From Terasakiella brassicae (lineage in GTDB: Bacteria; Pseudomonadota; Alphaproteobacteria; Rhodospirillales; Terasakiellaceae), in the NCBI RefSeq assembly GCF_014641495.1, contig NZ_BMHV01000001.1:1-64000 (forward strand): a DNA stretch of 64,000 nucleotides, given 5' to 3'. Under the pieces are notes generated by a model. The model was not told the origin of the DNA. It ran no database searches and saw only the letters and a program-made list of their open reading frames with translations. Both the position numbers and the translations under genes were made by a program. Below, in pieces: positions 1-64,000 of this stretch; position 1 is the first letter of the stretch, and every line of letters starts with the position of its first letter.

Positions 1-6
1 GTTTAC

Positions 7-40
7 TACCGTTCATCGGGGTTAACCCCGATGAACGGTA
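7..40. repeat. 34-bp perfect palindrome
   Basis: Arms TACCGTTCATCGGGGTT and its exact reverse complement meet at a central TTAA, so every base pairs. It lies about 85 bp beyond the 3' end of the CobW-type gene. There is no T-run directly after either arm (plus side reads TCGCAG), so a standard intrinsic terminator is not obvious. A protein-binding site, a repeat unit or a rho-assisted terminator are alternatives. The gene to its left lies outside the window. Confidence 0.75.
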
Positions 41-123
41 TCGCAGCATAAATATTAACTCAGGCATCCCACCTTAAATTCGCTGCTAAACTGTCCAACA
101 TATAGGGGCCACTTCTATCTTCC

Positions 124-1155
124 TTAACGCGACATTTCCAAAACTTGTTCTGCATCGTAACTCAGCCATGTTTTAAAAAATAATTCGATAGTCTGTTTGG
201 GAATGTTTCGGGTGATGAAAACCAATCGGGTGCGGTGATCCTCGGATGGCCAGTATTCCAATTCCAAGGGTTCATGGAACACATGTTGAACACCGTGCAA
301 AATGATCGGGCGATCAGATTGTTCCTGAAGGTTGACAATACCTTTTATGCGCAACAGGTCTTTCCCCTGATTGGAGATAAGCAATTGCATGGCCAATAAA
401 AAAGCACGGGATGGCAAGGGATCGTCAAATATGAGGCTAAAGGTTTCAATGCCACTATTATTATGATGATGAGAGTCGTGGTGTGTGTGTAAAACGTTAT
501 CGTTGAGCCAGCGCGCAATATCATAATGATCATTTTTAGGGTCGTATAACGTTGTATCGAAAAGATTGCTCAGGCTAAAATCTACACCGTGGCGGTCCTG
601 TTTGATTGCCAGCGGGTTTAAATGCTTGATCTCGTTATAAAGATCGTGCAGTGCAGCCTCGTCAACCTCTATATCGGTTTTCATATAAACCAGACGATCA
701 GCAACGGCGATTTGTTTCTGGCATTCCTCATGCTTTGCGAGTGTTGCCAATCCATTGACGGTATCAATCGTGCAAACCACCCCACCCAGCATGTAACGTT
801 TTGCAATACGTGGTTCTGTGACAAGGGTGTGAATAACAGGGGCAGGATCGGCCAGTCCGGTTGTTTCGATGATCACACGATTAAAGGGGGAAATTTGCCC
901 TGTTTCTCGTTTTTCAAACAAATCCAGCAAGGTTTGTGTGATGTCCCCGCGAATGGTGCAACACAGGCAACCGGTTGTCATCGCAACAGTTTGTTCCTTA
1001 CTATGTGTGACAAGAAAATCATCAAGACCGATTTCGCCAAATTCATTGACGATGACAGCCGCATTGGCAAATTCCTGATCGCGCAGGATTTCAGACAAGA
1101 GAGTGGATTTACCACTCCCTAAAAAACCTGTCAGTAAGGTAACCGGTATCAGCAT
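124..1155 (-). CDS. COG0523/CobW-family GTPase, putative metal chaperone
   Basis: A 343-residue G3E-family P-loop GTPase. The N-terminus has the Walker A motif GFLGSGKST (residues about 9-17). The family-defining metal-binding motif GCLCC follows at about residues 62-66, then ETTGLADP of the switch/Walker B region. A histidine-rich stretch (HTHHDSHHHNN) near residue 225 is typical of zinc-handling members. The C-terminal half matches the CobW C-terminal domain. Family members deliver Zn or Co to client enzymes; many are Zur-regulated and induced by zinc shortage. It is transcribed alone and divergently from luxR. A GTTATAAC-centred dyad sits just upstream of its ribosome binding site. Which metal and client it serves cannot be read from sequence. 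Confidence 0.9.
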   Translation of the reverse strand: MLIPVTLLTGFLGSGKSTLLSEILRDQEFANAAVIVNEFGEIGLDDFLVTHSKEQTVAMTTGCLCCTIRGDITQTLLDLFEKRETGQISPFNRVIIETTGLADPAPVIHTLVTEPRIAKRYMLGGVVCTIDTVNGLATLAKHEECQKQIAVADRLVYMKTDIEVDEAALHDLYNEIKHLNPLAIKQDRHGVDFSLSNLFDTTLYDPKNDHYDIARWLNDNVLHTHHDSHHHNNSGIETFSLIFDDPLPSRAFLLAMQLLISNQGKDLLRIKGIVNLQEQSDRPIILHGVQHVFHEPLELEYWPSEDHRTRLVFITRNIPKQTIELFFKTWLSYDAEQVLEMSR

Positions 1156-1175
1156 AATCTATTCTCCATTTTCGT

Positions 1176-1187
1176 ACGTTATAACGT
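1176..1187. promoter_or_regulatory. Candidate Zur-like dyad upstream of the CobW-type GTPase
   Basis: ACGTTATAACGT is a perfect 12-bp palindrome ending about 21 bp before the GTPase start codon. It lies within a slightly asymmetric larger dyad, GTACGTTATAACGTTAC. The GTTAT..ATAAC character resembles proteobacterial Zur boxes, which often control COG0523 genes. The spacing between half-sites differs from the textbook Zur site, so the regulator is an inference. Confidence 0.35.
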
Positions 1188-1343
1188 TACATATTTAAAG
1201 AAGGCAAGAGCAAAAAATCAAACTATAAAGGATTTGTTCAAAGTGAATTCTCAATCAAAGATTATTTACCACGCGCTTCAAAAAGTGACATAATGCAATT
1301 CGACCGTTAATTTTATAATTCCAATGTGCGAATTGCGGGTGGC

Positions 1344-2057
1344 ATGAAAAAGTTAGACCATTTTTTGGGCGAGATTGCCGAAGCGAACACGCCGGATGAT
1401 TTGGCAGCGCTCTTTGCAAAACAAATACAATCGCTTGGCTTTGCAACCTTTGCCTATTTTAATTTTGCTGTTCCTGAAAATGATTGGGTTGCCCATCGTC
1501 ACAATTATGGATTGAAATGGCAAGATCGTTATCTGGATGAAAATTATGGCGAGATTGACCCGGTGTTCCAACACGGAATGCGCGCAAGGCTGCCTTTTGC
1601 ATGGGGGTGTCAGGATGCGGAAGGGTTGACAGCGCGACAGGTACAAATGATGCACGAAGCCCGTGATTGCGGGCTGGGGAACGGCTTTACAGTGCCCAAT
1701 AAAACCATTGGGTTAAAACCCTCCTTTATTTCTGTTGCCAGCGATGAAACGGATGCAGCTTTCCAATCGGCTATCCGTCATAATGCTCCTGAATTACATA
1801 TTCTATCGCTGCATTTTGATGCCCATTTTGCGGAACTTTCTTTACCCAAACCGTTTGTCTGCGTGCTAACGCCACGGGAACTGGAGGTGATGAAATGGGC
1901 GAAAGATGGTAAAACAAATGGTGAAATATCAGATATCTTACATATTTCCGGTAAGACAGTGGAAAATCATTTTACAAATATTTACAATAAGTTAGGTGTG
2001 TATTCTCGGACGCATGCTGTGGTTAAATGTCTCACCGAAGGCTTGATCGCCCCGTAA
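1344..2057 (+). CDS. LuxR-family quorum-sensing transcriptional regulator
   Basis: About 237 residues: an N-terminal autoinducer-binding domain and a C-terminal LuxR HTH. The acyl-homoserine-lactone pocket signature W-x3-Y-x8-DP is visible (WQDRY then IDP), followed by LPFAWG. The HTH region LTPRELEVMKWAKDGKTNGE with the recognition stretch KTVENHF lies near the C-terminus. I chose the ATG at 1344 (MKKLDHF); an in-frame GTG at 1326 would add six residues and has no better ribosome site. The gene is 92 bp upstream of luxI in the same direction, with a strong lux-box-like dyad between them, which suggests the usual positive feedback on synthase transcription. Confidence 0.92.
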   Translation: MKKLDHFLGEIAEANTPDDLAALFAKQIQSLGFATFAYFNFAVPENDWVAHRHNYGLKWQDRYLDENYGEIDPVFQHGMRARLPFAWGCQDAEGLTARQVQMMHEARDCGLGNGFTVPNKTIGLKPSFISVASDETDAAFQSAIRHNAPELHILSLHFDAHFAELSLPKPFVCVLTPRELEVMKWAKDGKTNGEISDILHISGKTVENHFTNIYNKLGVYSRTHAVVKCLTEGLIAP

Positions 2058-2069
2058 GTGTCAAACTGG

Positions 2070-2089
2070 TATAGGGGGATTCCCCTATA
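2070..2089. promoter_or_regulatory. lux-box-like operator in front of luxI
   Basis: TATAGGGGGATTCCCCTATA is a 20-bp dyad: perfect 8-bp arms (TATAGGGG/CCCCTATA) around GATT. It starts 12 bp after the luxR stop and ends 60 bp before the luxI ATG. The 20-bp length and position are as expected for a LuxR-type operator. A single half-site-like TATAGGGG recurs at 101-108, beyond the CobW-type gene. I see no second full copy in the window. Confidence 0.7.
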
Positions 2090-2149
2090 GGGGCGTGCAC
2101 AACTAAAAGCGATACTCCATTCAATTTTTAAACGAAGGGGTATCCGAAA

Positions 2150-2941
2150 ATGTTATTTCAAATTGAACCGTCCGACCATCATGTTTTTATGGAACGTTTA
2201 GATCAAATGTTTCAACAGCGTGCCCGTGTTTTTAAAGGCCGTTTGGGCTGGGATGTCACGATAGAAAATGGACGAGAGCGCGACCAGTACGATGCAGAAG
2301 ACCCAACCTATTTGCTTTATTACAGTCCTGATGGATGTTTGCGTGGATCCGTACGTTTTTTGCCTATGACCGGGACCAATATGTTGCGAGATACTTTCCC
2401 GCAATTATTGGATGGCCAAATCTGCCCGGACTCTTCTATTTATTTTGAATCCAGCCGCTTTGCCGTGGAAACGGATGGGGATCAAAAAATCAATCGCCTG
2501 CTGTCACGCGGTTGTGCGGAACTGTTTCTGGGTGGCATTGAATATGGCCTTGCACATGGCAAGAAGGAACTGATCACGGTAACAGACGTTTTTATTGAAC
2601 GTTTGTTCAAATTGGCCGGCTGGTCTTCAGAACGCATTGGGGAAGAACACCTGATTGGCGAGTCTCGCGCCGTTGCTGTACGCTTGCCCATAAGCCGTGA
2701 ATATTTGGCATCCGTTCGTCGCAAAACAGGTATTTATGAGCCTGTCTTATGGTCGCGTGCAACGGGTATGCAAAATGTTGGTTTGGAAACGAATGCTGAT
2801 GAACGCATTCAAGGCATGCATGCTTCCTTGGAATATCTTCGTGCGCAGGCAAAGGCAGCAGGAATGCCGGATATTGCTGATAAAATAGGTGCGATTGAAA
2901 AAGCCATTACCCGTGAAGTTATGAGCCTTGGCCACGCCTGA
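2150..2941 (+). CDS. Acyl-homoserine lactone synthase (LuxI family)
   Basis: A 263-residue protein that should make an N-acyl-homoserine lactone from S-adenosylmethionine and an acyl-ACP or acyl-CoA. The residues invariant in the family are at almost the canonical positions: R24, F28, W34, D45, D48 and R69, then the E-x2-R of FESSRF near residue 105. Most LuxI proteins are about 190-220 residues. This one has about 50 extra C-terminal residues, predicted helical (for example EYLRAQAKAAGMPDIADKIG). A good ribosome site (AAGGGG) precedes the ATG. The acyl chain cannot be predicted from sequence. It is paired with the upstream luxR. Confidence 0.93.
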   Translation: MLFQIEPSDHHVFMERLDQMFQQRARVFKGRLGWDVTIENGRERDQYDAEDPTYLLYYSPDGCLRGSVRFLPMTGTNMLRDTFPQLLDGQICPDSSIYFESSRFAVETDGDQKINRLLSRGCAELFLGGIEYGLAHGKKELITVTDVFIERLFKLAGWSSERIGEEHLIGESRAVAVRLPISREYLASVRRKTGIYEPVLWSRATGMQNVGLETNADERIQGMHASLEYLRAQAKAAGMPDIADKIGAIEKAITREVMSLGHA

Positions 2942-3037
2942 TTAGGTTCAGCCCAATTGCGGATCATGTGTGGTAACTCTGTATGGCAGTTGGTTTTTCA
3001 GTTTTAGGAAAATTGCCTCTAAGTGTTTCTTTTCAAC

Positions 3038-3063
3038 AAAAAACCCCGCTTTCGCGGGGTTTT
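3038..3063 (-). terminator. Intrinsic terminator of tRNA-Ser
   Basis: The stem CCCCGC-TTTC-GCGGGG has A6 on the left and T4 on the right. Read on the minus strand it is a GC stem followed by TTTTTT, just after the tRNA 3' end. It may also act on read-through from luxI on the plus strand, where TTTT follows. Confidence 0.85.
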
Positions 3064-3065
3064 AA

Positions 3066-3153
3066 TGGCGGATGGCTAGGGATTCGAACCCCAGGAACCT
3101 CTCGGTTCAACGGTTTTCAAGACCGCCGCTTTCGACCACTCAGCCAGCCATCC
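3066..3153 (-). tRNA. tRNA-Ser (anticodon UGA)
   Basis: Read on the minus strand the gene begins GGATGGC and ends GCCATCC-G-CCA, a perfect 7-bp acceptor stem with encoded CCA. The anticodon loop reads CTTGAAA, giving anticodon UGA for UCA codons. A class II long variable arm (GAACC-GAGA-GGTTC) and a T loop GGTTCGAATCC are present, which confirms serine. A possible promoter lies upstream on the minus strand: TTGCCA, 18 nt, then TAATAA about 17 nt before the tRNA 5' end. Confidence 0.97.
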
Positions 3154-3324
3154 TCAGATTGTGTGGCAGGTTATTAGCGTAATAGTTATGCGCTTGGCAA
3201 GAAAGAATTTCGTTTTTTTGAAAACTTTTTTTGTATTGCGTAAATGGGACAGAAAAGAGGGGTCGCAGTGTTCTTTTGAACAAGGTGCGCTCCCTCTTTG
3301 TAAAGCCAGATGTGAGAGGTTTTC

Positions 3325-3525
3325 TTATTTGGCTTCAATATCTTTTTTTGCCGCATTCATTGCCTCACTCAGGACCGTCATATCGCCGATATGATTGGCA
3401 AGAAGCAGGATGAGTTTGGCATTCAGCTCACGACTTTGTTCTTCGCTCAGGTCGCGGTGAAGGTCGATGAGTTCCTGATAAAAGTCGTCAGGACGTTCAA
3501 TGTTTGCTTGGGTCTTAAGTGACAT
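3325..3525 (-). CDS. DUF2783 family small protein
   Basis: A 66-residue soluble, helical, charged protein (MSLKTQANIERPDDFYQELI...). Length and sequence fit DUF2783, a short alphaproteobacterial family of unknown function usually found beside flavin monooxygenases. That is its place here: it starts 15 bp after the FAD monooxygenase stop in the same orientation, with the ribosome site AAGGAAG. The context suggests an accessory role in the same aromatic or cofactor pathway; no catalytic motif is visible. Confidence 0.75.
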   Translation of the reverse strand: MSLKTQANIERPDDFYQELIDLHRDLSEEQSRELNAKLILLLANHIGDMTVLSEAMNAAKKDIEAK

Positions 3526-3540
3526 TGCAAAGCTTCCTTT

Positions 3541-5163
3541 TTAGAGTTGAGCCGTGGCGCGTTTAAGGGCGGTTTCGATTTTATGTTGATCGAATGTCCG
3601 CCAACGCGCTGCAACGTGTTGGTCCGGGCGCAGAAGATAGGTTGTGCCGTCTTTTGCGTCATAGCGTTCTTTGAGACGATTTTTGATATCCAGCATATCT
3701 TTGCCGACGACAATAACATCGCAAGGGATACCGTTGATATCAAGTTTCTTGAAGCCGGGGTCTGTATTGAACGTTAAAACTTTAAAACGAGAGTCCGCAA
3801 TATGATTGAGGAACCAGCCTTCCGTGCCCTCGACATTAACCGGTGCATCTGCACAGTTTGTACCGGGAACCATCTTTCCATCAAAGGTGTCTTCGTCCGG
3901 TGTGTTCAACGAGCTATGAATATAGGGAGTCGGCATGGAGAGGCGACCGGAATTGACCAGAGGTCGCGCAAATTCATAATCGGAAGCCAAATCAAGTACA
4001 GCATCACGAAAGGCTTTTGAAACTGCACTTTTTGGCGTGATGAAATCGGTAGAGCGGGTGGAGTTGAGCAGGTTATCCGCTGCGGCGAAAACACGTTCTT
4101 CGCTATAGCTTTCCAGCAGTTTTTCCGGTGCTTTTCCGTCCATAACCAGTTTAAGTTTCCAGATCAGGTTATCGATATCCTGCACACCTGTATTTGCGCC
4201 ACGCGCCCCGAATGGAGAGACTTGATGGGCCGCATCGCCGGCAATAAAGACGCGCCCGCATTTGAAGTCTTGCAATTGACGGCAGGCAAATTGATAAACG
4301 GAAACCCATTCCAATTCAAATTCTACATCGTCACCGAGCATGGCTTTCAGACGCGGAATGACATTTTCCGGTTTTTTCTCTTCTTCCGGGTCGCAATCCC
4401 AACCCAATTGAAAATCAATACGCCAGACATCATCGGATTGCATGTGAAGCAGGACGGACTGGTTGCGATGAAAGGGGGGATTAAACCAGAACCAACGTTC
4501 CGCCGGGAAATCGGCTTTCATCACCACATCGGCAATCAGGAAGCGATCTTGAAAGAACTGCCCTTCGAAATCCAGTCCCAGCATTTTACGGGTATCGGAA
4601 TTGGCCCCGTCACACGCCACGACATAATCGGCTTCCATTTTATAGACACCGTCAGGTGTTTCGATTTGCAAAGCAACGTGATCGCCCTGATTTTTCAGGC
4701 TGATGGTTTTGGATTTCCAACGAAAATCGATCAAATCCCCATATTGTTTTTTGGCTTCATCGATCATGTATTCTTCAAGATAATATTGTTGAAGATTGAT
4801 AAAAGCCGGGATTTTATGGTCATCCTCCGGCAGAAGGTCGAATTGGTAAACCAGTTCTTCATCCCGAAAAACTTTCCCGACTTTCCAGACCACGGATTTG
4901 TCAATCATACGTTCACCAACGCCGAGCCGATCCCAGATTTCCAAAGGGCGTTTGGCATAACAGACGGCGCGTGAACCGATGGAAACGGTGTTGTTGTCAT
5001 CCAGAATAACAACGGGAATACCTTGTTTTGCAAAATCCAGTGCGGTTGTCAGGCCAATGGGGCCTGCGCCAATAATGACAGCTTTATGGCGTTTTACGGT
5101 GCCGGATTTTTGTTCTTCTGACTGTACGTAGTCAAATTCCGGGTATTGGTATGTGTTCAGCAT
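3541..5163 (-). CDS. FAD-dependent aromatic-ring monooxygenase (PHBH/MhpA-like)
   Basis: A 540-residue class A flavoprotein hydroxylase. The three diagnostic motifs are present: the GxGxxG dinucleotide fold IIGAGPIGLTTALDFAKQG near residue 30, the DG motif ACDGANSD near residue 185, and the GD motif VFIAGDAAHQVSPFGARG near residue 310. The C-terminal 150 residues resemble the thioredoxin-like extension of the MhpA/phenol-hydroxylase branch. Such enzymes hydroxylate phenolic rings with NAD(P)H and O2. It lies 26 bp downstream of the VOC gene and upstream of DUF2783, apparently one operon under the divergent MarR gene. The substrate is unknown; a hydroxybenzoate or phenylpropanoid-type phenol is plausible from the family. 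Confidence 0.88.
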   Translation of the reverse strand: MLNTYQYPEFDYVQSEEQKSGTVKRHKAVIIGAGPIGLTTALDFAKQGIPVVILDDNNTVSIGSRAVCYAKRPLEIWDRLGVGERMIDKSVVWKVGKVFRDEELVYQFDLLPEDDHKIPAFINLQQYYLEEYMIDEAKKQYGDLIDFRWKSKTISLKNQGDHVALQIETPDGVYKMEADYVVACDGANSDTRKMLGLDFEGQFFQDRFLIADVVMKADFPAERWFWFNPPFHRNQSVLLHMQSDDVWRIDFQLGWDCDPEEEKKPENVIPRLKAMLGDDVEFELEWVSVYQFACRQLQDFKCGRVFIAGDAAHQVSPFGARGANTGVQDIDNLIWKLKLVMDGKAPEKLLESYSEERVFAAADNLLNSTRSTDFITPKSAVSKAFRDAVLDLASDYEFARPLVNSGRLSMPTPYIHSSLNTPDEDTFDGKMVPGTNCADAPVNVEGTEGWFLNHIADSRFKVLTFNTDPGFKKLDINGIPCDVIVVGKDMLDIKNRLKERYDAKDGTTYLLRPDQHVAARWRTFDQHKIETALKRATAQL

Positions 5164-5189
5164 TGTAATTTCCTCCCCTCATATCCTCC

Positions 5190-5726
5190 TTAGCTGGAGA
5201 ATTCCTTTTCATGCATCCATTGCGCATGCTGTGGGGCGCGTTTTGTTTTTGCCCATTCTTCCAGCATGTCCCATTTGACATCATCCAGTTTTTTATGCAT
5301 GTCCGGTGTATCTGTATTGGCGGCTAATTCCAGACGATGACCGTTGGGATCGTAAAAATAGATGGATTGGAACAAGGTGTGGTCTGTCGGGCCAACAACG
5401 TTGATGCCATCGGCTTCCATTTTTTTCTTTATTTCCATCATTTCATCAATGGAATCAATCTGTAGGGCAAGGTGTTGGCACCATGCGGGTGTGTTTTCAT
5501 CACGGCCCATTTCCGGGGAGTTCGGGAGTTCGAAGAAGGCAAGAATGTTGCCGCCGCCTGCGTCTAAAAAGATATGCATATACGGGTCAGGTTCTTTCGT
5601 GGAAGGAACTTCATTTTCGGCAATGGCGAGGACGAAATCCATATCCAGATATTTTTGATACCAGAGCACTGTTTCCTTGGCGTCCTTACAACGATAGGCC
5701 ACATGATGGATTTTTTGAATGGGCAT
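5190..5726 (-). CDS. VOC-superfamily protein (glyoxalase/extradiol dioxygenase fold)
   Basis: A 178-residue vicinal-oxygen-chelate protein. It begins IHHVAYRCKDAKETVLWYQ, with a first metal-ligand-like His at about residue 7-8, and contains WCQHLALQ (His near residue 94) and the YFYDPNGHRLELA module with a Glu ligand near residue 145. The ligand pattern fits a metal-dependent VOC enzyme such as a ring-cleavage dioxygenase or lyase. As first gene of the operon with an aromatic monooxygenase, a ring-cleavage role on the hydroxylated product is a reasonable inference, not shown by sequence. Confidence 0.85.
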   Translation of the reverse strand: MPIQKIHHVAYRCKDAKETVLWYQKYLDMDFVLAIAENEVPSTKEPDPYMHIFLDAGGGNILAFFELPNSPEMGRDENTPAWCQHLALQIDSIDEMMEIKKKMEADGINVVGPTDHTLFQSIYFYDPNGHRLELAANTDTPDMHKKLDDVKWDMLEEWAKTKRAPQHAQWMHEKEFSS

Positions 5727-5754
5727 TGGTGCCTCCCTGTGAAGCAGATTTATA

Positions 5755-5870
5755 AGTTACAAATGAAACTATAATGGTTGCAAGTGAAACTAATCAAGTA
5801 AAAAATGCACAAATCTTGAAAAAACTTGCCTCCTTATGCGCTATGTCCTTAAATGGTTATGGATGAAACT
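5755..5870. promoter_or_regulatory. Three MarR-type operator-like dyads
   Basis: The 167-bp divergent region between the VOC gene and marR holds three copies of the dyad RGTT-N8-AACT, each within the longer sequence GTT(N5)RTGAAACTA. They lie at 5755-5770, 5776-5791 and 5855-5870. The first two are 21 bp apart centre to centre, two helical turns, and face the catabolic operon. The third lies 23 bp before the marR start codon. This suits repression of both directions by the adjacent MarR protein. Confidence 0.6.
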
Positions 5871-5893
5871 AAATTTAAGGGCGTCTTGGCACC

Positions 5894-6373
5894 ATGTTGC
5901 GAAAAGATAAAAAATCGATCACTTTTCAGTTGGAAAAGTTCTTTCCTTATCTTGTGCGGATTTATTATCGTGCGGTCAGCCAATCAGTTTCTTCCATTTA
6001 CGAAAAAGATTACGATTTGACCGTTTCTGAATGGCGGGCTATGGCCGTGTTGGGGAACAGTAAAGATCCCTTATCCGCAGGTGAGATCGTAACACGTTCG
6101 AGTATCGATAAGGTGAAAGTCAGTCGCGCGATTGCCGGTTTGACAAAGGCAGGATATCTGGAGAGGCGTGTTGATGAGGGGGACCGCCGTAAAGTCGCGC
6201 TGCAATTGACGCGGTCTGGACATTATGTTTTCGAGGAACTTGTTGAAAAAGTACAGGAACTTGAAAACAAGCTGCTGGACGGTTTTTCCCCTGAGGAAAA
6301 AGAACTTCTTATTTCATTTATGGCACGTGTGCGCAGTAATGCAGAAGGGCTGGATAAAAGTCAGGACGATTGA
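5894..6373 (+). CDS. MarR-family transcriptional regulator
   Basis: A 159-residue winged-helix regulator. The core WRAMAVLGNSKDPLSAGEIV... SSIDKVKVSRAIAGLTKAGY with the wing ERRVDEGDRRKVALQLT is typical MarR/HpaR type, with dimerising helices at both ends. It is divergent from the VOC/monooxygenase/DUF2783 operon, with three dyads between them. The likely role is a phenolic-ligand-responsive repressor of that operon and of itself. The start codon is the ATG at 5894 (MLRKDKK). Confidence 0.88.
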   Translation: MLRKDKKSITFQLEKFFPYLVRIYYRAVSQSVSSIYEKDYDLTVSEWRAMAVLGNSKDPLSAGEIVTRSSIDKVKVSRAIAGLTKAGYLERRVDEGDRRKVALQLTRSGHYVFEELVEKVQELENKLLDGFSPEEKELLISFMARVRSNAEGLDKSQDD

Positions 6374-6776
6374 TTTGCGGTGGTTTAAATATGTCTTCGT
6401 TTGGTCTTGCTGAGTTTAGCGCATAAGCCAATATTCAAATATTTTCCGGTTGTATGAATAGGCGAATCTTCAGATGATTTGAGGCTTCAGGATTCTTTCT
6501 TGTGATGAAAGATGTCTGCGTGTCGTGTTTTTTATTCCTATACATGTTGTTTAGCAGTTTTTTTGAGCTTTAAAAGTTTAAACAAATCAATGCGTTGTGT
6601 TCCATTGCTAAAAGGTTGTGCCATTTAGATGCATTTGCATGACTTTTTTCTCTGTTTTTCTTCTTTGAAGTTGTCCTGCTTGAATTGAAACTGCTAAAAT
6701 CTACCAAACTATAAATATAAAAATATTTTGCGCTTTTCGAGGGGCATGGGTTAACACAAATTAGGCGGGCAAGCTT
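6374..6776 (+). promoter_or_regulatory. 403-bp AT-rich leader of the giant adhesin gene
   Basis: No convincing ORF or RNA gene is seen. The stretch is AT-rich with T tracts (6620-6665) and a GTTTAAAC palindrome near 6578. The best promoter-like pair is TTGTCC (6671-6676) and TAAAAT (6695-6700) with an 18-bp spacer, 77 bp before the ATG. A weak ribosome site GGCGGG lies 7 bp before the start. The long leader suits a gene under complex control such as biofilm or surface-state switching, but no specific operator is recognised. Confidence 0.35.
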
Positions 6777-9700
6777 ATGAATTTCTTTGACAAGGGCAAT
6801 CCAGAAAACGGGGATACACGCGTTGCAGATTACGTGGTGGATTCAACAAAGGCTGAAGTCAATCTCCCTCCCTCTTTCAATATTGCAACGGTGCAGTTTG
6901 ATCGGGCTGGTCCCGACCTGATTGTGACGTCGGCAGATGGGGAGGCAATCCTCGTCACCAATTATTTTGCCTCAGGTTCCCAACCCGCAATCACTTTGCC
7001 AAATGGTGTGGTCTTGCCCGCGCACATCGTTCATAAACTTGCTGGACCCATTGCCCCCAAACAATTTGCACAGGTTGGACAGGCCCAAGGCCTTGAGCCC
7101 ATTGGCAAGGTTGAAACGGCGGATGGTCAGGTTGAGGCTGTTCGTGCAGATGGTACCCGCGTTACCTTAAAAGTCGGGGATCCGGTTTTTCAAGGGGATG
7201 AACTTGTCACAGGCGGTGACGGGGCGGTCGGTATCGTATTTGCCGATGAGACGACATTTGCCCTTGGTGAAGATGGACGTATGCTTCTGGACGAAATGGT
7301 TTATGACCCGGGGGCGCAAGACGGTCAGATCGGCTTGACGTTATTAACCGGGGCGATGACATTTGTATCGGGTGCTGTTGCGAAGGTGAACCCGGATGCC
7401 ATGCAAATCACAACACCGGTTGCGACAATCGGTATTCGTGGTACCGCAGGCGTTCTGAAGGTTTCCGGTGAAACTCTTGATGCTGTCATGTTGCCTGAAT
7501 TGGCAGGAAACGGCGAGGGCGTTAGTCCGAACCAAGCCAATAATGGTGGGGCGACAGGTGAATTTATTATCACCAATAACAACGGTGATGTGATTACAAT
7601 TAACCAGCCTTTCCAAGGGGTGACGAGTACACCAAACGGGAATTCGGCACCCCGCGTGTTCACGATGAACGAAATCGGGGCAATGGCGGGTAAAACGCTG
7701 AGCAGCCTTCCCAATGCAGAAAATCTGTTACCGCCAGCTATTGTTGCTGCCGCGACAAACCAACCGGGAAATGAGCAACAGCAGTTGAACCCGGAAGATG
7801 TGTTGGTCGATAACAATACGGCAGATGCTTTACAAGAAATTACTCAGCAGACGCAAAGCACATTGTCTAATTTGAGTGTATCAGCGGAAATTGCGAAAAT
7901 AGCGGTTCAAAAAATTGCGCAAGAGGCAGATGATCGCGCGGCTAACATTGTCGAGAAAATTATTAGTGACAACGCAACGGTTATTGAACAAGCACAAACC
8001 TTGTTACAGGTGACGGATAACGCATCAACCTTGTCTTCTCGGGCTTCCCAAATTGAAAATACGGCAGGGACAAATTCCGGTGCAAAAGACGTTGAAACCA
8101 ACGCGCAACGGATTTCTGTGGAATGGACTTCGGACACGACCGATAAGCTTGAAGACAGTGTAGACAATGTTGCAGAAGCATACGCAACAGCAAACTCAAT
8201 TGGTGCAATCGCAACAGGTGTATCTGATTTTGCATATGTTGTTGCAAGAGGCTTGAAATCGTTTGCAGATCCCGCAGCCGTTGTTGAATTGGTTAGCCAG
8301 GTCGATAACACATTGGCGGATGCGTTGAATGAGGCGGAATATATCGTCTCAGCCATGACGGTTGTACAGGACGCGAATTCAAGTAATCCTGACCTGAGCA
8401 TGTCAGTCAAAGACCGCATGGTTGAAGCGGTTATTCGGGCCGCTAAATTCGTCAAGGACAACGGTGGTACTGATCTTGAAGCCATTGATTTTGCCCGTGA
8501 AGTCGTTGTGAGCGGTGTACCTGCCAATGGGCAGATGACGTTCAAAGGGATAACTGGCGATGTTTATAAATTTTATGACGGCATCAAGACTGAATTGAAT
8601 AATGCGCTGGCCTTTAGCGGTCATGCGGACGCGTTTACCAACCTTGATAGCAAGCTAAGCACGCTGAATGACTTGTTTGTGTCTTTAAAAGCGGTGGAGT
8701 TTAAGAATGGCTCTGCATTTGAGGCTAAATGGGAGTCGGTTGTTGATGAACTGCTGGCCTTGACCAGTTATACGCAAACGGCGGCCACAAAGGCAAAAGC
8801 GGTTGTCGATGCCAGTACAATCAACGATATGGATCAGGCCGCAACGGATGCTGCAGCAGCTCAAACAAGTGCGAATAGCAAAGTTCAAGACAGTGCTTTT
8901 AATAATTTAATGAATGAAATGGGGGCGTTGGTCGGGAGCAATGCACCAAGTATAGTTTTATCGATTGCAGACCAGTTTTTGTCGAAGGCGAGTGATGCTG
9001 AAACCGCCACATTTTCCGGCAATAATACTGTTTTGACTTTCTTTAACCGGATTCAAAAAGATATTCTTGAAAATGAACAAGCCGGTATGAAAGTGACGCA
9101 AGCCGATATTGACGCGGCAACCACTCAGTTAAATGAAGTTAATAGTGACCTCGTTGCATCCAAAGCGGATCTGTCATTGGCGCAAACGGCATTTAATAGC
9201 GCATCCACTGTGTTGTCCAGTGCTGCTGATAATGTGGTCAGCGCCTTAATTGCGTTTAAATCAGCCGAGGCAAAACGCGATGTCTATATTGCGGGTGCTG
9301 AAAAAATCAATGACGGGACGCTTTATAACGGCAGTGATCATTTTAAGGTGGTTGATGGTGAAGGCATTGATGGTTTGCAGGAAGCAAAAGATTTTGTTTC
9401 TTACCAGCAAACGCAACTTTCATCCCAAGAAACGATATATAACGATGCCGTGACGGCATTGAATAACAACCCCGGTGATGTCGCGCTTGCACGTGTCGTT
9501 CTTGTGGCTCAACAGGCTGTAAATAAATATAAAACCCTGATTGAATACGGCAATAAACTCGTTGAAACTTGGCAAAATTCTTATGATACGGCGCTCGATA
9601 AGGCAAATAGTTATTCATCGACGGCTGCAACCCTGCAAAACGATCTGACACAGGCTGAAAATGCAGAACAAACGGCCCGTCAAAATTTGTTGGCGAAGCT

Positions 9701-12700
9701 GGAAGATTTCATTACAGCACAGGAAGATGTGTCGAATGAAAGTAAACTCTTAGCGGTTTTTGAATCCAAGCTTGCCGCCCTTGAAGCCCGTGCAGTTCAG
9801 GAAGCAAAGATAGATTTGGACGATGCTTTCAGCGATGCGCGTGCCTTGCTGGACGAGGCCTTGGCCCAAGCAAAAATTGCGTCTGACAAGGCGATTGAGG
9901 CCGATCAAAAAGTCCTGTTGACCAAAGCGGAAAGTGATCCGACTGCACGAGAAACACTTTTAAGTGACGCGCAAACCATTTTGGCAGAGGCTGAAACGGC
10001 GAAAAATGCAGCCAAAAACGCATTTGATTATTTCTCTGTCGATAGTGCCAATAGCACGAATGATAACGTTCTGGCGCGTGCCATTGATGTGCGTGATAAC
10101 TATCCCCGTCCGCCCAGCGAAATCGATCAGGTTATTTCCAGCATGCAGTCTTTGCAGACTTCGGCAGAAAGTGCTTATAACGAGGCCTTAAAACAGTTTG
10201 AAACGGCTGGGCATTCGGTGGATATTATTCAGGCGATTGTCAATAATGATGCAGCGGCACAAGCGGCGGCGGAACAGGCCGCACAGACGGCGGCAGATGC
10301 CGCGAAAACACAAGCTCTGCAAGCGGCGTTGGAAAAAGCGCAAGCTGCAGAAAAAGATATCGCAGCTGCCCTTCAGGAAGCACAAAACCTGAAATCGGGT
10401 GCGGATGTCATTGCCCAAAATAGCGTGGGAACCAGCGAGCAAACGAACGCAGCCAATCAAGCAACCGTTGTTCATAATGAATATGATCAGATTGTGGCCA
10501 AACAGGTCCTCGTAGGCGGTGATAGTAACACAACAGGTTTGGTGGAACAGGTACAGGCCGCACAAGCCGCCGGTAATCTGGATTTAGCCCGTAGTTTGGC
10601 AGAAACGGCACAAACTTACGCCAAAGATGCAATCGCGATTGTCGAAGGAACGACCCTGACAAATGGCTTGCGTTATACGATTACGACGACAGCGAAAAAT
10701 GTCATTACTGCGATGGAAGGTCAGGTAGGGGGCCGTGAAGTTAATAGTGATGGTGTTGAAACTCGTACTCTTGTTGATAATGTTGAAGTCAGCAGTCGTA
10801 CGGGGTTCTTGAAGTTATCAGCGGACCAATTAGACGTTGCGAGAACGGAATACAGCAAGGCTTACGCCAATGAAAATGATACGACAGCAGGAAATGGTGT
10901 CGAAAGTGTATTGGAGTTATTCACACCATCTGCCGGGCAATCCATTGTTTCTGCCATTTTGGCGGCAGAAGTTACCGCAGACGAGCTCAGTGAATTTGGT
11001 GGAACGGATATTGCCGGATACATTCCGCTTTATACACGTCTTGAGAATTTAAAAGCCGCTGTCTCACAAAGCCTTACAGATGCAAATGATAGTTTGACCT
11101 TGACCCAAAGTTATGCGTCTGATTCTGCCAGTCTTGCGGAAAAAGCACGTGCCGTACTGGATGCGGCAAATATGAAAGGTACAGATTTTACGACCTTTGC
11201 GTCCAAAGTGGATACGATGGGTAAAGTATCCGGGATGATTGCGGATGAAAGCGGTAAAATATCGGCCGCCGCTCAGCGTATTGAACAAATACAAAAAGCC
11301 CTGGATTTGTATGACAAGTTGTGGGATGCCCGCGTACAGGCTGCGAAAAATGCAGCAGATGCCAAGGCCGCCGCAGAAACAGCAGCACAACAGGCAAGCG
11401 ATGATGTGTTGGCAGAACAACAGCGCCGGGAAGAACAGAAACAGGCCGAAGATGCAGCCGCGACAGAGCAAGCCAAGGATTTTCACGATACGGCTTTGGC
11501 GGAACGTGATTTGGCATCGCGCGCCAATGACAAGGCGCAGGAAGCAGCGATTAACGGGGATCAGGAAAGTGCAAGCCAGTATTTGAGCGAAGCGCAAACC
11601 CATACAGCCAAAGCTCAATCTGCGGCATCGGCGGCAACAGATGCGGCATCCGGTCATGGGGAAACGGCGGAAGACTATGCTGAAGATGCGCGTGAGTATT
11701 ACGAAACCGCCAGCGGATACGTTGGGGATGCCAAGGCGGCGGTTAGTGCAGCAGGGGATGCAACGACGGCGGCCAATAATTGGCGCAGTGGTGCAGCAAC
11801 AACGGCGCGCATTCAGGCAGAAGCCGATAAAGCACAGGCGGTAAGCAACGAGAGTGCAGCCGATACGGCTCTAACCAATGCGTTGACGAAACTGACGTCG
11901 GCGCGCACCGCACTGAGCGGCGCAGAAGTGGATAATGCCTCTGCACAAGCGGCTTATAATAGTCTGGTTGAATCTGAAAAAACCGCCAAAGACAAAGCCG
12001 CTGCAATTCTAGCGGAAGTTGGCGGTGATACGGATAATGTCATTTATCAGGCGTGGGAAGCTGCCTATCAGGCTGCTGTTGATGCAACAAAAAATGCGCA
12101 AGAAGCCGCGAATGATGCAGCCCAAGCCTTAAGCGATGCAACCAGCCGTGTCAATGTCGCACAAACGGCATATGACAGCGCATTCAGTGCCGCTGAACAA
12201 GCGAGTGAACAATTGGCAAATGCGGTATCAGACGCTGCATTTGCATCTTCATCCGAACAATTGGGTCGCGCTGTTTCCGAAGCGCAGGTCGAGTATCGAT
12301 TGGCGACATATCACAGTGAACTCGATAGCGCCCTGTCGAAAATCGAGACAGAAAAGCAGGATGTGAATACGCTTGCAACAACTGCGGCACAACATTCCAA
12401 GGATGATAACGAGTTCAATCAGTCTTTAGTGCAAAATGCCTATGATGACCCGAACAGCACAAATGATGCTGTCGGTGCTTTGGGGGATGCGCAAACTGCA
12501 AAAACAAGCGCAGATACGGCATTGGCGAATGCACAACAGGTTTTGGCAAATTATCACGTGGATATTGCCGCTGCGAACGCTGATATTTACAATGATGATA
12601 CGCATACGATTAAGGACTTTAACGTCTTTAATAATGATGCGACATGGGTGAAAATTGATGCAACGACAGTTATCCACAGTTCGACTTTTGAAAAATATAA

Positions 12701-15700
12701 ATCCGCACAAGCAGCCATAGAACTTGCAAGTAAAAAAGCAGAACAGGCCGCGCAGGCTGTTGATGATGTTCAGGCCAAAGTCACTGAAATTGCGCAATCT
12801 TTGGATAAAGCCAATGCGATAGCTGCGGAAAATGCCTTGGATAATGCGACCCAATTGCAACAGGTGCAAGATGGTGCGGATGCAGCGCTGGCCCGTGCGG
12901 AAGGTTCGGCTGAAAATGCGATTGATTCTGCGGCCAATGCGATTAGTGCGGCGAAAAATGCCCTTGGTAAACTGACGGCTATTGTTGGCAATAATACGGA
13001 TACGCTAAATACGGACACGCTATTAAACAATGCCTTGCAGAATATTGGAAATATGCAAACCATTGCGAATGATTGGGGAACATCGGGTAAAGCGGCAACA
13101 TCCGCTGAAATTGCCAATGTGATCAATGCGTTCGGGGATGTAAATGGCGCTGCAGGTGATTTGCTGGTTCAGCTTAAAACTGCACTGGCGTCTTTCGATC
13201 CAACGAATTTCACCGGCCTTGCCAATGATGCGGCTTTGCAGGTTCAATCAGCCTTGCAAGCCCTTGTGAACGATGGGGTGAACCCAACGGGCGGGGCAGC
13301 CGGGTTTGCCCTAAGTGCCGTGAATTCCTTGTCAAGCACCTTGCAATTTCAAGGGGCTGCACAAGGGAGTGGTGCCACCAATACAGATAACGATAACAAC
13401 GGTATTGACGATGGGTTGGAAGCATCCGCGAAGACGGCTGCCGGACATGCTTCAAATGCTGCTGGTTTTGCCGAACAGACCGCGTCGCAGACAGCCCTTG
13501 TACAAGGGGCCAATAAGAATGTTGCCTCGATCCAATCTGATAAAGCGCAAGCCGATGCCGATGCGGCGGCGCGAACATCTGTCGAAGCAGACTTAAAAGC
13601 GATTGTGGCCTCGGCCAATGCCGCTGATAGTGCGGCCACTCAGGCGGAAGCTGATCAGGCAACGGCTGAGGCGAAATATAATCAAGCCGATGATGATGCA
13701 ACGACTGCCAAAGCCCATAAAGAGGCACTGGAAAATATCGCGCAATTTAGCGAAGATGCGCAAAATCCGATCACGGATTTGGCATCCAAAGCGGCTGTTT
13801 TGAACGAACTGAATGATGCAGAACGTGCTTATCAATCTGCCTTGAAAGCATCGGCGGCTGCCGATATTGCACAAAAAGCAGCATTAGCCGCATCAGATGC
13901 TGCACGTGCGGCTTCTGATAATATTATTGCAGAAGCGAAAAAGGTTGCGTTAATTCTGGATCCGTCTTTGCCGGATTCAACAGATTTTGTGAGCTATCTG
14001 AATACCTATGTAACGAACAATTCGGCTGCGAACCTGAATGCGAGCTTCTTCGTTGATGATACCAGCACAACGAATGTCAATGAAAGCGACCTTGATGGGG
14101 ATGGTATTTCCAACGTGAAAGAAATCTCCAATGCGCGCACAGAAACAGGCAAACAAGAGGATACGGCAGAAAAACAACAAGATATTGCCACCACGCAAAA
14201 AGATAAAGCCGCCGCAGATCAAAGTGAAGCCGCGCAATCGGCAAGTAATGCACAAAGTGATTTGAATGACGCGACAGCCAGTCGTGCGATTTTTGACAAA
14301 TCCGAACAAATTGCAGACAAGCTTGAACAAGCCAATACCTATGCGAGTGATGCGGATGCTAATGCCCAAGCGGCCCAAACCGCAGCCGCACAGGCCAAAG
14401 CAAAATCACAAGCGGCGGCAGAAAAAACCACCGATAGTTCTTTGACGGATGCGGAAAAGATTGCTCAGGCACGTTTTGCGGCAAACGAAACACATGCTGA
14501 ACAAATTAAGGCGGAAACGTCTGAAAACAGTGCGTTAGGCAATTTCAACCTTGCGTTTGCTGCCCTTATTGCGGCTTATGATGTCATTGGTGATCCCAAT
14601 AGCCAGTTGAACAGCTTGACGGACGCCTACACCACTATGGCTGACGCAATTAATTCGCATAGTGCAACTGATAGTAAGACGGTTGATAGCGCAACAAACA
14701 CCGGACTGGAAAATACAGAAACAAACGCGATTAACGCATATGACACGGCTTTCAAGGCGTTCGTTGCAGATTTGGAGACAGAGCTTGATGCGCGCGTTAC
14801 CAATCAGGATGCTAATACCTTACAGAAAAATTTGATTTTAAATGCGAAGTCCGCTGTTTCTGATGCGTTTGATTCTTTAAAAGGGTCTGTTGAATCACAC
14901 GCCACGGCCACAAAATCAGCCATTAATGCGGAAGTGACGGCAGATCAGGCAGAAACCAATATTTCAAATGCGATCCAGACAGCCGTGAATGCCTATGGAG
15001 CAGAGGCAGACGCATCTGCCAAACAGGCAGAAGCGGATGCGGCAAAAGCTTCAGCCGTCCATGACGATAATAACGCCCAGACATCCAATGATGCCTCAGC
15101 GATTGATGCGCAAATTCAAGCTTTGACAGGGAGCATTCAAACCAGATTGGCAACTCTGGAAAATGACCTTCTCGCCAATCAAAACACATTGGGGAATGAT
15201 CTTTATACGAGCCTGAAAACGCAATTGGATACATTAAAGGCGACTGTAAATGCGGTTGATAGTAAATCAACGCAAATTACCGGGGATGTGAGTACGGCTG
15301 CGGATGCTGCATCAACAGCGGCGCAAAATGCCGGTTTCTATGCTGATGAGACGGTTGCGGGTAATGATTTAGCGACTGCAAAAAATTATGCAACGCAAGC
15401 GGCAACCTATGCAAAAGAAGCGCAAAATCAGTTGAACATCGCACAAGCGCATCGATCCAAATTGTTTGGTGTTTTAAATGATGCCACAGCTTTGGAACAG
15501 GGCTATACGCAATTATCCAATGTGATTGATGCAAAAGTTGAACTGGCACAGGCAGAAGCGGATGTAAATTCAACCCCGATTGCACAGAATGATGCGTTCT
15601 CCACGGATGAAGACCAGAGCGTTATTCTAAATAATCATCTGCTGGCAAATGATTATCGTAACGATGGGCAACCTGTTCAGATTTTGGACGTTGGTACACC

Positions 15701-18700
15701 AAATGTGGGAACGATTGTCAAAAATGCACAAGGCGAATATATCTTCACCCCGCCGCAAGATTATAGTGGGGAGGTCCGGTTTAGTTACCTGATCACGACT
15801 GATAACGAAAAAATCGCCAGTGCCAATGTGGTGATGACGATTACGTCTGTGAATGATGCGCCGATTGCGGTCAATGATGTTGCCTCAACCATTAACGAAA
15901 CGTCGCCAGTTACGATTAACCTATTGGCAAACGACATCAACGTGGATGCGGGTGATATCCTTACCGTCACGTCTATTGGAACGCAACCCGTTTACGGTAC
16001 GCTTACGATCTTGAATAACGGTGTGGGGGGGCGTGTGATTTACACGCCGGATCCGAATAATCCGATCTTAAAAGCCCTTGGGGATCAGGATGTTAAAGAA
16101 GATACTTTTACCTATGTTGTTACCGATAGTTTTGGTGTTTCATCAACAGGGACAGCAACGGTAACGATTAACGGGACCAACGATCTGCCAACGGTAAGTA
16201 ATACTCAACTATCGGTTGATGAGGATGTCGTTCATACGTTTAGTGCCGCAGATTTTCAGGCCGGATTTAATGATGTTGACGGGGACAGTCTTGCCGCCAT
16301 TCGCATTACCCAATTGCCACGCATTGCTGTAACCGATGCACAAGGCGTTACGACATTTGTTGAAAGCGGAAGTTTAAAACTGAATGGCACCGCAGTAACC
16401 GTTGGACAAGAGATTGCGGTCAACCAAATTGGCAATCTGACGTTCCAGGGGGCGGCGAATTACCACGGGACAGTCACCCTTGGATGGCAAGCTTCAGACG
16501 GGGCTGTCTATGACGTTAATAAAACCGTGTTCTCGGAAAATGAAGCCATTTTGACGTTTAATGTGAATTCGGTGAATGATCCGGTGGTGATTGCGTCAGG
16601 TTCACTTAGCGGTTCTATTGCCGAGGATACCGTCTTTACGGATAGTCTCAGCGCAAGTGATGCCGATGGTGATAGCCTGACCTATTCTGTGGACGAGCAG
16701 TATTTACCAGCAAACGGTAATGTCACAATTAACCCTCAAACAGGACAATTTACCTATACGCCCAATCCAAACTATAACGGATATGATGATTTCATTGTTA
16801 TAGTGAGTGATGGACAGGGCAGTACGGATAGCCGAACAGTCGCGGTCTATGTCAGCCCGGTAAATGACGGTCCAACCGATATTAGCCTTGATAATCTGAC
16901 TGTCGATGAAAATACGGATGGAGCTGTTGTTGGTGTTTTAAGTACGATCGATCCTGACGGTGGTAATGAAAGCTTCACCTATACGGTAAGTGATAGTCGT
17001 TTTGAAGTGGTGGGCAGCCAGCTTAAACTCAAAGCGGGCCAAGTGCTGAATTACGAAAACCCGGCCGATCAAAACATCTCCTTAAGTGTTACCACAGAAG
17101 ATTCTGGTGGTTTGACCTATAGCGAAAGCTTCACCATTTCGACGCAAAACCAGAATGAAGCTCCGACGGATATTATCTTGAGTAACTTAAATGTTGCCGA
17201 AGATACGGATGGGGCTGTTGTCGGGCAACTCGCTGCCATTGATCCTGATAACGCGCAGGAAGCGTTCACCTATACGGTCGATGATCCGCGTTTTGAGGTG
17301 GTCGGGAACGAATTGAAATTGAAAGCGGGTTATACACTTGATTATGAAAACCCGGCAGATCAATCCTTCCAAATTAATATTACAGCACAAGACAGCACAG
17401 GGTTGACTTATACTGAAACATTTACGCTGAGCACTCAAAATACGCTCGATATGCCTGTGGTGAGTGGTTTGGCAAGCGAGGTTGTTTCACTTAGCTTTGA
17501 TGGTGTTTCCACGATTGTTGATGTGGGGCGTGGTAGCGGTGACAGTTTGGAATTAACCGATGATTTGACACTGGAAACATGGGTCAAGTTTAACCAAGTG
17601 ATAGGTGAGCAAACCATTGTTGCCTTTGGCGGGAATGGGGAAACCAGTTCAACCAATATTGCTTATCAGCTTTACCTCGATGCAGGCGGCGATATTCATT
17701 ATAAACATGAATATGGGGCTGGTCTGGATGTGGATTTGAGCTTCGACACCAACTTCGTGGCGGGCAATTGGCATCATTTGGTGCTTGTGCGTGATAATAA
17801 TGTTGGTGGACAAAGCGATGTGACACTGTATGTCGATGGTGTCTCTGTTGGGACATTGAATTACGATGGCGCGTCTCAGGCACCCGCGAGTGCTGCGGAT
17901 GCGACCCTGACCGTTGGTAACACAATTGATGAAACGTCACCGTTAAATGGTGAAATTACCGAGTCTCGTATCTGGTCTGATATTCGCAGTGAAAGCGAAA
18001 TTCAAACTTTTATGAAAGAAGTTTTGCCGCAAAGTGAGATTACCGACCCGACCCTTCGGGGATATTGGGATTTTGCAGGACTGGCGAAAGACGATAGCGA
18101 ATATCTGGAAGACTTATCCTCATACCAAAATCATATTGTTGCCTTTGATGGCCTCCATTTTGACGGTAACGTAACGGCAACGTCTTATTCAGAGATTGCT
18201 TTAACAGGGCATTCTGCATCGGTCTGGGCGCGTGTGGAACCTATTAGCGATGGTATAGCTGATGGTGCTGTTACGATATTCAGCATGGGTGATGTATCCT
18301 CAACGCTGAATATGTCTCTGTCAACCTATGGCGAGATCACATTGGATTTGACATGGGCGGGCGGTTCACACAGTTGGACGGTTGATTCCGGACTCTATCC
18401 GCAATTTGCCGGGCTGGACGATGGGCACTGGCATAACCTTGGGTACAGTTTTGATCCTGCCAGTGGTGTGATGCTGTTTGTGGATGGACAACAAGTGCCA
18501 TCTTTAATTGATGTGGGAACGGGTGATTATTCAACTTTTTCAATTGATTCAATGGTGACGATTGGCGGGCATTCTTCAAATTCGGCATTGAATATGGTCG
18601 GTGACCTTTCGGAACTCGGAATTTATAATCGCGCCCTCAGCGCCGCAGAAATGCAGGAGGTTGTGGAAAATGGTCCGCATGATCTTCCTACCAGCGATGT

Positions 18701-21700
18701 GGCGGCCTATTGGCATATGGATGATGGCGATGGATATAGTATTTTCAATGACCATTTTGACAGTATGAATGATATTGATCTCAGTGCTTATATTACAGGC
18801 ACTCCGGTTTGGATCAATGAAACACCGGGATTGATTGATTATCCTTATCAATCTGTTGAGATTACTGGTACAGGGCTGGATATTGGGTCCTATACATTCA
18901 ACAGCAATGAATTTAGCGCCTCTATGTGGGTGAAGTTGGATGATGCGGGCAACGGTACGGAATTACTGATGGTTGGTGATGGGGATATCACCGTTACCGC
19001 GTACAATGATTATGTTGAGGTTGCTGTCGGTAACTCCATTTATGCAACCGTTTATAATGCAATGGAAATGGGGGAGTGGTCCAATCTCTCCGTTACCTTT
19101 GATGGGAATGAATTGAAGGTTTATTCAGGTGATAACCTTTTTTATCAGGAACCCGTGGAGCCGTATTATGACCTTCTTGGCGGTCTCGGTTCGGATACAT
19201 TTGGCGGTATCTTGGGTGGGTTTGGCACGGCGCAATTTGGGGCTGTTCAAATCTGGAATAGTGTTCTCAGCCAAGAAGCGTTAATGACAGCAAGTGAAGG
19301 CGGCGTTAATCCGAGTGATCCGAACCTGTTGGCTTATTGGACCATGATGGATGATCCTGCCACGGGTATGATCAGTGATGTTTCCGGTCACCAAAATGAT
19401 GTCGCGGTCAGCGCGTCACAATTTATGTCCGGTTTGCCTGTTCTGAAAACGAATGCCACAACGATTGAGCTTGAAGAAGATGACAGCTTCGTTAGTCAGA
19501 TTTTAGTGGAAAATAGCGAAATTTACGGAGATGCGCTGAGTTATCAAGTTCAGAGCCAACCGCAAAATGGTGTGGTTTATTTTAACCCGGACGGCAGTTT
19601 TGTATATGTGCCCAATGCCAATTATGTGGGTACCGACACCTTTACTGTGGTTGCCATCAATGCAGGCAGTTTAAGTTCCTCTCCCTTCACGGTTAATCTT
19701 AATGTTGTGGAACATAATGCCATTCCGCATGCGGGTTTTGATGATTTGTCTGTTTTGGTGAATTCTTCCAATAACGTCTTGAACGTTCTGGCAAATGATT
19801 ATGATCAGGACGGTGACCCGCTTAGCATTACGGCGATTGATGGCAAAACCGGTCCCGGCCCACACATGGTTGATGGTGGTACAGTTAGCCTTGTAAACGG
19901 TGATGTTACTTTTACACCAGCTTATAATTTCACAGGTATAGTAACGTTTGGATACACGGTCAGTGATGGACAAGGTGGTTCGCATAGTAACACTGTTCAT
20001 GTTGAAGTGAGTTCCACAATCAATGGGACGAATGCGTCTGAAACATTGCCCGCCGGTTCTGATGCCGATGAAAATTTCTATGCGATGGCGGGTGATGATA
20101 TCATTCTTGGCAGTGGCGGTGATGATCATATTGACGGTGGGGATGGTATAGATACGGTCAGTTATGCGGGATCAACAGATGGTGTTCATGTTGATTTGGC
20201 AAATATGAGCCAACAATTCGTCAGCCTTTCACAAGGTTATGATACGCTTTATGCGATTGAAAATGTGGACGGTTCTGCTTTTAACGATACCTTGATCGGG
20301 GATATGGGGGCCAACCTGTTAACCGGTGCCGATGGTGATGATACCTTAACCGGTGGCGGTGGTGTGGATGTACTGGATGGTGGCAATGGCAAGAACCTGT
20401 ATATCTACAGCAGTGCAATTGACTCAACCCAAGGGGCGGCTGATGTTATTAAAAGCCTGACACCGCAGGATGCCATTCAGTTTATCGGCATGCGTGGTAT
20501 GACTTTTGTTTCCACGTCATCAACGGATGCGGCAACCTTTATGGCAGGTGGGATGGCGGCAGATACCGTTTATTATGTATCTGTTGGCAGTGGCAATAAT
20601 TTCATTTATGTAAACGGCGCGGGCACAGGCACAGATTATACCGGAACATTTATTGTGCTGGATACGGGCGTGCCGGCACCGACGGCAGAACAAATTCTGG
20701 CTGATGATTATCCGCTTTCCGTTATTCAGGGGACCGATGGCAGTGAAACTCTAACAGGGGATGCAGCAGTCAATACATTAGTCGGCTTGTTAGGCAACGA
20801 CACCTTGCAAGGTGCGGATGGGGACGATCATTACATCGTTTCCGGTGGGACTGATTATGTAATCGATAGTGTTGGTATCAACCATATTTATGTGGATGAA
20901 GATGCGTATTTCATCACGAATATGGAACATACGGTATCGGATGAGTTCCAGATGAGTCTGACAGACGGGATGGGGTCGCACGAGCTGATTATTGATCAAC
21001 ATTATATAAATGCAAATGATGCGTTCTTGCATCTGTTGATCGATGGACAGGATAACGTCTATCAAATCCAGACCAATGTAAACATTGTACCAACGGTTGG
21101 TTCTATTCTGGTCAGTGACGGTCTTTCATCAGAAACACTGACGGGCAGTAGCTTTGATGACATCCTTGTCGGTCAAACGGGGGATCTGTTGTTTGGCGGT
21201 ACTGGCGACGATTTCTTGATTGTCAATGAAGGTGTGGCTGTTATTAACGGTGGTGATACGGCTTCAGAAGATGAAGCTGTCTTTACCGGTCAAATGGGTG
21301 GCGTGTTCGTTGATCTGGAAAATGGGGTCGGGACACATAGCGATGGTGTGGCGACCTTCAATATTGCCAATGTTCAGAATGTAACAGGCAGTACTTACGG
21401 CGATACGATTGCGGGTGATTCATACGATAACTATCTGTGGGGCTATAGCGGCAACGACACCTTGCTTGGTGGGGATGGCAACGATACGCTGGAAGGCGGA
21501 AGTGGCGAAGATTTCCTGTTTGGCGGCAATGGAAATGACGTTTTTGAATTCTACGGGTCTGAGGATAGCGATCAATATATAACCGATGTAATTGCGGATT
21601 TTGTATCGGGTGAGGATAAAATTTCAATTGCGCAGTCTGCGGAAAATATGAAATTTTATGGTTCTTACGGATTTGTGGATGATCCTGCGATTACGTTAAG

Positions 21701-24614
21701 CACGATCGAAAGTGATCCAAATGTGGAACCGGGGCAAATCGTCTGGCTCTATAGTGATAATGCTGCGTTTGTTTATATCAAAAATGATTATTCCCAAAAT
21801 GGCGGTACGTTTATTGCGCTGGTGGGATATCAAGGTGAGTTGTCGATTGATGATTTCATCGGTGTTGGTGACAACGTGATGGTGGATGCGACATCTGATA
21901 TTTATGAAAGTGGCATTAACCAGACGGTTGTCATTTCTGCGGCGGAATTCCTTGGGAATGATAAAGGGGCTGCCCTGCAAATTACCCATGTAAACGGTAT
22001 CGCAATTGCAGAGGTCCAAGCCAACGGGATTAATGATGCTTCCGGTGTTCTCAGTTATGACGGGGCGAACTTCACATTTGCCCCTGCGAATGAGTTTTCG
22101 GGGGACATCCACTTTGATGTGACGGTTTCAGGTACAGGCGGAATGGATCATGCCAACCTGACTATTCGTTATGACGAAGCCATCGCAATCGTCGGGACAA
22201 GTGGGGATGACACACTTGTCGGTTCTATCTATTCCGATGCGATGATCGGTCTGGATGGGGATGATCAATTCTACGGTGGTATCGGGGATGATTTTATTGT
22301 CGGCGGCGGAAATACTGGTGTCGGGGATGTCGCGGCATATGATCATGTTTCCGGTGATTATTCCATCGGTCTACAAGGTTCTGCATTGGTTGTTAGCGAT
22401 GAATTTATAGGGGATGGTGACGAAGGACGGGACTATCTTCTGGGGATCGAAAAAATCTACTTCAACGATATTGTTGATTATTCACCACATGGTCTGAGCG
22501 TCACTTATGAAGGTGACCGAACAGTAGACGATACAAATGTGGTGGCCGATACGGTTTCTGAAATTGCCTATCTGTCCGATGGCACCTATGTCACCATCCA
22601 TCGCCAATCCAGTAATGATTTCCTGATCAGTCGCTTTAATGAAGATGGGACCCCGTTTGCCGGAATGGCACCTTTTGCGATTGCAAGCGGGGACGCGATG
22701 CCGGGTGAAACAGCCACGATCCAAGGGTTGAGCAATGGTAGTTTTGCCGTTGTCTGGTCCAGCAGTTCCGGTGATCTTCTTTATCAACGTTTTGACACGT
22801 CAGGTGCGGCTATTGATCCGGATCCATTCTTTGTTTCGGACTCGCTTACAGAAACGAGTCTGGAACGCCCTGAAGTGGTGACATTGGCCAATAATGACGT
22901 GGTCGTGTCCTACATCGCAACGGATGTAAATGCCGGGTTCTATATGCGAACACTGCCCGGTGATGACATTGAAGCCAACATGGGTGCATCGGTGTTGCTG
23001 AAAAGCTTCAATACCGTTGATGAAACCGTTTCTTCTCTGGTTGCTTTGAGTGGGGGGGGGTATGCCTATGCCCATACGACCGATAATCTGGATGGCACTT
23101 ATAATACGAAAGTTGTTGTAGATAGTGGTTTGCCAGTCGAAACGATTATTGCCAATTATACGCCCTATGTTGATGATTTAAAGGTTGTCGAGCTTGATAA
23201 CGGTAATCTGTTGACCGTCTGGAAAACGGAGCTTGTCGAGGGTTTTGATCAAACAAAAATTCAGGCCCGTATTATTGCGTCTGACGGTTCCATCATCACA
23301 GATACAAATGTCATTGGTCGTGATGTCTTCGATGTCAATTTCAATTCGCTGGATGGTGGGGATTACAGCCCGGATGTTGCGGTTCTAAGTAACGGCAATT
23401 TCGTTGTTGTCTGGACGGATTTTCATGAAGATGGCGATGGTGGCTCAATCTTCGGTCAAATCTTTGATCAGGATGGTTACAGCGTTGGCGATGACTTCCT
23501 GATTAATGCAACCACACAAGGCAATCAATATCAGCCGTCCGTTGCGGCCAACGATAACGGAACTTTTGTTGTAAGTTGGACGGATGAACAAACCGATAGC
23601 AACACACATCGTGTGATGGCTCAGCAATTTGCAAATGACGGCAGTTTGGCCAGCGGTGTGACAATTGCCGGTGATGGTATGGTGGATTACTTTGTCGGTG
23701 GTGATGGTAAACAGGTATTTGTTGCTGATATCGGTGACGATAGCATTGATGGCGGCTTGGGCCGTGACGGTGTGACGTACGCCTCCTTTAGCGAAGGTGT
23801 CAATGTGGATCTTGGAACGGGGCAGGTGACCACGTCCAGTTCAGGAACGGATACGTTAACTTCCATCGAAGGGATCATCGGGACCTCCTACAACGATACC
23901 TTGATTGGAGATATTGAATCTAACAAACTGAACGGTATGGCAGGTGATGATTTGATCAAGGGTGGTCAAGGTGATGATCATCTGATCGGTGGTGTTGGAA
24001 CGGATACGGTCAGTTTTGAACTTGCCGGGGTTAGCGTTTCTGTTGATTTGATGAATAATCAGGCAATGGGCGAAGGCAACGATATCGTTGAAGGTTTTGA
24101 GAATGTTATTGGCAGTATGTACGCCGATGTAATTACCGGGGATGCATTTGATAATATGATTGAAGGCGGGGATGGTGATGACATGATTTTTGGTGGAGAC
24201 GGCAACGATATCATCATCGGTGGCTTTGGGCTGGATACGCTGGATGGTGGGGCTGGTAATGATTACTTTGTCTTCAATGATATGGCGGAATTCGGTGACC
24301 TGATTTCAACTTTTGAATCTGGTGATGCGGTGAAATTGTCCTCAATGATTGACGGGTTGAACGGGCTTTCCGGTTCAGACTGGGCAATCGAAGGTTTTGA
24401 ATTTGGCATTCACACCGTAACGGATGTCGGGGAAGGGGCGCAGTTAAGCGGAAGTGGCCCTTCAATTTATGTCTATGCCAATACAGGGGACGATTCAGGG
24501 ACTATTTATTACGATGCCGATGGTGCCGGTGCGTCCTATACCTCCACGAAAATCGCGGATATTGGTACGGGGGCAACAAGCATTACTGCAGATGCCATCA
24601 AAATTACGTATTAA
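6777..24614 (+). CDS. Giant RTX adhesin-like protein (FecR-like, Ala-rich rod, LamG, RTX), 5945 aa
   Basis: Predicted type I-secreted surface protein of about 600 kDa. Residues 1-120 carry the module LIVTSADGEAILVTNYFASG. Residues about 120-230 are FecR-like, ending TPVATIGIRGTAGVLKV. Residues about 345-2930 form an Ala/Gln/Asp/Glu/Lys/Ser-rich, nearly Gly/Pro-free helical rod. It contains two EF-hand-like loops (DNDNNGIDDGLE, about residue 2204; DLDGDGISNVKE, about 2438). Residues 2930-3560 are cadherin/VCBS-like repeats with LLANDIN and SVNDAP motifs. Three LamG/concanavalin-like domains occupy about 3568-4180, two further cadherin-like domains 4225-4412, and RTX blocks (GGDGNDTLEGG type) 4430-4930 and about 5140-5180. 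A propeller-like block lies at 5240-5620 and the last RTX arrays at 5640-5830. The C-terminal 115 residues lack Cys and suit a type I secretion signal. The frame is open throughout. No HlyB/HlyD/TolC-type gene or LapG/LapD pair is nearby. A role in attachment or biofilm is inferred. Confidence 0.9.
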   Translation: MNFFDKGNPENGDTRVADYVVDSTKAEVNLPPSFNIATVQFDRAGPDLIVTSADGEAILVTNYFASGSQPAITLPNGVVLPAHIVHKLAGPIAPKQFAQVGQAQGLEPIGKVETADGQVEAVRADGTRVTLKVGDPVFQGDELVTGGDGAVGIVFADETTFALGEDGRMLLDEMVYDPGAQDGQIGLTLLTGAMTFVSGAVAKVNPDAMQITTPVATIGIRGTAGVLKVSGETLDAVMLPELAGNGEGVSPNQANNGGATGEFIITNNNGDVITINQPFQGVTSTPNGNSAPRVFTMNEIGAMAGKTLSSLPNAENLLPPAIVAAATNQPGNEQQQLNPEDVLVDNNTADALQEITQQTQSTLSNLSVSAEIAKIAVQKIAQEADDRAANIVEKIISDNATVIEQAQTLLQVTDNASTLSSRASQIENTAGTNSGAKDVETNAQRISVEWTSDTTDKLEDSVDNVAEAYATANSIGAIATGVSDFAYVVARGLKSFADPAAVVELVSQVDNTLADALNEAEYIVSAMTVVQDANSSNPDLSMSVKDRMVEAVIRAAKFVKDNGGTDLEAIDFAREVVVSGVPANGQMTFKGITGDVYKFYDGIKTELNNALAFSGHADAFTNLDSKLSTLNDLFVSLKAVEFKNGSAFEAKWESVVDELLALTSYTQTAATKAKAVVDASTINDMDQAATDAAAAQTSANSKVQDSAFNNLMNEMGALVGSNAPSIVLSIADQFLSKASDAETATFSGNNTVLTFFNRIQKDILENEQAGMKVTQADIDAATTQLNEVNSDLVASKADLSLAQTAFNSASTVLSSAADNVVSALIAFKSAEAKRDVYIAGAEKINDGTLYNGSDHFKVVDGEGIDGLQEAKDFVSYQQTQLSSQETIYNDAVTALNNNPGDVALARVVLVAQQAVNKYKTLIEYGNKLVETWQNSYDTALDKANSYSSTAATLQNDLTQAENAEQTARQNLLAKLEDFITAQEDVSNESKLLAVFESKLAALEARAVQEAKIDLDDAFSDARALLDEALAQAKIASDKAIEADQKVLLTKAESDPTARETLLSDAQTILAEAETAKNAAKNAFDYFSVDSANSTNDNVLARAIDVRDNYPRPPSEIDQVISSMQSLQTSAESAYNEALKQFETAGHSVDIIQAIVNNDAAAQAAAEQAAQTAADAAKTQALQAALEKAQAAEKDIAAALQEAQNLKSGADVIAQNSVGTSEQTNAANQATVVHNEYDQIVAKQVLVGGDSNTTGLVEQVQAAQAAGNLDLARSLAETAQTYAKDAIAIVEGTTLTNGLRYTITTTAKNVITAMEGQVGGREVNSDGVETRTLVDNVEVSSRTGFLKLSADQLDVARTEYSKAYANENDTTAGNGVESVLELFTPSAGQSIVSAILAAEVTADELSEFGGTDIAGYIPLYTRLENLKAAVSQSLTDANDSLTLTQSYASDSASLAEKARAVLDAANMKGTDFTTFASKVDTMGKVSGMIADESGKISAAAQRIEQIQKALDLYDKLWDARVQAAKNAADAKAAAETAAQQASDDVLAEQQRREEQKQAEDAAATEQAKDFHDTALAERDLASRANDKAQEAAINGDQESASQYLSEAQTHTAKAQSAASAATDAASGHGETAEDYAEDAREYYETASGYVGDAKAAVSAAGDATTAANNWRSGAATTARIQAEADKAQAVSNESAADTALTNALTKLTSARTALSGAEVDNASAQAAYNSLVESEKTAKDKAAAILAEVGGDTDNVIYQAWEAAYQAAVDATKNAQEAANDAAQALSDATSRVNVAQTAYDSAFSAAEQASEQLANAVSDAAFASSSEQLGRAVSEAQVEYRLATYHSELDSALSKIETEKQDVNTLATTAAQHSKDDNEFNQSLVQNAYDDPNSTNDAVGALGDAQTAKTSADTALANAQQVLANYHVDIAAANADIYNDDTHTIKDFNVFNNDATWVKIDATTVIHSSTFEKYKSAQAAIELASKKAEQAAQAVDDVQAKVTEIAQSLDKANAIAAENALDNATQLQQVQDGADAALARAEGSAENAIDSAANAISAAKNALGKLTAIVGNNTDTLNTDTLLNNALQNIGNMQTIANDWGTSGKAATSAEIANVINAFGDVNGAAGDLLVQLKTALASFDPTNFTGLANDAALQVQSALQALVNDGVNPTGGAAGFALSAVNSLSSTLQFQGAAQGSGATNTDNDNNGIDDGLEASAKTAAGHASNAAGFAEQTASQTALVQGANKNVASIQSDKAQADADAAARTSVEADLKAIVASANAADSAATQAEADQATAEAKYNQADDDATTAKAHKEALENIAQFSEDAQNPITDLASKAAVLNELNDAERAYQSALKASAAADIAQKAALAASDAARAASDNIIAEAKKVALILDPSLPDSTDFVSYLNTYVTNNSAANLNASFFVDDTSTTNVNESDLDGDGISNVKEISNARTETGKQEDTAEKQQDIATTQKDKAAADQSEAAQSASNAQSDLNDATASRAIFDKSEQIADKLEQANTYASDADANAQAAQTAAAQAKAKSQAAAEKTTDSSLTDAEKIAQARFAANETHAEQIKAETSENSALGNFNLAFAALIAAYDVIGDPNSQLNSLTDAYTTMADAINSHSATDSKTVDSATNTGLENTETNAINAYDTAFKAFVADLETELDARVTNQDANTLQKNLILNAKSAVSDAFDSLKGSVESHATATKSAINAEVTADQAETNISNAIQTAVNAYGAEADASAKQAEADAAKASAVHDDNNAQTSNDASAIDAQIQALTGSIQTRLATLENDLLANQNTLGNDLYTSLKTQLDTLKATVNAVDSKSTQITGDVSTAADAASTAAQNAGFYADETVAGNDLATAKNYATQAATYAKEAQNQLNIAQAHRSKLFGVLNDATALEQGYTQLSNVIDAKVELAQAEADVNSTPIAQNDAFSTDEDQSVILNNHLLANDYRNDGQPVQILDVGTPNVGTIVKNAQGEYIFTPPQDYSGEVRFSYLITTDNEKIASANVVMTITSVNDAPIAVNDVASTINETSPVTINLLANDINVDAGDILTVTSIGTQPVYGTLTILNNGVGGRVIYTPDPNNPILKALGDQDVKEDTFTYVVTDSFGVSSTGTATVTINGTNDLPTVSNTQLSVDEDVVHTFSAADFQAGFNDVDGDSLAAIRITQLPRIAVTDAQGVTTFVESGSLKLNGTAVTVGQEIAVNQIGNLTFQGAANYHGTVTLGWQASDGAVYDVNKTVFSENEAILTFNVNSVNDPVVIASGSLSGSIAEDTVFTDSLSASDADGDSLTYSVDEQYLPANGNVTINPQTGQFTYTPNPNYNGYDDFIVIVSDGQGSTDSRTVAVYVSPVNDGPTDISLDNLTVDENTDGAVVGVLSTIDPDGGNESFTYTVSDSRFEVVGSQLKLKAGQVLNYENPADQNISLSVTTEDSGGLTYSESFTISTQNQNEAPTDIILSNLNVAEDTDGAVVGQLAAIDPDNAQEAFTYTVDDPRFEVVGNELKLKAGYTLDYENPADQSFQINITAQDSTGLTYTETFTLSTQNTLDMPVVSGLASEVVSLSFDGVSTIVDVGRGSGDSLELTDDLTLETWVKFNQVIGEQTIVAFGGNGETSSTNIAYQLYLDAGGDIHYKHEYGAGLDVDLSFDTNFVAGNWHHLVLVRDNNVGGQSDVTLYVDGVSVGTLNYDGASQAPASAADATLTVGNTIDETSPLNGEITESRIWSDIRSESEIQTFMKEVLPQSEITDPTLRGYWDFAGLAKDDSEYLEDLSSYQNHIVAFDGLHFDGNVTATSYSEIALTGHSASVWARVEPISDGIADGAVTIFSMGDVSSTLNMSLSTYGEITLDLTWAGGSHSWTVDSGLYPQFAGLDDGHWHNLGYSFDPASGVMLFVDGQQVPSLIDVGTGDYSTFSIDSMVTIGGHSSNSALNMVGDLSELGIYNRALSAAEMQEVVENGPHDLPTSDVAAYWHMDDGDGYSIFNDHFDSMNDIDLSAYITGTPVWINETPGLIDYPYQSVEITGTGLDIGSYTFNSNEFSASMWVKLDDAGNGTELLMVGDGDITVTAYNDYVEVAVGNSIYATVYNAMEMGEWSNLSVTFDGNELKVYSGDNLFYQEPVEPYYDLLGGLGSDTFGGILGGFGTAQFGAVQIWNSVLSQEALMTASEGGVNPSDPNLLAYWTMMDDPATGMISDVSGHQNDVAVSASQFMSGLPVLKTNATTIELEEDDSFVSQILVENSEIYGDALSYQVQSQPQNGVVYFNPDGSFVYVPNANYVGTDTFTVVAINAGSLSSSPFTVNLNVVEHNAIPHAGFDDLSVLVNSSNNVLNVLANDYDQDGDPLSITAIDGKTGPGPHMVDGGTVSLVNGDVTFTPAYNFTGIVTFGYTVSDGQGGSHSNTVHVEVSSTINGTNASETLPAGSDADENFYAMAGDDIILGSGGDDHIDGGDGIDTVSYAGSTDGVHVDLANMSQQFVSLSQGYDTLYAIENVDGSAFNDTLIGDMGANLLTGADGDDTLTGGGGVDVLDGGNGKNLYIYSSAIDSTQGAADVIKSLTPQDAIQFIGMRGMTFVSTSSTDAATFMAGGMAADTVYYVSVGSGNNFIYVNGAGTGTDYTGTFIVLDTGVPAPTAEQILADDYPLSVIQGTDGSETLTGDAAVNTLVGLLGNDTLQGADGDDHYIVSGGTDYVIDSVGINHIYVDEDAYFITNMEHTVSDEFQMSLTDGMGSHELIIDQHYINANDAFLHLLIDGQDNVYQIQTNVNIVPTVGSILVSDGLSSETLTGSSFDDILVGQTGDLLFGGTGDDFLIVNEGVAVINGGDTASEDEAVFTGQMGGVFVDLENGVGTHSDGVATFNIANVQNVTGSTYGDTIAGDSYDNYLWGYSGNDTLLGGDGNDTLEGGSGEDFLFGGNGNDVFEFYGSEDSDQYITDVIADFVSGEDKISIAQSAENMKFYGSYGFVDDPAITLSTIESDPNVEPGQIVWLYSDNAAFVYIKNDYSQNGGTFIALVGYQGELSIDDFIGVGDNVMVDATSDIYESGINQTVVISAAEFLGNDKGAALQITHVNGIAIAEVQANGINDASGVLSYDGANFTFAPANEFSGDIHFDVTVSGTGGMDHANLTIRYDEAIAIVGTSGDDTLVGSIYSDAMIGLDGDDQFYGGIGDDFIVGGGNTGVGDVAAYDHVSGDYSIGLQGSALVVSDEFIGDGDEGRDYLLGIEKIYFNDIVDYSPHGLSVTYEGDRTVDDTNVVADTVSEIAYLSDGTYVTIHRQSSNDFLISRFNEDGTPFAGMAPFAIASGDAMPGETATIQGLSNGSFAVVWSSSSGDLLYQRFDTSGAAIDPDPFFVSDSLTETSLERPEVVTLANNDVVVSYIATDVNAGFYMRTLPGDDIEANMGASVLLKSFNTVDETVSSLVALSGGGYAYAHTTDNLDGTYNTKVVVDSGLPVETIIANYTPYVDDLKVVELDNGNLLTVWKTELVEGFDQTKIQARIIASDGSIITDTNVIGRDVFDVNFNSLDGGDYSPDVAVLSNGNFVVVWTDFHEDGDGGSIFGQIFDQDGYSVGDDFLINATTQGNQYQPSVAANDNGTFVVSWTDEQTDSNTHRVMAQQFANDGSLASGVTIAGDGMVDYFVGGDGKQVFVADIGDDSIDGGLGRDGVTYASFSEGVNVDLGTGQVTTSSSGTDTLTSIEGIIGTSYNDTLIGDIESNKLNGMAGDDLIKGGQGDDHLIGGVGTDTVSFELAGVSVSVDLMNNQAMGEGNDIVEGFENVIGSMYADVITGDAFDNMIEGGDGDDMIFGGDGNDIIIGGFGLDTLDGGAGNDYFVFNDMAEFGDLISTFESGDAVKLSSMIDGLNGLSGSDWAIEGFEFGIHTVTDVGEGAQLSGSGPSIYVYANTGDDSGTIYYDADGAGASYTSTKIADIGTGATSITADAIKITY

Positions 24615-24635
24615 TCAACATCTGAAACCAAGAAG

Positions 24636-24865
24636 AAAAAAGGCAGTTCGTTATAAACGCCCTGCCTCAGATTATTGACAAAGCCCCTAAACTGTCATCC
24701 CCGACCCTGATCGGGGATCCATCTTTGCTCAATGAGTAGCATATAATCCATTGACTTTAAATGGATTCCGCATCAAGTGCGGGATTGACGGTTTTTGGTT
24801 TGTGAGTTATCCAAAACACTTTGTCAGCAGTCTGAGGAGGTCGTTATAAACGCCCCGCCTTTTTT
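24636..24865. repeat. 230-bp nested imperfect palindrome (MITE-like or bidirectional terminator)
   Basis: The ends AAAAAAGGC (24636-24644) and GCCTTTTTT (24857-24865) are exact complements. Inside them, CTCAGATTATTGACAAAG matches CTTTGTCAGCAGTCTGAG inverted, and GTCATCCCCGACC...GATCC matches GGATTCC...GGGATTGAC inverted. Each core half is itself a hairpin (ATCCCCGA-CCCTGA-TCGGGGAT at 24697-24718; CCGCA-TCAAG-TGCGG at about 24768-24782). The core resembles the GTCATCCC...GGGATTGAC repeats common in alphaproteobacterial intergenic DNA. CGTTATAAACGCC also occurs as a direct repeat at both ends. It lies between the converging 3' ends of the giant gene and thiI and could terminate both. Confidence 0.75.
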
Positions 24866-24873
24866 GCTATTTC

Positions 24874-26382
24874 TTAGTCGTCATCCGTTTCCGCGCCATT
24901 TGGATAAATGCGTTTCAACTGTTTAATGCCACCTTTGTACGAATAGGCCTCGTATCCGGCTTTTTGCATACGTTCTGCTAAAACGGCTGATTGTGTGCCA
25001 AACGGACAATAAAGAACATAGGGCTGGGTTTTTTGAAGGTCGCGTAAGTTATTCATCAACTTGCCCGCCGTGTAATTTTTTGCACCTGCGACATGCCAAT
25101 TGTCATACAGACTTTCAGGCTGACAATCGATGATAATGGCATTCTTTGGAATCTCTTCGATAAAGACTGAATGTTGCGCAACATCTTCGTCGGTTACATC
25201 AAACATATCATAAATGCGCGCACCTTCGACCGCTTGGGTCAGAATATCGAAATTCATATGCTTTTCTTCTGTTTCAATCGTTTTACGACCAGATTTAACA
25301 GCAGGGCGACGTTTGTTTAAGGCACAATATTCCGGGATTTTTTCAGATAGTTTGTCTGTACCGATTATGCGGGCATCGCGAATGATCTGTTCTTTATCAA
25401 ACCCGATAAGCGGGCGTAAAACCGGGATGTCGGAAACTTCGTCAATCGTATTCAGGTTGGAAAGGGTTTGCGAGGAAACCTGTCCCAATGCTTCTCCTGT
25501 GACAAGGGCATCTGCGCCAATCCGCTTGGCAATTTCGCAGCCTGCGCGATACATTTGGCGTTTCAGGATAACTTGCCACCAGTCCGGGCGGGTATGGGCA
25601 CGCAAATCATTGATGACATCTTCAAAATCAATGCAATAAAGCTTGGGTCGTGTGCCTGCCCCCCAGCGGTCACACAGGACTTTGGTAATTTCCACGACCA
25701 TGCGTTCATAGGCAGCGCCCGCGAGATTACAGAAAACGAAATCATTCATCGCACCGCGTTTCATTAAATACCATGCGGCAACGACTGAATCAAAGCCACC
25801 GGAAATTAAAGTGATTGCGTTACCTTGAATACCAATGGGGAACCCACCGGGACCGTTGATTTTGCGAGTGTAAAAATAGGCAAGATCGCCAGCAACGTCA
25901 GCCTTGATCATCACGTCTGGATTATCCAGGTCAACTTTCTTTGCAAAAGGTCGCAGGCAGCCACCAACTTGGCGTTCCATTTCGACGGACGTGAATTTTT
26001 TACGTTGTCCCAGTCGTTTGATGCGGACAGCGAAAGATTTATCCTGAACAAGATCTTTATAAAGCTCTACTGCGGCTTCTTTATGTGCTTCCAAACCACC
26101 GTCAATGATTTTGTCGATGGGGGAGAAGGTTGCCACACCGAATGTGCGCGACAAGACGTCCAACGCTTTTTCCTGATTGTCGGTATGGACCTGAATGCGG
26201 CCTTGATGACCGATGATTTCAAAATTTATACCCGAACGCTCCAAGCCTTCGTTCATGTTGGAACGGAGCAGTTTTTGAAACTTTTTGCTGGTTGCAGGCG
26301 CTTTTAATAAAATTTCCGGAGCCAAACGGACAATAATGACATGCGGGTATCGTGTGGACACTTCCATGACGCACTCTTTCAT
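24874..26382 (-). CDS. thiI: tRNA 4-thiouridine synthase ThiI with rhodanese domain
   Basis: A 502-residue tRNA sulfurtransferase that makes s4U8 in tRNA and, in many bacteria, supplies sulfur for the thiazole of thiamine. It has an N-terminal ferredoxin-like/THUMP region (residues about 1-175). The PP-loop ATP-pyrophosphatase motif SGGFDSVVAAW is near residue 195. The C-terminal rhodanese-like domain carries the active-site loop LYCPFGTQSA (Cys about 459). The long form with rhodanese is the s4U-competent type. The listed start gives MKECVMEVS; the second Met (MEVSTRY) is equally possible. It is divergent from nsrR and converges on the giant gene. Confidence 0.95.
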   Translation of the reverse strand: MKECVMEVSTRYPHVIIVRLAPEILLKAPATSKKFQKLLRSNMNEGLERSGINFEIIGHQGRIQVHTDNQEKALDVLSRTFGVATFSPIDKIIDGGLEAHKEAAVELYKDLVQDKSFAVRIKRLGQRKKFTSVEMERQVGGCLRPFAKKVDLDNPDVMIKADVAGDLAYFYTRKINGPGGFPIGIQGNAITLISGGFDSVVAAWYLMKRGAMNDFVFCNLAGAAYERMVVEITKVLCDRWGAGTRPKLYCIDFEDVINDLRAHTRPDWWQVILKRQMYRAGCEIAKRIGADALVTGEALGQVSSQTLSNLNTIDEVSDIPVLRPLIGFDKEQIIRDARIIGTDKLSEKIPEYCALNKRRPAVKSGRKTIETEEKHMNFDILTQAVEGARIYDMFDVTDEDVAQHSVFIEEIPKNAIIIDCQPESLYDNWHVAGAKNYTAGKLMNNLRDLQKTQPYVLYCPFGTQSAVLAERMQKAGYEAYSYKGGIKQLKRIYPNGAETDDD

Positions 26383-26457
26383 AAAACCAAGGGTGTAAGG
26401 GGTGTGATGCGCCTTGTACGCTTCCTTTTTAAAACTGTCAAATATTCAAAAAGAGTA

Positions 26458-26515
26458 TTGACAATACATTTTTAAAAAATTACGTAGAATGCATTAAGAA
26501 ATAATGGATATTTCT
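26458..26515 (+). promoter_or_regulatory. nsrR promoter region with NsrR-like dyad
   Basis: TTGACA (26458-26463) is a perfect -35-like hexamer. The -10 is unclear: TAGAAT at 26485 would need a 21-bp spacer. An imperfect dyad, AGAATGCATTA (26486-26496) facing TAATGGATATTTCT (26502-26515), resembles the NsrR consensus of ATGCATTT-type half-sites. It lies about 70 bp before the GTG start, as expected for autoregulation by a nitric-oxide-sensing Rrf2 repressor. Confidence 0.45.
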
Positions 26516-26581
26516 TGGTTTACTGCCGTACCACTTTATATCTGGTTTATTCTGGAACATACACTTTAAGGAAACGTAACG

Positions 26582-27040
26582 GTGCATTTGTCGAAATTTA
26601 CGGATTATTCTTTGCGTGTGATGATTTATCTGGCGGCTAAACCGGATGAGCTCAGCACGATTGATGAAATTTCGGACAAGCATGGGATTTCAAAGGAGCA
26701 TTTGCGTAAAATTGTCCACAACCTTGCGCAAAATGCCTTGATTGAAAGTCGACGTGGGCGTGGTGGCGGTATTCGGTTGGCTCATGGTGCTGGGGATATC
26801 AAAATCGGCACAATTGTTCGTGTTGCCGAAGACGGATTTCATATTGCGCAATGTTTTCGCCCTGATGGGGGAGACTGCCGGATTTCCGGGTGTTGCCAAT
26901 TAAATGACATGTTTCACGAAGCCTTGAATGCTTTTCTAAGCGTTTTGGATAAATACACACTCGCTGATATTTTAACCGGGCAGCCGGTTTTGTTTCAACG
27001 ATTGGGATTGTTTGATTTTACACATCAAACGGGACAATAA
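26582..27040 (+). CDS. nsrR: Rrf2-family regulator, NsrR-like nitric oxide sensor
   Basis: A 152-residue winged-helix protein starting at a GTG (VHLSKFTDYSLRVMIYLA, read as Met). The helix-turn-helix region with SKEHLRKIVHNLAQ is followed by the wing RRGRGGGIRLA. Three cysteines in QCFRPDGGDCRISGCCQLN reproduce the NsrR C-x-C-x-C iron-sulfur cluster spacing and the CQL ending; one extra Cys is adjacent. NsrR represses NO-detoxification genes and loses repression when its cluster is nitrosylated. Two nucleotides downstream, the next gene encodes a truncated hemoglobin, a common NsrR target. IscR is excluded by the cysteine pattern and the neighbours. Confidence 0.85.
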   Translation: MHLSKFTDYSLRVMIYLAAKPDELSTIDEISDKHGISKEHLRKIVHNLAQNALIESRRGRGGGIRLAHGAGDIKIGTIVRVAEDGFHIAQCFRPDGGDCRISGCCQLNDMFHEALNAFLSVLDKYTLADILTGQPVLFQRLGLFDFTHQTGQ

Positions 27041-27042
27041 TA

Positions 27043-27480
27043 ATGACAAATGAATATCAAGATGGTGTCAGCGAAGAAATGATTTCTGCGCTTGTGCACA
27101 GATTTTACGATGCAATCCGCGACGATACGGTTTTAGGGCCGATTTTTAACGAACGCATTACAGAGTGGGATCACCATTTACAGACAATGTGTGATTTCTG
27201 GTCGTCCATTACCTTGAAAACACGCCGTTTTCAGGGACGGCCTATGTTGAAACATCAATTGATTGCGGACCGCACACGCCCTGATAATTTTGCACGTTGG
27301 CTGGATTTGTTCAAACAAGTGGTTGAAGATGAAATCCCTTCTCACTTACAGGTGGAATTTCTGGAACCTGCGGCCCGGATTGCACAGAGTTTGCAAATGG
27401 GTATGTTTCAGGTGCCCTTTGATAAAAAGGAGGTTCAGAACCAACTGAACCTCCTTGAGGGAAAAAACGAAGTCGCTTAA
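27043..27480 (+). CDS. Group III truncated hemoglobin
   Basis: A 145-residue globin of the 2/2 group III type: ALVHRFYDAIRDDTVLGPIF (B helix with Phe-Tyr), MCDFWSSITL (CD/E region), and MLKHQLI with the proximal His at about residue 73. Group III proteins bind O2 and NO and are placed in NO or microaerobic responses. It is 2 bp after nsrR and so co-transcribed, forming a two-gene NO-responsive unit. The last 18 codons overlap a strong inverted repeat that reads as the terminator of rimO on the opposite strand. Confidence 0.88.
   Translation: MTNEYQDGVSEEMISALVHRFYDAIRDDTVLGPIFNERITEWDHHLQTMCDFWSSITLKTRRFQGRPMLKHQLIADRTRPDNFARWLDLFKQVVEDEIPSHLQVEFLEPAARIAQSLQMGMFQVPFDKKEVQNQLNLLEGKNEVA
27424..27456 (-). 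terminator. rimO terminator inside the hemoglobin coding sequence
   Basis: AAGGAGGTTCAG (27427-27438) and CTGAACCTCCTT (27445-27456) form a perfect 12-bp stem with a 6-nt loop. On the minus strand the stem is followed by T residues (CCTCCTTTTTATC), the layout of an intrinsic terminator for rimO. It lies entirely within the 3' end of the hemoglobin gene, encoding KKEVQNQLNLL there. The gap between the two stop codons is only 6 bp. Confidence 0.75.
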
Positions 27481-27486
27481 ACCGTC

Positions 27487-28809
27487 TTAAGCATCGACCA
27501 AACTGCCCCAGATATCGTAATCTTCAGCATGTTCGGCCTTAACCTTGACAATATCGCCCGGTTTCAGGTCCAGTTCACCATTGATGTAGACTTCGCCATC
27601 AATTTCGGGGGCATCGCCTTTGGTGCGGCCAACAGCGCCTTCTTCATCGACTTCATCAATAATAACATCAAAAACCTTGCCGATTTTGGCTTGCATTTTT
27701 TCATCAGAAATTTGACGCTGGAATTCCATTAAGCGGTTCCAGCGTTGTTCCTTGATTTCTTCATCAACAGGGTCGGGCAGGTCGTTGGCTGCTGCGCCTT
27801 CGACGGCCTCGTATTTAAAACAACCAACGCGGTCCAGTTGGGCCTTTTCCAACCAATCGAGCAAATATTCGAAATCTTCTTCCGTTTCACCGGGGAAACC
27901 GACGACGAATGTCGAACGAATGGTAATGTCAGGACAGATTTCACGCCATTTTTTGATGCGTTCCAACAGTTCAATCTGATTGCCCGGACGTTTCATCAAT
28001 TTTAAAATACGGGGGGAGGCATGCTGGAACGGAATGTCCAGATAAGGCAGAATTTTACCTTCGGCCATCAAAGGAATAACATCATCGACATGCGGGTAGG
28101 GGTAAACATAATGCAGACGGGTCCAGACTTTTTGATCCCCCAAGGCATTACAGAGATCATACATCTTGGTCCGTACAGATTTACCGTAAAAATCACTTTC
28201 TTCATAACGCAAGTCGGACCCGTAAGCGCCCGTGTCTTGAGAAACCAGCAAGATTTCCTTCACGCCGCTAAGCGCCAAATTTTCGGCTTCTTTCAATACT
28301 TCGCCAGCAGGGCGGGAACGTAATTTTCCGCGCATGGACGGAATGATGCAAAACGTACAGGTCTGATTGCACCCTTCTGAAATTTTTAAGTAAGCATAAT
28401 GGCGCGGTGTCAGTTTGATGCCTTCTGCCGGGATTAAATCCATGTGCGGATTATGTAGCGGTGGGGAGGCCTGATGAACCGCTTCCATAACCGATTCATA
28501 TTGATGTGGGCCACTGACAGCTAAAACACCCGGGTGGACCTCGCGGATACCGTCTTCGTCCACACCCAGACAGCCTGTGACGATAACCTTGCCGTTTTCG
28601 GTTAAGGCTTCGCCAATGGCGTCAAAAGATTCCTGTTTGGCGCTGTCGATAAAGCCACATGTGTTGACAATGACGGCGTCTGCGCCCTCATAGGAAGGTG
28701 AAATTTCGTAGCCTTCTGCGCGAAGCCGTGTCAGGATACGTTCAGAATCAACCAGTGCCTTTGGGCAACCCAGGCTGACAATACCGATTTTTGGAATGTG
28801 CGTGTTCAT
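27487..28809 (-). CDS. rimO: Ribosomal protein S12 methylthiotransferase RimO
   Basis: A 440-residue radical-SAM methylthiotransferase that modifies the conserved Asp of ribosomal protein S12 (beta-methylthiolation). The N-terminal MTTase domain shows [12 protein letters not shown] and [14 protein letters not shown] with cluster cysteines. The radical SAM motif CNQTCTFC is at about residues 146-153. A C-terminal TRAM domain (about 375-440) ends the protein. SLGCPK and NTCGFID favour RimO over MiaB. It converges on the hemoglobin gene and is divergent from the FAH gene. Confidence 0.96.
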
Positions 28810-28866
28810 GGCGGCTTATATAATCCTTGTCCATGCACAAGTAAAGAACAGGCAGAGGAAACATAC

Positions 28867-29706
28867 ATGAAACTTGTTCGTTTTGGTGAAAAAGGAAACG
28901 AGAAACCGGGGGTTCTGGATAATCAAGGCAATATTCGCAGTCTGGAAGGGCATTTGGATGACATTGACGGATGCAGTATTGCAGCCGGTGCGTTTGATCG
29001 TATCGCCGGATTAGATATGGACAGCCTGCCTGTGATTGAAGGTGCCCGCCTTGGACCATGTGTTGGCAATATCGGCAAAATCCTGTGCATCGGACTGAAT
29101 TATTCTGATCACGCCGCAGAAGCCGGGATGGAGGTTCCGCGCGAACCGGTCTTGTTTACCAAAGCGACCAGCGCCATCAATGGCCCAAATGATGATGTCT
29201 TGCTCCCGCGTGGATCAGTCAAAACAGATTGGGAATGCGAGTTAGCTGTCGTCATCGGCAAACATGCCAAATATGTCCGTGAAGAAGAGGCATTGGATTA
29301 CGTTGCGGGCTATTGCATCCTGAATGATGTATCGGAACGAGCCTATCAGATTGAAAGTACAGGGCAATGGGTGAAGGGGAAATCATGCGATACATTTGCC
29401 CCCATTGGCCCGTGGCTGGTAACAAAAGATGAAATACCCGACCCGCAAAACCTGTCCATGTGGCTGGAAGTTAATGGAAAACGTTATCAGGAAGGTACAA
29501 CTGAAACAATGGTGTTTGGCGTGCGTCACCTGATTAGCTATCTCTCACGCTTTATGTCTTTGCAGCCCGGTGATGTGATTTCGACCGGGACACCGCCGGG
29601 GGTAGGCATGGGACAAAACCCGCCTGTTTATTTAAAAGCCGGTGATGAAATGGTGCTGGGGATTCAGGGCCTTGGCGTGCAACGTCAAAAGGTTATTGCC
29701 GAATAA
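28867..29706 (+). CDS. Fumarylacetoacetate hydrolase (FAH) family protein
   Basis: A 279-residue protein of the FAH/HpcE fold. Features include ILCIGLNYSDHAAE (about residue 76), metal-ligand acidic residues in DWECELAVVIGK, the WVKGKSCDTFAPIGPWL segment, and PGDVISTGTPPGVG near the C-terminus. Members hydrolyse or decarboxylate 2-oxo acids or diketo acids in aromatic catabolism. I start it at ATG 28867 (MKLVRFGE), which has the ribosome site AGGAAA. An upstream in-frame ATG at 28798 would add 23 poorly conserved residues overlapping the rimO start. The substrate is undetermined. It could act downstream of the monooxygenase/VOC operon at 3.5-5.7 kb, but the two are not linked. Confidence 0.88.
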   Translation: MKLVRFGEKGNEKPGVLDNQGNIRSLEGHLDDIDGCSIAAGAFDRIAGLDMDSLPVIEGARLGPCVGNIGKILCIGLNYSDHAAEAGMEVPREPVLFTKATSAINGPNDDVLLPRGSVKTDWECELAVVIGKHAKYVREEEALDYVAGYCILNDVSERAYQIESTGQWVKGKSCDTFAPIGPWLVTKDEIPDPQNLSMWLEVNGKRYQEGTTETMVFGVRHLISYLSRFMSLQPGDVISTGTPPGVGMGQNPPVYLKAGDEMVLGIQGLGVQRQKVIAE

Positions 29707-29781
29707 CACGGGGCGGGTGATTGGTTATTCCCGTCCGTCCTTCTTGCAATAATTTTTGATATGGTCATCGTTGCTTATGGC

Positions 29782-30630
29782 TTATCCGTTCAAAAAGTTT
29801 TCAACAATCTGAATTTGTTGATTTTTGTTCAATGCTGGTGCGTGACCGCAGCCTTCAATCTCTATGACTTGGGCTTTGGGGCCGGTTTCGGCCATGCGTT
29901 CGGCCCATTGTGGTAACAACAGATCGGACATTTGTCCCCTGAGGACCAGTGTCGGGCAGGGGATTTGTGCATATTCATCCCATAAGTCGTAGTCATCGGG
30001 ATGGGCGGTAAATTGCGTGACGATTTTTGGATCGTAATGGGTGGTGATGTGGCCATTATCCATACGGCGATAGGATGTTTCACACATCAAACGCCATTGT
30101 TCGTCTGTTAAGTAACCATAAGGCTCGTAAATTGTGCGCAGATATTCTTCAAGATCCGACATGCTGTTAAATACAGGCGGGTTACCGACATAGGTGAGGA
30201 TACGTTCAACCGCACTGGGGGCCAGTTCGGGGGCAATATCATTGATTATCAAATGATTGATATTGTTTTTTAACGGACCGCTTGCCAATCGAATGCCCAA
30301 GGCACCGCCCATAGATGTTCCGATATAATCGAAACTATAAAAGCCGAAAATCTCACAGATCTTCAGGGCGATTTTTTCATAAAAATCAAAGGAGTATTGT
30401 TGATCTGGATCATTCGCCCATTGGGATAGGCCGCGCCCCAATGTATCAGGACAAAGGATACGGTAATGTTTGGACAAGACCTGTGCAATATGGTCGAAAT
30501 CACGTCCTGTTCTGGCTAACCCGTGCCACATGAGGATCGCGTGTGGTTTATCCAATCCCCATTCGCTGACGTGAATTTCGCAACCATCGACTTGAATGTA
30601 ATGTGATACAGGTTCGTTTTGACCTAACAT
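29782..30630 (-). CDS. Alpha/beta hydrolase
   Basis: A 282-residue single-domain alpha/beta hydrolase. HGLARTGRDF is the oxyanion-loop region. The nucleophile elbow YIGTSMGGALG (Ser about 108) follows. The acid lies near LVLRGQMSDLLLP and the catalytic His in EGCGHAPALN near the C-terminus. No signal peptide is seen, so it is cytoplasmic. The family includes esterases, C-C hydrolases and lactonases, and the substrate cannot be assigned. It converges on the FAH gene with a 75-bp gap. Confidence 0.85.
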   Translation of the reverse strand: MLGQNEPVSHYIQVDGCEIHVSEWGLDKPHAILMWHGLARTGRDFDHIAQVLSKHYRILCPDTLGRGLSQWANDPDQQYSFDFYEKIALKICEIFGFYSFDYIGTSMGGALGIRLASGPLKNNINHLIINDIAPELAPSAVERILTYVGNPPVFNSMSDLEEYLRTIYEPYGYLTDEQWRLMCETSYRRMDNGHITTHYDPKIVTQFTAHPDDYDLWDEYAQIPCPTLVLRGQMSDLLLPQWAERMAETGPKAQVIEIEGCGHAPALNKNQQIQIVENFLNG

Positions 30631-30680
30631 GTCGCCTCCTTTTTTATTATTCTATTGATAGCAAAGAAAGCGCAAAAGAG

Positions 30681-30713
30681 AAAGGCTCCTCACTGGGGAA
30701 GTGAGGAGCCTTT
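30681..30713. terminator. Terminator-like hairpin between two divergent starts
   Basis: AAAGGCTCCTCAC and GTGAGGAGCCTTT form a perfect 13-bp stem with a 7-nt loop (TGGGGAA). It lies about 50 bp upstream of the alpha/beta hydrolase start, where no annotated gene ends. Trailing T content is moderate on both sides (minus CTCTTTTG; plus CGTTTGG). It might be an attenuator in the hydrolase leader or the end of a small RNA. Confidence 0.6.
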
Positions 30714-30882
30714 CGTTTGGGAACGTTGCTCGAAAACTTTAATGGCGATGATTCTGCAAGACCTTAAAGGGTGCGCAGATCGGGGAAAGGACCTACGAAA
30801 TGCATCGCCGTTTAAAAACAACTTGGCAAGAAGGTACTCGCAAAATATCGATGTGAAAATCGCAATGATTACGCAGTGGTCA

Positions 30883-30901
30883 TACCTATTACTACGTAGT
30901 A
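30883..30901. promoter_or_regulatory. Candidate NarL/FixJ-type operator
   Basis: TACCTAT (fits the NarL heptamer TACYYMT) is followed by the perfect palindrome TACTACGTAGTA (30890-30901). It is 57 bp before the histidine kinase start, whose partner is a NarL-type regulator, so autoregulation is a plausible inference. Confidence 0.3.
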
Positions 30902-30957
30902 TGTTTTTGACGCTTTCGTGATATGCTTTGGAAAAATTCCGCAATGAGAAAATATAA

Positions 30958-32331
30958 ATGCTGCGTCTGAAAATCCTCCTGCTGGCTGTGCTTCCGTTAT
31001 TTTTTGCGGTCAGTGCCATTATCTTTATTTTGTTTTTTCAATCCGATAACCTGATTGATGAACAGTTGCAGCGTGTGGAAAGCAACGTTATCTCTGCAAA
31101 ACATGATGAACTGCGCCATTATATGAACATGGCGCTGACGGCTGTAGATCATGTTTATGAAAATGCAAAAGAGGATGATCAACTGGCCCGCGAGGAAGTG
31201 AAGGCGATTTTAAATAAGCTGACCTATGGAAAAGACGGGTATTTTTTCGTCTATGACGGCAGCGGTACAGGACTGGTTCATCCCGGTCAGCCGGAAATTG
31301 TCGGGCTGAACTGGTGGGGCTTGCAAGACAGCAAAGGCCGCCTTGTCATTAAGGAATTGACAGAACGTGCGCGCAATGGCGGTGGCTATTATCGTTATCT
31401 TTGGGAAAAACCGTCCAGTAATACAGTGGGGGAAAAGCTGGCCTATGCCGTTATGCTGGAAAAATGGGACTGGATGATCGGTACCGGCATTTATCTGGAT
31501 GAGATATACGAGGAAATTGAAGCGCGCAAACGCGAAATTAAAAATCGTATTCAACATACGTTTATGATGATTTTCTGGATTGCAATTTTTGCGTTGGTTG
31601 CTGTGTTCGTATCAGGTCTTGTGATCAATGCAAACGAACGCAAGCTGGCGGATACCAAGTTAAAGGAACTCACGCAACGGATTGTGGAATTTCAAGAGGA
31701 AGAACGCGGCAGAGTTTCGCGTGAACTGCATGACGGGATCAGTCAGATTTTGGTGTCGGTGAAATATTCCATCGAATTGGCCATTGATAAGATCAAAGCC
31801 GGGGCAAGTGATGCGATAAAACCAATGGAAAAAGGCGCCAAGGGATTACAGGAAGCCATTGGCGAAGTCAGGCGTATCTCACGTGACTTACGCCCAAGCG
31901 TTCTGGACGATATTGGCCTGTCCGCCGCGTTGGAAGCCATGTGTTTTGAATTTGGGGAAAGAACGGGGATTAAGGCCACCTTTCAAAAGCACTTGTTTAC
32001 AAAACAACTTGCACCAGATGTAAAAACAACGCTGTTTCGAATTGCGCAAGAATCCTTGACCAATATTGAACGCCATTCCGGTGCATCGGAAGTGCGTCTG
32101 GAATTAATGAAACGCGTAGACGGGATTAGAATGGTTATTTCTGATGATGGTGTTGGCTTTGATGTTTTACGGATGGAAGGACGAAAAAATGCATTTCAAG
32201 GGATAGGCTTGCGTAACATGCAGGAACGTATAGAATTTCATGGTGGCGAATTGACGGTCTGGTCTTCGCCCGATAAAGGTACGGTGGTTGAAGCCAAGCT
32301 TCCTCTGAGAGTGTTACAGGATGAAATATGA
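30958..32331 (+). CDS. Cache-domain sensor histidine kinase (HisKA_3 type)
   Basis: 457 residues. TM1 lies at about 7-27, followed by a periplasmic sCache-like domain (about 30-195) with YGKDGYFFVYDGSGTGLVHP and WDWMIGTGIYLDEI. TM2 is at about 202-224. A HisKA_3 dimerisation domain follows with phospho-acceptor H258 in SRELHDGISQ, then a HATPase with DDGVGFD and GIGLRNMQER. This is the NarX/DegS-type kinase class. Cache domains of this type commonly sense small organic acids. Its stop codon overlaps the start of the NarL-type regulator (ATGA), so they form a two-component pair at the head of the chemotaxis island. Confidence 0.92.
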   Translation: MLRLKILLLAVLPLFFAVSAIIFILFFQSDNLIDEQLQRVESNVISAKHDELRHYMNMALTAVDHVYENAKEDDQLAREEVKAILNKLTYGKDGYFFVYDGSGTGLVHPGQPEIVGLNWWGLQDSKGRLVIKELTERARNGGGYYRYLWEKPSSNTVGEKLAYAVMLEKWDWMIGTGIYLDEIYEEIEARKREIKNRIQHTFMMIFWIAIFALVAVFVSGLVINANERKLADTKLKELTQRIVEFQEEERGRVSRELHDGISQILVSVKYSIELAIDKIKAGASDAIKPMEKGAKGLQEAIGEVRRISRDLRPSVLDDIGLSAALEAMCFEFGERTGIKATFQKHLFTKQLAPDVKTTLFRIAQESLTNIERHSGASEVRLELMKRVDGIRMVISDDGVGFDVLRMEGRKNAFQGIGLRNMQERIEFHGGELTVWSSPDKGTVVEAKLPLRVLQDEI

Positions 32332-32966
32332 CAGACGAAAATAATAAAATTCGGGTTCTTCTGGTGGATGATCACCCCCTTGTTCTGGACGGCATTCGAT
32401 CCAGACTGGAAGACGACCCGGAAATCGCGATTGTCGGGGAAGCCGGGAACGGCGAAGAAGCGCTGCAAATCGCAACGCAACGTAAACCTGATATCGTCTT
32501 AATGGATATCAATATGCCTGTGTTGAACGGGATTGAGGCGGCCGAAAAATTTGCAGAACTCCTGCCTGATATTCGATTATTGATGTTAACCATGCATGAC
32601 AGCCGGGAATATATTACGAAGGTTCTTAAGGCAGGGGCAAAAGGCTATATCTTAAAAGATGTGTCCTCCAGTGAAATGCTCATCGCGATTAAAGCGGTTT
32701 ATCAAGGTAAGACATATTATAGTTCCGGTGTGACGGATATTTTGGTTAATGAAAGCAGCAAGAAAGAAGTTCCGTTAACGGATCGTGAGAAAACGATTTT
32801 GCAGTTGTTGGCTGAAGGAAACAGCAACAAACATGTGGCGCGCGAACTTGATATCAGTGTAAGAACAGTTGAAACACACCGTAGAAATATCAAGCGTAAG
32901 TTGGAGGTGAAAACTTCTGCCGGACTTGTGAAATACGCGATTGAAAACGGCATTGTCGAGCTTTAA
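32328..32966 (+). CDS. NarL/FixJ-family response regulator
   Basis: 212 residues. The receiver domain (about 7-125) has acidic pair DD in LLVDDHPLVLDG, phospho-acceptor D60 in VLMDINMP, and the switch Lys in AGAKGYILKD. The C-terminal LuxR-type HTH is LTDREKTILQLLAEGNSNKH with recognition helix VRTVETHRR. It is translationally coupled to the upstream kinase by a 4-nt overlap. Its regulon is unknown; the palindrome in front of the kinase gene and the downstream signalling genes are candidate targets. Confidence 0.94.
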   Translation: MTDENNKIRVLLVDDHPLVLDGIRSRLEDDPEIAIVGEAGNGEEALQIATQRKPDIVLMDINMPVLNGIEAAEKFAELLPDIRLLMLTMHDSREYITKVLKAGAKGYILKDVSSSEMLIAIKAVYQGKTYYSSGVTDILVNESSKKEVPLTDREKTILQLLAEGNSNKHVARELDISVRTVETHRRNIKRKLEVKTSAGLVKYAIENGIVEL

Positions 32967-33002
32967 TATCGGTTTGGCTTTGAGATAACGGCGGGTAATG
33001 GA

Positions 33003-33758
33003 ATGGATATGAGTGAAATCCTTGCGCAAATGAGTGAAAAATTCATTGAAACAGCGCATGAAAAAATAGCTCGCCTGAATGAAATCCTGATGCTTTTAAA
33101 TCATGCGGGAGAGGACGAAAAAAGCCTACGCGAAGAATTCCACCGAGAAGTTCATAGCCTGAAGGGCATGGGCGGCACCTTTCAGATGCCTTTGGTATCC
33201 AAACTTTGCCATAAATTTGAGGACTTCCTGTCTGGCGAAAGTACGGCTTCTGATAACCTGATAGAAGATTGTTATGCCTACCTTGATCGTCTGAATGATC
33301 TTATCGAAAGTGGGCAGGCGGGGGATTTGGAAAAAGCGGATACATGGCTTGCCAATTTGCCGCAGAAAGGATCGGTTGTGGAAACCCGCAGTGAATCAAA
33401 ACGGACTAAGGTGCTTATCATTTCTTCTTCAACAGAAATGTTGAAGGAGATTGTACCGCTTTTTCAGGATAACGGGTTTGAGGTAACCAGCGCCTCATCC
33501 GCCTTTCGCGGTTATAAGGCGGCGGTTTTGCATAAGCCGGATGTTGTCTTGGCGGCGCAAATTCAGGATGAAATGGACGGGGCAGAACTGGTTCGAAGCC
33601 TCGGTGCCTTACAAGCCTTGTCACAAACGAAATTTGCGATGATTTGCCCGGACCGCAGACAAGCCCTGTCTGAAAATTTGCAAGGCGTTCAGTTATTGTC
33701 AGAAGCAAACGTGGCAATTGATGTGATGAATTTTATTGCGGTTGTCGTTACAGCTTAG
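33003..33758 (+). CDS. Hpt domain protein with degenerate receiver
   Basis: 251 residues. The N-terminal Hpt domain has phospho-acceptor H51 in REVHSLKGMGGTF. The C-terminal region (about 137-250) has receiver-like alternation (KVLIISSSTEMLKEIV, PDVVLAAQIQDEMDGAELV, TKFAMICP). The phosphorylation Asp is replaced: the position expected to read LxD reads LAAQ, and the acidic pair is SSS. It may act as a phosphotransfer sink or a binding scaffold that cannot be phosphorylated at the receiver. It follows the NarL-type regulator by 36 bp and precedes the STAS gene. Confidence 0.8.
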   Translation: MDMSEILAQMSEKFIETAHEKIARLNEILMLLNHAGEDEKSLREEFHREVHSLKGMGGTFQMPLVSKLCHKFEDFLSGESTASDNLIEDCYAYLDRLNDLIESGQAGDLEKADTWLANLPQKGSVVETRSESKRTKVLIISSSTEMLKEIVPLFQDNGFEVTSASSAFRGYKAAVLHKPDVVLAAQIQDEMDGAELVRSLGALQALSQTKFAMICPDRRQALSENLQGVQLLSEANVAIDVMNFIAVVVTA

Positions 33759-33875
33759 AAATTGTTTTATTTTTCCTATTTGCCTGCTAGCATGTAATCG
33801 TTGCGATTCTGGTGTTTGCCAGTTTTCAATGCAGGGAATAACGCATTTTCGCGTTTGTAAGTTCGGGGATAATAT

Positions 33876-34190
33876 ATGAACACCACCTTTGACATAAAGG
33901 TCATTGAGAATGATGTCGTTTTGCGCCTTATCCCAATTCTGGATATGGCCATTGCGGAAGAATTTTTGTCATCTCTGCGCGAGTGTGCCTCCATGATGAA
34001 AAACCTTATCCTTGATAGTCAAGACGTTGAACGTCTTTCTACACCTTGTATTCAGGTTATGCTTGCTGCGGCTTCAGAGATGGAGCAACAAGGCCTGACG
34101 TTTTCTGTGCGTAATATTAGTGAAGGTTTTCAACGCGGTATGTGTGATCTTGGGCTGGTTGAATATTTAGACAATTGGAGTAAAAGTTAA
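33876..34190 (+). CDS. STAS-domain protein (anti-sigma-factor-antagonist-like)
   Basis: A 104-residue single STAS domain: VVLRLIPILDMAIAEEFL, then NLILDSQDVERLSTPCIQVM at the position of the SpoIIAA phosphorylation loop. A Ser/Thr pair (ST in LSTPC) stands where the kinase-target Ser usually lies. Its stop codon overlaps the cheY start by one base. The island also encodes a PP2C phosphatase and an RsbW-like ATPase, so it may be the switch protein of a partner-switching cycle. STAS proteins at the head of Che clusters of this type are known, but their role is unclear. Confidence 0.82.
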   Translation: MNTTFDIKVIENDVVLRLIPILDMAIAEEFLSSLRECASMMKNLILDSQDVERLSTPCIQVMLAAASEMEQQGLTFSVRNISEGFQRGMCDLGLVEYLDNWSKS

Positions 34191-34555
34191 TGGGATTGCG
34201 TGTGTTAGCCGTCGATGATTCCAAAACCATGCGCGATATGGTTGGGTTCACCTTAAGAAATGCGGGGCATGAAGTCATTGAGGCGGGCGACGGCGAAGAT
34301 GCACTTGGAAAATTGGGCAATGATCGTGTTGATCTCATTATCACCGATATTAATATGCCGCGTATGGATGGGATCGCCCTGATTAAAGAATTGCGTGCGC
34401 ATCATATCCATAAATCGACACCTATTCTTGTTTTGACGACAGAATCCGATAATAGCAAAAAAAATGAAGGCCGTGCCGCCGGGGCGACAGGGTGGATTGT
34501 CAAACCTTTCAGCCCGGATAAGTTGTTACAGGTTGTTGCTAAAGTCTGTCCCTAA
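34190..34555 (+). CDS. cheY: CheY-like response regulator
   Basis: A 121-residue single receiver domain. The acidic pair is in LAVDDSKTMRDM, the phospho-acceptor is D53 in IITDINMPRMDG, Thr/Ser is in LVLTTES, and Lys is in GWIVKPFSPDKL. It is the canonical CheY layout and is placed directly before cheA, as in the Pseudomonas aeruginosa Che2 order. It probably takes phosphate from CheA. No output domain is present. Confidence 0.95.
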   Translation: MGLRVLAVDDSKTMRDMVGFTLRNAGHEVIEAGDGEDALGKLGNDRVDLIITDINMPRMDGIALIKELRAHHIHKSTPILVLTTESDNSKKNEGRAAGATGWIVKPFSPDKLLQVVAKVCP

Positions 34556-34585
34556 AACATAGAAAAATAGAAGGGTACGCAAACA

Positions 34586-36919
34586 GTGCCGCAGGAATTC
34601 GATTTAAATCAGTTCAAAGTGACGTACTTTGAAGAATGTCAGGACCTTCTGGAAACGGCAGAAGAACAACTGAGCATACTTCAAGCGCAACTTGGCGATG
34701 TTGATGTCGAAACGCTGCATGCGATATTTCGGTGTGTCCATTCCATTAAGGGCGGGGCAGGTGCCTTTAATTTTACGGGATTGATCGAGTTTTCACATAT
34801 TTTGGAAACAACATTGGATCTTTTGCGCGAGGGCAAAATTCAGCCGGATCATAATCTCGTGGATTGTTTAATCCGCTCAAATGACGTGTTGGGCACTTTG
34901 GTCCACATGGCGCAAAAAGAAATCGAACCATCCCCCGATATCTGGAAAACGATTGCTTCTGAACTGGAAAAATATTCGGGCCTAAATATTACAACAAGTG
35001 CGGCCTCATTGAATGAGGAAGACGTTTCCCCCCTTTTGGCATCGGTTGCGGGTTATAATTTAACGGCAGAAGAAGAAGAAGAACAAGGGTGGGGCTTGTT
35101 CCTTGAAAATATTTTACCGCCTTCGAGCCAGATGTCGTCCGAGATGGAAAAGGATGATCAAGGTTGGGGGCTGTTTGGAGATGAGCCAGAGATTGAAAAC
35201 AATACAGAGACAGCCCATTGTCCTGAATTAACGAAACCGCATTATCGTATCCGTTTCGTCCCGGAACCGCATTTGCTCCAATTCGCCAATGAACCGTTAT
35301 TGCTGGCGCGTGAGTTAAAAACCCTGGGGGACTGTATCGCCCATGTAGATGTTTCACGATTGCCCAAGCTGGCGGATATTGCGCCGGATGTGGCTTATTT
35401 AAGCTGGTCCTTTGATCTTTATACAGACCGTAGCATTGCTGATATTGAAGAAGTTTTTGAATTTGTTATTGATGATTGCCAGCTGGATATTCAACTTGTC
35501 GATAACCGGGAACAAATCGAAGTTACATCTGATGTGGCTGATAGCCCGCAAGATGAGGCGCTAGCCGATCTGGCAGGTGACATACAGCCTCGGGAAAGTA
35601 CACCTGTGCCGCGTCCTCAAAAGGAACAGTCCTTATCAAAAACCGAAAATAAAAAAGTTGATATGGCGGCGAATGGCAATGTTTCTGCGCCGATGGTGTC
35701 TTCTATTCGGGTGGAACTGGATCGTGTTGATCGTTTGGTCAATATGGTGGGCGAATTGGTCATTACACAATCCATGCTGAAACAACAGGCTGATGAACTG
35801 GCAAATAATGCGGGATTGCGGATGACGCAAGGGTTTGAGGAACTCAATGCCCGAACGCGGGAATTACAAGAAAGCGTGATGGCAATCCGGATGCAGCCAG
35901 TTAAATCCGTTTTTGCACGTATGCCACGACTGGTACGCGAACTGTCTGCGAAACTGGGTAAAAAAATAGACCTTATTACCTCGGGTGAAATGACCGAGGT
36001 TGATAAGACGGTTATCGAACAACTAATGGACCCCTTAACCCATATGATCCGAAATTCGGTCGATCATGGGGTGGAAACACCGGATGAAAGACGGGCAGCG
36101 GGCAAGCCGGAACGCGCCCGTATATATCTGCGGGCAGAACATAAAAGCGGCCGCATCCAGATCGAAGTCAGTGATGATGGTCGTGGAATAGATCGTGACC
36201 GTGTCCTTGCCAAGGCCGAAGAAAAAGGCCTGATCGAACGTGACGTGGAAATAGATGCGCAAGCCATTGATAATCTAATTTTCACACCGGGATTTTCGAC
36301 TGCAAATTCCGTAAGTGATGTATCCGGTCGTGGCGTTGGAATGGACGTTGTTCGGCGTAATATTATCAGCCTAGGCGGGCGAATTTCTGTTTTTTCAACA
36401 CCGGGGGAAGGTGCGCGGTTCCTGATGTCCCTGCCTTTGACGCTGGCCGTTCTGGACGGGATGATCGTCAAATGCGGGGCTGAAAAATACATTATTCCGC
36501 TGACCTCTATTATCGAAAGTATTCATCCGGTTCGTGAAGAAATTAAAAGCCTGATGAATGGTGGTACACTTGTGTCTGTGCGGGGACAATACATTCGGAT
36601 TGTCAATCTGCATCATCTGTTTAATTTGAAAGATGCTATTACAGACCCGGCAGAATCCCTTGTGGTGATCGTGGAGACGGAACGCTACGGTTACGTTGGT
36701 ATTATGGTTGATGAACTTCTGGGGCAGCAACAAGTGGTTATAAAAAGCCTTGAAGAAAATTATGATCCGATTGCCGGTGTCGCTGCGGCGACTATTCTCG
36801 GTAATGGTAAAGTCGCATTGATTTTAGATGTAGACGGTTTAGCGGAAATGGAACATGGCGCAGAAAAACGCCGTAAAAATAAAAGCCTGCAACGGCAAGT
36901 TTTTTTGACTGGAGAGTAA
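34586..36919 (+). CDS. cheA: Chemotaxis histidine kinase CheA
   Basis: 777 residues from a GTG start with ribosome site AAGGG. The P1/Hpt domain has H52 in CVHSIKGGAGAF. An acidic linker (about 150-215) carries two copies of a QGWGLF motif. A P2-like domain (about 218-305, YRIRFVPEPHLL) follows. P3 is at about 375-440, P4 ATPase (MIRNSVDHGVETPDERRAAG, DDGRGID, GRGVGMDVVR) at about 440-620, and the P5/CheW-like domain follows to the end. It phosphorylates CheY and CheB in response to receptors. The gene lies between cheY and cheW. Confidence 0.97.
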   Translation: MPQEFDLNQFKVTYFEECQDLLETAEEQLSILQAQLGDVDVETLHAIFRCVHSIKGGAGAFNFTGLIEFSHILETTLDLLREGKIQPDHNLVDCLIRSNDVLGTLVHMAQKEIEPSPDIWKTIASELEKYSGLNITTSAASLNEEDVSPLLASVAGYNLTAEEEEEQGWGLFLENILPPSSQMSSEMEKDDQGWGLFGDEPEIENNTETAHCPELTKPHYRIRFVPEPHLLQFANEPLLLARELKTLGDCIAHVDVSRLPKLADIAPDVAYLSWSFDLYTDRSIADIEEVFEFVIDDCQLDIQLVDNREQIEVTSDVADSPQDEALADLAGDIQPRESTPVPRPQKEQSLSKTENKKVDMAANGNVSAPMVSSIRVELDRVDRLVNMVGELVITQSMLKQQADELANNAGLRMTQGFEELNARTRELQESVMAIRMQPVKSVFARMPRLVRELSAKLGKKIDLITSGEMTEVDKTVIEQLMDPLTHMIRNSVDHGVETPDERRAAGKPERARIYLRAEHKSGRIQIEVSDDGRGIDRDRVLAKAEEKGLIERDVEIDAQAIDNLIFTPGFSTANSVSDVSGRGVGMDVVRRNIISLGGRISVFSTPGEGARFLMSLPLTLAVLDGMIVKCGAEKYIIPLTSIIESIHPVREEIKSLMNGGTLVSVRGQYIRIVNLHHLFNLKDAITDPAESLVVIVETERYGYVGIMVDELLGQQQVVIKSLEENYDPIAGVAAATILGNGKVALILDVDGLAEMEHGAEKRRKNKSLQRQVFLTGE

Positions 36920-36923
36920 AGGC

Positions 36924-37463
36924 ATGCCTTCGACACATAATTACCTAATGCCACACGATCAAAAAGGCGCGGATATTTCGGAAAGTGCGTCTGAAACCCG
37001 TCAATATATTTCGTTTACGATCGGGCAGGAAGAGTACGGTGTTGATATTATGGCCGTCAGAGAGATCAAGGCATGGACCGATACAACCCATTTACCAAAT
37101 ACACCGGAATATATGCGCGGTGTTTTGAATTTGCGTGGTGTGATCGTTCCTATTTTTGACTTGCGCTGTCGTTTTGGTATGGGCTTGACGCAAGCCACAA
37201 ATATGCATGTCGTCGTTATTGTGCAAGTTGGGCAGCGTATGGTCGGGATGTTGGTTGACGCCGTATCCGACATTTTGACGATTGCTAAAGACGAGATTCA
37301 ACAAATGCCGCAAATGGAACGTAATATTGATGATGAATATCTAAGCGGACTTGTCACTGTAAAAGATCGTTTGGTTGCGCTGCTTGATGCAGATTTATTG
37401 TTTAATCAACAATCTATCGAAAATGGCGTTGTGCTGGGTAAAGCTGCTTTAGGGGATAAATAA
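36924..37463 (+). CDS. cheW: Chemotaxis coupling protein CheW
   Basis: 179 residues. About 25 variable residues precede the CheW beta-barrel: [50 protein letters not shown], and [20 protein letters not shown]. It bridges receptors and CheA. It starts 4 bp after cheA and ends 1 bp before the MCP gene. Confidence 0.96.
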
Positions 37464-37464
37464 G

Positions 37465-40400
37465 ATGAGTGAATATATGGAATACAGACACTCTTTTTGG
37501 CAGTTGTCCCGCAAGATACCCCTGTTTATCGCGCTTTGTTCTGCATTTAGTGCGCTTCTCGTTGTTATTTTCGTTCTTGTTCAAATTGAGAATTTCGAAA
37601 AAGCTAAAGTGGAAGAAAGTTTCAGCGTTCTTGCAGAAGAGCGGGTGAAAGAACTTGAAAACTATTTCAGTGGTGTGGCATCCGACCTGCAAATTGTTGC
37701 CGATGCCCCGATGACTAAAAAAGCTCAATTGGCCTTTAGCCGGGCTTGGCAGATGATGGATGGGACACCTGCGGAAAACCTGAAAAAACAATATATTGAA
37801 CAAAATCCTTATCCTTTCGGAGAAAAGCAAAAACTGATTTTTCAGGATGACGATGTGACCGCTTATGGTCAGGTTCACAAAGCCTATCATCCGTGGTTCT
37901 CAAGCTTTGCGGAAAAACGTGGTTACCGCGATGTCTTTTTGGTTAATCTGGATGGGAATGTTGTTTATTCCGTCTATAAAGAAACAGATTTTGCCAGTAG
38001 TTTGACAGGTGGAAACTCGGAATTCAATCCGTTGGCTCAAACCTTTCAGGCCAGCTTGAAGTTGCGCAAAGGGGAACAAACCTTTACCGACTTCAGTATA
38101 TACGAAGCAAGTGATAAAAAAGCGGCGGCTTTTATCGGGCAGCCCATTGTTGTTGACGGTTTTACAAAAGGTGTTTTGATCTTTCAGTTATCTGTTGATC
38201 CGATCAACCAAGTCATTTCAAAACGTAAAGGTTTGGGGAAGACCGGGGAAGCCATACTTGTTGGCGCAGATCGTCTGGCCCGAAACCAATCTCCTTTATT
38301 TGAGAGAGACACTGTCTTAAAACGCGAAGTCGGTGGTGCACATGTTCGCAAAGCCTTGGATGGGCAAACGGGTATTTTGGAAGCTGAAACGGTTCAAGCC
38401 GGGCATACAGAACCAAGCAATCATTTCATTGCATATGCACCATTTAATTTTAAAGACGTGAATTATGCGTTTATTGTTGCACAAGATGTGGATGAAGTTC
38501 TCGCTTTTCTAGGTGACATTCAAAATATGCTGTTGCTGACAATGGCTGGTGTTGTGGGCGTTGTGGTTGTCATTGGCATCTTTATTGGAAAAAGTATTTC
38601 GCGCCCCATTACGGAAATGACGGAACTGGTCTCTGAATTGGCGGCGGGTCGTGTAAAAACCGTAGAAATGCAGGATCGGGGGGATGAGCTTGGCTTAATG
38701 GCCTTGTCATTGAACCAGATTTATATGATGAGCGTTGAAAATACGCGCATTCGTACGGCGTTGGATAACGCAACAACATGCATTATGGTTGCGGATGCGG
38801 ATCGTGATATCATTTACATGAACAACGCCATTATTGATATGTTCCGTGTGGCAGAAAATGATATCCGTGAATCCCTGCCTCATTTCGATGTGAATAATAT
38901 CTTGGGTCAATCAATCGATATGTTCCAAAGCGATCCGCAATATCAGGCTGATGCATTATCCGATTTAAATACAGCGCAGAAAACCCGCATGACAATGGGA
39001 CAGCGTACGTTTGATTTGACAATGGCACCTGTTCGCGATGGTGACGGACGGCGTCTGGGCAGCGTGGTTGAATGGCTGGATTTAACCGATGGCTTGGCAC
39101 GCCGGGAATTGGACGAAACCACGGCGATTGAAAATTACCGTATCCGAACCGCGTTGGATAATGCGACCACCTGTATCATGGTTGGGGATTCGGAAGGGGA
39201 AATCGTTTACGTCAATCCAGCCGCACATAAAATGTTTGAAGTGGCGGAAAATGATATTCGGCAGGTTCTCCCCAATTTTGATTCTAAAAACATTCTGGGC
39301 CAACCGATCAATGCGTTTAAGAATACGCTTGATGCTCAGGAGAAATACGCGATCAGTGACGATGGTGTCCAGCAGGCACGTATCAAAATGGGCAACCGTA
39401 CTTTCGATCTGACCGTGGCATCTGTGAAGGATGGGGAAGATACGGATTACGGCGATGTTGTGGAATGGAAAGATATTACAGACCAACTGGCTGTTCAGGA
39501 AGAGGTCGATAATGTTGTACGCAGTGTCGTAAACGGGGATTTCTCGCAAGAAATTTCATTGAACGGCAAGCAAGGGTTTATGCTGTCCCTCGCACAAAGC
39601 GTAAATGCTTTGACCGATACGGTTCGCGATGTTTTTGACGAAATTGCACAATCCTTATCCGCTCTCGCAAAAGGCAATCTGGAATACCAGATTACGAAAG
39701 ATTATTCAGGTACGTATGAAGCCTTGAAACAGGATACCAACCAGACATCGCAACGTTTAAGAAGCATTGTTGGTGATATTATGCTGGCCTCAAGCGAGAT
39801 TACCAACGCCTCACGGGAAATTTCATCCGGGTCTATTGATTTATCGCAAAGAACGGAAACGCAAGCCTCCAGCCTCGAAGAAACGGCGGCTTCTATGGAA
39901 GAAATGGCGACAACGATCAAGCAAAATGCGGACAACGCACAGCAGGCCAATCAGTTGGCCCGCAATGCGCGTGATGTTGCAGAAGTTGGTGGTGATGTCG
40001 TGGTGCAGGCTGTCGGGGCTATGTCATCGATTGAGGAGTCTTCACAGAAGGTGTCCGATATTATTGGTGTGATTGATGAAATAGCCTTCCAAACCAATTT
40101 GTTGGCGTTGAACGCAGCTGTTGAGGCCGCAAGAGCCGGAGAAGCCGGGAAAGGGTTTGCCGTTGTCGCATCCGAAGTCAGAACGCTGGCCCAACGCAGT
40201 GGTGAAGCTGCAAAAGATATTAAAAATCTTATTCTGGACAGCAATCAACAGGTTCGAAATGGCGTGAAACTTGTCGGTGATACCGGGGCATCACTGGAAA
40301 ATATTGTTAATTCAATCAAACGTGTTGCCGATATTGTCTCTGAAATCGCAGCGGCAAGTCGGGAGCAGGCCAGCGGGGTTGATCAAATTAACTCTGCCAT

Positions 40401-40764
40401 CACACAAATGGATGAAATGACGCAGCAAAACGCGGCCCTTGTCGAGGAAAGTTCAGCCAGTGCACGGTCTTTGGAAGATCAATCAGAGAAAATGATGCAG
40501 TTGATTTCGTTTTTTGAAACGAGAAAAGAGGTTGCCAGTGGGCTTGCGACACCTGTTGCAAAAAAGACTGAAAACTTGCCCGCTTCAAGTTCGTCGGTGA
40601 TGTCGCCAACATTAACCTACGATGTCTCTTTCGAAGATGAGTTCGAGGCGGAGTTGGGAGATTTGGATTCACAGCCCCGCGAACGCAAACCCGTTAAGAA
40701 AATGGTGAATGAGCCAGCGAAGGCTGATGCAAACAGTGCGGATGCCGACTGGGAAGAGTTCTAA
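37465..40764 (+). CDS. Methyl-accepting chemotaxis protein with tandem PAS domains and CheR-docking tail
   Basis: 1099 residues. TM1 is at about 18-40, a large periplasmic Cache-like sensor at about 41-352, TM2 at about 355-377, and HAMP at about 377-420. Two near-duplicate PAS units follow (about 428-545 and 560-680), both starting [15 protein letters not shown] linker/HAMP-like region precedes the MA signalling domain (about 770-1020), whose hairpin tip reads [20 protein letters not shown]. The C-terminus ends DWEEF, an xWxxF pentapeptide like GWEEF of P. aeruginosa McpB, which tethers CheR2. cheR is the next gene. This is the only full-length receptor in the window. Confidence 0.95.
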
Positions 40765-40778
40765 AAGGGTGTCTGTGA

Positions 40779-41714
40779 ATGACTGAAAAGAAGTTCAAAC
40801 TGATGACGCGCAAAAAAGAGACGTCCGCTGTTGCGTTAAAACCGAAGGTACGCTTTATCGCCAAGCCGAAAGAACAAACACGCGAATTTCCATTTTCAGA
40901 TAATGACTTTTCAACACTTGCCGATTTAATTCAGTCACGCACCGGCATTGTTATGAAAGATCATAAAAAGAATATGGTTTACAGCCGCTTGGTGCGCCGT
41001 TTACGGGCATTAAATATCCGTTCTTTTTCTGACTATTTACATTTTTTGGCGGGCAGTCGGGGTGAGGGGGAAATTGGTCATCTGGTAAACGCGATAACGA
41101 CCAATTTAACCCGTTTCTTTCGGGAAGAACATCATTTTGAACATTTGGCGGAAGTCGGGCTGTCTGATGCGATGAAGGCAATCAAGCAGGGAAAACAAAA
41201 CCGTCTGCGTTTATGGTCGGCAGGGTGTTCATCCGGGGAAGAAGCCTATAGTATGGCAATGGTTTTGGATCAAATGTTGAATATGCGATCCATTCCGGAA
41301 ATTGATGCTAAAATTCTGGCGACGGATCTGGATAGCAATATGCTGGAAAAGGGGCGCTTAGGCGATTATGACAAAGTTATTCGCGAACAGGTTCCTGAAC
41401 AATATTTAACGTATATTCAGCCCAGTAGTCTGAATGTGGATAAATGCCATATATCCAATCGCTTGCGGGATTATATTGCGTTTAAGCAATTGAATTTGCT
41501 CTCTGAATGGCCCATGAAGGGGCCGTTTGATGCCATTTTTTGCCGAAATGTGATGATCTATTTTGATCATAAGACCAAGGTGGATCTGACAAATAAGCTG
41601 GTGGACCTTCTCAGGCCGGGGGGCTGGCTTTATCTGGGACATTCCGAGAACCTGCTGGATGTGGATAAACGTCTTGATCTATATGGGCGAACCATATACA
41701 GGCGCATCACATAA
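40779..41714 (+). CDS. cheR: Chemotaxis methyltransferase CheR
   Basis: 311 residues. About 45 N-terminal residues precede the CheR all-alpha domain (LADLIQSRTGIVMKDHKKNM, NLTRFFREEHHF). The SAM-binding domain follows (LRLWSAGCSSGEEAYSMAM, ATDLDSNMLEKG, FDAIFCRNVMIYFD). It methylates receptor glutamates. It directly follows an MCP with a C-terminal DWEEF pentapeptide, so a docked CheR-MCP pair is likely. Confidence 0.96.
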   Translation: MTEKKFKLMTRKKETSAVALKPKVRFIAKPKEQTREFPFSDNDFSTLADLIQSRTGIVMKDHKKNMVYSRLVRRLRALNIRSFSDYLHFLAGSRGEGEIGHLVNAITTNLTRFFREEHHFEHLAEVGLSDAMKAIKQGKQNRLRLWSAGCSSGEEAYSMAMVLDQMLNMRSIPEIDAKILATDLDSNMLEKGRLGDYDKVIREQVPEQYLTYIQPSSLNVDKCHISNRLRDYIAFKQLNLLSEWPMKGPFDAIFCRNVMIYFDHKTKVDLTNKLVDLLRPGGWLYLGHSENLLDVDKRLDLYGRTIYRRIT

Positions 41715-41732
41715 TGTGTGAAAGGGGGATTG

Positions 41733-42359
41733 ATGACTGAAGATAACAAATACCTTTCACAAGGTTCATATGATGAGAAAACATCCCGGCGATATTGGGA
41801 TCCAACGTTCAAGCATTTCGCTGTCAAAGTTGGGCCGGGGGCACATTATGTGACAACCAGCAAAGATGAAATGATTGTCACGACCTTGGGGTCTTGTGTG
41901 TCTGCCTGTATTCGAGACAGCGAATTGGGCATTGGCGGGATTAATCATTTTATGTTGCCTGAAAGCGATACAGGAAACTGGGGAGGTGTCAGTGCCTCCA
42001 TGCGCTATGGCAACTATGCGATGGAGGTTTTAATTAACGATATCCTTCGTATGGGAGGCGCGCGAAATCGTCTGGAGATCAAACTCTTTGGTGGTGCCAA
42101 TGTGATGAATTCGCAAAATCTTATTGGTACCAAAAATGTTGAATTTGTTGAAACCTACCTGCGTATTGAACATATGGCGGTGTCTGCACAACATTTAGGG
42201 GGCGAACAGGGAAGGCGAATTATTTATTTCCCGGAAACAGGGAAAGTAAAAATGAAACTGCTGGATAGCAAGGGGAATGCTGTTGTTGCAGCCGAAGAGA
42301 GCAACTTTAAAAAGCAAATTGAAAAGAGAGATATTGAGGGATCTATCGAACTTTTTTAA
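41733..42359 (+). CDS. cheD: Chemoreceptor glutamine deamidase CheD
   Basis: 208 residues from the ATG at 41733, with the strong ribosome site AAGGGGG 5 bp upstream; a GTG at 41718 would add five residues. Catalytic Cys in TTLGSCVSACIRD and His in GGINHFMLPES are present, as is the conserved KLFGGANVM. CheD deamidates receptor glutamines. The C-terminal tail ends IEGSIELF, very like the DDIELF end of the protein encoded two genes downstream. Confidence 0.95.
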   Translation: MTEDNKYLSQGSYDEKTSRRYWDPTFKHFAVKVGPGAHYVTTSKDEMIVTTLGSCVSACIRDSELGIGGINHFMLPESDTGNWGGVSASMRYGNYAMEVLINDILRMGGARNRLEIKLFGGANVMNSQNLIGTKNVEFVETYLRIEHMAVSAQHLGGEQGRRIIYFPETGKVKMKLLDSKGNAVVAAEESNFKKQIEKRDIEGSIELF

Positions 42360-42444
42360 TGAGAGTATTGAACGCAAATGCGTTATCTCAGATTGAGGAA
42401 ATCTGTTCGCGATTTGCTTTAGGGGAGAAGGAATAATAAAAAAT

Positions 42445-43506
42445 ATGACCCGTGCCATTAAAGTACTGATTGTAGATGACAGTGCGCTGATCAGGGAGAT
42501 GCTGGCCTCTATTATAAATAGTGACCCGGCGCTGACTGTCGTTGGAACAGCCCCGGATGCATTGAAAGCGCGCGAGATGATCAAGCGGTTAAATCCGGAT
42601 GTTGTCACGCTTGATATTGAAATGCCCAAAATGAACGGGATTGATTTTTTGCGCAAGATTATGAAGTTGCGCCCTATGCCCGTTGTTATGATTTCGACAA
42701 TGACACAAAATAGTGCGGCAATTACGTTAGAAGCTCTGGAAATTGGGGCTGTGGACTTTGTTGCCAAACCAAAGCACGATGTGGAACGAGAACTTGGCGA
42801 AAAAGCAAAAGAGATTATTGCCAAAGTTAAAACGGCCGCCAATGCAAAAGTGAAACCGTTGGAACAAACAATCTTTCCGGTGGTAAAAGAACCGATGGTG
42901 GCCATGCCGGGTTCTGCATTACAATACAATATGATTGTAATCGGTGCGTCAACCGGCGGGGTAGAAGCCTTGCGCACAATTTTTTCTGATTTGCCCAAAG
43001 AAATGCCGCCGATTTTTGTCGTGCAACATATGCCGAAACAGTTCACCAAAACGTTTGCACAACGCTTAAATGGATTAGGGCAACTGAACGTCCATGAAGC
43101 CGAAGATTATATGATTGCGCGTTCGGGCCATGTATATATTGCACCGGGGGATCGTCACTTGCGGGTTGCGAAAAGTAAAGGGGAGGTTGTCTGTCGTTTG
43201 ATGGAAGGAAACCCCGTAAGCGGCCATATCCCGTCTGTGGATGTTTTGTTTGATTCTGTTTGTCATGTGGACCCCCGGCGGACAATTGGTGTTATACTGA
43301 GTGGTATGGGCAAAGACGGCGCGGAATCCATGTTGAAAATGCATCAGGCGGGAAGCTATACGGTTGGGCAAGATGAACAGAGTTGCGTTGTTTATGGCAT
43401 GCCCAAAGCCGCATATGAAAAGGGCGGTGTCGATGTGCAGGCTGATCTTAATAAAATAGCAGATGTCTTGATTTCACTTTGTTATAAAAATGAAGAAACG
43501 GAGTGA
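42445..43506 (+). CDS. cheB: Protein-glutamate methylesterase CheB
   Basis: 353 residues. The receiver domain (about 5-120) has phospho-acceptor D57 in VVTLDIEMPKMNG and VDFVAKPKHD. A linker leads to the methylesterase domain (about 160-350) with Ser in VIGASTGGVEAL, His in FVVQHMPKQFT and Asp in GMGKDGAESML. It demethylates receptors when phosphorylated by CheA. Its last 17 bp overlap the start of the next gene, implying translational coupling. Confidence 0.97.
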   Translation: MTRAIKVLIVDDSALIREMLASIINSDPALTVVGTAPDALKAREMIKRLNPDVVTLDIEMPKMNGIDFLRKIMKLRPMPVVMISTMTQNSAAITLEALEIGAVDFVAKPKHDVERELGEKAKEIIAKVKTAANAKVKPLEQTIFPVVKEPMVAMPGSALQYNMIVIGASTGGVEALRTIFSDLPKEMPPIFVVQHMPKQFTKTFAQRLNGLGQLNVHEAEDYMIARSGHVYIAPGDRHLRVAKSKGEVVCRLMEGNPVSGHIPSVDVLFDSVCHVDPRRTIGVILSGMGKDGAESMLKMHQAGSYTVGQDEQSCVVYGMPKAAYEKGGVDVQADLNKIADVLISLCYKNEETE

Positions 43507-44392
43507 AGTTTTGACGGAACAGGAACTAAGACAGGCAATTTCACATTGGCTGAGCCTTTCCCTTGCGAAACGCCACGGCTTGTCCGCTTTGATAAATGAA
43601 GTGGATACAGCAAACCTGTTATTGCAAACAAGTGTTGAAGAATTAAGCCAGCATTTTCTGAAAATGGCAGAAATTGCACAGGAACAGGTCGCGCAAATTG
43701 ATAAATTTTGTCAGATGGAATGTACGCAAGAGGAAAATGATACCGGACAGCCTCTCTTAAAGTCATTACGAAAATTGGAAAGGGCGTTATGCCAAGAGGC
43801 GAAAGAAAATAAAGAAAGACAAAGACGCACGCAAGAACTGGATCAGGCCCGTTTTTTGTTAAGGGCTGAAATTGCAAAAGAGCACGGTGACGAGCCTGTA
43901 AATTTTGATATTTTACGCCAAGTGAGTGAGAAACTCACAGATCAAAATAAATCGGCAGAGCATTCATTTGAGGCGGAAGACCCGGATTTTATACGTCATC
44001 TATTGGCTGATATTACAGAATTTGAAAAAATGCTGGGCCAATCGGGGCAACGCGCACGTAGTTTACATCAAAGTATTGCCGAGATTGTCGTTAAAATGCA
44101 GTTTCAGGACCGCACCAATCAACGTTTCTCGCGTATTGCCGCAGCCTTAAAAGTTATGATTGATATGTTGTCCAGCATGGAAGAGGAAACAATGCATGTT
44201 TGTGATGATATAGATTGTATTGATCCCGATCATCCCTGGTTGGAAAAAATGATTGCCGAACTGCATTTGAATGAAATGCGAGAACGGTTTGTAAAGCATA
44301 TTTTATTGGATGTTGAAGATAAAATGAAAAATGATGTTTCATCAATTGGTGTGGAACACAGTGATGCCTCAGATGACATCGAATTATTTTGA
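43490..44392 (+). CDS. Cryptic CheZ-like protein (putative CheY-P phosphatase)
   Basis: A 300-residue highly helical protein with no family I recognise at first sight. Near residue 200, VVKMQFQDRTNQRFSRIAAA contains D207-x3-Q211, the spacing and FQDxTxQ context of the E. coli CheZ catalytic pair (D143, Q147 in FQDLTGQ). The C-terminus ends SDASDDIELF, an acidic-hydrophobic tail like the CheY-binding end of CheZ (DDLLDSLGF). The long helices on either side suit a CheZ four-helix bundle. It overlaps cheB by 17 bp; a TTG at 43511 with a GGAG site is an alternative start. FQD-x-T-x-Q helices also occur in other signalling proteins, so phosphatase activity is inferred. Confidence 0.6.
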   Translation: MKKRSEVLTEQELRQAISHWLSLSLAKRHGLSALINEVDTANLLLQTSVEELSQHFLKMAEIAQEQVAQIDKFCQMECTQEENDTGQPLLKSLRKLERALCQEAKENKERQRRTQELDQARFLLRAEIAKEHGDEPVNFDILRQVSEKLTDQNKSAEHSFEAEDPDFIRHLLADITEFEKMLGQSGQRARSLHQSIAEIVVKMQFQDRTNQRFSRIAAALKVMIDMLSSMEEETMHVCDDIDCIDPDHPWLEKMIAELHLNEMRERFVKHILLDVEDKMKNDVSSIGVEHSDASDDIELF

Positions 44393-44490
44393 CAGCTTGA
44401 CCAAGATTAATGCATCTTCGAGAGGTCATCTCTAAAATACCTTCTAAATAATTATTTTGATGACAAATTTACTAGCCAAGGATCAATTAT

Positions 44491-45678
44491 ATGGAAGAAT
44501 CCGTCCGGTTTTCTGAAATATCAGATTGTAAAATTTTGATTGTTGATGATGTCGCGGTTTTGAGAACATTGATCCAAACCTGCTTGATGAAAGCAGGGTT
44601 CAACAATCTCCATTTGGCAGAAGATGGTGATGAAGCATTGCAAAAACTGGATGAGCTTTCGCCCGATTTGCTCATTATGGATATTGTCATGCCGGGACTT
44701 GACGGGTTTGAGGTTTGTCGCCGTATTCGAAGCAGCAAAAAATATGCAAATTTGCCTATCCTCATTCAAACGGGGATGGAAGCAACGCAGGAACGCGCAC
44801 AGGTTTTTGAGGTAGGGGCCAATGACCTGATCCCCAAACCTTTAAATGTTTATGAGCTGGTTGCGCGTGTGAAGTTGCAACTGCATAACCTTGTTTTGCA
44901 ACGTCGTGATAAGGCCTATCAGGCACGTATGATTGAGGAACTGGCATCCGCCCGCGTCATTCAGGAAAGTTTGTTGCCCACGACCGAGACCATTAACCAA
45001 ATTCAAAAGAATTTCAATATTTCTATCCAGTCGCACTGGCAGGCCTCGTCCGAGTTGGGGGGCGATTTATGGGGAATGCAGCAAATAGATGAAAACCGCT
45101 TCGGTTTTTTTATTATTGATTTTTCCGGGCATGGTGTTGTTTCTGCCTTGAATACCTTTCGACTGCATACGCTGATCAATGAAAACCATTTAAACTGGGA
45201 AGACCCCAAATCCTGTCTGGAGGCCGTGAATGCCCATTTAACCAAGGTTTTAGCTGTGGAGCAATTTGCGACACTGTTTTGGGCCGTTATTGATGAAAAT
45301 GAAAATACATTGACCTATGCATCGGCGGCTGCACCACCTGTTGCCATCTGTTGTGGTGGGGATGTGCCGGGTATCGACTTTATTGATACGGCAGGGTTGC
45401 CCGTTGGTATTATGAGTACGTATGAATATAGTAATAAAGTTATTGATTTTCCGCCCAACAGCTTTGTCTTCGTCTATTCCGATGCGTTGATTGAAGCACC
45501 GGATGCGGAGGGAAAAATGTGGGAAGAAGAGGGGCTTTTGCAACGTATTAAAAAATATGCCGTGGAAGGGTTTGAAAATATTCAACCCAGATTGCTGGAT
45601 GAATTTTTGAAAACGGCCGTTCATCCTATCCCGGATGATTTGACGATTATTAATTTTATACGTCCGAATGAACCATAA
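44491..45678 (+). CDS. Receiver-PP2C (RsbU/SpoIIE-type) phosphatase
   Basis: 395 residues. The receiver domain (about 8-130) has phospho-acceptor D64 in LLIMDIVMPGLDG and LIPKPLN. A helical linker with ARVIQESLLPT leads to a PP2C/SpoIIE domain with metal-binding GGDLWG, FSGHGVVSAL and PDDLTIINF. Such proteins dephosphorylate STAS-domain antagonists when their receiver is phosphorylated. The likely substrate is the STAS protein at 33.9 kb. Receiver-PP2C genes next to Che clusters are known in Vibrio and Pseudomonas-type Che2 neighbourhoods. Confidence 0.92.
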   Translation: MEESVRFSEISDCKILIVDDVAVLRTLIQTCLMKAGFNNLHLAEDGDEALQKLDELSPDLLIMDIVMPGLDGFEVCRRIRSSKKYANLPILIQTGMEATQERAQVFEVGANDLIPKPLNVYELVARVKLQLHNLVLQRRDKAYQARMIEELASARVIQESLLPTTETINQIQKNFNISIQSHWQASSELGGDLWGMQQIDENRFGFFIIDFSGHGVVSALNTFRLHTLINENHLNWEDPKSCLEAVNAHLTKVLAVEQFATLFWAVIDENENTLTYASAAAPPVAICCGGDVPGIDFIDTAGLPVGIMSTYEYSNKVIDFPPNSFVFVYSDALIEAPDAEGKMWEEEGLLQRIKKYAVEGFENIQPRLLDEFLKTAVHPIPDDLTIINFIRPNEP

Positions 45679-45709
45679 AATTTAGATTTTTTGAACAAAG
45701 CCTGCCTTA

Positions 45710-46594
45710 TTAAAGATTCACAACGGCTTTTACCCGGTTGCCTTTTTCATTATATTCAAGGTGTGTGAAGCCCATTGCGATCGCAAGGGCTATTCCGCGA
45801 CCGTGTTTGCTGTTGAACTTAGCAGGGTCACATTGCGTGAACTTCTGCCAAGCGAAGCCGGGGCCTTGATCTTCAATAATGATTTCAATTGTGTCAGGTG
45901 TGCGGGAAAACTGAATTTCAACAAAGCGATCTTTATATTTATCTTGTTGGAGCCGTTGCCTGATTTCCTCGTCCCAATGACCGTTTTCCAGCAATTGTGA
46001 TTTTTGAGAATAGGATATTTCCAGATTGCCGTGTTCGATTGCATTGACCAGCAATTCTGATAACCCGAGTGCAACGGCAGAAGGATCCGGGCAAGCCAGA
46101 GAAAGCATTGTGGTCAGTGCCTCTGCTTGCTGCAAGGTTTTGAGGGTGAATGTCCCGGATTGGATTAGCCCAATCGCAGACGTGCGCGATTTTACTTCGT
46201 TTAAAAGCGCCTGATAGCGTTTAAAGTCGGAATTACCGGCCTCAATTGTATGGAAAAGAATTTGTTCATGTACAGGCGCAGACATAAGATGAAAAAAGAG
46301 TTGCCGGGAAATTTTATTTTTGTTCGAGGCAAGGGGCGAAATGCCGATAATAGGAACATATTTCGCGAAATCTTTTCTTTTAAAAACCCGTAAGGCCGTT
46401 TCAAAATGACAATCTTCACCCGGTACATCACAAATGATTGTGGATATTCTGTTTTTTTTATCTTGAAGGAGGTTTTCCGCATCATTGAAAGTGGAGGCGA
46501 ACGTCAGTTTTATCGGGTCGTTTGATAAAGAAGATATGATCTCTTCTTTAAAACCGATATCTTCAGTTACAACTAAAGTAACCAACTCGCCCAT
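45710..46594 (-). CDS. RsbW-like ATPase/serine kinase with receiver-like N-terminus
   Basis: 294 residues. Residues about 1-115 look like a receiver: VVTEDIGF with an acidic pair and TIICDVPGED with an Asp in place, but the switch-Lys position reads SAPV. Residues about 150-294 form a GHKL ATPase of the anti-sigma kinase type: LSELLVNAIEHGNLEI (N box), EDQGPGFAW (G1) and HGRGIALAIAMG (G2). It would phosphorylate the STAS protein and oppose the PP2C phosphatase. It is on the minus strand, converging on the phosphatase gene with a 31-bp gap. Confidence 0.85.
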   Translation of the reverse strand: MGELVTLVVTEDIGFKEEIISSLSNDPIKLTFASTFNDAENLLQDKKNRISTIICDVPGEDCHFETALRVFKRKDFAKYVPIIGISPLASNKNKISRQLFFHLMSAPVHEQILFHTIEAGNSDFKRYQALLNEVKSRTSAIGLIQSGTFTLKTLQQAEALTTMLSLACPDPSAVALGLSELLVNAIEHGNLEISYSQKSQLLENGHWDEEIRQRLQQDKYKDRFVEIQFSRTPDTIEIIIEDQGPGFAWQKFTQCDPAKFNSKHGRGIALAIAMGFTHLEYNEKGNRVKAVVNL

Positions 46595-46754
46595 TCGTTG
46601 TTACCCTCCACGAGATTTTTTGATCTCCAATTAAATACTATTTTGCCCGATGCCAATAAGGACATCAATAAGTTTTAGGCATGACTACACTTTTTTTAAA
46701 CCGTATCAAATATTGTTAAACTGTTTTAATCATGTTTAAATCTGGCGTAGTAAT

Positions 46755-46776
46755 CGTTTTCCGTTTAAAGAAAACG
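46755..46776. promoter_or_regulatory. Dyad upstream of the MCP-tip/ODP genes
   Basis: CGTTTTC and GAAAACG form perfect 7-bp arms around CGTTTAAA (22 bp in total), ending 22 bp before the ATG at 46799. Position and symmetry suit a repressor or activator site; no regulator is recognised. The 204-bp region around it is AT-rich, with TTAAAC-like runs. Confidence 0.4.
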
Positions 46777-46798
46777 TAAATGATTTATTGGATTTCAA

Positions 46799-47410
46799 AT
46801 GGCCGCAGATATTGAATTGCGAACAACCTTTTTTATAACAGCCGTGGCGGTGGCCGCAAAGCTCAGTCTGGTTTTAAAAGAGGCGAAAAACATCTCTCTG
46901 GAAGCGATGAATGCCAAAGCGTTGGTTGCGCGGGCAGGGGAGAATGTGCGGACGTTTAAGCCGATAACTGATTATATGGTCGAACTCGCCAATGATACCA
47001 TCCATTTGGTTGAAGATATCAACCGGGAAGCTTTGATGATTTCTCGCTCGTCTCTGACGGCCTTGCGTGGAAAAGACGCAGTCTATCATTTTAATCGGGC
47101 CAAAGAAAAATCAAAGGATGCGCTTTATCGGGAAAGCTATGAAGAAGCCGCTAAACTGGCGGAACGGGACTTGAGAGAATTTCAGGAAAAATTACATAAA
47201 AATACGCAACGTCTTCATACCCTTTTAGAAGAAATTGAAACAAGGATGTTGGCTGCTAACGTTGTTACCTCCACATCACGGCTGGAAGCTGCAACGGTAT
47301 CGACCATCTATCGCGCCAATTTCGAAGCGATTGTGGCCAAATTTGAACATGCCGCAAAAAACATTCGTACAATCGTGAAAGATTGTCGTAAAGTATTGAA
47401 TAAGAGATAA
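46799..47410 (+). CDS. Short soluble protein resembling an MCP hairpin tip
   Basis: A 203-residue protein predicted almost fully helical, with no transmembrane span after the first 20 hydrophobic-leaning residues. Residues about 31-75 (ISLEAMNAKALVARAGENVR onwards) match the receptor tip pattern [16 protein letters not shown]-x-GRGF, keeping L-x-A-x-NA and ARAGE. The flanking heptad-rich segments could be the two arms of an antiparallel hairpin. No HAMP, PAS or methylation helix is recognisable. It lies 24 bp upstream of the stand-alone di-iron protein. A link between that sensor and the CheA/CheW array is a testable inference. Confidence 0.65.
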   Translation: MAADIELRTTFFITAVAVAAKLSLVLKEAKNISLEAMNAKALVARAGENVRTFKPITDYMVELANDTIHLVEDINREALMISRSSLTALRGKDAVYHFNRAKEKSKDALYRESYEEAAKLAERDLREFQEKLHKNTQRLHTLLEEIETRMLAANVVTSTSRLEAATVSTIYRANFEAIVAKFEHAAKNIRTIVKDCRKVLNKR

Positions 47411-47434
47411 AAAGTACAGGATGTCGGGGTTAAA

Positions 47435-48172
47435 ATGCAAACCGTAAAATTGTTTGAAGGTCACTCACACGAATGGATTGCCTTTGCCCGGGACCCTGAG
47501 AAACCCGAAAAAATTATTGATACCAACCAGTATATGATTAAATCGGAACGCGAAGCGATCCTGTTAGATCCGGGCGGAATTGAACTGTTTGCTTCCATGC
47601 TGGCTTCGGTTGTGCATTATTTACCCGTTGAGCAAATTACACATCTTTTTGCGTCTCACCAAGATCCGGATATCATTTCCTCACTTGGTTTGTGGGATAA
47701 GACGCTCCCGAATGCGACCTTGCATGCACCGTGGTTGTGGGAAGGTTTCTTGCGTCATTATGGTTGCGATCATATTATCTATGATGCCATTCCGGATGAA
47801 GGAAGTACGTTAAAATTTGACAATGTAGAAATTCAATTTATCCCGGCCCATTACATGCATGCCTCGGGCAATTTCAGTGTTTATGATCCGGTTGCAAAAA
47901 TTTTGTTTAGTGGCGATGTCGGTGCGGGCCTGAATGCGCCGGATGATCCTATGTTTGTTGAAGATTTTAACGCACATATCCCGAAAATTAAGAAATTCCA
48001 TCAACGTTGGATGCCGTCTGAACGGGCAAAAGAAATGTGGATAAAACGTGTCAGACGATTGGATGTTGAAATGCTATGTCCGCAACACGGTTCGATCTAC
48101 CGTGGTGACGATGTCGGTCGTTTTCTGGATTGGCTTGAATCGATTGAGGTCGGTTCCGGTTTGAGATTGTAA
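47435..48172 (+). CDS. Stand-alone di-iron ODP (flavodiiron-type metallo-beta-lactamase protein)
   Basis: A 245-residue MBL-fold protein of the ODP/FprA branch without a flavodoxin domain. The six-ligand di-iron set is visible: H75-x-D77-x-D79 (SHQDPD, with Asp for the usual Glu), H142 (MHASGNF), D161 (LFSGDVGAG) and H218 (CPQHGSIYRG). Flavodiiron proteins reduce O2 or NO. ODP in Treponema denticola has been described as an O2 sensor feeding chemotaxis. Here the gene sits between an MCP-tip-like gene (24 bp upstream) and a cheY-like gene (9 bp downstream), which supports a sensory role over bulk detoxification. Confidence 0.85.
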   Translation: MQTVKLFEGHSHEWIAFARDPEKPEKIIDTNQYMIKSEREAILLDPGGIELFASMLASVVHYLPVEQITHLFASHQDPDIISSLGLWDKTLPNATLHAPWLWEGFLRHYGCDHIIYDAIPDEGSTLKFDNVEIQFIPAHYMHASGNFSVYDPVAKILFSGDVGAGLNAPDDPMFVEDFNAHIPKIKKFHQRWMPSERAKEMWIKRVRRLDVEMLCPQHGSIYRGDDVGRFLDWLESIEVGSGLRL

Positions 48173-48180
48173 GTCTTAGA

Positions 48181-48573
48181 GTGAATGCAATGAATAAGCC
48201 CTTGAAAAAAGTACTGTACGTCGAAGACGAACCGGACATTCGCGATATCGCCACACTGGTTTTGGAAAATGTGGGTGATCTTGAAGTCTGTGCCGTCGAG
48301 GGTGGTCAACTTGCCTTGGATATTATTGATGAATTTCAACCAGATATGGTGTTGCTGGATGCGATGATGCCCGGCATGGATGGGCCAACCACATTTGTCG
48401 AAATCCGCAAAATGAAAGGGTTTAAGGATATCCCCATCGCTTTTTTGACCGCCAAGTTGATGGATAGCGATATTGCAACCTTTCTGGACTTAGGCGCAAT
48501 CGGTGTGATTGCCAAACCCTTTGACCCCATGACCTTATCCGATCAGGTGCGCGAACTTTGGGATCGGGCTTAA
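48181..48573 (+). CDS. CheY-like response regulator (second)
   Basis: A 130-residue single receiver. The acidic pair is in YVEDEPDIRDIA, the phospho-acceptor is D60 in MVLLDAMMPGMDGP, Thr is in AFLTAKLM and Lys in VIAKPFDPMTL. It begins at GTG 48181, or at ATG 48190. It follows ODP by 9 bp and its stop codon overlaps that of the convergent Hpt gene. The VEDE start and AMMPGMDG fit regulators paired with hybrid kinases or Hpt proteins rather than motor-type CheY. A CheY-Hpt phosphotransfer pair is likely. Confidence 0.92.
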   Translation: MNAMNKPLKKVLYVEDEPDIRDIATLVLENVGDLEVCAVEGGQLALDIIDEFQPDMVLLDAMMPGMDGPTTFVEIRKMKGFKDIPIAFLTAKLMDSDIATFLDLGAIGVIAKPFDPMTLSDQVRELWDRA

Positions 48574-48875
48574 CCAGTCTGCAAAGCCTCACTTAACAGG
48601 GTCGTTGCCTTCTTATACAATTCTAAAGCATGCTCATCTGTGATCTTTTGTTCTGAAATCTCCAGAAGATGTAACTCCAGTTCTTTCATCCGGGGGCTCA
48701 GTTCATGGAAGCCATAAGTCCCTGCTGTCCCGGCAAGCTTATGTGATATTTCAATTAATTCGTTTAGATGTTCTGCGTTTTGCCATTGTGAAATATATTC
48801 TTGTGTATCGCGTAATCTTTGTTTGAAACGCTCTGTTAAGGCGGCAAGTTTGTCAGTGATTTCGGGGGTGGGCAT
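48570..48875 (-). CDS. Hpt domain phosphotransfer protein
   Basis: 101 residues, a single Hpt four-helix bundle with the phospho-acceptor His in ISHKLAGTAGTYGFHEL (residue about 45). It converges on the second CheY gene with a 4-bp overlap of stop codons. It would pass phosphate between a kinase and a receiver in this island, but no hybrid kinase is encoded in the window. Confidence 0.88.
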   Translation of the reverse strand: MPTPEITDKLAALTERFKQRLRDTQEYISQWQNAEHLNELIEISHKLAGTAGTYGFHELSPRMKELELHLLEISEQKITDEHALELYKKATTLLSEALQTG

Positions 48876-49033
48876 TCTTTGATCTCGCTTGTTTCAGCAA
48901 TTTGTCAACAATATTTAAAATATAAAGTTGAAGGCACGTATTGAAAATATTTAGAGCTATTCCAAATTTTTATGTTAGCATTGTTCTAAACTAAGCATAT
49001 CAACAAGCTTAATATTAACACGGGGGAGGCACA

Positions 49034-49813
49034 ATGTCAGATGCTGTGATACTCAATTCCTTAAATGCACCCCATGCAAATAAGGTTCATATAGAAGCAC
49101 CTGCCAAATGGCTGCGTGCAGGCTGGCACGATTTTAAAATGGCGCCCGGGGTTGGATTGACCTACGGCGCCATTTTTGTTTTGGCGGGGTATGGTTTGTT
49201 TTGGGGGTTAAATGCCCTGAACTTAACCTATCTTATTTTGCCCTTAAGCGGCAGTTTTATTCTTTTTGCCCCTTGGCTGGCATTGGGGCTTTATGAAGTT
49301 TCGCGCCTGAGAGAAAAAGGCGAAACCCCGACCTTTGCCAATACATGTATGGCATGGAAAAAGGCGCCACGTCGTTTGGGATTGATGGCATTTGTCTTGC
49401 TGCTGATTATGATGATTTGGACGCAGGTTGCTGTTGTTTTGTATGCTCTGATACTCGGCAACGCGTCCCTGTCGCTTGAAAACATCAGTATTGAGCTGCT
49501 TTCCCACACGGATGGGATCGTATTTCTAACGGTGGGGTCCGGGGTCGGGCTGATCTTTGCTTGCCTTGTCTTCCTTTTGACAGCTGTTTCTGTCCCTCTT
49601 ATTCTGGATCGTGAAATCGGTACATTCGAGGCAATGGCGTTTAGTGTGAAAACGGTTATGAAAAATAGCCATGTCATGTGGAGCTGGGCGTTCACAATTG
49701 CCATTATTGCATGGTTTGCCTTGGCATCTTTCTTCATTGGTCTTATCGTTGCGATGCCTGTGCTGGGGTATGCCAGTTGGCATGCTTATCGTGATCTGGT
49801 TCCCGTTGAATAA
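49034..49813 (+). CDS. DUF2189 integral membrane protein
   Basis: 259 residues with about six transmembrane segments after a soluble 45-residue N-terminus (WLRAGWHDFKMAPGVGLTYG, the usual DUF2189 opening). The function is unknown. DUF2189 genes are often beside cytochrome oxidase or heme genes, and this one precedes ctaA by 9 bp as first gene of the oxidase operon. It has the good ribosome site GGGGGAGG before ATG 49034. Confidence 0.88.
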   Translation: MSDAVILNSLNAPHANKVHIEAPAKWLRAGWHDFKMAPGVGLTYGAIFVLAGYGLFWGLNALNLTYLILPLSGSFILFAPWLALGLYEVSRLREKGETPTFANTCMAWKKAPRRLGLMAFVLLLIMMIWTQVAVVLYALILGNASLSLENISIELLSHTDGIVFLTVGSGVGLIFACLVFLLTAVSVPLILDREIGTFEAMAFSVKTVMKNSHVMWSWAFTIAIIAWFALASFFIGLIVAMPVLGYASWHAYRDLVPVE

Positions 49814-49822
49814 AGAGGGCTT

Positions 49823-50833
49823 ATGACACAATCGAATTCGATTGATACCCGACAAAACAAAATTGTCGGATACTGGTTGTTTTGTGTTGCAGCTATGGTT
49901 TTTATTATGGTTGTCCTCGGCGGCTTAACCCGCCTGACGGGGTCGGGATTGTCGATGGTCGATTGGCGACCGCTTACCGGATGGTTGCCGCCGTTTGCAA
50001 ACGGTGAATGGCAACAGGTCTTTGATTTATACAAACATTCACCTCAGTACAAAGAAATCAATTTCGGTATGACTTTGGCGGAGTTTAAGGAAATCTTCTG
50101 GCTGGAATATTTCCATCGTTTGTGGGGGCGATTGATCGGTTTGGCCTTTGGCTTACCGCTGGTCTTTTTCTTCCTGCGGGGATGGATTTCACGCGAGATG
50201 CGTTTGCCGCTTTTTATCCTGTTTTTGCTGGGCGGGGCGCAAGGGGGGCTGGGCTGGTATATGGTCAAAAGCGGTTTGATTGATGAACCGGAAGTCAGTC
50301 AATACCGCCTGATGGCGCATCTTGGGTTTGCGTTTGCCTTATATGGTGCCTTGCTTTGGTGTGGTTTTAAGTTTGTAAAAGAAAAATCGCTAAGGGCGCG
50401 TGGGCGTTTTCGACGACAAAGCCGATTATTATGGGGATTAAGTTTCTTAACCATCCTTGCCGGGGCATTGGTTGCGGGATTGGATGCCGGGCTGACCTAT
50501 AATACCTTTCCTTTGATGGATGGGGATTTGGTGCCTGACGGATTGTTTATGCAAGACCCGTGGTGGATCAATCACTTTGAAAATATTACGACTGTGCAAT
50601 TCCAGCATCGTGTCTTGGGTATAACAACCTTGTGCTTTACCTTATGGATATGGGCAACAAATACGCCGTGTCTACAGACAAGACTTTGTACTGTTGTTGT
50701 TCTGTTGCAAGTGATTTTAGGGATTGCGACATTGTTGCATATCGTTCCCGTTTCGCTGGCATCCCTGCATCAGGCTGGTGGTTTAATCGTCTTTAGCGCG
50801 ATAACGTGGCTGAACTACGAAATAAAAGGGTGA
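49823..50833 (+). CDS. ctaA: Heme A synthase (CtaA/COX15)
   Basis: 336 residues, eight predicted membrane helices. It has MVVLGGLTRLTGSGLSMVDW near the start, FWLEYFHRLWGRLIGLAFGL (heme-ligand His), and VQFQHRVLGITTL and SLHQAGGLIVFSA (second-half heme ligands). It is the proteobacterial COX15 type that oxidises heme O to heme A. It is part of the oxidase operon, 9 bp after DUF2189 and 3 bp before DUF420. Confidence 0.95.
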   Translation: MTQSNSIDTRQNKIVGYWLFCVAAMVFIMVVLGGLTRLTGSGLSMVDWRPLTGWLPPFANGEWQQVFDLYKHSPQYKEINFGMTLAEFKEIFWLEYFHRLWGRLIGLAFGLPLVFFFLRGWISREMRLPLFILFLLGGAQGGLGWYMVKSGLIDEPEVSQYRLMAHLGFAFALYGALLWCGFKFVKEKSLRARGRFRRQSRLLWGLSFLTILAGALVAGLDAGLTYNTFPLMDGDLVPDGLFMQDPWWINHFENITTVQFQHRVLGITTLCFTLWIWATNTPCLQTRLCTVVVLLQVILGIATLLHIVPVSLASLHQAGGLIVFSAITWLNYEIKG

Positions 50834-50836
50834 TAC

Positions 50837-51268
50837 ATGGATATTCTGGATTTTTTGCCCCATTTTCAGGCCTTTTTAAATGCGACGTCGTTAATCCTGA
50901 TTTGTTTTGCTTTTGGGGCAGTCAAATCAGGTCATACGATCCGTCATAAACAGTTGATGGTTTCGGCTTTGGCGGTTTCCGGTGTCTTTCTTGTTTCTTA
51001 TTTATATTATCACGCCCATGTGGGCCATGTGCCTTTCGAAGGTCAGGGCATTGTTCGCCCTATATATTTTACCATTTTATTTACTCATATTGGTTTTGCC
51101 GCCCTTGTTTTGGTAATGATTATTATGGCGGTGTGGCGGGCTTTGGTGCGTAAGGATTTTGTCGCACATAAACGAATTGCGCGGATTACCTTTCCCATTT
51201 GGGTGTTTGTCTGTTCATCCGGTATCGTTGTTTATGTCATGGCGTTTCATATCTACGCGAAGGTTTAA
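50837..51268 (+). CDS. DUF420 membrane protein
   Basis: 143 residues, four to five membrane helices, with histidines at helix ends (GHTIRHKQLM, YYHAHVGH, FTHIGFAALV, DFVAHKRIAR). DUF420 belongs to the CtaM-like group encoded with heme-copper oxidases and is thought to help cofactor assembly. No ctaG/COX11 gene is in this operon, so this protein or SCO may cover copper delivery. It lies 3 bp after ctaA and 6 bp before the subunit-I-like gene. Confidence 0.85.
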   Translation: MDILDFLPHFQAFLNATSLILICFAFGAVKSGHTIRHKQLMVSALAVSGVFLVSYLYYHAHVGHVPFEGQGIVRPIYFTILFTHIGFAALVLVMIIMAVWRALVRKDFVAHKRIARITFPIWVFVCSSGIVVYVMAFHIYAKV

Positions 51269-51274
51269 CCGATT

Positions 51275-52579
51275 ATGACGTTGAAGCAAGAATGCAAAGC
51301 ATGGACAATTTTGTCAGTTGGCGCTTTGGCGATTGCGGGTGTGTTTGCCTTGTTGTTGGTGTTGTCACGCACACCTTATGTGCAGGATCTGTTACCTTGG
51401 CCGTGGACGTCTTTCTTTCATAAGGGATTGGTGGTTCACGTTATTTTTTCGTTTGTCGTTTGGTTCTTGGCAACGATGGGGGCCGTTTTCACTCATCGGC
51501 TGGTAAAGCATCAAGCGGAACAAACATTCACGAAACTAGGGCCAGTGAGTATCGGCCTTGCGGTTCTTGGCTGTGTTTGTCTGATGATCCCGGCTTTGTT
51601 TGATTTGGGAACGGCTGAACTTAACAATTATGTGCCTGTGATGAACCATCCGATTTATTATGCGGGCTTGATCTTCTTGTTTCTTTCGTTAGCGCTTGTT
51701 TCTTTACGTCAGCTCAGGCTGCTTGATGCTTCTGCTTGTTGTGCGTTTATTTATCTGATTGCTTGTATTTGTTTTTTACTGGCATGGTACGCGTTACCCG
51801 CCGAATTGGCAGAACCCAGTTTTAATGAACAATTGTTCTGGGGTGGGGGGCATATTCTGCAATTTGTTAATACGGCCTTGCTGGTACTCGTTTGGTCTGC
51901 TGTTGTTAAAAAACGACTGATTGAGGGACCATATGAATGGGCAGTTTTTGGCATCTTGCTTGTCTTTGCGGGCAGCGGGCCATTTGTTTATATGTTCAGT
52001 GATATTTTAAGTCAGGCAAACCGTGATTTTTATACCGCCTTATTGCGCTATGGCTTGCCGCTGCCTTCTGTTATTGCCAGTGTCTTTTTGATACGTTTTC
52101 TTTTGTTTGAACAGAACGAACATAAAGACCGCTTGATGGCAACGGCCCTGTGGCTGTCACTCCTGACCTATAATCTCGGCGGCCTTTATGGCTTGTTTCT
52201 GGATGGAACCGATACCCGCGTACCGGCGCATTACCATGCGGTTATCGGTGGGATAAATCTGGGGTTCATGATTTTTTATCACCGTATTGTTCTGCCATTC
52301 ATCGGTATTCATCCGGTGAATGGGCGTTGGTTGACATTGCAATATTGGTTCTATGGTTTGGGGCAAATCATGCATGCCAGCGGGATGTTTCTTGCTGGTC
52401 TGCAAGGCGTTCCCCGGAAAACAGCGGGTACGGCACAAGGTCTTGATAATATAGATAAAATTTTGTCTATGGGGCTGATGGGCATTGGCGGGTTGATTGC
52501 TGTTGTTGGGGGCGTGCTTTTTGTCGTTATGACCCTGAACTGGATTGTGAAGGGAGGGCGCATTCATGAAACGGCATGA
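51275..52579 (+). CDS. Heme-copper oxidase subunit I-like protein lacking the CuB His pair
   Basis: 434 residues, about 12 membrane helices. Recognisable subunit I landmarks are H55 (VVHVIFSF, low-spin heme ligand), H193 (GGGHILQF, where CuB/TM6 His lies) and H319-x-H321 (AHYHAVIGG, TM10 heme ligands). HASGMFLAGLQGVPRK matches the LGL-GMPRR region near the C-terminus. The TM7 His-His that completes CuB is missing: the aligned stretch reads GSGPFVYMFSDIL. It may be a divergent NO/O2 reductase or a non-catalytic heme subunit. It overlaps the next gene, a CuA protein, by 14 bp, so the two probably form a complex. Confidence 0.8.
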   Translation: MTLKQECKAWTILSVGALAIAGVFALLLVLSRTPYVQDLLPWPWTSFFHKGLVVHVIFSFVVWFLATMGAVFTHRLVKHQAEQTFTKLGPVSIGLAVLGCVCLMIPALFDLGTAELNNYVPVMNHPIYYAGLIFLFLSLALVSLRQLRLLDASACCAFIYLIACICFLLAWYALPAELAEPSFNEQLFWGGGHILQFVNTALLVLVWSAVVKKRLIEGPYEWAVFGILLVFAGSGPFVYMFSDILSQANRDFYTALLRYGLPLPSVIASVFLIRFLLFEQNEHKDRLMATALWLSLLTYNLGGLYGLFLDGTDTRVPAHYHAVIGGINLGFMIFYHRIVLPFIGIHPVNGRWLTLQYWFYGLGQIMHASGMFLAGLQGVPRKTAGTAQGLDNIDKILSMGLMGIGGLIAVVGGVLFVVMTLNWIVKGGRIHETA

Positions 52580-53015
52580 TTACGCGATCCTTTCGTTAAT
52601 TGCACTTGTTGCGCTTTTCTTTGGATATCAACTTGCATCCAGTTTTGGGAAGACGCAAAAGAATGTCACATACCGTGCGATAGAAAACTGGTCTGATTTC
52701 AACAATAACGCCAACACGCAATCACCCGATGATGAGGATATCTATCTGATCGCGCGCCAATGGGAATGGTCACCCGTATTGGAATTAAAAGCGGGACAAT
52801 CGTACCTCCTCCACGTTGCCAGCGAAGATATTCAACATGCCTTTCATTTGGAAAAGGGCGCAACGGGACAATCAATTGACGTTCTGTTACAACCAAAAAC
52901 CGAATACATTATTCCCTTGAAAATTGAACAAGAAGGCCAATATGCCATAGGGTGCACGCAATATTGTGGAATTGAACACAATAAGATGCGTAGTCGTATA
53001 ATTGTACGTAAGTAA
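52566..53015 (+). CDS. Short CuA-domain subunit II-like protein
   Basis: 149 residues: one N-terminal membrane helix (about 6-24) and a cupredoxin domain. CuA ligands are visible: His in EDIQHAFHL, then CTQYCGIEHNKM (C-x3-C-x3-H-x2-M, with Gln at the usual Glu position). The ARQWEW motif matches the aromatic patch of subunit II. Length and layout are like the short subunit II of B-type (ba3-like) oxidases. It overlaps the subunit-I-like gene, and a separate full-size subunit II lies downstream. Confidence 0.88.
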   Translation: MKRHDYAILSLIALVALFFGYQLASSFGKTQKNVTYRAIENWSDFNNNANTQSPDDEDIYLIARQWEWSPVLELKAGQSYLLHVASEDIQHAFHLEKGATGQSIDVLLQPKTEYIIPLKIEQEGQYAIGCTQYCGIEHNKMRSRIIVRK

Positions 53016-53043
53016 TTGGTAAGTATAATAAAAAATACCAATT
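53014..53043. promoter_or_regulatory. Inverted repeat between the two halves of the oxidase cluster
   Basis: AATTGGTA and TACCAATT (8-bp arms, 14-nt A-rich loop) overlap the stop codon of the CuA gene. The following 80 bp to ctaB are very AT-rich (ATTATAATAATTATAA), the longest gap in the operon. It could be an operator or a weak terminator separating two transcripts. Confidence 0.4.
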
Positions 53044-53123
53044 GATTTATCTTAAAATACCTGTAACATAAAATTATAATAATTATAAAGTTCTTAGTAT
53101 AACCTGATGCAAAGAGGTATATT

Positions 53124-53984
53124 ATGGGAGGATACTTTCAATTGGCGAAGCCTCGTATTGGGGTTATGATCGCCTTGACGGCAGTGACCGGCTATCTTGC
53201 GACGGTGGCGCCGGGTGAGATTAATTTGTCTCATCTTTTGGTGTTAAGTCTCGCAATGATGATGGGCTCTGCTTCTTCCAGTATATTCAATCATTTCTAC
53301 GATAGAGATATCGATCGACTGATGAAACGGACCTGCCAGCGGCCTTTTGCTGTACGCAGTGTCGCCAGTCCTCAGCTCGTACTTTGGATTGCCGCAAGTT
53401 TGCTGGTTTTTGGCTGTGCTATGGCCACTTATGTTTTTAATCCGACTGTTGCCGCGCACCTCTTTTTGGGTGCGTTTTTTTATGGGGTTGTGTACACGAT
53501 CTGGCTGAAACGGCGCAATTGGTTAAATATCGTCATTGGTGGTTTGGCTGGCAGTTTTGCCGTGTTGGCAGGCGCTGCGGCCGTTAACCCGGATCAATGG
53601 TTTTTGCCGATGTTACTGGCGATTGTCCTGTTCTTCTGGACACCGTCACATTTCTGGGCCTTGGCAATGCGTTTGAAAGACCAATACGCTGCGGCCGGTG
53701 TGCCGATGTTACCCGTTGTCGTCGGCAACGTACGGACATCGCGCTATATCTTAATTAACAGCCTTTTGCTGGTTTTTTCCAGCTTGTTACCTTGGTTCTT
53801 GGGGGAACTTGGGAACATTTACGGCATCGGTGCCTTGGCACTGGGTGTCTACCTTTTGCGATGCAACTGGGCCTTGATAAAAGAGCCGGACGAGAAAACG
53901 GCCATGACCAACTTTTTTGCATCTATGAAATATCTGGGGGGGCTTTTCCTTGTCGTCATAATGGATGTTCATCTTCCTCTGTAA
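53124..53984 (+). CDS. ctaB: Protoheme IX farnesyltransferase (heme O synthase, CtaB)
   Basis: 286 residues with eight to nine membrane helices of the UbiA superfamily. The prenyl-diphosphate motif NHFYDRDIDRLMKRTCQRP (N-x3-D-x3-D) is present, as is the second motif region FFWTPSHFWALAMRLKDQY. It converts heme B to heme O, the substrate of CtaA. Family members often keep a longer N-terminus; this one starts directly before helix 1 (MGGYFQLAKPRIGVMI). Confidence 0.95.
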   Translation: MGGYFQLAKPRIGVMIALTAVTGYLATVAPGEINLSHLLVLSLAMMMGSASSSIFNHFYDRDIDRLMKRTCQRPFAVRSVASPQLVLWIAASLLVFGCAMATYVFNPTVAAHLFLGAFFYGVVYTIWLKRRNWLNIVIGGLAGSFAVLAGAAAVNPDQWFLPMLLAIVLFFWTPSHFWALAMRLKDQYAAAGVPMLPVVVGNVRTSRYILINSLLLVFSSLLPWFLGELGNIYGIGALALGVYLLRCNWALIKEPDEKTAMTNFFASMKYLGGLFLVVIMDVHLPL

Positions 53985-54074
53985 GGGAGGGGATGACCAA
54001 GCCGCATAAGAATAGTCAAAGACGATTTTGCCCTAAGTTTATTGGTTAAACAACGACATCTGGGAGGTAACCGT

Positions 54075-54836
54075 ATGTCGGCAGAGAGTTCACATGCACA
54101 TGAACATCATTGGGAATGGAGCCAAGCGCCATTCTGGGTGGTGGCGGGCGTTTTCTTTCTCGTCCCCTTAACATTTGCAGCCTATTTTCAATATCAAAAT
54201 CCACTTTTGGCCGCCATTTTTGCAGGTCTGGGTACGCCCATGCTTTTGGCCGGGATTGCGATGTGGGTCAACGAAGGATTGACGGTCAAACCGTTGATTG
54301 CTGACGTGGCCGGGATCGGTCTTCCGATCTTTATTATTTCTGAAATTTTTATCTTTCTTTCCTTTTTTGTCGCTTATTGGATGATGCGATTGGGGGCGGA
54401 TGTCTGGCCACCGGAAGGAACGCCGGAATTCCCGGTCACATTACCGTTGATTATGACTGTTGTGTTGCTGTCTTCGTCCGTAACCATTCATATCGCGGAA
54501 GAAAAATACGCCCATAATGATCATGGCGGTTTCGTAAAATGGCTGATTTTCACCATGCTTTTGGGGTTGATGTTTATCAGTATGACTTTTTACGAGTATA
54601 ACCACCTTTTCCATGAAGAATTTTATCCAGATACAAATGCATTTGGCACGATCTTTTTCAGTTTGACGGGCTTTCATGCCAGTCATGTGATCGGCGGACT
54701 TGGGATATTTGTTTGTGTGTTGATCCCGGCATTACGGGGGCTGACAAACAAAACGTTTATCACTTGTGCATCAATTTATTGGCATTTTGTGGATGTTGTC
54801 TGGTTCTTCGTCGTTTCTCAGATTTATTTCTGGTGA
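54075..54836 (+). CDS. ctaE: Cytochrome c oxidase subunit III
   Basis: 253 residues from ATG 54075, preceded by GGGAGG; an upstream TTG (54042) in frame is less likely. A His-rich N-terminus (SSHAHEHHWEW) is followed by seven helices. Motifs include LSFFVAYWMMRLG, FHASHVIGGLGIFVC and the C-terminal IYWHFVDVVWFFVV, which are signatures of subunit III. It is placed upstream of sco, subunit II and subunit I. Confidence 0.92.
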   Translation: MSAESSHAHEHHWEWSQAPFWVVAGVFFLVPLTFAAYFQYQNPLLAAIFAGLGTPMLLAGIAMWVNEGLTVKPLIADVAGIGLPIFIISEIFIFLSFFVAYWMMRLGADVWPPEGTPEFPVTLPLIMTVVLLSSSVTIHIAEEKYAHNDHGGFVKWLIFTMLLGLMFISMTFYEYNHLFHEEFYPDTNAFGTIFFSLTGFHASHVIGGLGIFVCVLIPALRGLTNKTFITCASIYWHFVDVVWFFVVSQIYFW

Positions 54837-54839
54837 CGT

Positions 54840-55700
54840 ATGAAGAATGTGTGTCGCATAGTCAGCGTTTTGGCGGTTACTGTGGTTTTACTGCTGGCTT
54901 TTCAATCTAATGCAATAGCTACGCAGGTTTTTCGGGTGCCTGATTCTGATATCGATCCGGAGGCCTTGCGCATTAGCGAAGCCAAAGTTCTGGGGCTAAA
55001 ACCGAAAAAAGGATTTTCCTTTTTAAATCAGGAAGGTGAGACTTTTACCTTTGACGATTACGAAGGCAAACCGCTGGTTTTGGTTTTGTCCTATTACAGC
55101 TGTGATGGCGTTTGTTCCTCCGTTAATATTGAATTGGGCGAACGTCTGAACCAACTGGAAAAGGATGGGCGCTTGAAACCGGGCAAAGACTTTAACGTTG
55201 TCACGCTGTCTTTTGACAAAAATGATACGTTGGAAACACTTGAACGTTTTAGAAAGAACGTTGGACTGGACAAGGGCGTTGCGCAAGGATGGACTTTTTC
55301 TGTCGTGCGCCCTGAAGATCGCGAACGTATCAAAGTTTTTACAGATCGTTTTGATTTTCGTTTCTTTTGGTCCCCGCAGGATAGAACATTTTACCATCCA
55401 ACGGTCTATATGATCCTGTCCCCGGAAATGCGATTGGCACGCATTCTATACGCACACGACATTGATAAAAGTGACATTGAACTCGCCGTACTGGAATCCC
55501 GAAACGGGGATTTCAAGCCCGGCGAGATAATCAATTACGCGGTCTCTTTGTGTTACAGCTACAACTACAAAGAAGGGCGCTATGTTTTCAATATTCCCAT
55601 GTTTGTGGCTTTTGGTTCGTTGTTTGTTGGCATCAGTGCCTTGGGAACATCGGTCTTTGCCTTTAAGCGCAGACAGAAGAAAAGGGAGGATAAGGCATGA
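54840..55700 (+). CDS. SCO1/SenC family copper chaperone
   Basis: 286 residues. A signal/anchor helix lies at about 5-25. The thioredoxin-fold SCO domain has the copper motif SYYSCDGVCSS (C-x3-C) and the distal His in FYHPTVYMIL. Unlike most SCO proteins it has a second, C-terminal membrane helix (about 253-274) with the basic tail KRRQKKREDK. It loads CuA of subunit II. It overlaps the subunit II start by 4 bp (ATGA). Confidence 0.92.
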   Translation: MKNVCRIVSVLAVTVVLLLAFQSNAIATQVFRVPDSDIDPEALRISEAKVLGLKPKKGFSFLNQEGETFTFDDYEGKPLVLVLSYYSCDGVCSSVNIELGERLNQLEKDGRLKPGKDFNVVTLSFDKNDTLETLERFRKNVGLDKGVAQGWTFSVVRPEDRERIKVFTDRFDFRFFWSPQDRTFYHPTVYMILSPEMRLARILYAHDIDKSDIELAVLESRNGDFKPGEIINYAVSLCYSYNYKEGRYVFNIPMFVAFGSLFVGISALGTSVFAFKRRQKKREDKA

Positions 55701-56428
55701 GGACGTTTTTAGGGAAAGCTGCAGCCCTGTCGGGTATTTTTGCAGTTGGACCCGCGTTCGCGCAAGACGAGGGGTACGAGAGAGATCCGGCAGCAGGCTG
55801 GGATCATCTCTGGCATGAAATCATTGTCGATATTACGGTGATCGGTGTGATTTTCAGCCTTGCTGCTATTTATATGGTTTGGAAGTACCGCGCTAAAAAT
55901 GAAAATGAAGTGGGAAGGGGGCCGAAGTTAACACCGGCAGCCGCCCTTGCCTGGGCTTTGATACCGGCATCCATATTTATGGCGGACGATTTTTTCCTGT
56001 CTGCGAAGGGCTGGACATTGTGGAATGACTATCGCCGTATCCCCGATGATGCCAAGGAAATTCGGGTAACAGCCTATCAATGGTATTGGGAATTCGATTA
56101 TGGTGACGAGATTGTATCTGAAGAACTCGTTGTTCCCAAAGGCCAACCGATTGTTTTGCGAATGACATCGGAAGATGTGTTGCATTCTTTGTACATTCCT
56201 GAATTTCGCGTCAAAGAAGATGTCATGCCGGGGCGGGTGACTTATGTTTGGTTTAACCCGAAAGAAACCGGCGAATACGTGCATACCTGTACGGAATTTT
56301 GTGGGACAGCGCATGCCGAGATGTACACAACCGTTCGCGTTCTGGAGCAGGACGAATATGACGAATGGTTCAATCAAATCAAGGAAGAAGCAAACGCCAA
56401 TTCCTTACCCAACAACACACAAAGCTGA
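55697..56428 (+). CDS. ctaC: Cytochrome c oxidase subunit II
   Basis: 243 residues. A signal sequence ending near AFAQDE is followed by two membrane helices (about 38-62, 80-100). The CuA cupredoxin domain has TAYQWYWEFDYG (aromatic patch), His in SEDVLHSLYIP and CTEFCGTAHAEM with all ligands. There is no fused cytochrome c domain, so an external cytochrome c is expected. It is coupled to sco by overlap and is followed by ctaD. Confidence 0.95.
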   Translation: MRTFLGKAAALSGIFAVGPAFAQDEGYERDPAAGWDHLWHEIIVDITVIGVIFSLAAIYMVWKYRAKNENEVGRGPKLTPAAALAWALIPASIFMADDFFLSAKGWTLWNDYRRIPDDAKEIRVTAYQWYWEFDYGDEIVSEELVVPKGQPIVLRMTSEDVLHSLYIPEFRVKEDVMPGRVTYVWFNPKETGEYVHTCTEFCGTAHAEMYTTVRVLEQDEYDEWFNQIKEEANANSLPNNTQS

Positions 56429-56445
56429 GGGAGGATGCACATCAA

Positions 56446-58089
56446 ATGAGCATGCAGACTTTCAAAGAATGGTTCTTTACAACAGACCATAAACGGATCG
56501 GGATCATGTATCTCATCGGGTCCATGACAGCCTTTGTGGTTGCCGGGATGATGGCGTTGTTGATCCGTCTGGAACAGTCCCAATTGGGACCAACCATTAC
56601 CGATAACCCCAATGAATATAACCAATGGCTCTATTTTCATGGCGCGGCTATGGTTCTGGCTTTCCTTATTCCGGGGTTGACCGGTTTTTTTGCCAACTAT
56701 TTTCTGCCTTTGATGATTGGCGCACAGGATGTTGCCTTTCCGCGCATTAATGCCTTTTCCATCTGGTTGTTTTATGGCGCGATTATTCTGGCGTTACTGA
56801 GCTTCGTGATCCCGGACCCGCCGGACATTATGTGGACAGGCTATCCGCCTTACTCAATCACAACGATGGGCAATACGGCTTATTATGTCTTCACCCTTCA
56901 TTTGTTGGGATTCAGTTCCGTATTAGGTGCCGTGAACTTCCTTGTGACCGTTATTTATATGCGCGCACCGGGGATTGGCTGGAACCAGTTGAATATCTTC
57001 ACTTGGACAACTGTTGCCGCGTTTGTTTTACAGCTCGTCTTTATTCCGGTTCTGGCCTCTGCCGTAACCATGTTGCTGTTTGATAAATACCTTGGGACGA
57101 ATTTCTTTAATCCTGAGGCGGGCGGTGATGTCCTTCTTTATCAAAACCTGTTCTGGTTCTATTCGCATCCGGCTGTTTACGTTATCTTTTTACCGGCAGT
57201 CGGGATCTTATTCGAAATCTTTACCACCATGTGTAAAAACCGGGTCTTTAACTATAAAGCCTGTGTTTATGGTGGTATTTGGGGCATTGTCGGGATTTCC
57301 GGCTTTGTGTGGGTGCATCACCTTTATGTATCCGGGATGCCGGATTGGTTGCGTATCGGACAAATGGTCACGACCTTGTTAATCTCGGTCCCTGTGGGGT
57401 TGATGGTCATGTCCATGTGGGGCACACTTTATAAGGCCGCGATTACGTTTAATACCGGTATGCTTTATGCGATATCGTGTTTGTTCCTTGTGTTATCGGG
57501 TGGATTGACGGGGATCCCCTTGGCCTTGACGGCGATTACGGTTCATTTGTCTGAAACGTCATTTGTCCATGCACACTTCCATTTTATCATGGCGATGTTT
57601 TCTGCCTTCGCTATGTTTGGCGGGATTTATTACTGGTTCCCAAAAATGTTTGGACGCTATGCTGATGGCAAATGGGCAACGACTGGCTTTATCCTTAATA
57701 TCGTCGGGGTTCATGTGACGTTTGTCCCGTTGTTCATCATCGGGGCACAAGGCATGCCACGGCGCTATTGGGATTACCAAATGTTCCCGCAGTTTGAACC
57801 TTATCATCAGGTGGCAACGCTTGGTGCCTTTATGGTAGCCGCTGGTATGTCGGTGACGATCCTGAACTGGATTATCTGTGCGTTCAAAGGCAAGGTTGCG
57901 CCTGAAAACCCGTGGAAATCATGTTCGTTGGAATGGACGCATGCACCGAACTGTCCGCAAGCCGGGAACTTCCCTAATCCGCCAACCGTCACGGCCGATT
58001 GGTCACCTTATGGCTATGCAGATCGTGAAGCTAATCTGAAGGCAACGACCGATCCGGGCTTTCCCGGTGCGGCAAAACCTGCGGAGTAA
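56446..58089 (+). CDS. ctaD: Cytochrome c oxidase subunit I, type A2
   Basis: 547 residues from ATG 56446 (MSMQTFKEWFFTTDHKRIG), preceded by GGGAGGA; an upstream in-frame ATG would overlap subunit II. Twelve helices. FHGAAMVLAF carries the low-spin heme His, HHLYVSGM the CuB pair and HAHFHFIMAM the heme ligands. TM6 reads WFYSHPAVYV: the YS pair instead of the GHPEV glutamate marks a type A2 heme-copper oxidase. It is the catalytic proton-pumping subunit of an aa3-type oxidase. Confidence 0.96.
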   Translation: MSMQTFKEWFFTTDHKRIGIMYLIGSMTAFVVAGMMALLIRLEQSQLGPTITDNPNEYNQWLYFHGAAMVLAFLIPGLTGFFANYFLPLMIGAQDVAFPRINAFSIWLFYGAIILALLSFVIPDPPDIMWTGYPPYSITTMGNTAYYVFTLHLLGFSSVLGAVNFLVTVIYMRAPGIGWNQLNIFTWTTVAAFVLQLVFIPVLASAVTMLLFDKYLGTNFFNPEAGGDVLLYQNLFWFYSHPAVYVIFLPAVGILFEIFTTMCKNRVFNYKACVYGGIWGIVGISGFVWVHHLYVSGMPDWLRIGQMVTTLLISVPVGLMVMSMWGTLYKAAITFNTGMLYAISCLFLVLSGGLTGIPLALTAITVHLSETSFVHAHFHFIMAMFSAFAMFGGIYYWFPKMFGRYADGKWATTGFILNIVGVHVTFVPLFIIGAQGMPRRYWDYQMFPQFEPYHQVATLGAFMVAAGMSVTILNWIICAFKGKVAPENPWKSCSLEWTHAPNCPQAGNFPNPPTVTADWSPYGYADREANLKATTDPGFPGAAKPAE

Positions 58090-58107
58090 GAAATGAGGGA
58101 ACATGCA

Positions 58108-58221
58108 ATGAGTGAAAAACCCAATTTACCCTCCAAAACCAAGGTTGCCCTGTTGTTAGTGGCAATCGCATTGGCGGCGTATATCGGGGTTTACGTCAGG
58201 GTCTATTTCTTTGGACCCTGA
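58108..58221 (+). CDS. 37-residue single-helix membrane peptide of the oxidase operon
   Basis: The ORF reads MSEKPNLPSKTKVALLL then a hydrophobic helix and ends VYFFGP. An in-frame ATG at 58093 would add five residues, but GAGGGA lies at the right distance from 58108. One transmembrane helix has a polar, Lys-containing N-terminus. It lies 18 bp after ctaD in the same direction. Small single-helix subunits or assembly peptides at this position are known in alphaproteobacterial oxidase operons. I cannot name the family. Confidence 0.7.
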   Translation: MSEKPNLPSKTKVALLLVAIALAAYIGVYVRVYFFGP

Positions 58222-58230
58222 GGAGGGGGT

Positions 58231-58261
58231 GAAGAAAGGGTCATTTTTTGGCCCTTTCTTC
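58231..58261. terminator. Terminator-like hairpin at the end of the oxidase operon
   Basis: GAAGAAAGGG and CCCTTTCTTC form a perfect 10-bp stem, extended by TCA/TGG with one wobble, around a T-rich loop. It starts 9 bp after the small-peptide stop and covers the last codons and stop of the convergent acyl-CoA synthetase gene. It may end both transcripts; a T-run after the stem is weak. Confidence 0.5.
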
Positions 58262-59917
58262 TGCCACCAGTTCTTTTTTCGAGAGCTTCCCGATCATGGT
58301 CTTGGGCAGTTCGTCGCGAAATTCAATATGGCGGGGCCGTTCGATCGGGGACAGATAATCGCGTAAAAATGCTTTGAGGTCATCTTCGCTGATATGTTGA
58401 TTTTCTTTTAAACGGACAAAGGCCTTGGGGGCCTGTCCGCGATATTCATCATCAATACCGATGACCGTGACTTCGGCCACGGCTGGGTGTTGATAAATCG
58501 CTTCTTCGATTGTGCGCGGAAAGACGTTATAGCCGGAACAAATAATTAAATCCTTGGCTCGGTCGATCAGGAAAATATAGCCGTCTTCATCCATATACCC
58601 GACATCACCGGTTCGCAATTCGTCCCCATGAAAGGTTTCTTTTGTGGCGTTTGGGCGATGATAATATCCGGTCATAACCTGTGGACCTTTTATACAAATT
58701 TCACCCGTTTCCCCCCTTGGGATGGGATCATAAGGCGGTTCCATATTTCGAATGATAATTTCGGTGGATGGCAGTGGCACACCGATGGATCCTTCTTTTG
58801 AAAGACCGCCAATGGGATTACAGGTGGCCACGGGGGAACTTTCGCTCAGGCCATAACCTTCGACCAATGCACAACCCGTCAGACGTTCAAATTTTTTGCG
58901 GGTTTCAAGGGGCAGGGCTGCACCGCCACTGATACAAAAACGAATGGAAGTCAGATCATAATCATCAATGTCATTATGATTGGCAATCGCTGTATAGATT
59001 GTGGGAACAGCGGGAAATAAAGTCGGGCGTTTTTCATCGATTAATTTGAGTACGCTATTCAATTCAAAGCGCGGCACCATGATGAGTTCCATACCGCTCA
59101 TAAGTCCCAGATTTAATTCTACCGTCATGGCAAAGACATGGAAGAAGGGGAGAACACATAAAATGCGCTCATGGCCTTTATGAACATCCGGGAACCACGC
59201 GCGGACCTGTTTTAAATTGGCAACAAGGTTGGCGTGGCTCAAGACAGCCCCCTTGGGGACACCCGTTGTCCCACCAGTGTACTGGATGACGGCTGCATCT
59301 TTTTTAGCATCAACGGAAACCGGGTCCGGTTGACCATCATTTTTGATCAAGTCATCAAAGGTGATGTGTTGCAGGTCTTTTTCAAAGGGGGAAATTTCAC
59401 TGCGTTTGAAAACACTGAACAATACACTTTTCATCGGTGTGAGAATATCGCTCATGGAACATACGATGACTTTTTTAAGCGGTGTGGTGTCGATCAGTTC
59501 ATTGACCTTGGGATAAAGCTGTTGCAGGTCCAATGTCACCATAATTTCTGTTTGGCTGTCTTCGACCTGAAACTCCAATTCCTTGCGAACATACAGCGGA
59601 TTGTAATTAACCACCGTTCCGCCCACAGTCAGGATGGCGTAATAGCAAATAACGTAATAAGGACAGTTTGGCAGGCATAGGCCGACTTTTACGCCACGGC
59701 GTACCCCAAGAAGCTGAAATCCTTTGGCGGCCCGGCCAACCAGGTCAGCAATGTCGTTATAGCTATATTTACGGTCTAAAAAATCCAGACAGGGACGCTC
59801 ATTATATTCGGTACAAGCCTGTTCAAAAAAGGCGTGCAAGGGGCGCATGTCCTGCGTGATTTCAGCGTCCACACCATCGGCATAAGCCTTTAACCAAGGA
59901 AAACTATGTTCAGCCAT
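58241..59917 (-). CDS. fadD: Long-chain acyl-CoA synthetase (FadD-like)
   Basis: 558 residues, ANL superfamily. The AMP/P-loop motif is YTGGTTGVPKGAVLSHANLV. The A5 motif VEGYGLSESSP, hinge region ELRTGDVGYMDEDGYIFLID and C-terminal Lys in KTMIGKLSKKEL follow. It activates fatty acids with ATP and CoA. I take ATG 59917 (MAEHSF) as start; a GTG at 59923 overlaps the stop codon of the upstream acyltransferase-hydrolase gene, so the two are translationally coupled and probably share a lipid pathway. Confidence 0.92.
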   Translation of the reverse strand: MAEHSFPWLKAYADGVDAEITQDMRPLHAFFEQACTEYNERPCLDFLDRKYSYNDIADLVGRAAKGFQLLGVRRGVKVGLCLPNCPYYVICYYAILTVGGTVVNYNPLYVRKELEFQVEDSQTEIMVTLDLQQLYPKVNELIDTTPLKKVIVCSMSDILTPMKSVLFSVFKRSEISPFEKDLQHITFDDLIKNDGQPDPVSVDAKKDAAVIQYTGGTTGVPKGAVLSHANLVANLKQVRAWFPDVHKGHERILCVLPFFHVFAMTVELNLGLMSGMELIMVPRFELNSVLKLIDEKRPTLFPAVPTIYTAIANHNDIDDYDLTSIRFCISGGAALPLETRKKFERLTGCALVEGYGLSESSPVATCNPIGGLSKEGSIGVPLPSTEIIIRNMEPPYDPIPRGETGEICIKGPQVMTGYYHRPNATKETFHGDELRTGDVGYMDEDGYIFLIDRAKDLIICSGYNVFPRTIEEAIYQHPAVAEVTVIGIDDEYRGQAPKAFVRLKENQHISEDDLKAFLRDYLSPIERPRHIEFRDELPKTMIGKLSKKELVAEERAKK

Positions 59918-59919
59918 GA

Positions 59920-62226
59920 TCACAAATTCCTTTCAATGCGGTTGACGAAATCAATAATGTGCTGACGTGTCCCGCCGATATCTTCGGTCACAATACCATG
60001 TCGGGTTGACGCTACCATAACAAGTTCCGGCGTTGTGCCCGCCATTTCAGCACGGATCAGTCGCGCACTTTCCGGTTTTACGACTTTTTCCTGATCGCCT
60101 TGTATTAAACGGGTGGGGCATTTTACGCGATAAAGGTTTTGTTCCATATCATCGACCAGAAGGCGCAATTCATGTAAGGCCCGGATGGGGATATGTTTGT
60201 AATTGATATCGGGATGTTCGGACTCGTTGATGATGTAGGGCAGGATCCCTTCTTGTGCCGCCAACCATTTTGCCAGTCGGTTGGCATGATGGATCAGGGG
60301 CACAAACATCAGGTTGGGGTTGGCAAATCGCAAAGGGGTGGAGATTGCGCATATCCCCGCAAGTTTTGGGTCGTGTTCTGCGGCAAAACGCAAGGTCAAG
60401 GCGCCGCCGGTTGAAAATCCGACAATGATTACTTTTTCGCTGCGCATGGATAAAAGATCGTACCCGAGCTTGAGGGAACGCATCCAGTCTTGCCAACCTC
60501 GATCACGCAAATCACAAGGTGACGTTCCATGTCCTTCAAGACGGGGACCATAGACCCAGTATCCTTCTTCCGCCAATTGATGCCCCAGACCGATCATTTC
60601 TGCAGGTGAGGCCAAAAAACCGTGAACCAACAGGACGGAAGCCTTTTTGACCTTTTCCCCGACAGGGGCAAGATAAAACGGGCTGGCATCTGCCGTGGCA
60701 GTCTGTTGAATGTTGATTTCTTCATAGGCCGGGGCGCTAAAACGTTCTTTTGCCTGACGATAAGCATGTACTTCATCTTCAAAAAAGTATTGCGCCCAAT
60801 GATCCAGTGTAAGTTCCTGTTTATGATTAAGGGCACGATGAATTGCTGTTTTAATCCCACCGACAGGGGCGCATTCGTTGGCATAAACACAAATCGGGTT
60901 TTCCATACGTACATCGTGAAAATCGTGTTCAAGCTTAAGCTTGGGTAAGAAATGGATATTGTCGTCTTTGATTTCGACCAGGTTTGCGCGCTGTGCCGAT
61001 GTCAGAAATTGCTTGATTTCCTCGCAATGCCCATCGCGCAGATTTCTGTATGTTTCGGCATATAAAAGGGATCTGTGCAAATGAATGCCTTGTTCATGGC
61101 TGACGTAACGCGCTGCCAGATACAGTACATGCAGGAAATCCGATTGAGGCAGAGTGTCTGTGCCCCGATCCAGAAATTCCAGAATAAGGGCTGAGGCGAT
61201 ATGGGAAAGATTGACCGTCACCAGACGATACATATCTTCCATAATCTGATCACGCACCTGTTCTGTTTTATGGCGAAGACGTGTTCCGGCAAGACGTTTA
61301 AGGAACTGTTCACTTTGCGGTCCCATTGCAAATAAATCGTTCAGTCCGGTGATGTCTTCGACAGCTTGGCGAACAACGATCTTTTCCCACCATGTCCAAA
61401 ATTGTGCCATTTCAATTGGTTTGCCCATGCGGATATCCATATCGGTATCCTTCAGCATCAGGTTTCCTTCAATCAGCAATTCCTCGGCATATTTCTTGGG
61501 AAGTTTACCGGTTAATCGTTCGACGCTGTTTTTAAGGAAGTTTTCGGTGATGCGGATGGGGTAAAAGGTGATGTTGCTGGGAACGATGCGTGTGGGTTCG
61601 TGGCAGCGTTCCAGCAATGTTTCAACACTGTCCAGACCGATTTCTTCCACCCAATGCTCTAAAAGGTCATGGTCATTGCGTTGATGGGCGCAGTGTACGG
61701 CTTGTTTGAATTGATCAAGTACAAGGGCAAGACGGGCCGCCCCGCTGTGATGTTTTCTGCGTTCAAGGGCGGTTGGGGAAAAGACGGAATAATCCCCTTG
61801 TGCCGACATGATTTTTTTGTCTTTGATCATGCCGCCTTCAGGGAAAATAATGACCTTGCGCCCCCTCAGAATATCTTTTGCCAGTACGGATAACAGGTTT
61901 GGCATATTGTTGGGCAGGGCACCGACGGCATGCAGATAATTGGTGAACCGTTCATCCCCGCTAAAGAATTCAGCCGCAGCGACAGAGCGGCAATAGGCTT
62001 TTTGCTCTTGATAAATCAGGTATTGGGGAATAAAGGTTTCAAAGCGGGCAAAATGATTGAACAGAAAAATATGCCCCTGTTCGACCTGATTGCGACCGGC
62101 ATGAAGTTTGATGTTAACCCCAAGCATACGCTTGACCGTGGAAAAAGCACGCACGGACCAGCCATAGGTTTGCGGATTAATATCGGGCGGGCTGAAATGT
62201 TGCATTCCGGGATTGACCCTTTCCAT
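59920..62226 (-). CDS. Fused acyltransferase - alpha/beta hydrolase
   Basis: 768 residues. The N-terminal part (about 45-300) resembles glycerolipid acyltransferases: FNHFARFET gives an H-x4-E variant of the H-x4-D catalytic motif, with IIFPEGGMIKD as the substrate motif. A helical middle region follows (300-520). The C-terminal alpha/beta hydrolase (about 530-765) has LLVHGFLASPAEM, nucleophile Ser in VGFSTGGALT, LIQGDQEKVV (acid) and STRHGIVTED (His). No signal peptide is seen. Together with the overlapping fadD it suggests acyl transfer and hydrolysis on lipids or storage esters. I know no named function for this fusion. Confidence 0.82.
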   Translation of the reverse strand: MERVNPGMQHFSPPDINPQTYGWSVRAFSTVKRMLGVNIKLHAGRNQVEQGHIFLFNHFARFETFIPQYLIYQEQKAYCRSVAAAEFFSGDERFTNYLHAVGALPNNMPNLLSVLAKDILRGRKVIIFPEGGMIKDKKIMSAQGDYSVFSPTALERRKHHSGAARLALVLDQFKQAVHCAHQRNDHDLLEHWVEEIGLDSVETLLERCHEPTRIVPSNITFYPIRITENFLKNSVERLTGKLPKKYAEELLIEGNLMLKDTDMDIRMGKPIEMAQFWTWWEKIVVRQAVEDITGLNDLFAMGPQSEQFLKRLAGTRLRHKTEQVRDQIMEDMYRLVTVNLSHIASALILEFLDRGTDTLPQSDFLHVLYLAARYVSHEQGIHLHRSLLYAETYRNLRDGHCEEIKQFLTSAQRANLVEIKDDNIHFLPKLKLEHDFHDVRMENPICVYANECAPVGGIKTAIHRALNHKQELTLDHWAQYFFEDEVHAYRQAKERFSAPAYEEINIQQTATADASPFYLAPVGEKVKKASVLLVHGFLASPAEMIGLGHQLAEEGYWVYGPRLEGHGTSPCDLRDRGWQDWMRSLKLGYDLLSMRSEKVIIVGFSTGGALTLRFAAEHDPKLAGICAISTPLRFANPNLMFVPLIHHANRLAKWLAAQEGILPYIINESEHPDINYKHIPIRALHELRLLVDDMEQNLYRVKCPTRLIQGDQEKVVKPESARLIRAEMAGTTPELVMVASTRHGIVTEDIGGTRQHIIDFVNRIERNL

Positions 62227-62292
62227 AGTTCCCCTGTGTTAGTATGTAGGGAGGGGAGCTATAAAAACAACATATTTTTGAGTAAGATAGCA

Positions 62293-64000
62293 ATGAAAGA
62301 ACTGGGTTCTGCACAATTGGGCTGGAAAGAAAACAAAACCCCTGTATCCGGGCGCTTTGATGATGTTTATTTCAGTGTGGATGATGGCCTTGCGGAATCT
62401 CTTTATGTTTTTGTGCATGGTTGCGGTCTTCCTGGGGCATTTGAAGATAAACAGGTTTTTAACGTTGCAGAAACCGGGTTTGGGACAGGGTTAAATTTCC
62501 TTTTGACGTGGCAAGTCTGGAAGGAAAGTAAAACAGATTGTCAGTTAAACTATTTTTCGGTGGAAGCTTTTCCACTGGATCAGGAAGAATTGAAACAGGC
62601 CTATGCAAACTTTCCCGACCTCGCTCCTTTTGCGGCAAAATTTCTGGATCATTATCCAACGCTCACCCCCGGGTTCCATCATATCGTATTGGAAGGCGGC
62701 AAGGTTAAACTGACCCTGATGCTTGGGGATGCCGCCGATATGTTTGCACAATTGGACGGGCAGATTGATGCCTGGTATCTGGATGGTTTTGCCCCTGCAA
62801 AAAATCCTGAAATGTGGCGCGACGATGTATTTCAACAAATCGGACGTTTGTCCAGATATGGAAGTGTTCTTTCGACCTTTACAGCGGCAGGCTTTGTCAA
62901 ACGAGGTTTGCGCGATGTGGGATTTGATATGTCAAAACGCCGGGGGTTTGGGCGCAAACGTGACAGTTTAATCGGTGTGTTTGAAGGGAACGAAAAAAGA
63001 CAACCTGCACCATGGTTCGCCAAACCGCAAAAAGAATTTAAAAAACAAAAAATTGCGGTCATTGGGGCGGGGATTGCAGGATGCACAACAGCGCGGCGTT
63101 TAATCGCAGATGGTCACGATGTCACTTTGTTTGATCGAAATGATCGGGCAGGGCAAGAAGGGTCCGGTAATCGGTTAGGTCTGATCAAACCACGATTAAC
63201 GCAGGAAGGTTGGTTTAATGTCCGAACGTACCTGCATGCGCTTTATTACTATGATCATCTTGATGTTACATCGTGGCAAGGTGCGCGCGGCCTGTTTCAG
63301 ATGGAACAGGATACAGCAGACCGTTTAAAATTAAAATTGCTGGCGGAAAAAGAGATTTTGCCACCGGATCATATGCGTCTTGTCACGGCACAGGAAGCCA
63401 GTGCGTTAATTGGTGTGTCTGTGCCGCGCGGCGGGCTATGGTTTACCAAAGCAGGATATGTGGAACCTTCCGCCCTGTGTCAGGCCTTGAGTGCGGATAT
63501 GCAAACAAGATTTAATACGGATATTACCGCCTTGATCCGTCATACAGACGGCTGGCAACTGAAATCGGGGGAGGATGTCGTTTTTGAAGGGGATAGCGTT
63601 GTGTTGGCAACGGCGGGCGAAAATGCGGCCCTTAACCCCTATAGTAAAATGATTATGCGGGGTCGGCGCGGGCAGGTGTCTTATGTGCGTGCGACAAAGG
63701 AAAGTGAAAAAACACAATGCCCGTTGACCTGCGGCGGTTATTTTATCCCTGCCAAAAATGGACAGCATATTGTCGGAGCGACTTTTGATCATTGGCCCGA
63801 TTTCTTTGATAAAAGTTATCGCGAGGTAACAGAGCAAAGCCACGAAAAGAACCGTAATAAATTACGTGATTATTTCCCCGATATGGATTTTGCGGTTGAA
63901 GGGGGGCGGGCCTCGATCCGCGCCATGACGCCGGACCATATGCCGATTGTCGGGCCTGTTTTTGATGAGGCCTGGTATAAAGAGGCTTATACCCATTTGA
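62293..64000 (+). CDS. mnmC: Bifunctional tRNA modification enzyme MnmC (3' end cut by window)
   Basis: 569 codons are visible from ATG 62293 with no stop; the gene runs past the window edge. The N-terminal methyltransferase domain has VAETGFGTGLNFLLTW and DAWYLDGFAPAKNPEMW. The C-terminal FAD oxidoreductase domain starts IAVIGAGIAGCTTARRLIAD near residue 255, with GSGNRLGLIKPRLT and GYFIPAKNGQHIVGAT. MnmC makes mnm5s2U34 in tRNAs: the FAD domain removes carboxymethyl and the MTase adds methyl. It is divergent from the acyltransferase-hydrolase with a 66-bp gap. Confidence 0.94.
   Translation, partial: MKELGSAQLGWKENKTPVSGRFDDVYFSVDDGLAESLYVFVHGCGLPGAFEDKQVFNVAETGFGTGLNFLLTWQVWKESKTDCQLNYFSVEAFPLDQEELKQAYANFPDLAPFAAKFLDHYPTLTPGFHHIVLEGGKVKLTLMLGDAADMFAQLDGQIDAWYLDGFAPAKNPEMWRDDVFQQIGRLSRYGSVLSTFTAAGFVKRGLRDVGFDMSKRRGFGRKRDSLIGVFEGNEKRQPAPWFAKPQKEFKKQKIAVIGAGIAGCTTARRLIADGHDVTLFDRNDRAGQEGSGNRLGLIKPRLTQEGWFNVRTYLHALYYYDHLDVTSWQGARGLFQMEQDTADRLKLKLLAEKEILPPDHMRLVTAQEASALIGVSVPRGGLWFTKAGYVEPSALCQALSADMQTRFNTDITALIRHTDGWQLKSGEDVVFEGDSVVLATAGENAALNPYSKMIMRGRRGQVSYVRATKESEKTQCPLTCGGYFIPAKNGQHIVGATFDHWPDFFDKSYREVTEQSHEKNRNKLRDYFPDMDFAVEGGRASIRAMTPDHMPIVGPVFDEAWYKEAYTHL

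Follow-up and report, generated by a model that had tools for sequence, protein, structure and literature searches.

A subunit I-like protein of the heme-copper superfamily that lacks the CuB histidine pair, encoded among oxidase biogenesis genes in Terasakiella brassicae

The heme-copper superfamily is defined by a heme-metal binuclear centre. Two families of NO reductases (NORs) related to the B-family oxidases, gNOR and nNOR, were reportedly proposed in 2024 by Murali and colleagues. B-family oxygen reductases, such as Thermus thermophilus ba3 (1ehk/1xme/3s8f), have a cross-linked tyrosine (Tyr237) and a K-type proton path in addition to their CuB ligands; cNOR and qNOR keep the histidine pair of transmembrane helix 7 (TM7) and the FeB glutamate, and receive electrons through heme c or quinol; and the B-like eNOR combines three CuB histidines and an active-site glutamine with a CuA subunit II. 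In certain NOR types, one CuB histidine is reported to be replaced by aspartate (PMC3475470). Among the factors that build aa3-type oxidases, CtaM (DUF420) acts late: aa3/caa3 assembly depends on it at that stage, whereas heme A synthesis does not (PMC9145763, PMC4958251). A 2026 study has proposed that it acts in copper export or Cu(II) reduction, and discusses a dedicated cupric reductase as a requirement in B. subtilis (PMC13344008). Heme A synthase requires O2, yet the formyl oxygen comes from water (PMC9145763).

Here we describe a locus of Terasakiella brassicae in which a subunit I-like gene stands among assembly genes of this kind. The window, by which we mean the whole 64,000-nucleotide stretch analysed, contains in order the genes for DUF2189, CtaA, DUF420, two proteins that we call X1 and X2, CtaB, COX3, SCO1, CoxB and CtaD. 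All features placed here lie on the plus strand: CtaA, the heme A synthase (49823..50833; Pfam COX15-CtaA, E 5e-105); a DUF420 or CtaM-like oxidase-assembly protein (50837..51268; Pfam DUF420, E 4e-33); the 434-aa, subunit I-like X1 (51275..52579); X2 (52566..53015); CtaB, the heme O synthase (53124..53984; NCBIfam TIGR01473, over the cut-off); and, as context, the canonical aa3 oxidase operon COX3, SCO1, CoxB and CtaD (54042..58089), whose subunit I, CtaD, is CuB-complete (56365-58089). X1 starts 6 bp after the end of DUF420 and overlaps X2 by 14 bp. The open reading frames and motifs were found as the first-pass annotation had described them, with X1 following DUF420 and overlapping a short CuA protein.

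We found that X1 has the 12-helix COX1 fold of the superfamily. Twelve TM helices are predicted, and the match to Pfam COX1 is weak and over the cut-off (E 1e-11); X1 matched no NCBIfam model, and neither a phmmer search of the PDB with the single sequence nor a plasmid search with X1 as query returned a match. A profile built from nine relatives did match subunit I of Thermus ba3 (1ehk_A, E 4e-11), and an AF2 model built from five sequences (pLDDT 81, pTM 0.85) likewise had ba3 as its best PDB match in Foldseek (E 4.5e-8, TM-score 0.77).

In the profile alignment, ba3 residues H72, H233, H384 and H386 correspond to X1 residues H55, H193, H319 and H321. H55 in TM2 (51437..51439) and H321 form the bis-histidine ligand set of the low-spin heme, and H319 is the proximal ligand of the second, high-spin heme, the last two lying in the segment H319-Y320-H321 (52229..52237); the heme-propionate arginine pair of oxidases is represented by R381-K382 (52415..52420). 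The TM6 histidine H193 (51851..51853), equivalent to the first CuB histidine, is kept without its partners: the CuB pair H282-H283 of ba3 aligns with V238-Y239 (51986..51991), and H193 is all that is left of a three-histidine CuB/FeB centre. The first-pass annotation had claimed this same retention of the heme ligands and H193 together with a replaced TM7 His-His, and had called X1 a heme-copper superfamily variant with its own CuA subunit. We looked for a histidine pair that it might have missed at the CuB positions. The histidines of X1 are residues 49, 55, 74, 79, 125, 193, 283, 319, 321, 336, 346, 367 and 431; there is none between 193 and 283, and none inside TM7, which spans residues 219 to 240 approximately in the AF2 model. 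Because TM7 lacks histidine, no realignment can place two at the CuB site, and the description was right. X1 is, with near certainty, a CuB-less subunit I in which both heme sites are kept. From the conserved ligands we infer that X1 binds heme; it would hold two hemes and reduce neither O2 nor NO.

X1 homologues were found by contig search in Terasakiella pusilla, Caenispirillum salinarum and two MAGs. X1 proper is present in 42/60 relatives, including all five other sampled genomes of the genus, and 60 of the 398 genomes of a phylum sample contain X1 or an eNOR-type match. When 79 divergent X1 proteins were aligned, H55, Y119, W189, H193, Q196, H319, Y320, H321, R381 and K382 proved invariant (79/79), the propionate pair always being Arg-Lys. 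The first CuB histidine (238-equivalent) occurs in 0/79 and the second (239-equivalent) in 18/79, being absent from 61/79; position 239 holds Y, H, F or other residues. Moreover, the cross-linked tyrosine (Tyr237-equivalent) is Phe in 69/79, the K-channel residues are lost, and the segment containing D372 and H376, the propionate/Mg loop, is deleted in 79/79. The pattern is selective: the residues that hold the hemes are kept, and the binuclear, proton-consuming site is gone. Because this pattern is common to 79 homologues, the loss of CuB from X1 is not local decay. A widespread clade that keeps its heme ligands and lacks CuB is unexpected for a superfamily defined by the binuclear centre.

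The first-pass annotation had also suggested that another metal might occupy the active site, a proposal that the alignment does not bear out: the family has no conserved set of residues that could take over as ligands. D243 was rejected as a replacement ligand, as the position corresponds to the acidic residue found after the histidine pair in ba3 and eNOR (HHxxxD/E) and varies in X1, and an H199/H239 metal pair is missing from the X1 of the window. Positions 199 and 239 covary by lineage, with N199-Y239 in 24 sequences and H199-H239 in 18, a pairing that hints at a contact within the vacated CuB pocket.

In a quick tree with some long branches flagged, X1 forms one clade (SH-aLRT 99) whose sister group is the eNOR-like NO reductases (96); ba3 falls outside both, and X1 is likely to be of eNOR ancestry. 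X1 and eNOR share the heme ligands, the H-x-x-Q motif of TM6 and Y119-type residues. In contrast, the TM7 His-His, the glutamine at the tyrosine position, a Tyr248-type residue and an HN(T) loop are found in eNOR and are all missing from the X1 of the window, so that the eNOR set of three CuB histidines plus active-site glutamine is not there; eNOR proteins are also longer, at about 570 aa against about 435 aa for X1 proteins. Thermus ba3 is the best solved-structure match by both profile and fold, and its heme ligand positions and Arg-Arg pair correspond to those of X1, with Arg-Lys in the latter, but X1 lacks its CuB residues His282/283, Tyr237, the K-path residues Tyr244/Thr312 and the D372/H376 loop, and has a shorter C-terminus. 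X1 consequently has neither the cross-linked tyrosine nor the K-type path of a B-family oxygen reductase. With cNOR and qNOR it has the superfamily fold in common, but not their TM7 pair, their FeB glutamate or their heme c or quinol input, in place of which it has a CuA protein. X1 is thus a widespread and apparently unnamed family, set apart from eNOR, ba3, cNOR and qNOR; the variant is real, well conserved and apparently undescribed, and may overlap the proposed nNOR and gNOR families.

X2 is a one-TM, COX2-like CuA protein of 149 aa. It contains the full CuA ligand set, H plus C-x3-C-x3-H-xx-M, as H91 (52836..52838; invariant in alignment A3) and C130-x3-C134-x3-H138-xx-M141 (52953..52988). 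In the PDB it is matched best by CuA domains of the ba3 type, and its tree places it among the eNOR CuA subunits, apart from the aa3 CoxB proteins (99), giving X1 a partner from the eNOR subunit II clade. Taken together, the two subunit trees trace the X1-X2 pair back to an enzyme of two subunits that resembled eNOR. The pairing noted in the first-pass annotation stands for the window but not as a rule of the family, since it is clade-restricted: a dedicated X2 accompanies X1 in 8/42 X1-bearing relatives, namely the genus, G344 and G770, and is missing from 34/42, ten of the 42 having no match to X2 or eNOR subunit II at all.

We surveyed 83 X1 loci, which are related to each other, so that the counts are not independent, and some of which lie on short contigs. 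CtaA or CtaB lies within 250 bp of X1 in 40/83, and CtaA, CtaB or DUF420 in 49/83; no catalytic oxidase or eNOR subunit I was found within that distance in any of the 83 loci. The arrangement differs by lineage: DUF420-X1-CtaB in the taxonomic order, an overlapping X1-CtaA pair in the f189 lineage, and divergent X1/CtaA in other families. Among 60 relatives, 57 have either both X1 and DUF420 or neither (both in 40, X1 alone in 2, DUF420 alone in 1, neither in 17; Fisher p 8e-12, ignoring kinship), and all 35 X1-bearing genomes that are 90% complete or better contain CtaA. The aa3 operon comes in two types in the genus, COX3-SCO-CoxB-CtaD (window 54042-58089, L007, L101) and CoxB-CtaD-Cox11-COX3 (L006, L008), suggesting operon exchange at the same locus, and the block CtaA-DUF420-X1-X2-CtaB is unchanged beside both. 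X1 therefore has the DUF420 partner, the CtaA/CtaB neighbourhood and the co-occurrence of a CtaM-linked assembly module. It shares with the CtaM pathway of B. subtilis and S. aureus the adjoining, co-distributed DUF420 and the CtaA/CtaB neighbours, but the firmicute systems are described without an X1-like partner (PMC9145763, PMC13344008). X1 was also considered as a substitute for Cox11, which inserts CuB, and rejected: the two are not anticorrelated (p 0.24).

These data lead us to propose that X1 is a catalytically dismantled, two-heme 'pseudo-oxidase' that most likely serves aa3 or heme A biogenesis and is not a terminal reductase, a reading to which we give a probability of roughly 0.45 and for which linkage and co-distribution are the basis. 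X1, together with DUF420/CtaM and the heme O and heme A synthases, would serve the assembly of the heme A-containing aa3 oxidase, its hemes passing electrons within the assembly machinery as a redox or heme relay. Heme A synthase oxidises heme O, and one option is that the X1 hemes accept electrons from that enzyme; a second is that they donate electrons for the handling or loading of copper. In the genus, the CuA site of X2 could connect X1 to periplasmic cytochrome c for the exchange of electrons, and most relatives, which are without X2, would need another electron partner. With no CuB to bind, H193 may serve as a ligand to the second heme and so render it low-spin and unreactive to O2 and NO. 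Put together more speculatively, an unnamed branch of the superfamily may have given up gas reduction, kept two hemes, perhaps both six-coordinate by way of the old CuB histidine, and become a redox partner in oxidase maturation, to or from CtaA or in copper loading with DUF420/CtaM; we hold this fuller version only tentatively. If it is true, both the electron acceptor for the conversion of heme O to heme A and the role of CtaM/DUF420 become directly testable.

Several findings run against a biogenesis role. The intact CuA partner in the genus resembles a respiratory input. X1 and DUF420 are both missing from several aa3-bearing relatives (e.g. G267, G705, G751, G774), which means that aa3 does not depend on X1 in general. 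Most of the f189 lineage, in which X1 and CtaA overlap, has no DUF420, and in the order X1 and nitrite reductases tend to be found together. A single such role is also at odds with X1 genes that adjoin eNOR clusters carrying a cytochrome b/4Fe-4S protein, and with TPR-fused paralogues far from oxidase genes.

The first alternative is that X1-X2 is still an enzyme: a reductase of NO or another small molecule, derived from eNOR, fed by cytochrome c through CuA and working at a remodelled site made up of the high-spin heme, H193 and second-sphere residues. The grouping of both subunits with eNOR, the intact CuA site and the invariance of H193 and Q196, which are common to eNOR, would all fit. The host genome moreover contains (contigs C13, C6, C26 and C10) cNOR, qNOR, a cbb3 oxidase and the cytochrome cd1 nitrite reductase, nirS, and the host is a probable denitrifier; a weak association of X1 with nitrite reductases appears across the order when genomes of 90% completeness or more are compared (p 0.04). 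However, no convincing nirS or nirK was seen in any of the five other members of the genus that were sampled, and all five keep X1-X2; a tie of X1 to denitrification was rejected on this ground. The host is already supplied with two NORs. The TM7 pair, the active-site Gln/Tyr, the K-channel and the propionate/Mg loop are gone from the X1 of the window and from nearly all relatives, with no conserved ligand in their stead, and the absence of X2 from most X1 genomes argues against a terminal reductase driven by cytochrome c. We consider this alternative unlikely. The NO reductase-like character proposed in the first-pass annotation is thus upheld as ancestry and not as catalysis: since the Tyr/Gln, K-channel and propionate/Mg elements were lost together, catalysis of the NOR or oxidase type by X1 is unlikely as judged from its residues. 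Neither 'oxidase' nor 'NO reductase' is a suitable annotation for X1, and genome surveys that count X1 genes through Pfam COX1 may wrongly enter them under one or the other.

X1 could instead be a purely electron-transferring, two-heme respiratory cytochrome, for example from quinol or cytochrome c to aa3, with no part in assembly. Both heme sites are kept, CuA offers an entry port in the genus and in the f189 lineage, and in other clades X1 adjoins a protein of the cytochrome b / 2[4Fe-4S] / FlpD type. Yet most X1 genomes are without the CuA partner, and the genes lying nearest to X1 encode heme O/A synthases and DUF420, not subunits of an oxidase or bc1 complex. An electron-transfer partner of the aa3 oxidase, as had been suggested before, is possible, but the genomic evidence favours oxidase or heme A biogenesis, and we regard the purely respiratory role as improbable.

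A membrane heme sensor of O2, NO or CO, or a site that stores heme A or heme O or transfers it toward CtaD, would account for heme pockets that outlast the machinery of turnover, for the adjoining CtaA and CtaB, and for TPR fusions that could signal or act as scaffolds. We think it quite unlikely: the X1 of the window has no output domain, deep burial and conserved Arg/Lys contacts to the propionates suggest permanently bound hemes, and the CuA partner is left unexplained. The loss of residues on which the superfamily normally depends might suggest that X1 is a pseudogene in decay, or an artefact of annotation, but the conservation data refute this: its reading frame is intact in all five other sampled genomes of the genus (6/6 including the host), it is under purifying selection much as its neighbours are (pN/pS 0.32-0.34 for X1, 0.31 for CtaA and 0.26 for DUF420, rough values as synonymous sites are near saturation), and 79 homologues have the same kept and lost residues.

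X1 also occurs in other settings. In several loci (L089:8554-10113 and 10637-12619, L092:7581-9164 and 9390-10997, L130, L132) it adjoins fusion proteins composed of cytochrome b, two 4Fe-4S units and an FlpD/MvhD-delta part, which in L089 and L092 also adjoin eNOR clusters and are often accompanied by a 167-aa membrane-anchored protein; they are possibly an unrecognised electron-transfer complex. In L103-L108, L112 and L113 there is a second paralogue of X1 that has a long extension at its C-terminus, the extension being confirmed as TPR repeats in L103; the genomes concerned mostly carry a plain X1 as well, and no oxidase genes lie near these paralogues. With X1 standing beside eNOR clusters and occurring as TPR fusions, the core has been reused, and a single function may not hold for every clade. 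Elsewhere in the phylum, a very divergent X1-like protein (L109:5676-6974, genome G709) was placed with low confidence. Finally, in family f209 an ABC-2 type transporter pair, ATPase and permease, lies directly downstream of X1 (L087:6513-8230, L088:8200-9923, L127-L129).
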